Assembly: GCF_004305975.1 (NCBI RefSeq)
Contig: NZ_BHZI01000022.1
Location: forward strand, 1-33,219
Length of the DNA: 33,219 bases
Reading direction: 5' to 3'
DNA from: Streptomyces otsuchiensis
Lineage (GTDB): Bacteria > Actinomycetota > Actinomycetes > Streptomycetales > Streptomycetaceae
Position 1 is the stretch's first letter. Every line of letters starts with the position of its first letter. Both the position numbers and the translations under genes were made by a program. Positions 1 to 33,219 of the stretch are shown here, one piece after another. The notes under the pieces were generated by a model. That model saw nothing but the letters and a program-made list of their open reading frames with translations, did not search any database and had not been told where the DNA came from.

Positions 1-34
1 GGGGCGGGGGTGCCTGTGGTGGCGGCGTCATCGG

Positions 35-38
<4 letters not shown>
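1..38 (-). CDS. argB: Acetylglutamate kinase, N-terminal fragment
   Basis: An ATG on the minus strand at 38 overlaps the argJ stop by 4 bp (ATGA) and opens a frame that runs off the left edge of the window: MTDDAATTGTPAP. Only 12 complete codons are visible, so no domain can be checked. The identification rests on position: argC-argJ-argB is the usual actinobacterial order, and the 4-bp overlap implies translational coupling. ArgB would phosphorylate N-acetylglutamate in arginine synthesis. Confidence 0.6.
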
Positions 39-2270
<2,232 letters not shown>

Positions 2271-2325
2271 GGAGCCATCGGGAGCGCACGAACCCTCCCT
2301 GCTCTCACATCTGCGGCGAAGCGGA

Positions 2326-2347
2326 CTGTGGGCCCGGTTGGCCACAG
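2326..2347 (-). terminator. Hairpin downstream of the S66 peptidase gene
   Basis: CTGTGGGCC pairs with GGCCACAG with one bulged base, leaving a five-base loop (CGGTT). It lies 38-60 bp beyond the stop of the leftward S66 peptidase and upstream of the argC promoter, a sensible place to insulate argC from read-through. There is no U tract, which is usual for Streptomyces terminators. Confidence 0.5.
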
Positions 2348-2384
2348 CGGCTGAACGAGCGTCGCGGGTGGCCGACGCCCGAGG

Positions 2385-3413
2385 TCAGTCCAGCGTCTGG
2401 GTCAGTTCGCTGCGTGCCGAGGTGTGCACCAGCCGGCCGTTCGCTCCGTTGACGATGGGCAGGTACGGCGGAACATGCCCGCACTCGACATCAGCGATGA
2501 TCGGGACGTTCAGAGGGCCGAGTGCGTCGAGAACGGCTTCGTGCTGGGTGAGGGAGCGGGCGTCAGGTGCCGAGGTCCGGCCGACGAGTACCGCGTTCGC
2601 CGCGTCGAAGAATCCGGCCAGCCGCATCCCGTGCAGGTTCCTGCAGATGGCGAACGCGTCGTCGCCGCCCGCTTCGACATAGACGAGGAGCCCGTTCCGG
2701 GACTCGGCTCGTGCGAAGGCGGACGTGTCGAGGTAGGCCGTCCCCGCGAGGTTGCAGAGCATCTCGACGCAGCCCCCGATCAGGCGTCCGCCGACCTCCA
2801 CGTCTCCGACCGCGTCCAGCCTGGCCCACCGGCCGGTCGCGTCGAGGGTGTACTCGCGCACCTCAGGCTGGGCGCGGTAGTCGTCCCAGCCGGTGGACCG
2901 GTAGCGGTTGGGCGGCGACTGTGTGAACCGGTGCCCCCGCGGAGCGGCGGCGATGTCGAGCCACGACAAGAGCCCGTCAGGTTGCCGGTAGGGCGTGTCC
3001 ATGAGGTTGTTGCCGTGCACGGTCGCCGTTCCCGTGAGGAGGGTGAGCGGCGCCATGATCGTCGACAGGTCGGAATATCCGACAAGCCAGGTCGGCTCGG
3101 CATCACGCAGCCGGTCCCAGTCGAGCAGGGACAGCAGGTCGATCGCCAGCTCCCCACCCCACGGCGGCGCCACAGCCCTGATCCGGGGATCCGTCAGCAT
3201 CGACGTCAACTCACCGGCGCGATCGGCCGCCGAGGCACTGACATGACCGGCGCCGTCCATGCAGTCACCGACGACCACCTCGTATCCCCGGGCCTCCACA
3301 TCGCGAACTGCCACGTCGAGGCGCGCACGCAACTCCGTCGCGACCCCGCTCGAAGGTGACGTGATGCCGACGCGGTCACCGGGACGCAGGGGGCGTGGAT
3401 ACCGAACGGCCAT
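2385..3413 (-). CDS. S66 family peptidase (LD-carboxypeptidase / MccF-like)
   Basis: The 342-residue protein matches the S66 family, cytoplasmic serine peptidases that trim LD-tetrapeptides from recycled peptidoglycan or, in the MccF branch, cleave microcin-C-type acyl-sulfamoyl adenylates. The nucleophile lies in VGYSDLS (Ser114), the likely Glu in VYVEAGGDD (Glu247) and the His in ECGHVPPYLPIVNG (His313), giving the family's Ser-Glu-His triad. PGDRVGITSPSSG near the N-terminus and APPWGGELAIDLL are also family hallmarks. No signal peptide is seen. The Met at 3413 is preferred to 3449, because the extra 12 residues are Arg-rich and not conserved-looking. LD-carboxypeptidase and MccF-type immunity cannot be separated by eye. 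It sits upstream of argC on the same strand, with a hairpin between them, so it is probably a separate unit. Confidence 0.88.
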   Translation of the reverse strand: MAVRYPRPLRPGDRVGITSPSSGVATELRARLDVAVRDVEARGYEVVVGDCMDGAGHVSASAADRAGELTSMLTDPRIRAVAPPWGGELAIDLLSLLDWDRLRDAEPTWLVGYSDLSTIMAPLTLLTGTATVHGNNLMDTPYRQPDGLLSWLDIAAAPRGHRFTQSPPNRYRSTGWDDYRAQPEVREYTLDATGRWARLDAVGDVEVGGRLIGGCVEMLCNLAGTAYLDTSAFARAESRNGLLVYVEAGGDDAFAICRNLHGMRLAGFFDAANAVLVGRTSAPDARSLTQHEAVLDALGPLNVPIIADVECGHVPPYLPIVNGANGRLVHTSARSELTQTLD

Positions 3414-3574
3414 GCGGTGGATTCTCGCACGACGCTCCGGCCCTGCCACGACGACTTCCGCGACGCGAGGGACGGACGGCAGACCCGGAAACGCCCCGTT
3501 CCCCGAGCGAGAAAGACCGTGGCCGGCTTGGTCGGTGGTCGGCCGCCGGACGGTGTTCTCGCCCCTGCGGCAGA

Positions 3575-3610
3575 GCCCGTCGCGCGGGCCCGGAGGCCCT
3601 GCCGACGGGC
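3575..3610 (-). terminator. Strong nested hairpin downstream of the DUF5997 gene
   Basis: An outer 8-bp stem GCCCGTCG/CGACGGGC (3575-3582 with 3603-3610) encloses a 5-bp inner stem GGGCC/GGCCC with a 4-base loop, starting 8 bp past the stop of the leftward gene. A second, longer imperfect inverted repeat follows at 3507-3562 (ends GCGAGAA/TTCTCGC). Together they look like a two-stage terminator. Confidence 0.7.
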
Positions 3611-3617
3611 CGCCGGG

Positions 3618-4037
3618 TCAGGAGCGCGGCGCCCGGCGCTGCTTCGCCTCCTCGGCCTGCTTCTCCTTGGCGTGCTTCTCCTTGATGCGGTCCGTCTCCT
3701 TGCGCACCTCGGCCTGGGTGGCGCGTTCCCGCTCCAGCCATTCGGGGCTCTCCTGACGGAGGTCCTCGATCTGCTCGGTGGTCAGCGCCTCGGTGACGCC
3801 GCCGCGGGCCAGTCCGGCGTTGGAGACGCCCAGCCGGGCCGCGACCACCGGGCGGGGGTGGGGTCCGTTGCGACGCAGCTCGGTCAGCCATGCGGGCGGG
3901 TCGGTCTGCAGCGCGTTCAGTTCCGCGCGTGAGACGACGCCCTCCTGGAACTCGGCGGGGGTGGCTTCGAGGTACACACCCAGCTTCTTCGCCGCGGTGG
4001 CGGGCTTCATGGTCTGGCTGGTCTGCTGCGACGTCAT
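3618..4037 (-). CDS. DUF5997-like protein
   Basis: This 139-residue protein resembles the actinobacterial DUF5997 family, whose function is unknown. The N-terminal half (KPATAAKKLGVYLEATPAEFQ, then SRAELNALQ and PPAWLTELRRNGPHPRPVVAARLGVSNAGLARGG) contains a segment near residues 60-80 that could form a helix-turn-helix (VAARLGVSNAGL). The last 40 residues are a highly charged Lys/Glu/Arg helix, probably coiled coil. It starts at ATG 4037, six bases after a -10 box, so the mRNA is probably leaderless. It is divergent from, and 58 bp away from, a gene encoding a LysR effector-binding domain that lacks an HTH. I infer a functional pair; the biochemical role is unknown. Confidence 0.8.
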   Translation of the reverse strand: MTSQQTSQTMKPATAAKKLGVYLEATPAEFQEGVVSRAELNALQTDPPAWLTELRRNGPHPRPVVAARLGVSNAGLARGGVTEALTTEQIEDLRQESPEWLERERATQAEVRKETDRIKEKHAKEKQAEEAKQRRAPRS

Positions 4038-4043
4038 GGGTCC

Positions 4044-4088
4044 AGGGTATCGAGGGTGTGCGGCCCCTCCGACCACGCCCGGTAACCT
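4044..4088. promoter_or_regulatory. Back-to-back leaderless promoters
   Basis: Leftward, TACCCT (4049-4044) ends 6 nt before the DUF5997 ATG. Rightward, TAACCT (4083-4088) ends 7 nt before the LysR-like GTG. Both spacings put the transcript start at or next to the start codon. The two -10 boxes also form the arms of an imperfect dyad (CCAGGGTAtCG at 4042-4052 against CGgTAaCCTGG at 4080-4090), so one protein could sit on both promoters. Neither has a clear -35 element. Confidence 0.55.
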
Positions 4089-4095
4089 GGCACCC

Positions 4096-4908
4096 GTGAC
4101 TGGCTCGGAGGCATCCCCGACGTTCCGGCTCCTCTACGTCCCGGGAGTGACGCCCACCAAGTGGGTGCGGATCTGGAACGAGCGGCTGCCGGACGTGCCG
4201 CTGGTCCTGGACCAGGTGCCGGCCGTGGAGGCCGCCGCCGCCCTGCGCGAGCGCCGCGCGGACGCCGGTTTCGTCCGGGTCCCCGCCGACCGGGACGGGC
4301 TCAGCCTGATCCCGCTGTACACGGAGACCACGGTGGTGGTCGTCCCGAAGGACCATCTGTTCGCGGCGGCCGAGGAGATCACCGCCGAGGACCTCGCGGA
4401 CGAGATCGTGCTGCACCCGCACGACGACACCCTCGGCTGGGAGAGCCCGCCGGGGCTGCCCGCCTTCGAACGGCCGGCGACCACGGCGGACGCCGTCGAG
4501 CTGGTGGGGGCGGGCATCGGCGTGCTGGTCGTGCCGCAGTCCCTGGCCCGGCTCCACCACCGCAGGGACCTCACCTACCGGACGGTCACCGGTGTCCCGC
4601 AGTCGGGCGTCGGGCTCTCCTGGCCGGAGGACGCGACCACCGATCTGGTCGACGACTTCATCGGCATCGTCCGGGGCCGCACGGTCAACAGCACGCGCGG
4701 CCGCCGGGCCTCGGCGGCCGACGAGCAGCAGGGCGGACGGCCGGAGAAGGCCCGGAAAAAGGAGCAGGGCCACAAGGCGGGCTCGGGCACCGGCGGTGGC
4801 CGGGGCAAGGCCCCTGCGAAGGGCGCCAAGGGCGGCAGGGGTGGCCAGAGCGGCGCGGGCGCCGCCCGGCGCGGTGGTACCCGCGGACGTCCCCGCCGCC
4901 GCTCCTGA
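4096..4908 (+). CDS. LysR-type substrate-binding domain protein without an HTH
   Basis: The 270-residue protein matches the effector-binding half of LysR-type regulators: it begins directly at the first strand (TFRLLYVPGVTPTKWVRIWNE without leading residues) and includes LIPLYTETTVVVVPKDHLFA, ITAEDLADEIVLHP and VGAGIGVLVVPQSLARL, all typical. The usual 60-residue winged helix is missing. From about residue 200 the chain becomes a disordered Lys/Arg/Gly/Ala-rich tail with many basic clusters that could bind nucleic acid. GTG 4096 is chosen because it lies 7 nt after TAACCT (leaderless) and the codon run before it has no counterpart in the family. The divergent neighbour is DUF5997. Its role is unknown; a two-piece sensor/regulator is a guess. 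Confidence 0.85.
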   Translation: MTGSEASPTFRLLYVPGVTPTKWVRIWNERLPDVPLVLDQVPAVEAAAALRERRADAGFVRVPADRDGLSLIPLYTETTVVVVPKDHLFAAAEEITAEDLADEIVLHPHDDTLGWESPPGLPAFERPATTADAVELVGAGIGVLVVPQSLARLHHRRDLTYRTVTGVPQSGVGLSWPEDATTDLVDDFIGIVRGRTVNSTRGRRASAADEQQGGRPEKARKKEQGHKAGSGTGGGRGKAPAKGAKGGRGGQSGAGAARRGGTRGRPRRRS

Positions 4909-4913
4909 TCCAC

Positions 4914-4943
4914 GTGCCGTCAGCGAGCGGCACCGGGCGCTCG
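4914..4943. terminator. Convergent terminator region with alternative hairpins
   Basis: Two overlapping, mutually exclusive stems are present: GTGCCG/CGGCAC (4914-4919 with 4928-4933) and CGAGCG/CGCTCG (4924-4929 with 4938-4943). They fill the 51-bp gap between a rightward and a leftward gene, so each could serve one direction. Confidence 0.45.
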
Positions 4944-4959
4944 GCGGCGGGCCTCGCGC

Positions 4960-5703
4960 TCAGCCGGCCGGCTTCTCCCAGACCGAGACATGGCGGGTGC
5001 TCTCCCCGGTGAAGGGCTCCTCGCCCCAGCCCTCCCAGCGTTCGGACAGTCGCAGTCCCGCCAGCCGTGCCATGAGGTCCAGTTCGGCCGGCCAGACGTA
5101 GCGGAACGGGATGCTGCGCCTGCGTCCCCGCCCGTCGTCGGTCACCGTGAGGTAGTTGGAGCTCATCGCCTGGGTCGCCGGGTCGTAGCGGTCGTAGGCC
5201 CATCCGTTCCCGCTGACGCGGAAGGGCACGGCGTCCTGGCCGGGCGGGAGGCGGCGCAGGTCGGGGACGGCCACCTCGACGACGAAGCGGCCACCGGGGT
5301 CGAGCTGGGAGGCGACGGAGCGGAAGCACTCCACCTGGGCGTCCTGGGTGGTGAGGTTCATGATCGTGTTGAAGACCAGATAGGCGAGGGAGAAGCCGCC
5401 GCCCACCCGCGTCGTGGCGAAGTCACCGATGGTCACCTCCACGCGGTCGCCTCCCGGCTTGGCCCGCATCCTGGCCGTCATCGCGCGGGAGAGGTCGATG
5501 CCGTGCACCGGTACGCCGCGCCGCGAGAGCGGGAGCGCGATGCGTCCGGTGCCGACGCCCAGTTCCAGTGCCCGGCCACCGCCGGACCGGGCGGCGAGGA
5601 ATCCGGCGGTCTTCTCGATGGTCTCGCGGCTGAACTCGCTGTCGGTGGAGTCGTCGTAGGTCGCGGCGATGGGCTCGCCGAAGTAGCCGTCGCGGTCGTC
5701 CAT
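4960..5703 (-). CDS. Class I SAM-dependent methyltransferase
   Basis: This 247-residue cytoplasmic protein has the Rossmann methyltransferase fold: motif I ALELGVGTGRIALPL (residues 45-59), an acidic end of strand 2 in VHGIDLSRAM, motif II IGDFAT, and a post-motif region LDPGGRFVVEV. The substrate is not evident. Closest in feel to the broad 'methyltransferase domain' family found near antibiotic or small-molecule modification genes, but no such partner is seen here. A TAGGTT box ends 6 nt before the ATG, suggesting a leaderless transcript. It faces away from a second methyltransferase of similar length with which it shares the domain plan but little sequence. Confidence 0.88.
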   Translation of the reverse strand: MDDRDGYFGEPIAATYDDSTDSEFSRETIEKTAGFLAARSGGGRALELGVGTGRIALPLSRRGVPVHGIDLSRAMTARMRAKPGGDRVEVTIGDFATTRVGGGFSLAYLVFNTIMNLTTQDAQVECFRSVASQLDPGGRFVVEVAVPDLRRLPPGQDAVPFRVSGNGWAYDRYDPATQAMSSNYLTVTDDGRGRRRSIPFRYVWPAELDLMARLAGLRLSERWEGWGEEPFTGESTRHVSVWEKPAG

Positions 5704-5709
5704 CGGCGG

Positions 5710-5804
5710 AACCTAACGCCTCGTCGGCGGGCGGCCAACCGGTTTTCGTGGCGCGTCGGCGGCCCGGAAATCCCGTGGCGGTGGCGCGGGCGCTCGCCTA
5801 GCCT
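5710..5804. promoter_or_regulatory. Divergent leaderless promoters for two methyltransferases
   Basis: TAGGTT on the minus strand (5715-5710) and TAGCCT on the plus strand (5799-5804) each end exactly 6 nt before an ATG. This is the arrangement expected for leaderless mRNAs in Streptomyces. No clear -35 element or shared dyad is visible in the 83 bp between them. Confidence 0.5.
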
Positions 5805-5810
5805 CGCCGG

Positions 5811-6551
5811 ATGCTGCATGCGGAGTTCGATGACGCGCGCCTGGTATCCGTCTACGACGCGGAGTACTCCTGGTCCCGGGACGACGACTTCTTCCTGTCG
5901 GTGGTGGACGAGACACCCGGCTCACGGGTCCTGGACCTGGGATGCGGGACCGGGCGGCTGGCCCTGGGGCTCGCCGCCGCCGGGCACACGGTGACCGGGG
6001 TGGACCCGGCGGCGGCGTCCGTGGCCGCCGCCCGGGCGAAGCCGGGAGCCGACAGTGTGACCTGGGTGGACGGCACTTCGGCCGATCTGCCCACGGCGGC
6101 CTTCGATGTGGCGGTGATGACCAGTCATGTCGCCCAGTTCTTCGTGGAGGACGCCGCGTGGCGTCAGGCGCTCACCGATCTGCGGCGGTCGCTGCGGCCG
6201 GGCGGCCGGCTGGTGTTCGACACCCGCGATCCGCGCGACCGCCGCTGGGAGCGCTGGAATCCGGCCGATTCGCGGCGGAGCGTCGCGCTGCCCGACGGTT
6301 CCGTGGTGGAGGTGTGGACCGAGGTCACCGAGGTCCGGGACTCGGTTGTCGGGTTCACCCACCACTACACGCTGCCCGGCGGGGAGGTGGTCCGGAGTAC
6401 GGCGCGGCTGCGGTTCCGGGACGAGGGGGAGCTGCGTGGGTCGCTCTCCGAGGCGGGCTTCGCCGTGGAGCGGCTCTACGGAGGGTTCGGGCGGGAGGCC
6501 GTGGGGGCCGGCGACGGCGAGCTGCTGGTCATCGCCCGCGCGGTCGGCTGA
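5811..6551 (+). CDS. Class I SAM-dependent methyltransferase
   Basis: The 246-residue protein carries motif I VLDLGCGTGRLALGLA (residues 40-55), acidic VTGVDPAAASV, motif II/III VTWVDGTSADLP and FDVAVMTSHVAQFF, and the LRPGGRLVFDTRDPRDRRWERW region typical of small-molecule methyltransferases of the Methyltransf_25 group. The substrate is unknown. It is divergent from another methyltransferase 107 bp away. The start at 5811 is fixed by a TAGCCT box 6 nt upstream and the absence of any Shine-Dalgarno sequence. The stop codon lies in a 12-bp tandem repeat that supplies a second in-frame TGA. Confidence 0.9.
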   Translation: MLHAEFDDARLVSVYDAEYSWSRDDDFFLSVVDETPGSRVLDLGCGTGRLALGLAAAGHTVTGVDPAAASVAAARAKPGADSVTWVDGTSADLPTAAFDVAVMTSHVAQFFVEDAAWRQALTDLRRSLRPGGRLVFDTRDPRDRRWERWNPADSRRSVALPDGSVVEVWTEVTEVRDSVVGFTHHYTLPGGEVVRSTARLRFRDEGELRGSLSEAGFAVERLYGGFGREAVGAGDGELLVIARAVG

Positions 6552-6569
6552 GCGGTCGGCTGAGCGGTC
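6540..6569 (+). repeat. 12-bp tandem repeat duplicating a stop codon
   Basis: GCGGTCGGCTGA occurs twice in a row (6540-6551, 6552-6563), followed by a partial third copy GCGGTC. In frame it reads Ala-Val-Gly-stop twice, so the methyltransferase has a back-up stop four codons downstream. It probably arose by slippage. Confidence 0.85.
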
Positions 6570-6713
6570 TCCCGAGGGCAGCCGGCGCCCGGAGTGCGAA
6601 TCACCTTGCGCGCCGGGGAGCGCACGCTGAGTTTACCGGCGCCCGAGCCCCAGGAAAACTGTCCGTAGCCATGCGGAAACACGGTTGTTCCACACCTCGG
6701 CTTCAGTACCCGC

Positions 6714-7982
6714 ATGGAGATATCCGCACCCGGACGAGAGCTCGCGGCGTTCACCGTCGAGCTGCGCGCGCTGACCGCGGAACTCGACCCCGGGGCCGAC
6801 TGGTACGCGGCCTTCGCCCGCCGGGTGCCCACCGATCTGGAGACCTGGCTCTCCGGCCTGGACCTCCCGCCCTGGGACGTGGTCGCCGACCTCGTCCAGG
6901 ATCTGGTGGCCGTGCGCGGGCCGCTGGCCGCCCGCGAGCGGGAGGTGCGGCTGCGTGACCGCTACGCCGCCGCGGCCTGTGCCCAGGACGCCCGGCCGAC
7001 CGCCCGCGCCGACCTCGCGCGCCGGGCGGGCCTGGTGGAACACGCGGAACGGGAGTCGTTCGAACGGGGCCACCGCCTCGCCGTCGCCGAGCGCTCGGCG
7101 CGGCTGGCCGGTCACCAGCAGGAGGCGGCACGGCTCGCCGCCCTGCGGATGTGGGCGGAGGACGACGGGGCCCGGCACCGCTCCCGGCTGGCGGAGTTCC
7201 ACGCCCGGCTGGCCGCGCTGGCCGCCCGGGCGGGCCCGTCCCCGACCGTCCCCGAGCAGCGCGACGGGTCCGCTTCTCCCCCGGTGCCCACCGCGCCCGC
7301 GCGTGGCGCCCGCTTCGCCGACACCGCTTCCGCGGCGCCCCCGCCGGACATCCGGCCGGAGCGTGCCGCCCGGCCTCGCGGCGCACGGTTCGCCGGGCTG
7401 GACGCCGACACCGGAGGACGGCAGCCGTCCGCCCCGCCCCGGCCCTCGCCCCACAGCGAGGAGGACCGCAAGGCGGCCACGGCGTTCATCGCCCGGATGC
7501 TGCGGCTGCGCACCGCAGGCAGCGGCGGTGCGGTGCACGCCACCCTCTGTGAGGCGGTCAACGGCCCGCCGGAACGGCTGCCCCTGGTGGTGGAGGCCAT
7601 GGAGCGCGCCGGGATGGGAACCGAGATCACCACCCTGCTGTGGGAGGCCGCCGCGCTGCCGCCCGGCCCCATGGCGGGGATCGCCCGTGCCCTCGCGGAC
7701 GCGGGCCGGGGCAGCCAGTGCGGCCAGCTGCTGCGCCAGGGCGCCGCCCGGCCCTCGTCCGAGGCGGGCACGATCGCGGCGGAGCTGGTCTCCGCGGGCC
7801 GCACCGGCGAGGCAGTCACGCTGCTCACCGCTCTGGTCCGGGCGCGCCGGGCGGCCGACGCGGTGGGCGCCGCCAGGGCCGCCCCCGAGGTCGTGCCGCA
7901 CCTGCTGGACGCCGCCCGCCGGGTCTCCCCGGCCCACCACCACGCGATCACCACCGAACTTCGCCGCGCGGGCGTAGCCTGA
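6714..7982 (+). CDS. Conserved Streptomyces hypothetical ('UL36'-type), coiled coil plus helical repeats
   Basis: This 422-residue protein resembles actinomycete proteins often labelled 'UL36 very large tegument protein', a name without functional meaning. Three parts are visible. Residues 55-172 are rich in Ala, Arg and Glu and should form a long coiled coil. Residues 173-250 are a Pro/Ala/Gly linker in which the motif RGARFA occurs twice, 25 residues apart (197-202 and 222-227). Residues 250-422 are a regular series of amphipathic helices (AAAFIARMLRLR-type, LLWEAAALP, IARALADAGR, LLRQGAARP, IAAELVSAGRTGEAVTLL) resembling TPR- or PPR-like repeats. No signal peptide or membrane segment is present. 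No Shine-Dalgarno precedes the ATG, so it may be leaderless. The role is unknown; a scaffold is a guess. Confidence 0.8.
   Translation: MEISAPGRELAAFTVELRALTAELDPGADWYAAFARRVPTDLETWLSGLDLPPWDVVADLVQDLVAVRGPLAAREREVRLRDRYAAAACAQDARPTARADLARRAGLVEHAERESFERGHRLAVAERSARLAGHQQEAARLAALRMWAEDDGARHRSRLAEFHARLAALAARAGPSPTVPEQRDGSASPPVPTAPARGARFADTASAAPPPDIRPERAARPRGARFAGLDADTGGRQPSAPPRPSPHSEEDRKAATAFIARMLRLRTAGSGGAVHATLCEAVNGPPERLPLVVEAMERAGMGTEITTLLWEAAALPPGPMAGIARALADAGRGSQCGQLLRQGAARPSSEAGTIAAELVSAGRTGEAVTLLTALVRARRAADAVGAARAAPEVVPHLLDAARRVSPAHHHAITTELRRAGVA
7975..7980 (+). promoter_or_regulatory. Possible -10 box for the small basic protein
   Basis: TAGCCT ends 6 nt before ATG 7987, matching the leaderless pattern seen elsewhere in the window. 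The intervening GAGGGC could instead act as a weak ribosome-binding site after read-through from the upstream gene, whose stop codon overlaps the box. Confidence 0.35.
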
Positions 7983-7986
7983 GGGC

Positions 7987-8238
7987 ATGGCTCCACGCTT
8001 CGCGATCACGCCGCAGCGGCTGGCCTGGGTACTCGCCCGGCCGCTGGCCATCGCCCTCGCCCAGCGCCTGGCGCGCGCCGCGTTCCACCGCGCGGCGGCG
8101 GCCTACGCACAGCGGCGGGCCCGCCGCGCGACCTGGCAGGACCCGGCCCCCGGTGGCGGTGCGGGCGTCTCACGCAGTCGCCGGCTGGTCCCGGACCACT
8201 CGCCGGGCGGCGACGGGCGACGGCCCGGCGCACGGTAG
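7987..8238 (+). CDS. Small basic protein, function unknown
   Basis: An 83-residue frame starts 4 nt after the previous stop. The first 40 residues (FAITPQRLAWVLARPLAIALAQRLARAAFHRAA) form an amphipathic or weakly hydrophobic helix; the rest is basic and Gly/Pro-rich, without cysteines. Third codon positions are G/C-rich as expected for a real gene, and the close spacing suggests co-expression with the upstream gene. I do not recognise a family. It could be a chance frame, since long open frames are common at this GC content. Confidence 0.5.
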   Translation: MAPRFAITPQRLAWVLARPLAIALAQRLARAAFHRAAAAYAQRRARRATWQDPAPGGGAGVSRSRRLVPDHSPGGDGRRPGAR

Positions 8239-8246
8239 GCCCTCCT

Positions 8247-8279
8247 GGGGAAGGCTCCGGGGAAGGCCCGGGGAAAGCC
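8247..8279 (+). repeat. Three imperfect GGGGAAGGC repeats
   Basis: GGGGAAGGCTCC, GGGGAAGGCCC and GGGGAAAGCC follow one another with a period of 11-12 bp in the gap before the inositol-phosphatase-family gene. The purpose is unknown; they may be a slippage product. Confidence 0.7.
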
Positions 8280-8332
8280 GGGAGCACCGGTCGGCTGCGC
8301 GCGGGCGGCGCCTCCCGTGTTTCGATGGGTAC

Positions 8333-9160
8333 ATGATCGATGAACAGCTGGCCGCTGCGGCCGAGGAAGCGGTACGGAGAGCGGCCGCAGAGGAGATCAT
8401 GCCGCGCTGGCGCCAGCTCGCCGACGACGAGGTGACCGCCAAGTCCGGTCCGCACGATCTGGTGACGGTGGCGGACCGCGGCGCGGAGCGCCATCTGACC
8501 AGCGCCCTGACCGAGCTGCTGCCGGGTTCGGTCGTCGTGGGTGAGGAGGGCGTCCACGAGGACCCGTCCCGGTACGAGGCGCTCCAGGGCGACGCTCCGG
8601 TGTGGATCGTGGACCCCGTGGACGGCACCCGGCAGTTCGTCCGGGGCGAGCCGGGCTTCTGCACCCTGGTCGCGCTCGCGCGCGGCGGGACGCTGTACGC
8701 GTCGTGGACGTACGCGCCGGCGCGCGGGCTGATGGCGACGGCCCGTCGCGGCGGCGGGGCGTGGCTCAACGGTGTCCGCCTGGAGGCGGGTTCACCCGGC
8801 CCCGGACCGCTGGAGGTGGCGACCTCGCATCCGGACTTCACCGACGAGGACCAGAAGCGGGCGCTCGGCGCTCTGTGGACCGACGGCGTCGATCCCCGGC
8901 CGTGCGGCTCGGCCGGGCTGGAGTATCTGCGCATCGCCCGGGGGCAGTTGGACGCCGTGGCGTTCTCCTGGGAGCTGGCGTGGGACCATGCGGCGGGGCT
9001 CCTGCTGGTGACGGAGGCCGGCGGTTTCCAACGAACCCTGGCCGACCGGCCGTTCTCCCTGACCGGGCACAACACCCTGCCGTTCACGGCTGCGCGTGAC
9101 GAGCCGACGGCGCGGCGTATCCTCGGGTTGCTGGCGGCCGGCCGGCCGCAGGCGGCCTGA
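8333..9160 (+). CDS. Inositol monophosphatase family protein
   Basis: This 275-residue protein belongs to the Mg2+-dependent, Li+-sensitive phosphatase superfamily (inositol monophosphatase, CysQ-type PAP phosphatase, histidinol phosphatase HisN). Motifs present: GEEG (residues 70-73), [15 protein letters not shown] (91-105, with metal-binding Asp94 and Asp97), GGGAWLNG, and [15 protein letters not shown] (Asp218). All metal-binding acids are intact, so it should be active. The exact substrate cannot be read from sequence; HisN-type histidinol phosphatase and inositol phosphatase are both possible. The ATG at 8333 starts the conserved domain; the frame is open further upstream but that stretch overlaps the previous gene. 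No good ribosome-binding site is evident. The FAD oxidoreductase follows 23 nt downstream. Confidence 0.9.
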
Positions 9161-9183
9161 CTCGGCGGCGAGGGGAGCGCGCG

Positions 9184-10602
9184 GTGGCGATGATGTCCGA
9201 TGTGGTGGTGGTCGGTGCCGGCCCCAACGGCCTGACGGCCGCCGTCGAACTGGCTCGGCGGGGCCTGGCGGTGGAGGTGTTCGAGGCGCTGGAGACCGTC
9301 GGGGGTGGCGCGCGCACCGAGGAGCTGACGCTGCCGGGGTTCCGGCACGATCCCTGTTCGGCGGTCCACCCGATGGGCGTGGGCTCCCCCGCGTTCGCGG
9401 CGCTGCCCCTGGAGCGGCACGGTCTGCGGTGGCTGCACCCGGAGCTGCCGATGGCTCACCCCTTCCCGGACGGCTCGGCCGCGGTGCTCTCCCGGTCCGT
9501 GGGCGAGACGGCCCTGTCGCTGGGGCCCGGGGACGCGGACCGTTACCGGCGCCTGATGGAGCCGTTCACCGGCCGCTGGGCGTCGCTGGCCGAGGACTTC
9601 CTGACCGTGCCGTGGCAGGGGCTGCCCAACGAGCCGCTGACGCTGGCGCGGTTCGGGCTGGCGGGCCTGCCGCCGGTCTCCTGGCTCTCGCGGCGATTCG
9701 AGGGGGAGAAGGCACGGGGGCTGCTGGCGGGGCTGGCGGCCCATGTGATCTCGCCGCTGCGCACGCCGACGACGGGTGCGATCGCGCTGGTCTTCGCCCT
9801 GGCCGCGCACGACCGGGGCTGGCCGGTGGCGCGGGGTGGTTCACAGGCGGTCTCCGACGCTCTCGCCGGCTGTCTGCGCTCCCACGGCGGCGTGATCCAC
9901 ACCGGGATCACGGTGCGGCGGCTGGATGAGCTGCCCCCGGCGCGCGCCTATGTCTTCGACACCTCACCCACCGCGCTGGCGCGTATCGCGGGCCTGGGCG
10001 ACGTCTACCGGCGGTTCCGGTACGGGGCGGCCGCATTCAAGATCGACTACGCGCTGGACGGGCCGGTTCCCTGGACGTCACCGGAGGCCCGCCGGGCCGG
10101 CACGGTCCACCTGGGGCCCACCGCCGGTGAGATCGATACCGCGCTGCGCGACGCCACGGGCGGACGGGCGCCGGAGGTGCCCTTCATGATCACCTCCCAG
10201 CCGACCGGGATCGACCCCGGGCGCGCGCCGGAGGGCAAGCATGTCTTCTGGGCCTACGGCCATGTGCCGCACGGCTGGCGGGGCGATCTGACGGCGGCGA
10301 TGGAGCGTCAGATCGAGCGCTTCGCCCCCGGGTTCTCCGATCTGGTGCTGGCGCGGGCGGTGGCCGGGCCGCCCGAACTCGCCGCCCGTAACGCCAACTA
10401 CGTCGGCGGGGACATCGCGTGCGGGGCCTTCTCCGGGCTTCAGACGATGCTCCGGCCCGGCCCGGCCCGCAATCCGTACGCGACGCCGCATCCGGCGGTC
10501 TTCCTGTGTTCCTCCGCCAGCTGGCCGGGGCCGGGAGTGCACGGCATGTCCGGCCACAACGCGGCGAAGGCGGTCTTCCTGCGGCTGCACGGCCGGGGCT
10601 GA
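9184..10602 (+). CDS. FAD-dependent oxidoreductase, phytoene desaturase-like
   Basis: The 472-residue protein opens with the dinucleotide-binding motif [21 protein letters not shown] (FAD; GAGPNG at 11-16) followed by [19 protein letters not shown], the pattern of the CrtI/PYROXD2 branch of NAD(P)/FAD oxidoreductases. The C-terminal FAD-contact region is also seen ([23 protein letters not shown] without its first residue). There is no carotenoid gene nearby, and the conserved actinobacterial relatives are of unknown substrate, so desaturase activity should not be assumed. GTG 9184 is preferred because GGGGAG lies 7 nt upstream; ATG 9190 or 9193 are alternatives. It probably forms a two-gene unit with the phosphatase and ends at a strong hairpin. 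Confidence 0.9.
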
Positions 10603-10625
10603 CCCCGCCGGAGGGGCGGGGTCAG
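10599..10625. terminator. Perfect 11-bp hairpin between convergent genes
   Basis: CTGACCCCGCC (10599-10609) pairs perfectly with GGCGGGGTCAG (10615-10625) around a 5-base loop, and the stem includes the TGA stop of the oxidoreductase gene. The leftward BCCT transporter gene ends 48 bp further on, so the structure may end transcripts in both directions. Confidence 0.8.
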
Positions 10626-10672
10626 CGGCCCGGCCGCGCGGCGCGTCGGCGCTGCGGCCGCGCCGGGTCCGG

Positions 10673-12370
10673 TCAGTCGCCCCGCCTCTCCCGGGTGGAG
10701 TCGGCGGCGCGGCGCAGCCGACGGTGACGGGTGCTCTGTTCGTCCACGGCCTCACCGACCATGGCGCGGACGGCCGAACGCAGGCCGCGGATGGGCAGGT
10801 TGCGGGAGACTCCCGCTCCCGGGTCCTTCCGCAGCTCCTTGATGAGGGCGTAGCACATCAGCAGCATCACCACGGCGAACGGCAGCGCCACCAGGATGGT
10901 GGCCGACCGGAGCGCGTCGAGCCCGCCGGCGACGAGCAGCACGGCGGCCACCGCCGACATCAGCACGCCCCAGGTGACGACCAGCCAGCCGCGCGGGTGC
11001 AGGGCCCCGCCGCTGGTGAGCGAGGCCATGACCAGCGAGGCGGAGTCGGCGCTGGTGACGAAGTAGACCATCACCAGCACGATGGCGACGAACGAGGTGA
11101 TGGTGCCCAGCGGCAGCGCGTCCAGCAGTCCGAACAGCCCGGCCTCCTCACCGTCGTTCGCGATGGCCCCGGTCAGGTCCGCCCGGCCGGTGGCGTCGGT
11201 GCGGATGGCGCTGCCACCCATGACGGAGAACCAGACGATCGAGGCGCCGCTGGGGACGAGCAGCACGCCGAGGAGGAACTCGCGCACCGTACGGCCGCGT
11301 GAGATACGGGCGATGAAGGTGCCGACGAACGGCGCCCACGACAGCCACCAGGCCCAGTAGAAGATGGTCCAGGTGCCCATCCACTCCTGTTGTCCGAAGG
11401 CGCCGGTCTGTGTGGAGAGCGTCAGCAGTTCCTGAAGGTAGACGCCGACTCCGGACGGCAGCGAGTCGAGGATGTAGACGGTCGGGCCGAGCAGGAAGAC
11501 GAAGAACATGAGCGCGGCGGCCAGGAAGACGTTCATCGTGCTGAGCCACTTGACCCCCCGGTGGATACCGGAGAACGCGGAGAGGACGAACGCCGCGCCG
11601 AGCGCGACGATGATGATCAGCTCCAGGGTCTGGCTGTCCTCGATCCCGGTGGTCAGGTTGAGGCCGCGCGCGACCTGGAGCGCTCCCAGACCGAGGCTGG
11701 TGGCCGTGCCGAAGACCGTGGCGAAGACCGCGAGCAGGTTGATCAGCTTGCCCGGCCAGCCGGCCGCCCGTCGTTCGCCGATGAGCGGGACGAAGACGGA
11801 GCTGAGCTGGTTGCCCCGGCCCTTGCGGAAGGTGGCGTAGGCCAGCCCGAGGCCCGCGACCGCGTAGATCGCCCAGGGGTGCAGGGTCCAGTGGAAGAAG
11901 GAGTACTCCAGTGCGTGGCCGGCGGCCGCTCCCGACTCGGGCTCGGCGTCGGTGAACGGCGGCGGATCGGCGAAGTGCATCAGCGGTTCCCCGACGCCGA
12001 AGAACATCAGGCCGATCCCCATGCCGGCGCTGAACATCATCGCGATCCACGCCAGGTTGGTGAACTCGGGCTCGTCGTCGTCCTGTCCGAGCCGGACGCG
12101 TCCGAACCTGCTCAGCGCCAGCACCACGGCGATCACGAGGAAGGCGTCCGCTCCGACCACGAAGAGCCAGGCGAAGTTGTCCAGGACCCATTCCAGCGCG
12201 GTGTCGGCCACCGAGGAGAAGTTGTCCGTGCCGGCCGCGGCCCACACCACCATCGCCACCACCAAGGCGACGCCGATGGCGACGAGCTTGAGGTCGGGCG
12301 GCGGATCGACCCGGTCTTCCGGGGTGGCCGCGTCGGGTGAGGGCTGGGGAGCACCAGCGTCCGTACTCAT
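10673..12370 (-). CDS. BCCT family transporter (betaine/choline/carnitine type)
   Basis: The 565-residue membrane protein shows the BCCT plan of about 12 transmembrane segments: cytoplasmic N-terminal tail to residue 27, TM1 LKLVAIGVALVVAMVVW, FSAGMGIGLMFFGVGEPL (glycine-rich loop of the first repeat), FFHWTLHPWAIYAVAGLGL, and the signature segment WTIFYWAWWLSWAPFVGTF around TM8 with the aromatic substrate-binding Trp residues. A hydrophilic C-terminal tail with clustered Arg follows, as in osmosensing BetP-type carriers. It should import glycine betaine, choline or a similar quaternary amine with Na+ or H+ for osmoprotection. A good promoter lies just upstream. It is divergent from the glycerate kinase gene. 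Confidence 0.95.
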   Translation of the reverse strand: MSTDAGAPQPSPDAATPEDRVDPPPDLKLVAIGVALVVAMVVWAAAGTDNFSSVADTALEWVLDNFAWLFVVGADAFLVIAVVLALSRFGRVRLGQDDDEPEFTNLAWIAMMFSAGMGIGLMFFGVGEPLMHFADPPPFTDAEPESGAAAGHALEYSFFHWTLHPWAIYAVAGLGLAYATFRKGRGNQLSSVFVPLIGERRAAGWPGKLINLLAVFATVFGTATSLGLGALQVARGLNLTTGIEDSQTLELIIIVALGAAFVLSAFSGIHRGVKWLSTMNVFLAAALMFFVFLLGPTVYILDSLPSGVGVYLQELLTLSTQTGAFGQQEWMGTWTIFYWAWWLSWAPFVGTFIARISRGRTVREFLLGVLLVPSGASIVWFSVMGGSAIRTDATGRADLTGAIANDGEEAGLFGLLDALPLGTITSFVAIVLVMVYFVTSADSASLVMASLTSGGALHPRGWLVVTWGVLMSAVAAVLLVAGGLDALRSATILVALPFAVVMLLMCYALIKELRKDPGAGVSRNLPIRGLRSAVRAMVGEAVDEQSTRHRRLRRAADSTRERRGD

Positions 12371-12378
12371 ATCCCTGA

Positions 12379-12407
12379 ACTATGGTGCGGTTCACCCGTT
12401 TTGTCCT
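12379..12407 (-). promoter_or_regulatory. Promoter of the BCCT transporter gene
   Basis: On the minus strand AGGACA (12407-12402), 17 bp, then CATAGT (12384-12379) match the sigma-70-type consensus at 4 of 6 positions each. The -10 ends 8 nt before the ATG, so the leader would be very short or absent. Confidence 0.55.
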
Positions 12408-12472
12408 TACGGCGCGCCGAACGGGTGAGGCACGGGGGGTGACGCGGTGCCGGGCGCCGCCGGGCGGCCGGA

Positions 12473-12478
12473 TAGGGT
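12473..12478 (+). promoter_or_regulatory. Possible -10 box of the glycerate kinase gene
   Basis: TAGGGT lies 43 nt before the start codon, giving a leader of about 37 nt. No convincing -35 element is visible. Confidence 0.35.
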
Positions 12479-12521
12479 CGCCCACGCGTATGCCCGGACG
12501 AGCGAAGGCCAGGTACCAGCG

Positions 12522-13658
12522 ATGACCACGACCACACGGGTGCTGATCGCCGCGGACAAGTTCAAGGGGTCGCTGACGGCCGCCGCTGTCGCCGAGCGGG
12601 TGACGGCGGGGCTGCGCGCCGAACACCCGGACGTCGTGGTGGAGTCGCTGCCGGTCGCGGACGGCGGTGACGGGACCGTGGCGGCGGCGGTCGCCGGGGG
12701 TTTCGAGGCACGTCGGGTGACCGTGACCGGCCCGTTGGGCGAACCGGTCGAGGCGCTGTACGCGCTGCGCGGGGACACCGCGGTGGTGGAGATGGCCGCA
12801 GCCTCCGGGCTGGCGCTGCTGCCGCCCGGCGTGTTCGAGCCCCTGACCGCCACCACCGCCGGCACCGGCGAGCTGGTGCGGGCGGCCCTGGCGGCCGGGG
12901 CGCGCACCGTGGTCCTGGGGGTGGGGGGCTCCGCCACCAACGACGGCGGCGCCGGCATGCTCACCGCGCTGGGCGCCCGGTTGCTGGACGCCACCGGCAA
13001 GCCGCTCCCGCCGGGCGGGGGCGCGCTGCGGGACATCGCGGCCGCCGACCTCTCCGGACTCGACCCCCTGCTGGCCGGGGCGCGGATCGTGCTCGCCGGC
13101 GATGTGGACAACCCGCTGACCGGGCCGCACGGCGCGGCGGCGGTCTACGGGCCGCAGAAGGGCGCGTCCGAGACCGATGTGGCGGCCCTGGACGCTGCGT
13201 TGCAGCAGTACGCGCGCGTCCTCGGCGCCGCCGCGGGCGAGGGCGCGGCGGCCCTGGCCCAGTCCCCCGGCGCGGGCGCTGCCGGCGGAATGGGGTTCGG
13301 GGCGCTGGCCGGGCTGGGCGCCGCGTTCCGGCCCGGCATCGAGGTGATGCTGGAGGTCCTCGGCTTCGAGGCCGCCCTGCACCGCGCCGACCTGGTGATC
13401 ACCGGTGAGGGGTCGCTGGACCGGCAGACGCTGCACGGGAAGGCCCCCGCCGGGGTGGCGGCGGCGGCGCGGGCGGCTGGACGGCGCGTCGTCGCGGTGT
13501 GCGGGCGCCTGGACATCGACGAGGCGGCGCTGCGCGGCGCGGGCATCGAGCGGGCCTATCCGCTGACCTCGCTGGAGCCCGACCCGGCGGTCTGTGTGGC
13601 GCAGGCGGGTCCGCTGCTGGAGCGCCTGGCCCGGCAGGTGGCCACCGACCTGCTGTGA
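12522..13658 (+). CDS. Glycerate kinase (GlxK/GarK family)
   Basis: The 378-residue protein is a clear member of the bacterial glycerate kinase family (PF02595 type): IAADKFKGSLTA (residues 9-20), PVADGGDGT (44-52), VVLGVGGSATNDGGAGML, GDVDNPLTGPHGAAAVYGPQKGA in parts, and VITGEGSLDRQTLHGKAP. It phosphorylates D-glycerate to a phosphoglycerate in the cytosol, feeding glycerate made from glyoxylate (through tartronate semialdehyde) into glycolysis. In enteric bacteria such kinases sit in allantoin clusters; here it is 7 kb from the allantoin genes, and neither gcl nor a tartronate semialdehyde reductase is present, so a link is only suggestive. Start ATG 12522 opens directly on the family N-terminus. 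Confidence 0.95.
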   Translation: MTTTTRVLIAADKFKGSLTAAAVAERVTAGLRAEHPDVVVESLPVADGGDGTVAAAVAGGFEARRVTVTGPLGEPVEALYALRGDTAVVEMAAASGLALLPPGVFEPLTATTAGTGELVRAALAAGARTVVLGVGGSATNDGGAGMLTALGARLLDATGKPLPPGGGALRDIAAADLSGLDPLLAGARIVLAGDVDNPLTGPHGAAAVYGPQKGASETDVAALDAALQQYARVLGAAAGEGAAALAQSPGAGAAGGMGFGALAGLGAAFRPGIEVMLEVLGFEAALHRADLVITGEGSLDRQTLHGKAPAGVAAAARAAGRRVVAVCGRLDIDEAALRGAGIERAYPLTSLEPDPAVCVAQAGPLLERLARQVATDLL

Positions 13659-13689
13659 ACCGCGCGGAGCGCCGCGCACGAGGCGCCGG

Positions 13690-13711
13690 GCGTTCCCCGC
13701 CCAGGGGACGC
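13690..13711. terminator. Hairpin between convergent genes
   Basis: GCGTTCCCC pairs with GGGGACGC with one bulged T and a 5-base loop (GCCCA). It lies 32 bp past the glycerate kinase stop and 33 bp past the end of the opposing leftward operon. The motif CCGCGCGGAGCG flanks it as a direct repeat (about 13661 and 13729). Confidence 0.5.
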
Positions 13712-13743
13712 GCCGCCCGTGCGGCACGACCGCGCGGAGCGGG

Positions 13744-14304
13744 TCAGGGCTCGGTGACGGAGACGACGTAGACCCGTGGCCGTTCGGGCTTGGTGAGGTC
13801 GACCGTGATGGCCACCACCGGTTCGTCCGGGGACTGCCGCACCGTGATGCCGGCCAGTTCCCGGTTCCGTGGGTCGAGCGTCCAGCCGACGGCGCCCGCC
13901 GCCTCGTCGGTGATGGTGACATCACCGGCGCGCAGTTCGGCCCGCTGGGAGCCGAGATCCTCCAGGAAGCGGCTGAGCTGCTCGGGCGAGGTGCGGAACT
14001 GCACCCACATCGTCGAGCGGTCCCAGCTGTTGTCCTCGTAGTGGCCCACATAGGTGGAGCCGTCCGGTATCGGGATGTCGTAGATCCGGCGCTGGACCTT
14101 GCTGGGCCATTCGTAGACCAGGCCGCGCGCGGCGGCGGCGCGCGCCTTGTCCTCGCCGCTGTCGCGGCTCTGCTCGGCGGAGACGACCGCGTAGCCGGCC
14201 GGGATGGCGATGAGCAGCCCGACCACCACCGCGGTCAGCCAGCGGCGCCGGGGCACGTGCGGGGGGCGCCGCGGGGTGTACTCGGGCGGCCGCCGGACGT
14301 TCAC
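13744..14304 (-). CDS. Membrane-anchored protein, function unknown
   Basis: The 186-residue protein has a basic, Pro-rich cytoplasmic start (residues 1-21), one transmembrane helix (WLTAVVVGLLIAIPAGYAVV, 22-41), and an extracytoplasmic domain of about 140 residues with an alternating strand pattern ending ITVDLTKPERPRVYVVSVTEP. No catalytic motif is recognised. The start is GTG 14304, which overlaps the stop of the ROK kinase gene by 4 bp (GTGA); this coupling makes it the last gene of the sugar operon and argues for the short start against a frame open to 14655. Its association with the sugar genes may be local to this group of organisms. Confidence 0.8.
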   Translation of the reverse strand: MNVRRPPEYTPRRPPHVPRRRWLTAVVVGLLIAIPAGYAVVSAEQSRDSGEDKARAAAARGLVYEWPSKVQRRIYDIPIPDGSTYVGHYEDNSWDRSTMWVQFRTSPEQLSRFLEDLGSQRAELRAGDVTITDEAAGAVGWTLDPRNRELAGITVRQSPDEPVVAITVDLTKPERPRVYVVSVTEP

Positions 14305-15446
14305 CGGCCGCCCTCCGCGCGGGGCGCTGCCGGGACCCGCAGACCGGCGCGGTGGATGCGTTCGGCACGCCGCCGGTTGGCGCGCACGAAGCGGCGGGCC
14401 ACCAGGCGGGCCAGGTCGGCGGCGCCGACCATGCCGGCGTCGGCGCCGAGCTGCGCCCGGACGATCGACGCCTCCGGCCGGTAACCGCGCCCGGTCAGCT
14501 GGCGGCGGAACGCCTCCCGCGCGGGCCCGATCAGCAGGTCGTCGGCGGCACTGACACCGCCGCCGATGACGAAGCGGGCCGGGTCGAGGGCGGCGGCGAG
14601 GTTGGCGAGGCCGACGCCGAGCCAGCGGCCGATCTCCTCCAGCAGCTCGACGCACATGGCGTCGCCGTCCCGGGCCAGCTCGGTGATCAGCGGCCCGGTG
14701 ATCTCGTCGATCTGGCCGCCGACCCGGGCGAGGATGGTGTGGGCGACCGGGGAGTCGGCGGCGGCCAGCTCGCGCGCCTCACGCACCAGGGCGTTGCCGG
14801 AGCTGTACTGCTCCCAGCAGCCCCGGTTGCCGCAGGGGCAGCGGTGCCCGCCGGGCACGACCTGCATGTGGCCGAACTCGCCGGCGACGCCGTACTTGCC
14901 GCGCTTGACGCGTCCGTCCTCCAGCGCCGCCCCGCCGATGCCGGTGCCCAGGGTGATCATGACCAGGTCGTCCTCGCCGCGTCCGGCGCCGAAGCGCCAC
15001 TCCGCCCAGGCGGCGGTGTTGGCGTCGTTGTCGACCAGGATCGGGACGGCCAGGCGGGTGGCCAGTGCCTCGCGCAGCGGCTCGTTGCGCCAGGCGAGGT
15101 GCGGTGCGAACAGCACGCGGGAACGGTCGGCGTCGACCCAGCCGGCGGCTCCGATGCCGACCGCGTGGACGTCGTGCCGGTCGGAGAGGTCCAGCACCAG
15201 CTCGGTGATGACGTCCTCGACGACCTTGGGGCTCTTCGACTTGTCGGGCGTCTCGGCCCGGATGCGCTCCAGGATGGTGCCGTCGGCGTCGACCACACCG
15301 GCCGCGACCTTGGTGCCGCCGATGTCGATACCGACGGTGGGAACCCTCGGCGCGGAGAGGTGGGAGCGGCGCTCGCGGGTGGCGATGGTGCGCAGGACGG
15401 TCGCCCGCGCGGTCCCCCGGTGCACGCGCTCGCGGTACGTATTCAT
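14301..15446 (-). CDS. ROK family sugar kinase (glucokinase-like)
   Basis: The 381-residue protein has the ROK plan: phosphate-binding GIDIGGTKVAAG (residues 39-50), catalytic Asp in VDNDANTAAW (Asp141), TLGTGIGGA, the ROK zinc site GEFGHMQ plus HRCPCGNRGCWEQ (His193, Cys203, Cys205, Cys210), and VIGGGVS. It should phosphorylate a hexose, perhaps the one delivered by the adjacent importer. About 36 residues precede the kinase core (MNTYRERVHRGTARATVL...) but no winged helix-turn-helix is present, so it is a kinase rather than a ROK repressor such as XylR/NagC. ATG 15446 is preferred; an ATG at 15470, overlapping the upstream stop region, would add eight residues. It is the fourth gene of the operon. 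Confidence 0.92.
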   Translation of the reverse strand: MNTYRERVHRGTARATVLRTIATRERRSHLSAPRVPTVGIDIGGTKVAAGVVDADGTILERIRAETPDKSKSPKVVEDVITELVLDLSDRHDVHAVGIGAAGWVDADRSRVLFAPHLAWRNEPLREALATRLAVPILVDNDANTAAWAEWRFGAGRGEDDLVMITLGTGIGGAALEDGRVKRGKYGVAGEFGHMQVVPGGHRCPCGNRGCWEQYSSGNALVREARELAAADSPVAHTILARVGGQIDEITGPLITELARDGDAMCVELLEEIGRWLGVGLANLAAALDPARFVIGGGVSAADDLLIGPAREAFRRQLTGRGYRPEASIVRAQLGADAGMVGAADLARLVARRFVRANRRRAERIHRAGLRVPAAPRAEGGR

Positions 15447-15462
15447 CGTCACCGATTCTGCC

Positions 15463-16362
15463 CTACTCATGTGCGTCCGGCCCGGGAGGAGCGGTGCGGC
15501 GCAGCTCGTGGCTCAGCTCGGCCAGCTCGCTGCCTCCCGCCATCTGCCGGGTCAGCTCGTCCAGGGTGATCTCGCCGGCGGCGTGGGCGCCGGCCATGGT
15601 TCCGCGCTTGAGCAGCACGAAGCGGTCGGCGACCAGGTGGGCGTGGTGCGGGTTGTGGGTGACCAGCACCACGCCGAGGCCCTCGTCGCGGGCGGCGGCG
15701 ACACGGCGCAGGACGACACCGGCCTGTTTGACGCCGAGGGCGGCGGTCGGCTCGTCCAGCACCAGGACGCGGGCACCGAAGTGCACCGCGCGGGCGATGG
15801 CCACCGACTGGCGTTCACCGCCGGAGAGGGTGCCGATGGGCTGGTCGACGTCGCGCAGGTCGATGCCCATCCGCAGCAGGCGCTCGCGCGTGGTCGAGCG
15901 CATCAGCCGGACGTCGAGGCGGCGCAGCGGGCCTCGGCCGAGGGTGGGTTCGGAGCCGAGGAAGAAGTTCCGCCAGACCGGCATCAGCGGGATCATCGCG
16001 AGGTCCTGGTAGACGGTGGCGATGCCCAGGTCCAGCGCGGAACGCGGTGAGGAGAGCGTGGTCTCCTCACCGTCGACGCGGTAGTAGCCGGCGTCGTGGC
16101 GGTGCAGCCCGGAGATGATCTTGATGAGGGTGGACTTGCCGGCGCCGTTGTCGCCGAGGACGCAGGTCACCTCGCCGGCGCGCACGGTCAGCGAGACACC
16201 CTCCAGGGCGCGGATGCTCCCGTAGTGCTTGGCGACGGACTCCAGCTCCAGCAGCGGGGGCGTGGCCCCGCCGTCGGCGTCACCGTCCTGACCGTCGTCG
16301 TCGGGCCGGCGGCCGTCGGGCTGGTCGCCGTCGTGCTCGTCGTGGTCGTGGGGTGAGGTCAT
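15463..16362 (-). CDS. Sugar ABC transporter ATP-binding protein
   Basis: This 299-residue ATPase has a single nucleotide-binding domain of the carbohydrate CUT2 class: Walker [10 protein letters not shown] (residues 70-78), Q-loop VYQDLAMIP, signature LSGGERQ (179-185), Walker [12 protein letters not shown] (199-209) and H-loop VTHNPHH (His236). RbsA-type proteins normally carry two such domains; one copy, as in FrcA, would work as a homodimer. The first 32 residues are unusual, with 11 Asp and 3 His and almost no hydrophobic residue, and could bind metal. The ATG at 16362 overlaps the permease stop by 4 bp (ATGA). It energises the permease upstream in the operon. Confidence 0.94.
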
Positions 16363-17402
16363 CCGGCGGCCTCCGCGCGCTTGCGAATCCAGAGGTTCAG
16401 CAGGGTGGCGAGCAGCAGCATCGCACCGAGGAAGAACTTGAACCAGTTGGGGTCCCACTGGGCGAAGACGATGCCCTTGCTGGTCATGCCGAAGATCAGC
16501 GCGCCGACCGCGGCGCCGATCGCCGAGCCGTAGCCGCCGGTGAGCAGGCACCCGCCGATGACGGCCGCGGCGATGTAGATCAGCTCGTTGCCGACGCCCT
16601 CGCCGGACTGGACCACGTTGTAGTTGAAGAGCAGGTGCTGCCCGGAGATCCAGGCGCCGAACGCGACCCCGAGATAGAGGCCGATCTTGGTGCGTTCCAC
16701 CGGCACACCGACCGCGCGCGCCGCGTCACGGCCGCCGCCGACGGCGAAGATCCAGTTGCCGGCGGTGGTGCGCAGCAGGATCCAGGTGGCCAGCGCCACC
16801 AGGCCGATCCACCACAGGACCGTGACCTGGACGGCGAAGCCGCCGATGTCCAGCTGGGAGGCGAACAGGGCCCGCGCCTCGGGGAAGCCGTCCATGTCGG
16901 CGATGGACTTGGTCGCCACCGTGCCGCTGATCAGCTTGGTGAAGCCGAGGTTGAGTCCGGTCAGCATCAGGAAGGTGCCGAGCGTGATAATGAAGGACGG
17001 CAGGCCGGTGCGGGTGAGCATCAGCCCGTTGAACAGGCCCAGCGCGAGCGTGGCGGCGAGCGAGACGACGACACCGACCCACACGTTGGCGGTGAACTGG
17101 TAGCTCACCATCGAGGAGATCAGCGCGGAGGAGGTGACCATCACCCCCGCCGAGAGATCGAACTCGCCGCCGATCATCAGCAGTGCGACGGGCACGGCCA
17201 TGATGCCGATGGTGGACGCGGCGTACAGCACGGTGCCCAGGCTGCCGGCGCGCAGAAAGTTGTCGGCGACGATCGCGAAGACCAGGAAGACGGCGAGCGC
17301 GCCGAGGACCGAGCCCAGTTCGGGCCGGCCGATCAGCCGGCGCAGCGGGGAGCGCGGCAGCAGCCGCTCGTCCTCGGCCGCTGCCGCCGCGACGGCGCTC
17401 AC
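16359..17402 (-). CDS. Sugar ABC transporter permease (CUT2 / RbsC-like)
   Basis: The 347-residue integral membrane protein has 8-10 predicted transmembrane helices and the BPD_transp_2 hallmarks: [29 protein letters not shown] in parts, [25 protein letters not shown] in parts, [20 protein letters not shown] (cytoplasmic coupling loop) and the late glycine-rich segment [22 protein letters not shown] in parts. It forms the channel for a sugar importer of the ribose/xylose/fructose class. GTG 17402 overlaps the stop of the binding-protein gene (GTGA), which decides the start against a frame open to 17516. Confidence 0.94.
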
Positions 17403-18472
17403 CTGGTCCCCCGCCGGGCGTAGTCGGCCAGTTCCTCGGCCTGGTCGGGCGTGACGATCTGCGGCCCGGTCAGCACGGGCTGCCCGCCGCCGAGCATGTT
17501 GCCGTTGGAGAGCCACAGCCAGAGCAGGTCCACGGACTGGTAGCCCTGGAGGTAGGGCTGCTGGTCGACGGCGAACTCCAGGGTGCCCTCGCCGAGGGCG
17601 GTGGCCACCTCGGGGTTGAGGTCGAAGGTGACGGTCCGGGCGTCGCTGCCCGCCTGGGAGGCGGCCTTGGCGGCCACGGTGGCGAAGGGAGCGCCGAGGG
17701 TGACGACGGTGTCCACGTCGCTGCCGGAGATCAGCTTCGCCTCGATGGCGGACTCGACGCCGGGCATGTTGGTGCCGTCGACGTAGAGGCTCTCCAGCGT
17801 CCCCTCGAAGGTCGCGCGGACGCCGTCGCAGCGCTGCTCGTGGCCGATGTTGCCCTGTTCGTGCAGGACGCAGACGGCGGAACGGGCGTCCAGGTCGTTG
17901 AGCTCGTGGCCGACGGCTTCGCCCGCCAGTTCTTCGTCCTGCCCGATGTGGGCCAACGCGCCGAACCGCTCGGACAGCTCCTGGCCGGAGTTGACCGTGA
18001 TCACCGGGATACCGGCGTCCACGGCGGCGCGGACGGCCGACTCCATCGCGTCGGGCTTGGCCAGGGTCACGATGAGGCCGTCCACGTCCTGGTTGATCGC
18101 GGTGCGCACCAGTTCGGCCTGCCGGCCGGCCTCGTCGTCGTGGGAGTAGAGGAACTCGATGTTGTCCTTGTCGGCGGCCTGCTGGGCGCCGCTGCGGACG
18201 ATGTCCCAGTAGGTGTCGCCCTCACCGGAGTGGGTCACCATGGCGACGGTCCAGCGGGGGGTGTCCACGGCGGACTGGCCGCCGGAGCGGCGCTGCTCGT
18301 CCTCGGCGCGTTTGCCGCCGGTGGAGCTGCACCCGGCGAGCAGCGCCAGTACGGCGAGGGCGCTGACCGCCGCGGCCGCGCGGCGCGCGGGCCGGGCGCG
18401 ACGCCGGTTCCCGGTGGTCGGGTGGTCTCCCGGAGGGCTCGCGGTCCCCGGACCGCCTCTCGGCCTGTGCAC
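17399..18472 (-). CDS. Sugar ABC transporter substrate-binding lipoprotein
   Basis: The 357-residue protein has an Arg-rich signal peptide with a lipobox LLAGC (lipidated Cys48) and then a periplasmic-binding-protein fold of the ribose/galactose type (Peripla_BP_4): WTVAMVTHSGEGDTYWDIVRSGAQQAA in parts, DGLIVTLAKPDAMESAVRAAVDAGIPVITVNSG in parts, IGQDEELAGEAVG, and FAVDQQPYLQGYQSVDLL near the end. It captures the sugar outside the membrane and delivers it to the permease. The start is GTG 18472 with GAGGGAG 10 nt upstream. It heads the operon binding protein-permease-ATPase-ROK kinase-TM protein. The ligand is not readable from sequence; the divergent glycoside hydrolase suggests a glycoside or its hydrolysis product. 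Confidence 0.94.
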   Translation of the reverse strand: MHRPRGGPGTASPPGDHPTTGNRRRARPARRAAAAVSALAVLALLAGCSSTGGKRAEDEQRRSGGQSAVDTPRWTVAMVTHSGEGDTYWDIVRSGAQQAADKDNIEFLYSHDDEAGRQAELVRTAINQDVDGLIVTLAKPDAMESAVRAAVDAGIPVITVNSGQELSERFGALAHIGQDEELAGEAVGHELNDLDARSAVCVLHEQGNIGHEQRCDGVRATFEGTLESLYVDGTNMPGVESAIEAKLISGSDVDTVVTLGAPFATVAAKAASQAGSDARTVTFDLNPEVATALGEGTLEFAVDQQPYLQGYQSVDLLWLWLSNGNMLGGGQPVLTGPQIVTPDQAEELADYARRGTR

Positions 18473-18879
18473 GCGGTTGTCGCTCCCTCGGTCTCACCCA
18501 TGTACCGGGCACCGGCCGCGGGCTGCGGCCGGGGGTCCCGGCGCGGACATCCGTGCGGTATGGATATCCGACCGATCTTCCGGCACAGGGCACCCTATCT
18601 CCGGGAGCGCGGTACCGCCGCCGCCAGGCACCGGATACGCGGCGCACGCGGCCGCGTGCGCGCCTCCTCCCCGGGCCCCGGTACTCGGCCGCCCCGGGGG
18701 TGCGCGCCGTCACCCCGCCCGCCGGACGCGCGGCGGTGGTCCCCTCCTGCGTGACGCAGAGCACGCCCGGACGGCGTTCGCCCGTGGGCGCGCTGGAGAC
18801 CCGAGGGGGTCTTGATGCCGAACCGGTGCCTTCTGTTCACTGAACCACCGCGTCACCGAACCGCTCCGAGGGAGAGTCG
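18473..18879. other. 407-bp divergent control region of the sugar module
   Basis: No convincing gene is present; the open frames here lack starts with ribosome-binding sites and show no protein-like pattern. Three dyads stand out: GGATATCC (18562-18569), CTGCGTGACGCAG (18747-18759, perfect around a central G) and GTTCACTGAAC (18835-18845, perfect around a central C). The length is large for this gene-dense region, which suggests promoters and operators for both transcription units. Confidence 0.6.
18812..18845 (+). promoter_or_regulatory. Putative promoter and operator of the glycoside hydrolase gene
   Basis: TTGATG (18812-18817) is followed after 18 bp by TTCACT (18836-18841), a weak -10. 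The dyad GTTCACTGAAC covers that -10. The related direct repeats CACTGAACC and CACCGAACC lie 16 bp apart just downstream (18840 and 18855 onward). A Shine-Dalgarno GAGGGAG precedes the ATG at 18880. Confidence 0.4.
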
Positions 18880-20847
18880 ATGCAGCGCCCTTCCCCGCAC
18901 CTTTCCACGTCCGCCGGTCGCGTGCGGCCGTGGATCGGTGCCAATTACTGGTCACGCGCCGGTGGGCCACTGATGTGGCGGCACTACGACGGCGAGGTGG
19001 TCGACACCGAGCTGCGGACTCTGCGCGAGCACGGTCTGACCATGACGCGTTCGTTCTTCTACTGGCCGGACTTCCACCCCGAACCGCACCGGATCGACGA
19101 GGAACTCTGCGAGCGGTACGCCGACTTCCTCGACCGGCACACCGCGCACGGTCTGGAGACCGTGCCGACCTTCCTCGTCGGCCACATGTCGGGCGAGAAC
19201 TGGGACCCCGCCTGGCGTGGCGACCGCGACCTCTACACCGATGTGTGGCTGGTCGCGCGCCAGGCGTGGTTCGCGCGGGAGATGACCCGGCGCTTCGCCG
19301 GCCACCCGGCGGTCGCCGGCTGGCTGATCTCCAACGAGATGCCGATCTACGGGTCGCCGCCCGGTGAGCCGGAGGCGGACCGGGCGGCGGTCGCCGCCTG
19401 GGCGCAGCTGATGGTCGACGCGGTGCGCGCCGGAGGCGGCCACCAGCCGGTCTCCCTCGGCGACGGCGCGTGGGGCCTGGAGAACACCGGCCACGACAAC
19501 GGCTTCCGGCTGCGGGACACCGCCGAGCTGTCGGACTTCCTCGGCCCCCACGTCTACCGGATGGAGGACGACGCGGCACGGCAGCACCACGCGGCAGCCT
19601 GGGCCTGCGAGCTGACCGGCAGCTTCGGCCGCCCGGTGGTGCTGGAGGAGTTCGGCCTGACCAGCGCCTTCGCCTCCGGTGACAGCGCGGCACGCTACTA
19701 CCGGCAGACGCTGCACAACTCGCTGCTGGCCGGCGCCACCGGGTGGATCGCCTGGAACAACACCGACTACGACGCCCTTCGCGCGCAGCCGCCCTACCTC
19801 CACCACGCCTTCGAGATGCACTTCGGCATCACCGACTCCGCGGGCCGCCCCAAACCGCCGCTGCTGGAGCTGTGTGACTTCGCGGCGCTGCTGGAGCGCG
19901 TGGAGTTCGGCCGGTGTCGGCGGGCGGACACCGACACGGCGCTGGTGCTCTCCTCCTACCTGGACACGCGCTACCCCTTCACCCGGCCGGAGGACCGCGA
20001 GCACGTCGCCCGCACCGCCCGGCAGTCCTGGATCGCGGCCCGCCTCGCGGACACCGCGCCGGCCGTGGTCCGCGAGAGCGACGGTCTGGTGGAGGGCGCG
20101 CGGCTGTACCTGGTGCCTTCCGTCAAGCAGTTGCTCTCCCCCAGCTGGTACCGGCTGCAGGAGCTGGCCGAGGGCGGCGCCACCGTCTACGTCTCCTACT
20201 CCGCCGGCTCCCACGAGGAGCAGCGCGGCCCGTGGTACGCGCATCTGGACCGGATGTTCGGCGTCCGCCACGGCCTGGAGTACGGGCTGGTGGACCCCGT
20301 CGAGGACGAGGTGACGGTGCTGACCCTCGCCGTACCGCTCGGCGGTCTCGCGGCGGGAAGCGAGTTGCGCTTCGCCTCAGCCGCGGGCACCGCCAGCGGC
20401 CGGGTACGGCTGCCGGTGGAACCGGACGGCGCCGAGGTACTGGCCACCGACGGGCGGGGGCGGCCCGCGCTGCTGCGCCGCCGGGTCGGGCGGGGCGCGG
20501 TGGTGCTCTGCGTCTACCCGTTGGAGTACCTGGCGGCCTGCACTCCGCGCGTCAACCCGGAGGCCGGGGCGACACTCTACGACGCGCTGGCCTGCGAGGC
20601 GGGGGCGCGCCGCCCGGTGACGGTGCGTGATCCGCGGGTGGCGGTGGACCGGCTGGTGCACGAGGACGGGCACGCGTTCGTATGGCTGGTCAGCCAGGCA
20701 GCCGAGCCGGTGACGGCCGAACCCGTCGTCGAGGGCGGCGCGAGGCTGACCACCCTGGACGGCGCGCCCGTCGGCTCGCTCACGCTTCCCGCGCACGGTG
20801 TGGCCGTGCTGCGGCTGGATCCGGGGGACGGCCACCGGCGGCGGTAG
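18880..20847 (+). CDS. Cytoplasmic glycoside hydrolase, clan GH-A (GH5/GH42-like)
   Basis: The 655-residue protein starts with a TIM barrel of the GH-A clan: ANYWSRAGGPLMWRHYD (substrate-side loop), acid/base Glu in LISNEMPIYG (Glu153, the Asn-Glu pair of the clan) and nucleophile in VVLEEFGLT (Glu257). After about residue 390 comes a class-I-amidotransferase-like domain (GARLYLVPSVKQLLSPSWY..., LAEGGATVYVSYSAG), as in the trimerisation domain of GH42 beta-galactosidases, then a beta-rich C-terminus. There is no signal peptide, so it should cleave a glycoside after import, in line with the divergent ABC importer and sugar kinase. Mannosidase, galactosidase and glucosidase cannot be told apart here. 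The ATG has GAGGGAG 6 nt upstream. Confidence 0.88.
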   Translation: MQRPSPHLSTSAGRVRPWIGANYWSRAGGPLMWRHYDGEVVDTELRTLREHGLTMTRSFFYWPDFHPEPHRIDEELCERYADFLDRHTAHGLETVPTFLVGHMSGENWDPAWRGDRDLYTDVWLVARQAWFAREMTRRFAGHPAVAGWLISNEMPIYGSPPGEPEADRAAVAAWAQLMVDAVRAGGGHQPVSLGDGAWGLENTGHDNGFRLRDTAELSDFLGPHVYRMEDDAARQHHAAAWACELTGSFGRPVVLEEFGLTSAFASGDSAARYYRQTLHNSLLAGATGWIAWNNTDYDALRAQPPYLHHAFEMHFGITDSAGRPKPPLLELCDFAALLERVEFGRCRRADTDTALVLSSYLDTRYPFTRPEDREHVARTARQSWIAARLADTAPAVVRESDGLVEGARLYLVPSVKQLLSPSWYRLQELAEGGATVYVSYSAGSHEEQRGPWYAHLDRMFGVRHGLEYGLVDPVEDEVTVLTLAVPLGGLAAGSELRFASAAGTASGRVRLPVEPDGAEVLATDGRGRPALLRRRVGRGAVVLCVYPLEYLAACTPRVNPEAGATLYDALACEAGARRPVTVRDPRVAVDRLVHEDGHAFVWLVSQAAEPVTAEPVVEGGARLTTLDGAPVGSLTLPAHGVAVLRLDPGDGHRRR

Positions 20848-20855
20848 CGGCGGAA

Positions 20856-20882
20856 CCCGGGGCGGCACCGCGCCGCCCCGGG
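20856..20882. terminator. Perfect 11-bp hairpin between convergent genes
   Basis: CCCGGGGCGGC (20856-20866) and GCCGCCCCGGG (20872-20882) pair perfectly with a 5-base loop. It begins 9 bp past the hydrolase stop and lies 33 bp from the end of the opposing allantoicase gene, so it probably separates the sugar and purine regions in both directions. Confidence 0.8.
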
Positions 20883-20914
20883 CCGGGCCGGGCGCGCCGG
20901 GCGGGCACCTGGGT

Positions 20915-22180
20915 TCAGCCGTTCAGGGCCCGGTGGCGCTCGCCCAGCCGGCGGATTCCCTCCTCGGTCAGCGTCCCGTGCAGCCGCAGCCGTGCGATGC
21001 CGCCGTCGGGATGGATGTCGATCCGGGCGTGGGTGGCGGCCGGGGCGGCGTCGAGCAGGAAGCGGTGGACCGTGTCGGGCTGCAGCCGGGTCGCCGGGAG
21101 CGCCCGCCTCCAGCCGGGGGCGGCGTGGTCGGCCGGGTCGGTGCCGTCGGAGGCGTCCAGCAGCCACAGTTCGGCCCAGCCGGCGGAGTTGCCCTTGTAG
21201 TAGCCGGTGTCGATCTCCACCGCGCGGACCACGCCGTGGCCGGCGAGGGCGTAGCGGACCCAGTCGTGGCCGTCGTCGCGGCGCCGCCGGGTCTCCCAGC
21301 CGTCCTCCATGCTCCGGGCGCGGCCGGGGCGGATCGAGTTCACGGGCGGGGAGTAGAAGCGGTCGGAGGCGTCGAGCGCCTGCCCGCCGTGTTCCAGTGC
21401 CAGCAGGTCGAAGGTACCGAGGGCGGCGAGCCAGGCCGGGTCGGGCAGGGCCTCGCCGTGGACGCGCAGCCGGGCGACGCCGCCGTCGGGGTGCTGGCAG
21501 AGCCGCAGGTGGGTGAAGCGGCGCTCGACGTCGACCGCGAAGCCGTTGGCGGCGTGGCCGCCGACCTCGGTGCGCGGCACCAGCTCCGTCCAGCGCACGT
21601 CGCCGCTGAGCAGTTCCCCGGGCGCGGGGGTGCCGGGCACCGCGGCGGCCTGGAGGGAGACGGCGCGCGGGTGGTTGCCACGGAAGTGGGCGGTGTCCAC
21701 GATCACGCCGCGGATCACCCCGGGTACGCCGAGGCGGACCAGGGCCCAGTCGTGGTCGTCGGGCGAGGGGTGCGGGCGGCCCGCGTCGGGGCCGCGACGC
21801 CGCCGCGTCTCCCAGCCGTCCATGACCTTGCCCTTGTGGCCGAAAGTCTCGGGGTCGAACCGGGCGGGCCCGGGGAGCAGCAGGTTCTCGCGCTCCGCGA
21901 AGAACTCGTCGTTCGCGGCGATGACCCCCGCGCCCAGGAGCCGGTCCGCGAGGTCCGGCAGCCGGGTGAAGTCCAGGGCGCGGGTGCGGTAGTCGGCGTA
22001 GGGGTCGCCGCCCGGGTAGGGAGCCGCGGCGCCGGTGAACGCCGGGGCGGCGGGCCGGAGCTCGGTGCCGGGCAGGCCGTCGGGGGCGGCGGTCCGGGCG
22101 GGTGGCGCGGTGTCGTCACGGGCGGTGGTCCGCTCACCGGCGGCGGAGGGGGTTGCGGGGTACTGGTCGGGTGCGCTCAT
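20915..22180 (-). CDS. alc: Allantoicase
   Basis: Allantoicase hydrolyses allantoate to ureidoglycolate and urea. The 421-residue protein shows the family's duplicated jelly-roll: repeat 1 with [18 protein letters not shown] and [11 protein letters not shown] (residues 113-171), repeat 2 with [12 protein letters not shown] and [11 protein letters not shown] (from 290). The PGDxxxADY-type start [15 protein letters not shown] lies at residues 58-71, so about 45 residues rich in Ala, Pro and Thr precede the usual beginning. No alternative start codon lies within that stretch, and the ATG at 22180 overlaps the allB stop by 4 bp (ATGA), so I keep the long form. It is the second gene of the allB-alc unit, behind the operator at 23655. 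Confidence 0.96.
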
Positions 22181-23526
22181 GGGCGAGGGGGCGTCCTTTC
22201 CAGAAGCCGGCCGACGCGGGCGGTGGGCCGCCCGTGGTCGGCGATGAGACGACCGCGCAGCCAGGTGGCGCGCACGACGCCGTGCAGGCGGCGGCCGGCG
22301 TAGGCGGTGACGGGGTTGCGGTGGTGCAGCAGGGCGGGGTCGACGGTGAAGGCGGCCTCGTCGTCCAGCACCGCGAAGTCGGCGTCACGGCCCGGTTCGA
22401 CGGAACCCTTGGTGTGCAGCCCGGCCAGCTTCGCCGGGGCGGTCGCCATCCACCGGGCGACATCCTCCAGGGTGTGGCCGCGGCGGCGGGCCTCGGTCCA
22501 GACGGCGGGCAGGCCGAGCTGGAGCGAGGAGATACCGCCCCAGGCGGCGCCGAAGTCGGGGACCTTGAGGTCGGGGGTGCAGGGTGAGTGGTCGGAGACG
22601 ACGCAGTCGAGCGTGCCGTCGGCCAGTCCCGCCCACAGCGCGTCCCGGTTGGCCGCCTCCCGGATCGGCGGGCAGCACTTGAACTCGGTCGCGCCGTCCG
22701 GCACCTCCTCGGCGTCGAGGGTCAGGAAGTGCGGGCAGGTCTCGGCGGTGACACGCACCCCGTCGCGCCGGGCGGCGGCGAGCAGCGGCAGGGCGTCGGC
22801 GGAGGAGAGATGCAGGATGTGGACGCGGGCGTCCAGGCGGCGGGCGAGCGCGACGAGCCGTTCGACGGCCTCGTTCTCGGCGGCGCGGGGGCGGGAGGCG
22901 AGGAAGTCCGCGAAGCGGAGGCTGCCGTCGGCCGGTGGCGCGGCGGCGAGGTGCGCCGGGTCCTCGGCGTGGACGATCAGCAGGCCGCCGAAGCCGGCGA
23001 TCTCGGTGAGCGCCGCGGTGAGCCGCTCGGGGTCGAGTTCCGGGAACTCCTCCACGCCGGACGGGGAGAGGAACGCCTTGAAGCCGAAGACTCCGGCGTC
23101 GTGCAGGGGCCGCAGCTCGGCGGTGTTGCCCGGGACCGCGCCGCCCCAGAACCCGACGTCCACGTGGGCCCGGGGCGCGGCGACGGCCCGCTTGACCGCC
23201 AGATGGGCGGGGGTGGTGGTCGGCGGCACGCTGTTGAGCGGCATGTCCAGCAGGGTGGTGACCCCGCCGGCGGCGGCCGCGCGGGTGGCGGTGGTGAACC
23301 CCTCCCAGTGCTCACGGCCGGGGTCGTTGACGTGGACGTGGGTGTCGACCAGCCCCGGCAGCAGGGCCAGGTCCCCGTAGTCCCGGACGGGGACGCCGGG
23401 CGGCGTGGGCAGGTCGTGGGCGGCGACGTCCTCGATCCGGCCGCCGGCGACGACGACGGTGGCGGGGCGCAGGCCGGTGGGGGTGACCACGCGGGTGGAG
23501 CGCAGGACCAGTTCGGGTGGGCGCAC
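22177..23526 (-). CDS. allB: Allantoinase
   Basis: Allantoinase opens the hydantoin ring of allantoin to allantoate. The 449-residue amidohydrolase has all binuclear metal ligands: [10 protein letters not shown] (His63, His65), carboxylated Lys in [10 protein letters not shown] (Lys150), IVHAEDP (His186), [10 protein letters not shown] (His239) and VVSDHSPC (Asp312). The His-x-His-x-N-D-P-G motif and the ETCPHFLTL stretch separate it from dihydropyrimidinase. The start is GTG 23526, three bases after AGGAGAGG, a strong though close ribosome-binding site. The leader is about 130 nt long from the 17-bp dyad TTCAAC-N5-GTTGAA, the presumed AllR operator shared with the divergent allR gene. Confidence 0.97.
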
Positions 23527-23654
23527 GTGCCTCTCCTCTTCGGGCCGGGGCGCCGGGCTCGGCCCGGATCGGATGCCGCGCGGCCGGTGTCGGTTCCGCC
23601 CGTCGGCGGCCGGGGTGGGCCGGGTGCGCCGGGGCACGTCCGCTTCTCGCGTCC

Positions 23655-23671
23655 TTCAACGTTCTGTTGAA
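23655..23671. promoter_or_regulatory. Putative AllR operator
   Basis: TTCAAC-GTTCT-GTTGAA is a perfect 6+6 inverted repeat with a 5-bp centre in the allB-allR gap. The same site with one mismatch occurs at 31542-31558 in the promoter of the urate operon. I see it nowhere else upstream of a gene in the window. The binding protein is inferred from the adjacent IclR-type gene. Confidence 0.78.
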
Positions 23672-23828
23672 GAGGTTGCCGCCGTCGTCGCGGCCCGTCA
23701 ACCCCGCCACGGTGCGCTGCGGCAGCCCGGTCGGCCACCCGGCCCCCTTCCGCAGCGCGGAAGGCCGGTCTTGCCCAGCGGAACGGGCCGGGCCCGGCCG
23801 GGAGACGGCCATGATCGCCGGATCCCGG

Positions 23829-23834
23829 TAGGCT
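23829..23834 (+). promoter_or_regulatory. Possible -10 box of allR
   Basis: TAGGCT lies 31 nt before GTG 23866, giving a leader of about 25 nt. The -35 region is weak. The presumed operator is 158 bp upstream, so AllR may act mainly on the allB side. Confidence 0.4.
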
Positions 23835-23865
23835 GCCGTTGCAACCGCCCGGAAAGGATCGCGAC

Positions 23866-24651
23866 GTGGCTTCGTCCGACGAGCGCAGGCCGGCCACCGG
23901 CAACGGTGGCGTCCAGTCCCTTGAGCGCGCCTTCGACCTGCTGGAGCGGATGGCCGACGCCGGCGGGGTCACCGGACTGAGCGAGCTGGCGTCCAGCAGC
24001 GGGCTGCCGCTGCCGACCATCCACCGGCTGATGCGGACCCTCGTCGCCTGCGGCTACGTCCGCCAGCAGCCCAACCGCCGGTACGCACTGGGCCCCCGCC
24101 TCATCCGGCTCGGGGAGAGCGCCGCGCGCCCCCTGTCGACCTGGGCGCGCCCGCATCTGGCGCGGCTGGTGGAGGAGACCGGGGAGACCGCCAACATGGC
24201 GCTGCTCGACGGTGACGAGGTCGTCTATGTCGCCCAGGTGCCCTCCCGCCACTCGATGCGGATGTTCACCGAGGTGGGCCGCCGGGTGCTGCCGCACGCG
24301 ACGGGGGTCGGCAAGGCCCTGCTGACGCAGCGCCCGGACGCCGAGGTGCGGGCCCTCCTGGCCCGCACCGGCATGCCCGCCGCCACCGACCGTACGCTCA
24401 CCACCCCCGACGCCTTCGTCGCCGAACTGACCTCGGCGCGGCAGGCGGGGTACGCGGTCGACGACAACGAGCAGGAGATCGGGGTGCGCTGTGTCGCCGT
24501 ACCGGTCCCCGACTCCCCCACCCCGGCCGCGATCTCCATCTCGGGACCGGCCGGACGGGTCACCGTGGAGTCCACGGCGACGGTGGTGCCGCTGCTGCAG
24601 GAGGTGGCGCGCGACCTCGCCGCCGCCCTCGCCACCAACCAGCCGGCCTGA
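23866..24651 (+). CDS. allR: IclR family regulator, AllR-type
   Basis: The 261-residue protein has an IclR winged helix (residues 16-75: VQSLERAFDLLERMADAGG, LSELASSSGLPLPTIHRLMRTLVACGYV in parts, NRRYALG) and an IclR effector domain (80-255) with EETGETANMALLDGDEVVYVAQVPS in parts, VLPHATGVGKALL, GYAVDDNEQEIGVRCVAVPV in parts and PAAISISGPAGRV. Streptomyces AllR is an IclR repressor of allantoin genes; the location next to allB-alc and the shared 17-bp dyad support that role here. The usual inducers of AllR proteins are allantoate or glyoxylate; which applies cannot be read from sequence. Start GTG 23866 is supported by GGAAAGGA 7 nt upstream. Confidence 0.93.
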   Translation: MASSDERRPATGNGGVQSLERAFDLLERMADAGGVTGLSELASSSGLPLPTIHRLMRTLVACGYVRQQPNRRYALGPRLIRLGESAARPLSTWARPHLARLVEETGETANMALLDGDEVVYVAQVPSRHSMRMFTEVGRRVLPHATGVGKALLTQRPDAEVRALLARTGMPAATDRTLTTPDAFVAELTSARQAGYAVDDNEQEIGVRCVAVPVPDSPTPAAISISGPAGRVTVESTATVVPLLQEVARDLAAALATNQPA

Positions 24652-24652
24652 C

Positions 24653-24687
24653 AGGGGCGGCGGGCCCCTCTCCGCCGGCCCCGGCGG
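24653..24687. terminator. Paired hairpins between convergent genes
   Basis: AGGGGC/GCCCCT (24653-24658 with 24664-24669) follows the allR stop. CCGCCG/CGGCGG (24672-24677 with 24682-24687) directly abuts the end of the opposing GAP-family gene. Each stem could serve one strand. Confidence 0.55.
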
Positions 24688-25323
24688 TCAGCCGCCGGAG
24701 AGGATCAGCACGACGAACAGCAGGCAGACACCGATGTTGATCAGCCAGCTGTGGGAGTTCATCCAGTCGCGGATCCTCGGCATCGCCACCCGGGCGCGCC
24801 GGTGGAAGACCTCCCGGGCCAGCAGCGGCAGGGCGGCGATCAGCACGGTCAGCCCGAGGAAGGGCAGCGCTCCGGTCAGGCCGGCGTCGTTCTGGCTGAG
24901 GTGGACACCGACGGTCAGCATCACCAGCAGGTCCGAGGGCATCAGCAGGATGACCAGCAGGCCGATGACGAAGGCGCGTGCGGCGCCCGAGGTCATCAAG
25001 GAGGCCAGCCACTTCGGCGGCTCGGCACTCGCTCTGCCACGCCAGTTCTTCAGCGCCGCCAGGATCAGCAGCGCCACCAGCACGTACTTGATGATGTTGC
25101 CGGCCGACCCGCGGTCGGACTCACTGCCGAAATCGATGGCGTTTCCCAGCAGTCCGGCGACGAGCAGCATCACCGCCGTGCCTCCGGTCGCCGCCACGGC
25201 GACGCCCGCCAGGAACGCGAGGGAGACGCGGACCGCGTGGGGTGCCGTGACCAGGATGATCGCCGAGATGATCTGCGGTCCGGCCATCATGGTGACGGCC
25301 AGCGGAAGGACTGCGGTGTTCAT
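24688..25323 (-). CDS. GAP family membrane protein (SfLAP-like)
   Basis: The 211-residue protein has six hydrophobic helices: TAVLPLAVTMMAGPQIISAIILVTA in parts, VSLAFLAGVAVAATGGTAVMLLVAG in parts, IIKYVLVALLILAAL, ARAFVIGLLVILLMPSDLLVMLTVG in parts, ALPFLGLTVLIAALPLL and LINIGVCLLFVVLILSGG. The opening 'LPLAVTMMAGPQIISAIILV' type and overall plan match the actinobacterial GAP (GPL addressing) family, suspected to export lipids or small solutes. ATG 25323 is preferred to GTG 25332 because the GGGG of the ribosome-binding site would overlap the latter. The location among purine genes may be accidental. Confidence 0.8.
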   Translation of the reverse strand: MNTAVLPLAVTMMAGPQIISAIILVTAPHAVRVSLAFLAGVAVAATGGTAVMLLVAGLLGNAIDFGSESDRGSAGNIIKYVLVALLILAALKNWRGRASAEPPKWLASLMTSGAARAFVIGLLVILLMPSDLLVMLTVGVHLSQNDAGLTGALPFLGLTVLIAALPLLAREVFHRRARVAMPRIRDWMNSHSWLINIGVCLLFVVLILSGG

Positions 25324-25447
25324 GGGCGGCACCCCCTTCTGGTGCCAGTGTCGGCGCCCGGCCGCCTCTCCGCAGCCGGGGCCGCGCCGGGCACACCCGT
25401 ACCGGTGGGATACCGCGCTTTCGGGGGTCGCGGCGCCGCTGTGCCGT

Positions 25448-25453
25448 TAGCGT
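25448..25453 (+). promoter_or_regulatory. -10 box of the MocA-like gene
   Basis: TAGCGT ends 7 nt before ATG 25461 and no Shine-Dalgarno sequence is present, again the leaderless arrangement. Confidence 0.5.
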
Positions 25454-25460
25454 GGCGGCC

Positions 25461-26084
25461 ATGAACGCGAAGATCGCGGGCGTGCTGCTCGCTGCCGGTG
25501 GTGGCCGGCGACTCGGCGGGCGCCCCAAGGCCCTGCTGGACGACGGCGGGGTGCTGTTCGTCGAGCGGGCGGCGGCCAGACTGGTCGCGGCGGGCTGCGC
25601 GCCGGTGCGCGTGGTGGTCGGCGCCTCGGCGCAGGAGGTGCGCAGCCGCGCGCGGCTGCCGGGCTGTGCCCTGGTGGAGAACCCGGCGTGGGAGTCGGGC
25701 ATGGCCTCCTCCCTGCGCGTGGGCCTTGCGGAACTCCCGGCGGGGACCGACGCCGCGCTGGTGTCGTTGGTGGACCAGCCCGGCATCGGGACGTCGGCGC
25801 TGCGCCGGGTGATGGCGGCGTACTCCGGCCGCAGGACACTGGCCGCCGCCGGCTACGGCGGACGGCGTGGCCATCCGGTACTGATCGGCGTCGACCATCT
25901 CGCGGGGGTCAGTCGGACGGCACAGGGGGACGAGGGAGCTCGGCGTTTCCTACTGGAGCACGAAACGGACATCTCGGTGGTCGACTGCGGCGACATCGCC
26001 TCGCCCCAGGATGTCGACACCCCTTCCGAGCTGCGGAAACTCGCCGCCTCATGGGGCGCTGCGGGCGGGTCGGCAATGAGCTGA
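25461..26084 (+). CDS. MobA/MocA-like nucleotidyltransferase
   Basis: The 207-residue protein has the NTP-transferase fold used by molybdenum cofactor cytidylyl- and guanylyltransferases: nucleotide-binding LLAAGGGRRLGGRPKALL (residues 9-26), VVGASAQEV, ENPAWESGMASSLRVGL, and the metal-binding Asp in LVSLVDQPGI, followed by GRRGHPVLI. These features favour MocA, which adds CMP to molybdopterin for xanthine-dehydrogenase-type enzymes. Such proteins are often encoded near purine catabolism genes because xanthine dehydrogenase needs the cofactor; here no xanthine dehydrogenase gene lies in the window. ATG 25461 is supported by the -10 box 7 nt upstream. Confidence 0.85.
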   Translation: MNAKIAGVLLAAGGGRRLGGRPKALLDDGGVLFVERAAARLVAAGCAPVRVVVGASAQEVRSRARLPGCALVENPAWESGMASSLRVGLAELPAGTDAALVSLVDQPGIGTSALRRVMAAYSGRRTLAAAGYGGRRGHPVLIGVDHLAGVSRTAQGDEGARRFLLEHETDISVVDCGDIASPQDVDTPSELRKLAASWGAAGGSAMS

Positions 26085-26103
26085 CCCGGACCGGCCGCGC
26101 GTA

Positions 26104-26132
26104 TTGATATTCCACGATGAGAAACCTACTCT
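26104..26132 (+). promoter_or_regulatory. Malate synthase promoter
   Basis: TTGATA (26104-26109), exactly 17 bp, then TACTCT (26127-26132) form one of the best sigma-70-type promoters in the window. The spacer contains TTCC-N7-GAAA (26110-26124), a weak dyad that could bind an IclR-type protein. The leader to ATG 26206 is about 67 nt. The stretch is AT-rich compared with its surroundings. Confidence 0.65.
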
Positions 26133-26205
26133 CCATTAACGAGGGCCGCGTCTCACTGCCGTGACACCCCGTGCCGCCCTCGACCGCCGAAGGAGTGACG
26201 CCACC

Positions 26206-27828
26206 ATGTCCGCATCCGCGCCCGACTCGCCGGTTGTCGTCGACGCCGCCGCCCTCCCACGGCAGGAGGAGGTGCTGACGCCGGAGGCGCTCTCCTTCCT
26301 CGCGGAGCTGCACCGGCGGTTCGCCTCGCGCCGCACCGAACTGCTGGCCGCCCGCGCCGAACGCCGGGCGGAGATCGCCCGGACCGGCACCCTCGACTTC
26401 CTGCCCGGTACCGCCCACATCCGCGAGGGCGACTGGCAGGTGGCCCCGGCCCCGCCGGCCCTGGCGGACCGGCGGGTGGAGATCACCGGGCCGACCGACC
26501 GCAAGATGACGGTCAACGCCCTCAACTCCGGCGCCCGCGTGTGGCTCGCGGACTTCGAGGACGCCTCCGCGCCCACCTGGGAGAACGTGGTCGGCGGCGT
26601 GCTCAACATGGGTGACGCCTTCCGCCGCCGCATCGACTTCACCGACGCCCGCGGCAAGGAGTACGCGCTGCGGCCGGACGAGGAACTGGCCGTCGCGGTG
26701 ATGCGCCCGCGCGGCTGGCACCTGGACGAGCGGCACCTCACCGTCGACGGCGTCCCGATCCCCGGCGGGCTGGTCGACTTCGGCCTCTACTTCTTCCACC
26801 ACGCCGCGCTCCTCGCCGAACAGGGACGCGGCCCGTACTTCTACCTGCCGAAACTGGAGAGCCATCTTGAGGCGCGGCTCTGGAACGACGTCTTCGTCTT
26901 CGCACAGGAGCGGCTCGGCATTCCGCAGGGGACCGTGCGGGCCACCGTTCTGATCGAGACGATCACGGCGGCGTTCGAGATGGAGGAGATCCTCTACGAG
27001 CTGCGCGACCACGCCGCGGGGCTCAACGCCGGGCGCTGGGACTACCTGTTCTCCATCGTCAAGAACTTCCGTGACGCGGGCGCCCGGTTCGTCCTCCCGG
27101 ACCGCAACGCCGTCACCATGACCGCGCCGTTCATGCGTGCCTACACCGAACTCCTGGTCCGCAGCTGCCACAAGCGGGGCGCGCACGCGATCGGCGGCAT
27201 GGCGGCGTTCATCCCGTCCCGGGACGCCGACGCGAACACCGTCGCCTTCGAGAAGGTCAAGGCCGACAAGGACCGCGAGGCGGGCGATGGTTTCGACGGT
27301 TCGTGGGTGGCGCACCCCGGTCTGGTTCCGGTCGCCATGGAGTCGTTCGACGCGGTGCTCGGCGACCGGCCCAACCAGAAGGACCGGCTGCGCGAGGACG
27401 TGTCGGTGACCGCCGCCGACCTGCTCGCGGTCGACTCCCTCAAGGCCCGCCCCACCTACGAGGGGCTGCGCAACGCCATCGCCGTCGGCACCCGCTACCT
27501 CCAGGCGTGGCTGGCCGGCCGCGGCGCGGTGGCGGTCTTCAACCTGATGGAGGACGTGGCGACCGCCGAGATCTCGCGTTCGCAGATCTGGCAGTGGGTC
27601 AACGCCGAGGTCGTCTTCGAGGACGCGCCGGCCGGCCGCGAGAAGGCGACCGCGGACGTGGTCCGTGCTGTCGCCGCGGAGGAACTGGATGCCATCCGGG
27701 GCGAACTGGGCGATGAGGAGTTCGCGGCGGGCGGCTGGCGCCGGGCACACGACGTGCTGCTCCAGGTGGCGCTGGACGAGAGTTACGTGGACTTCCTGAC
27801 GCTGCCCGCCTACCAACTGCTCGACTGA
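26206..27828 (+). CDS. aceB: Malate synthase A
   Basis: Malate synthase condenses glyoxylate with acetyl-CoA to malate. The 540-residue protein has the length and motifs of the short A isoform: TDRKMTVNALNSGARVWLADFEDASAPTW in parts, MRPRGWHLDERHL, GPYFYLPKLESHLEARLWNDVF in parts, catalytic TVRATVLIETITAAFEMEEILYELR in parts, RWDYLFSIVKNF and GGMAAFIP. ATG 26206 follows AAGGAG by 10 nt. No isocitrate lyase gene is adjacent; instead purine genes lie on both sides, so its job here is probably to use glyoxylate from ureidoglycolate, as known for an S. coelicolor malate synthase encoded near allantoin genes. Its control is probably through the promoter at 26104. Confidence 0.97.
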   Translation: MSASAPDSPVVVDAAALPRQEEVLTPEALSFLAELHRRFASRRTELLAARAERRAEIARTGTLDFLPGTAHIREGDWQVAPAPPALADRRVEITGPTDRKMTVNALNSGARVWLADFEDASAPTWENVVGGVLNMGDAFRRRIDFTDARGKEYALRPDEELAVAVMRPRGWHLDERHLTVDGVPIPGGLVDFGLYFFHHAALLAEQGRGPYFYLPKLESHLEARLWNDVFVFAQERLGIPQGTVRATVLIETITAAFEMEEILYELRDHAAGLNAGRWDYLFSIVKNFRDAGARFVLPDRNAVTMTAPFMRAYTELLVRSCHKRGAHAIGGMAAFIPSRDADANTVAFEKVKADKDREAGDGFDGSWVAHPGLVPVAMESFDAVLGDRPNQKDRLREDVSVTAADLLAVDSLKARPTYEGLRNAIAVGTRYLQAWLAGRGAVAVFNLMEDVATAEISRSQIWQWVNAEVVFEDAPAGREKATADVVRAVAAEELDAIRGELGDEEFAAGGWRRAHDVLLQVALDESYVDFLTLPAYQLLD

Positions 27829-27865
27829 CTCCGCGCGGACACCTCCGCCCCGGGGCCCGCCGCTG

Positions 27866-27892
27866 CCGCCCGCACACCGTGCGTGCGGGCGG
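27866..27892. terminator. Perfect 10-bp hairpin between convergent genes
   Basis: CCGCCCGCAC (27866-27875) pairs with GTGCGGGCGG (27883-27892) around a 7-base loop. It lies between the malate synthase stop and the end of the leftward amidohydrolase gene. Confidence 0.75.
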
Positions 27893-27901
27893 GGCGGCGC
27901 C

Positions 27902-29323
27902 TCAGGCGTCGGCGGCCCGCCGGGCCAGCAGCCGGGCGGCGTCCCGGGCCTCGGCGGCGACGGCCCGCTCGTCGACCCGGAGCAACCGGCCGTCCTCGAC
28001 CACCGGTTGACCGCCGACCAGCGACAGCGTGACGGGGGCGGGCGCTCCCAGCACCAGTGCCGCGACCGGGTCCTCGATGGTCGAGTGGGCGAGGGTGTCC
28101 AGGCGCCAGAGCACCAGGTCGGCGAGTTTGCCCGGTTCCAGGGAACCGGTGTCCGCCGCCCGGCCCAGGACGCGGGCTCCGCCGTGGGTGCCGAGCCGCA
28201 GTGCCTGGCGGGCGGTCAGCGCCGACTCCCGGTGCGGCCCGAGCCGGTTGACCAGGAGCGCGTTGCGCAGTTCGGTGTGCAGCTCCCCGGCCTCGTTGGA
28301 GGCGGTCCCGTCGACGCCCAGACCGACGGGGACGCCCGCCGCCAGCATGTCCGGGACCCGGGCGATCCCGGCCGCGAGCCGCGCGTTGGAGGAGGGGCAG
28401 TGGGCGACGCCGGTGCCGGTCCGCGCGAACGCCGCGATGTCGGCGTCGTTCATGTGGACGCAGTGCGCCATCCACACGTCCTCGCCCAGCCAGCCGGTGG
28501 AGGCGAGGTAGTCGGTCGGCCCCATGCCGAACCGTTCGTGGCAGAACGCCTCCTCCTCGACCGTCTCCGAGCCGTGCGTGTGCAGCCGGACGCCCTTGCG
28601 CCTGGCCAGCTCGGCCGCGTCGCGCAGCAGACCGGTGGAGACGGAGAAGGGCGAGCACGGTGCCACCGCCACCTGGGTCATGGCGTCCGGCGCGGGGTCG
28701 TGGTGGGCGTCGACGGTCGCCTCGGTGGCGGCCAGCGCGCCGTCCCTGGTCTCGACGGCGAAGTCGGGCGGCAGCCCTCCGTCGGAGGTGCCCAGGTCCA
28801 TGGAACCGCGGGCCAGGGTGAAGCGGACGCCGAGTTCGGCGGCGGCCCCGATGACGGCGCCGGAGAGGTCTCCGCTGCCCCGCGGATAGACGTAGTGGTG
28901 GTCCATCGCCGTGGTGACGCCGCCGCGCGCCATCATCGCGAGGGAGCCCCGGGCGGCGGCGCGCACCATGGACTCGTCGATGCGGGCCCAGGTCGGATAG
29001 AGCGCCACGAGCCAGTCGAAGAGGTTGTGGTCGGTGGCCAGACCGCGCGTTATCCACTGGTAGAAGTGGTGGTGGGAGTTGACCAGGCCCGGGGTGACCA
29101 GGTGGCCGCTCCCGTCGATCCGCCGGGTCACGCCTCGCAGACCGGCGGGGGCCGGCCCCGCGCCGACCGACTCGATGCGTGCGCCCGCGACGACGACGTG
29201 GCCCCGGGCGTACTCGGTGTCCTGGGCGTCCACGGTCGCGACGGCGCAGTTCTCGATGACGATGCGCGCTTCCGGCACGCTCCCGGTGGCCGGGGAGGTG
29301 TCCGGGGTGGGCTGGTCCGCCAT
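27902..29323 (-). CDS. 8-Oxoguanine deaminase-like amidohydrolase
   Basis: The 473-residue amidohydrolase has the mononuclear-metal pattern of the AtzB/TrzN/guanine-deaminase group: LVNSHHHFYQWITRGLATD in parts (His84 and His86 as metal ligands), LHTHGSETVEEEAF, MAHCVHMNDADI and GLGVDGTASNEAGEL (metal Asp). The NSHHHFYQ start and the H-T-H-G-S-E-T segment are those I associate with 8-oxoguanine deaminase, also annotated as hydroxydechloroatrazine ethylaminohydrolase. The product of 8-oxoguanine deamination is urate, the substrate of the uricase encoded just upstream in the operon, which favours this role. Plain guanine deaminase is the main alternative. The 82-bp gap before it holds a 10-bp hairpin. 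No clear Shine-Dalgarno precedes ATG 29323. Confidence 0.88.
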   Translation of the reverse strand: MADQPTPDTSPATGSVPEARIVIENCAVATVDAQDTEYARGHVVVAGARIESVGAGPAPAGLRGVTRRIDGSGHLVTPGLVNSHHHFYQWITRGLATDHNLFDWLVALYPTWARIDESMVRAAARGSLAMMARGGVTTAMDHHYVYPRGSGDLSGAVIGAAAELGVRFTLARGSMDLGTSDGGLPPDFAVETRDGALAATEATVDAHHDPAPDAMTQVAVAPCSPFSVSTGLLRDAAELARRKGVRLHTHGSETVEEEAFCHERFGMGPTDYLASTGWLGEDVWMAHCVHMNDADIAAFARTGTGVAHCPSSNARLAAGIARVPDMLAAGVPVGLGVDGTASNEAGELHTELRNALLVNRLGPHRESALTARQALRLGTHGGARVLGRAADTGSLEPGKLADLVLWRLDTLAHSTIEDPVAALVLGAPAPVTLSLVGGQPVVEDGRLLRVDERAVAAEARDAARLLARRAADA

Positions 29324-29369
29324 GGGTGGTACCCGCGTTTCTGTGGAGTCGGTGCGTCGGTGCGTGGGG

Positions 29370-29401
29370 CTTCCGGCCGTCGTGGGTGCGGCGGCCGGAA
29401 G
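29370..29401 (-). terminator. Intra-operon hairpin after the uricase gene
   Basis: CTTCCGGCCG and CGGCCGGAAG form a perfect 10-bp inverted repeat around a 12-base loop, starting 5 bp past the uricase stop. It could partly terminate, or protect the 3' end of the upstream uraD-uraH-uricase mRNA. The next gene lies on the same strand. Confidence 0.6.
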
Positions 29402-29405
29402 GCGG

Positions 29406-30461
29406 TCAGAGGGTGTTGGTGAGGTCCGGCGGTATCCGCGCCTCCGCGCCCTCGCGCAGCACGGTGGCCTCGATCAGGCCGTAGGGGCGGTCGGCGGCGA
29501 CGTACACCTCGTTGTCGTTGGAGAGACCGAAGGGCTCCAGGTCGACCAGGAAGTGGTGCTTGTTCGGCAGCGAGAACCGGATCTCCTCGATCTCCGGGCG
29601 GCCTTCCAGCGCCCTGCTGCCCATCTGGTGGAGCGTCTGCTGCAGTGAGCGCGAATAGGTCTCGGCGAAGGCGTCCAGCACATGGCGGCGCACGGCCTCG
29701 TGGGACGCGTCCCAGTCGGGCTCGGGCCCGGGCCCGTCACCGGTCCAGCCGTGCCGCCAGATCCCGGTGACGTCGGTGGCCAGGATGCGGTCGTGGGCCT
29801 CGGGGAGCGTGGTGTAGCGGTCCTTGACGTAGCCCCAGAACTCGGAGTTGGTGGTGTTGAGGACGGTCAGGCCGGTCAGGCCGGAGAGCACCTCGAACCG
29901 GTCGCCGTCGTAGGCGACCTGGGCCAGCCGCCTCTCGCCGCCCGCGCGGACGAAGGAGTGCCGGGGCCGGTCCTCCCCCGCGGGGTGGTCCGCCCCCGCC
30001 GAGGGCTCGATCCGCCGCCAGCCGTGGGCCTCCACCCGGACCCGGGCCCGGTGGATCGACGGCTGCGTGGTGACGAAGTGGCGTGCCAGCAGCTGCGCGA
30101 AGACCTCGGCCGAGGTGATGCCGTGCCGTCGGGCGAACGCGTAGACCGTGTTCTTGGTGGTGTCGGTCGGCAGGACGGCCGCGTTGGAACCGGTGTAGTG
30201 GACGTCGGTCATGTCCCCGGAGAGCGCCACGGAGACGGTGAGGTCGGTGAGGTGGTGGGTGGCTCCGTCCCTGACGACGCGGACGACGCGGACCTCGGCC
30301 TTGCCGTACTGGTTCTGGCCCAGGACGACCGGCCGGCCGGTGGCGCGGGCCGGCCGGTCCTCTCCCGGCTGGACGGAGGACGGCTCCGGGGTGGACGGCG
30401 AACTCTGTGTCGGCGGCGGGCTGGACGGCTTCGGGGTGGGCTTCGGGACGGACGCGGTCAC
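29406..30461 (-). CDS. pucL: Urate oxidase (uricase)
   Basis: Uricase oxidises urate to 5-hydroxyisourate with O2, without cofactor. The 351-residue protein shows the catalytic residues: Lys54 in NQYGKAEVRVVRV, Thr99-Asp100 in VLPTDTTKNTVY, and His302 in SLPNKHHFLVDL; GLTVLNTTNSEFWGYVKDRYTTLPE in parts completes the tunnel fold. The usual start VVLGQNQYGK is reached only at residue 45; the first 43 residues are Pro/Ser/Thr-rich and without hydrophobic segment. GTG 30461 is taken because GAGGGAG precedes it by 11 nt and the upstream frame overlaps uraH; the extension remains even with this short start. Third gene of the uraD-uraH-uricase operon. Confidence 0.96.
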   Translation of the reverse strand: MTASVPKPTPKPSSPPPTQSSPSTPEPSSVQPGEDRPARATGRPVVLGQNQYGKAEVRVVRVVRDGATHHLTDLTVSVALSGDMTDVHYTGSNAAVLPTDTTKNTVYAFARRHGITSAEVFAQLLARHFVTTQPSIHRARVRVEAHGWRRIEPSAGADHPAGEDRPRHSFVRAGGERRLAQVAYDGDRFEVLSGLTGLTVLNTTNSEFWGYVKDRYTTLPEAHDRILATDVTGIWRHGWTGDGPGPEPDWDASHEAVRRHVLDAFAETYSRSLQQTLHQMGSRALEGRPEIEEIRFSLPNKHHFLVDLEPFGLSNDNEVYVAADRPYGLIEATVLREGAEARIPPDLTNTL

Positions 30462-30468
30462 GGCGCGG

Positions 30469-30870
30469 TCAGCTCCCTCGGTAGACGGAGTAGCCGAACG
30501 GGTTGAGCAGCAGGGGCACATGGAAGTGCTCGCCCGGGGTGAGGACGAAGGCGACCGTCACCTCGGGGAAGAAGGCCGGGGCGGCCGAGCCCGGCGCCGT
30601 GGCGGCCGCGTCGCGCTCGCCCAGGTATGGGCCGGTGACGAAGACCAGCCGGGCCTCGGTGCTGCCCGGCGGGGGCGCCGGCAGTTCGCGGCAGCGGCCG
30701 TCGCCGTCGGTCCGGCCCGTTCCGACGGCGGCCCAGGGCGCGCCCGGTCCGGGGCGGGCCGCGAGTTCGACGGCGACCCCGGCCGCCGGGCGTCCGGCGG
30801 AGGTGTCCAGGATGTGCGTGGAGACGGTGGCGGGGTGGCCCTCGCGCGGGGTGGCCGGGCTGCCGGTCAT
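30469..30870 (-). CDS. uraH: 5-Hydroxyisourate hydrolase (transthyretin-like)
   Basis: The 133-residue protein hydrolyses 5-hydroxyisourate, the uricase product, to OHCU. Family signatures are intact: STHILDTSAGRPA (catalytic His19) near the start, the HFHVPLLLNPFGYS region with the second His, and the C-terminal YRGS tetrapeptide. It acts as a tetramer in the cytosol. ATG 30870 overlaps the uraD stop by 4 bp (ATGA). The uricase GTG follows 7 nt after its stop, so translation of the three genes is likely coupled. Confidence 0.97.
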   Translation of the reverse strand: MTGSPATPREGHPATVSTHILDTSAGRPAAGVAVELAARPGPGAPWAAVGTGRTDGDGRCRELPAPPPGSTEARLVFVTGPYLGERDAAATAPGSAAPAFFPEVTVAFVLTPGEHFHVPLLLNPFGYSVYRGS

Positions 30871-31403
30871 CGGGGGTCTCCTTCGGTGGCGTCCGCCGGG
30901 GCGGCGTCGGCCAGACGGGTGAGCCGGATGCGGTTGATCTTCGCGAGTTCGGTCCGGACCACGGCCCGTTCGGCCTCGTCGGGGTTGTCCAGCCGGCTCA
31001 GCAGCGCGTCCCGCATCCGCGGGCCGGTGAGGCCGGTGGCGCAGATGAGGAAGACATGGCCGAACCGCTCCTGGTAGCGCAGGTTCAGTTCCAGCATCTC
31101 GGCGCGCAGCGCGTCGTCGGCCCCGGCCATGCCTGCCTGCTCCCGTGCGGAGTCGGGGTCGCCGGGGCGCGGCCTCCCGATGGGTGGGTGGGCGGCAATC
31201 GCCGCCGCGAGTTCCCGCCGGTCCAGGCGGGCGGTGGCGGAGTCGGAGAGCGCCAGCAGGGCGTCGAGACCCGGGTGCGGGCGGGCATCGAGCAGGGTGT
31301 CGGCCCAGGCGTGCGAGGCGCAGACGGTCAGCAGCGCGGCGCGGGCCCGCTCCCGGTCCTCGCCGTTCAGCCTGCGCAGCCCTGGGGGGGCCTGGGTCGT
31401 CAC
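30867..31403 (-). CDS. uraD: OHCU decarboxylase
   Basis: The 178-residue protein decarboxylates 2-oxo-4-hydroxy-4-carboxy-5-ureidoimidazoline to S-allantoin, completing the urate-to-allantoin conversion. The family motifs are present: AAHPPIG (His72, the catalytic base), SAREQAGM (Glu88, Gln89) and YQERFGHVFLICATG (His116). GTG 31403 is preceded by GGAGAAG 3 nt upstream. It is the first gene of the operon uraD-uraH-uricase-deaminase; its promoter carries the second copy of the 17-bp dyad, 139 bp upstream. Confidence 0.95.
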   Translation of the reverse strand: MTTQAPPGLRRLNGEDRERARAALLTVCASHAWADTLLDARPHPGLDALLALSDSATARLDRRELAAAIAAHPPIGRPRPGDPDSAREQAGMAGADDALRAEMLELNLRYQERFGHVFLICATGLTGPRMRDALLSRLDNPDEAERAVVRTELAKINRIRLTRLADAAPADATEGDPR

Positions 31404-31517
31404 GGGCTTCTCCGCTCTGCCGGGAACACGGCCTGCGCGACGGCGCCACCCGGTGTGCGACGGCGCGGCGTGGTGCGTGGCCGGGGACGGCGTGCGCCGG
31501 GGGCGGGTCCGTCATCC

Positions 31518-31558
31518 AGCTAAGCGACCCCGGCGGGGATCGTCAACACTTTGTTGAA
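31518..31558 (-). promoter_or_regulatory. uraD promoter with putative AllR operator
   Basis: On the minus strand, TTCAAC-AAAGT-GTTGAC (31558-31542) repeats the allB-allR dyad with one mismatch. TTGACG (31546-31541), the end of the dyad, is a good -35; 17 bp later TTAGCT (31523-31518) may be the -10. A repressor on the dyad would block polymerase directly. The spacer is itself a CCCCG-CC-GGGG-like dyad. The leader is about 108 nt. Confidence 0.72.
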
Positions 31559-31649
31559 CTCGACCGGCGCCTCGGTGCGGCCGATGGGGCCGGTGCGGCG
31601 GGCGGTGGGTGTGGAGAGGTGGCCGTTCCCGCCGTGGTGGTGGGCCGGC

Positions 31650-32195
31650 TCAGGGCACGGCCCGGGGGCCCGGGCCCCCGGCGGCGGGCCCGTCACTCCT
31701 GTCGGCGCGCGCCGCCGCCTCCCGGTTGAGGTAGTTGTAGACCGTGAACCGGCTCACGCCGAGCGCGGTGGCGACGGTCTCGACGCCGTGCCGCACGGTG
31801 AAGGCACCCCGCGCCTCCAGCGCGACGACCACCTCCTGCTTGGCCTTGCGGTCCAGTTCGGCCAGCGGCATGCCATGACGCCGCCGCAGCCCGTCGAGCA
31901 GGTGCTCCAGCGAGTGCGACAGATGGGGCAGGCGCACGGCGGTGACCGGCGCGCCCTCCCATTCCAGCAGCACGTCGTCCCGGCCGGCCTCGGCCGGCGG
32001 TATCAGTTCCCCGCCCATCGCGGCGACCAGTGGGCTCACGGCGGTGACGAAGGCGCGGCGCCCGGCGGATTCGGAGGTCGACACGGCGGGGCCGGGTGTC
32101 CCGGCTGTTTCGGCACGGGGGGCGGCCAGGCGCCGGTCCCCGGGAGCGGCGCCGGGCTCGGCTCCGCCGCCGCTCTCCGGCGGTCCGGCGCTCAC
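31650..32195 (-). CDS. HTH_22-type (YheO/DauR-like) DNA-binding protein
   Basis: The 181-residue protein ends in a helix-turn-helix of the HTH_22 type seen in YheO and DauR regulators: LDRKAKQEVVVALEARGAFTVRHG in parts, then VETVATALGVSRFTVYNYLNRE (residues 112-158 overall). Residues 1-45 are disordered and Gly/Ala/Pro-rich. The middle part (46-108: RRAFVTAVSPLVAAMGGELIPPAEAG, WEGAPVTAVRLPHLSHSLEHLLDGLRRRHG in parts) replaces the PAS-like domain of YheO and may be a shortened sensor. GTG 32195 overlaps the stop of the upstream gene by 4 bp (GTGA). Placed beside the urate operon, it could be a second regulator of it; target and ligand are unknown. Confidence 0.8.
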   Translation of the reverse strand: MSAGPPESGGGAEPGAAPGDRRLAAPRAETAGTPGPAVSTSESAGRRAFVTAVSPLVAAMGGELIPPAEAGRDDVLLEWEGAPVTAVRLPHLSHSLEHLLDGLRRRHGMPLAELDRKAKQEVVVALEARGAFTVRHGVETVATALGVSRFTVYNYLNREAAARADRSDGPAAGGPGPRAVP

Positions 32196-32485
32196 GGTTG
32201 CTCCTTGGGCCCGGCCGGCTCATCGGCGGGCTGCTCACCGGCGGCCGGGTCGAGCGCGCTGACCTGGACGGAGATGCGCGTGGCGCCGGCCTCCAGCGCT
32301 CCGCGCAGCAGCGCCGACAGCGCGTCGAGCACCTCGTCGGTGGAGCCCTCGGCGGTGTTGCCGAACGGGCCGACGTCGACGTTCTCCAGCGGCGCGTCGC
32401 GCACCACCTCGCGCGCCACCACCGCGTGTCGCGGTGTGCGGTCGAGGTCGAAGGGCTCGGTGGTGAATTCCAGACGCAGTCGCAC
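32192..32485 (-). CDS. Thiamine-binding-like protein (MTH1187/YkoF family)
   Basis: This 97-residue protein resembles the MTH1187 / YkoF-type thiamine-binding superfamily: RLEFTTEPFDLD, AREVVRDAPLENVDVGPFGNTAEG in parts, and VLDALSALLRGALEAGATRISVQV in parts; a hydrophilic tail follows. Members are small ferredoxin-like oligomers that bind thiamine pyrimidine-like ligands; many have unproven roles. GTG 32485 lies 6 nt after TAGGTT, indicating a leaderless transcript. It overlaps the HTH gene by 4 bp, so the two are translated together, and the protein could be its ligand-binding partner (inference). Confidence 0.72.
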   Translation of the reverse strand: MRLRLEFTTEPFDLDRTPRHAVVAREVVRDAPLENVDVGPFGNTAEGSTDEVLDALSALLRGALEAGATRISVQVSALDPAAGEQPADEPAGPKEQP

Positions 32486-32491
32486 CCCGCC

Positions 32492-32497
32492 AACCTA
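32492..32497 (-). promoter_or_regulatory. -10 box of the thiamine-binding-like gene
   Basis: TAGGTT (minus strand, 32497-32492) ends 6 nt before GTG 32485, with no Shine-Dalgarno sequence. The box is identical to that of the methyltransferase at 5703. No -35 is evident. Confidence 0.5.
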
Positions 32498-32550
32498 GCG
32501 CGGCCCGGCGCGCCCGGCCCGGCCGCGTGGCATCCCGGGACGCCGCGGGG

Positions 32551-32910
32551 TCAGAGCCGGGGCGTGGGGATCACCGTGACCCGGCGCTCGGGCGGGCCGA
32601 ACCGGCTCACCGCCTCACGTAGTTCGGCTAGCGCCGGGTTCAGCACCCGCACCGATCCGACGGCGGAGGCGACCAGCAGCAGCCGCCCGCTCAGCGCGGA
32701 CGGATCGGCCGCTCCCTTGGCCGCCATCACGTTCAGCTCGGCCAACTCGCGCTCGGCGACGGACCGGTCGGTCAGATGCGAGCGGTACTCGTCCAGCGCG
32801 GTGCGCAGTCGGGCGCTCGCGGACAGCAGCGCCTCCCACCGCACGTCCTGATCGGTCGTGCGGCCCGCGCCTTCCCGGGCGTCCAGGCTTCCAGCGTTCC
32901 CAGCGGTCAC
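32551..32910 (-). CDS. DUF5955-like protein
   Basis: The 119-residue protein has the look of the Streptomyces DUF5955 family, of unknown function: alpha-helical, with LSASARLRTALDEYRSHLTDRSVAERELAELNVMAAKG in parts, then LSGRLLLVASAVGSVRVLNPALAELREAVSRFGPPERR in parts. It resembles a two-helix-pair bundle without membrane segment or catalytic motif. The start is GTG 32910 with GGGGAGG 5 nt upstream, so unlike its neighbour it has a normal leader; the open frame extends to 32967 but the extra residues are upstream of the ribosome-binding site. Its upstream region contains nested inverted repeats. Confidence 0.75.
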   Translation of the reverse strand: MTAGNAGSLDAREGAGRTTDQDVRWEALLSASARLRTALDEYRSHLTDRSVAERELAELNVMAAKGAADPSALSGRLLLVASAVGSVRVLNPALAELREAVSRFGPPERRVTVIPTPRL

Positions 32911-32928
32911 TCGGCCCTCCCCTGGCCT

Positions 32929-32971
32929 TTTACTGCCGGTCCTGCGATCAAGGACAGTAAATATCACTGTC
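32929..32971. promoter_or_regulatory. Nested inverted repeats upstream of the DUF5955-like gene
   Basis: TTTACTG (32929-32935) pairs with CAGTAAA (32955-32961), with an inner TCCT/AGGA. The right half also pairs onward: GACAGT (32953-32958) with ACTGTC (32966-32971), perfect around 7 bp. The three ACTG/CAGT half-sites look like an operator with two overlapping dyads. They start 19 bp from the GTG. Confidence 0.5.
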
Positions 32972-32986
32972 TGCGCATCACGCCAT

Positions 32987-33005
32987 ACGGAGGGCGAAAC
33001 TCCGT
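32987..33005. repeat. Short perfect inverted repeat
   Basis: ACGGAG and CTCCGT pair perfectly around a 7-base spacer (GGCGAAA). It could be a small hairpin or an operator for a rightward gene beyond the edge. Confidence 0.4.
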
Positions 33006-33219
33006 GTCACATTCCGATGAACGCGCCCTATTTCGCGCCCCCTTACGCGCTGGCAATGCGCCCCCACCCCGCCCTGCGCCGGTCGCACGGGCCGGTGGCA
33101 CCGACGGTCGGCGGAACCTCTCGGTCCGCCTGCGCGAAGGGCCGTACGTCCGCCAGACTGTGCGACGGGGGCCCGGGACGCTCCATGACGCGCGCCCCGT
33201 GCTCCGGCCCGTGCCCCAC

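Follow-up and report, generated by a model that had tools for sequence, protein, structure and literature searches.

A conserved TTCAAC-N5-GTTGAA dyad before purine-breakdown genes of Streptomyces and a candidate two-protein regulator

A 17-bp dyad, TTCAAC-N5-GTTGAA (M1), appears to be a genuine regulatory site, conserved upstream of Streptomyces genes for purine breakdown, and from the company it keeps in many genomes it is probably the operator of a gene pair encoding an HTH_22 and a Thiamine_BP-like protein (31650-32485), with the IclR-family regulator AllR using a second dyad, TTCCG-N5-CGGAA (M2). An earlier note on the same DNA had described M1 before allB and uraD and proposed that it is an AllR operator, through which a single IclR-type repressor governs both the urate-to-allantoin and the allantoin-to-ureidoglycolate steps; the shared site is upheld by the comparisons reported here, AllR as its owner is not. 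Features of the window, i.e., the whole stretch of 33,219 nucleotides of Streptomyces otsuchiensis DNA that was analysed, are listed in Table 1.

Table 1. Features of the window (strand "." for the dyads).
Feature	Position	Strand	Basis
alc, allantoicase	20915-22180	-	homology
allB, allantoinase	22177-23526	-	homology
M1 dyad before allB, perfect, TTCAACGTTCTGTTGAA	23655-23671	.	direct scan; cross-genome conservation
M2 dyad TTCCGCAGCGCGGAA, candidate AllR operator	23748-23762	.	only match to the IclR consensus in the window (0.02 expected)
allR, IclR-family regulator	23866-24651	+	homology
IclR-like site TTCCACGATGAGAAA before aceB; the adjoining degenerate M1 of relatives is lost here	26110-26124	+	sequence; relatives
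aceB, malate synthase	26206-27828	+	homologue annotated aceB, malate synthase A; conserved neighbour
8-oxoguanine deaminase family enzyme	27902-29323	-	homology
uricase	29406-30461	-	homology
uraH, hydroxyisourate hydrolase (transthyretin-like)	30469-30870	-	homology
uraD, OHCU decarboxylase	30867-31403	-	homology
Inferred uraD promoter: -35 TTGACG (31546-31541, overlapping M1), -10 TAGCTG (31522-31517)	31517-31546	-	conserved TTGACG-18-TAGCTT-like consensus
M1 dyad before uraD, one mismatch, GTCAACACTTTGTTGAA (TTCAACAAAGTGTTGAC on the uraD strand)	31542-31558	.	direct scan; conservation
HTH_22 (PF13309) protein, candidate M1-binding subunit	31650-32195	-	domain match; adjoins uraD in 28 of 30 loci
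Thiamine_BP-like protein, candidate sensor partner, overlapping the HTH_22 gene	32192-32485	-	below the Pfam cut-off in this copy

M1 in the window and in the genus

Direct scanning confirmed the perfect and the one-mismatch dyad described in the earlier note, as well as its observation that the DNA between them has no such site; the window as a whole holds no further M1 at ≤1 mismatch. At ≤2 mismatches a third match appears (5357-5373, two mismatches), and these three compare with a shuffle mean of 0.12, with none of 100 shuffles reaching three. In the genome scan that the note had suggested, covering 752 contigs and 6.15 Mb, perfect M1 occurs only twice, before allB and at C44:5862; the latter lies 40 bases upstream of a DUF6986 gene, whose product shows some similarity to HpcH/HpaI aldolases. 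At ≤1 mismatch there are six sites against four for a reversed control pattern, and at ≤2 mismatches 133 against 82. Three of the six (C38:17560, C83:6360, and C297:2963) were discarded, being located inside predicted genes. Given these control counts, an imperfect match alone is weak evidence, and the case for the M1 pair rests on conservation across species, not on the count here.

This conservation is extensive. Of 61 genomes of the genus, 56 have a perfect M1 and only 19 a perfect copy of the reversed pattern. M1 (≤1 mismatch) precedes allB in all 28 protein-fetched loci that hold this gene (of 30 loci) and in 27 of 29 further genomes (one of 30 had no allB in the stretch), i.e., in 55 of 57 over both sets; the same holds for 75 of 77 named loci, almost all of which bear the name Streptomyces (three of 80 without allB). 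Before uraD it was found, again at ≤1 mismatch, in 30 of 30 protein-fetched Streptomyces loci, every copy ending in C. Since M1 is thus kept in front of both genes, the two purine units share one site, as the earlier note had proposed. In the available parts of PMC6629963, SCO4972, SCO6209, SCO6247, and SCO6248 of Streptomyces coelicolor change together, which fits shared control.

The consensus of M1 over 63 uraD regions is TTCAACAAAgTGTTGACG, with a TAGCTT-like hexamer after a further 18 bases. From this arrangement the right arm of M1 is probably the uraD -35 box, and the conserved "mismatch" base would then be explained as belonging to that box. Generic sigma-70 scans reported no promoter, the inferred uraD promoter included.

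M1 also marks other genes. All 23 BLAST-confirmed copies (of 25 family matches) of a gene of family PF04126 (cyclophilin-like) begin with it, each time as a perfect dyad; in the loci inspected this gene adjoins cydA (e.g., L068:5074-5466), and a role of its product in purine or urea metabolism is a lead provided by this site. The dyad precedes ureA in 10 of 30 protein-fetched loci (56 of 61 genomes carry ureA) and the DUF6986 gene in five of 30. Upstream of a catalase gene (katA) near hyi it was found in five of five regions, three of these loci having been fetched for their M1 and the other two (L325 and L326) by protein; two catalases of 55% identity (L232 and L250) without M1 were excluded by the identity limits. 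On plasmid p3 of Streptomyces angustmyceticus (L431, fetched by its HTH_22 protein), M1 precedes both an annotated catalase gene and uraD, and the unannotated record L432 has M1 at the place matching the catalase site of L431. The plasmid record, 27 kb in length, holds a urate/glyoxylate cluster of catalase, HTH_22, uraD, uraH, pucL, and aceB genes with M1 and M2 sites. Uricase yields H2O2, and co-regulation of a catalase with it is, therefore, sensible. Perfect dyads were also seen, each in a single genome, near an isochorismatase/AraC pair (L075), an O-methyltransferase gene (L080), and a GDSL lipase gene (L058), and six perfect sites among 39 genomes from outside the genus had no query gene within their 3-kb loci. 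The earlier note had held that many sites away from purine genes would count against its proposal; with sites at urease, catalase, and PF04126 genes, and degenerate ones at malate synthase, this objection applies in part. The genome of S. otsuchiensis itself retains uricase, allantoinase, and allantoicase, but neither a urease gamma subunit nor a PF04126 protein was found in it, and no match to glyoxylate carboligase exceeded the cut-off of that family.

Division of M1 and M2 between genes

M2 was first seen on scanning gcl upstream regions. It is of the type WTTYCRYW3RYGRAAW, the IclR-family operator consensus given in the accessible text of PMC8222616, and it marks genes of the pathway. M1, in contrast, does not conform to TTYCRY-N3-RYGRAA, as its half-site TTCAAC has an A at the consensus C, and with its 17 bases it falls outside both groups of operators in that text. 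The occurrence of both dyads before each gene is given in Table 2.

Table 2. Distinct upstream regions with M1 or M2 at ≤1 mismatch. Matches below the identity limits or starting after residue 26, upstream sequences shorter than 300 bases, and duplicate upstream sequences were dropped; for some of the allB, DUF6986, ureA, and katA regions, M1 had been the criterion for fetching the locus. Shuffles predict per gene at most 0.10 regions with M1 and 2.10 with M2.
Gene	M1	M2
allB	128/134	88/134
uraD	63/68	3/68
PF04126	23/23	0/23
ureA	11/31	0/31
katA	5/5	0/5
DUF6986	8/32	26/32
gcl	0/31	30/31
hyi	0/37	34/37
aceB	4/91	10/91
uricase	0/9	0/9
8-oxoguanine deaminase	0/26	0/26

The two dyads thus divide the genes between them. 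Hyi is reportedly a target of AllR in S. coelicolor, and at the genes so regarded, hyi and gcl, M1 is absent from the regions counted. All 32 DUF6986 regions have M2 or M1; the six without M2 all have M1 (three of the six were fetched for it), and among protein-fetched loci M2 was found in 26 of 29.

In the accessible portions of PMC11438217 and PMC12772271, AllR or a homologue acts on the allantoin genes of S. coelicolor, and the former mentions allantoic acid and DNA binding by AllR. The arrangement described here resembles that system in having an IclR-type AllR beside allB and an IclR-consensus dyad, M2, at allB, gcl, and hyi. It differs in that M1 is another sequence, marking uraD, PF04126, and ureA, where M2 is almost lacking.

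At some promoters the two kinds of site are physically joined. A degenerate M1 (≤2 mismatches) was found in 71 of 91 aceB regions and in all 71 it abuts an IclR-type site at offset +1. At allB the sites abut at offset 0 in 49 of 130 regions, a number that rises to 59 when all offsets between -2 and +3 are allowed. For DUF6986, 11 of 19 regions have M1 abutting the IclR-type site with an offset of -1. This fixed abutment, the position of M1 next to allR in most genomes, and the three-box sites described for IclR regulators in the accessible text of PMC8222616 speak for binding of M1 by AllR, which might also occupy the two dyads together, e.g., as a tetramer where they abut. We weighed AllR first as the owner of M1 and now consider this unlikely, since hyi and gcl have M2 only, uraD, PF04126, and ureA have M1 almost without M2, M1 departs from the IclR consensus, and AllR is kept where M1 at allB has been lost (in genomes G010 and G023 and in Streptomyces sp. 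SBT349, few cases as these are). The assignment of the dyad to AllR in the earlier note is weakened by the same observations and, further, by the association of M1 with HTH_22 genes outside the genus (see below).

The HTH_22/Thiamine_BP-like pair

The gene pair carries only generic database names ("hypothetical," "thiamine-binding," or "helix-turn-helix" protein). A Thiamine_BP-like gene adjoins the HTH_22 gene in 66 of 66 assessable Streptomyces loci (of 68). In a class-wide draw any HTH_22 match was obtained for 34 of 296 genomes; strong matches (E below 1e-40) occurred in 25 of the 28 genus genomes drawn and in none of the 268 others. Across 25 aligned proteins, most of the presumed recognition helix, GVSRFTxYNYxN, does not vary. 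The HTH_22 protein showed no further domain, and a sequence search of solved structures with it returned nothing useful (best E 0.24). Regulators of the YheO/DauR kind likewise have a C-terminal HTH_22 domain; they differ from the present case, where a short protein, encoded beside urate genes, is accompanied by a Thiamine_BP-like partner that is a protein of its own except in G121, where the two are fused. No description of M1 or of the pair was found in the literature searched, outside which most subscription journals lie, and the pair is apparently undescribed.

Lineages other than Streptomyces also point to this pair. In G121, a genome of another family, a fused Thiamine_BP-HTH_22 gene, the N-terminal half of which resembles the Thiamine_BP-like protein, is followed by M1 (TTCAACAAACTGTTGAC), then M2, then the uricase gene. 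Further members of the cluster are uraD, uraH, two xanthine/urate permeases, malic enzyme, DUF6986, and hyi; an M2 upstream of hyi ends 32 bases short of this gene. In Tsukamurella tyrosinosolvens, uraD-uraH-pucL and the thiamine-binding and HTH genes are transcribed in opposite directions from a 113-base gap that contains M1 and, nearer to uraD, an M2-like site. When each gap was shuffled 20,000 times, M1 at ≤1 mismatch arose by chance 26 times for Tsukamurella and five times for G121. M1 and HTH_22/Thiamine_BP-like genes hence co-occur in independent lineages, i.e., Streptomyces, G121, and Tsukamurella. The M2-like sites near M1 in the last two may bring AllR there as well and count against assigning M1 to the pair. 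The DUF6986 gene of G121 (L427:3223-4479) lies beside the malic enzyme gene in the urate cluster; the copy in the genome of S. otsuchiensis is at L064:5919-7244 (C44). A weak match to the malate-synthase TIM barrel (E 0.018) hints that DUF6986 may be a glyoxylate enzyme.

The losses observed point both ways. Several genomes with AllR but no intact or visible HTH_22 gene have a weak M1 or none. G043 lacks the HTH_22 gene, as does the incomplete genome G050; in G010 it is split into two out-of-frame pieces, and in the loci of SBT349 and Streptomyces radicis it is not seen. In G043 and G010, M1 is missing or weak and AllR and an IclR-type site are retained; SBT349 has AllR and misses M1 at allB, uraD, and aceB. 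The M1 of aceB shows 4-6 mismatches in G043, G010, SBT349, and S. radicis, next to an IclR-type site that is kept. Several cases run the other way. G031 has lost the uraD M1 and that of G307 has two mismatches, with HTH_22 intact in both; the aceB M1 is lost in the genome of S. otsuchiensis and in G307 despite HTH_22; the S. radicis locus keeps a one-mismatch M1 at allB, no HTH_22 gene being seen there; and in Streptomyces the HTH_22 gene itself has no M1 upstream. Of 66 distinct uraD regions, 57 have both an adjacent HTH_22 gene and M1, and a mechanical test of this association gave p = 0.06. The regrouping of loss cases in favour of HTH_22 was done by hand after this test: the four M1-bearing uraD regions scored as having no adjacent HTH_22 gene (G051, G057, G058, and G358) come from genomes with HTH_22 elsewhere, and G010 had been counted among the genomes with an intact gene, although its copy is split (perhaps through an error of sequencing). 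G226, G272, and G350, which have no clear HTH_22 orthologue, were excluded from the comparison; of their one-mismatch M1 places, those inspected (two of six in G226 and two of 17 in G350) were not near a query gene. In G043 (L329) AllR lies beside malate synthase, with no close uraD in the genome and no allB in the 11-kb stretch, an arrangement that hints at a role of AllR in glyoxylate control.

The partial separation of HTH_22 from the uraD M1 in G031 and G307 would also fit a third regulator encoded elsewhere. As far as the accessible text of PMC4991794 goes, SCO6209-SCO6211 are under the influence of HbpS-SenS-SenR, with a SenR site predicted before SCO6209, on which SenR is proposed to act. 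The SenR site printed there is, however, a different sequence from M1, and the joint presence of M1 and HTH_22 next to urate genes in G121 and Tsukamurella also makes such a third owner rather improbable. That the dyads are chance repeats, as the six sites against four controls in this genome might suggest, is extremely improbable and was rejected, being contradicted by the conservation at uraD and PF04126 (about zero expected from shuffles) and by the excess of perfect M1 over the reversed pattern in the genus.

A possible two-operator scheme

Taking the HTH_22/Thiamine_BP-like pair as the probable owner of M1, we infer that the HTH_22 protein and its overlapping partner would form one regulator, a repressor most likely relieved by urate or a ureide. 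Repression is suggested because M1 overlaps the inferred uraD -35 box and directly precedes the PF04126 start codon, so that binding of the pair at either place would block transcription; at uraD an activator role may also be envisaged, as the centre of M1 lies about 40 bases before the inferred transcription start. The regulon of the pair would comprise the urate-to-allantoin operon, the catalase that removes the H2O2 of uricase, and the allantoinase-allantoicase unit, and in some species also urease and the PF04126 gene. AllR, as an IclR repressor, would use M2 to control allB and the genes of the glyoxylate branch (hyi, gcl, DUF6986, and malate synthase). Where M1 and M2 abut, at aceB and at part of the allB and DUF6986 promoters, both inputs could act.

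With some hesitation we lean toward a wider view, in which a split repressor, consisting of a Thiamine_BP-like sensor and an HTH_22 subunit, would run urate catabolism through TTCAAC-N5-GTTGAA in several actinobacterial lineages. In Streptomyces its regulon would have added catalase, urease, and PF04126, with abutting AllR sites at allantoinase, malate synthase, and DUF6986, and the two sensors would meter the urate/nitrogen side against the glyoxylate/carbon side of the pathway.

If this is correct, the single operator assumed so far for purine catabolism in Streptomyces gives way to two that interlock, and a gene pair with only generic names would be the regulator of urate use. It would also call for caution in assigning a dyad beside a regulator gene to that regulator. 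Furthermore, PF04126 and DUF6986 would become linked to purine and glyoxylate metabolism, which would make their functions testable.
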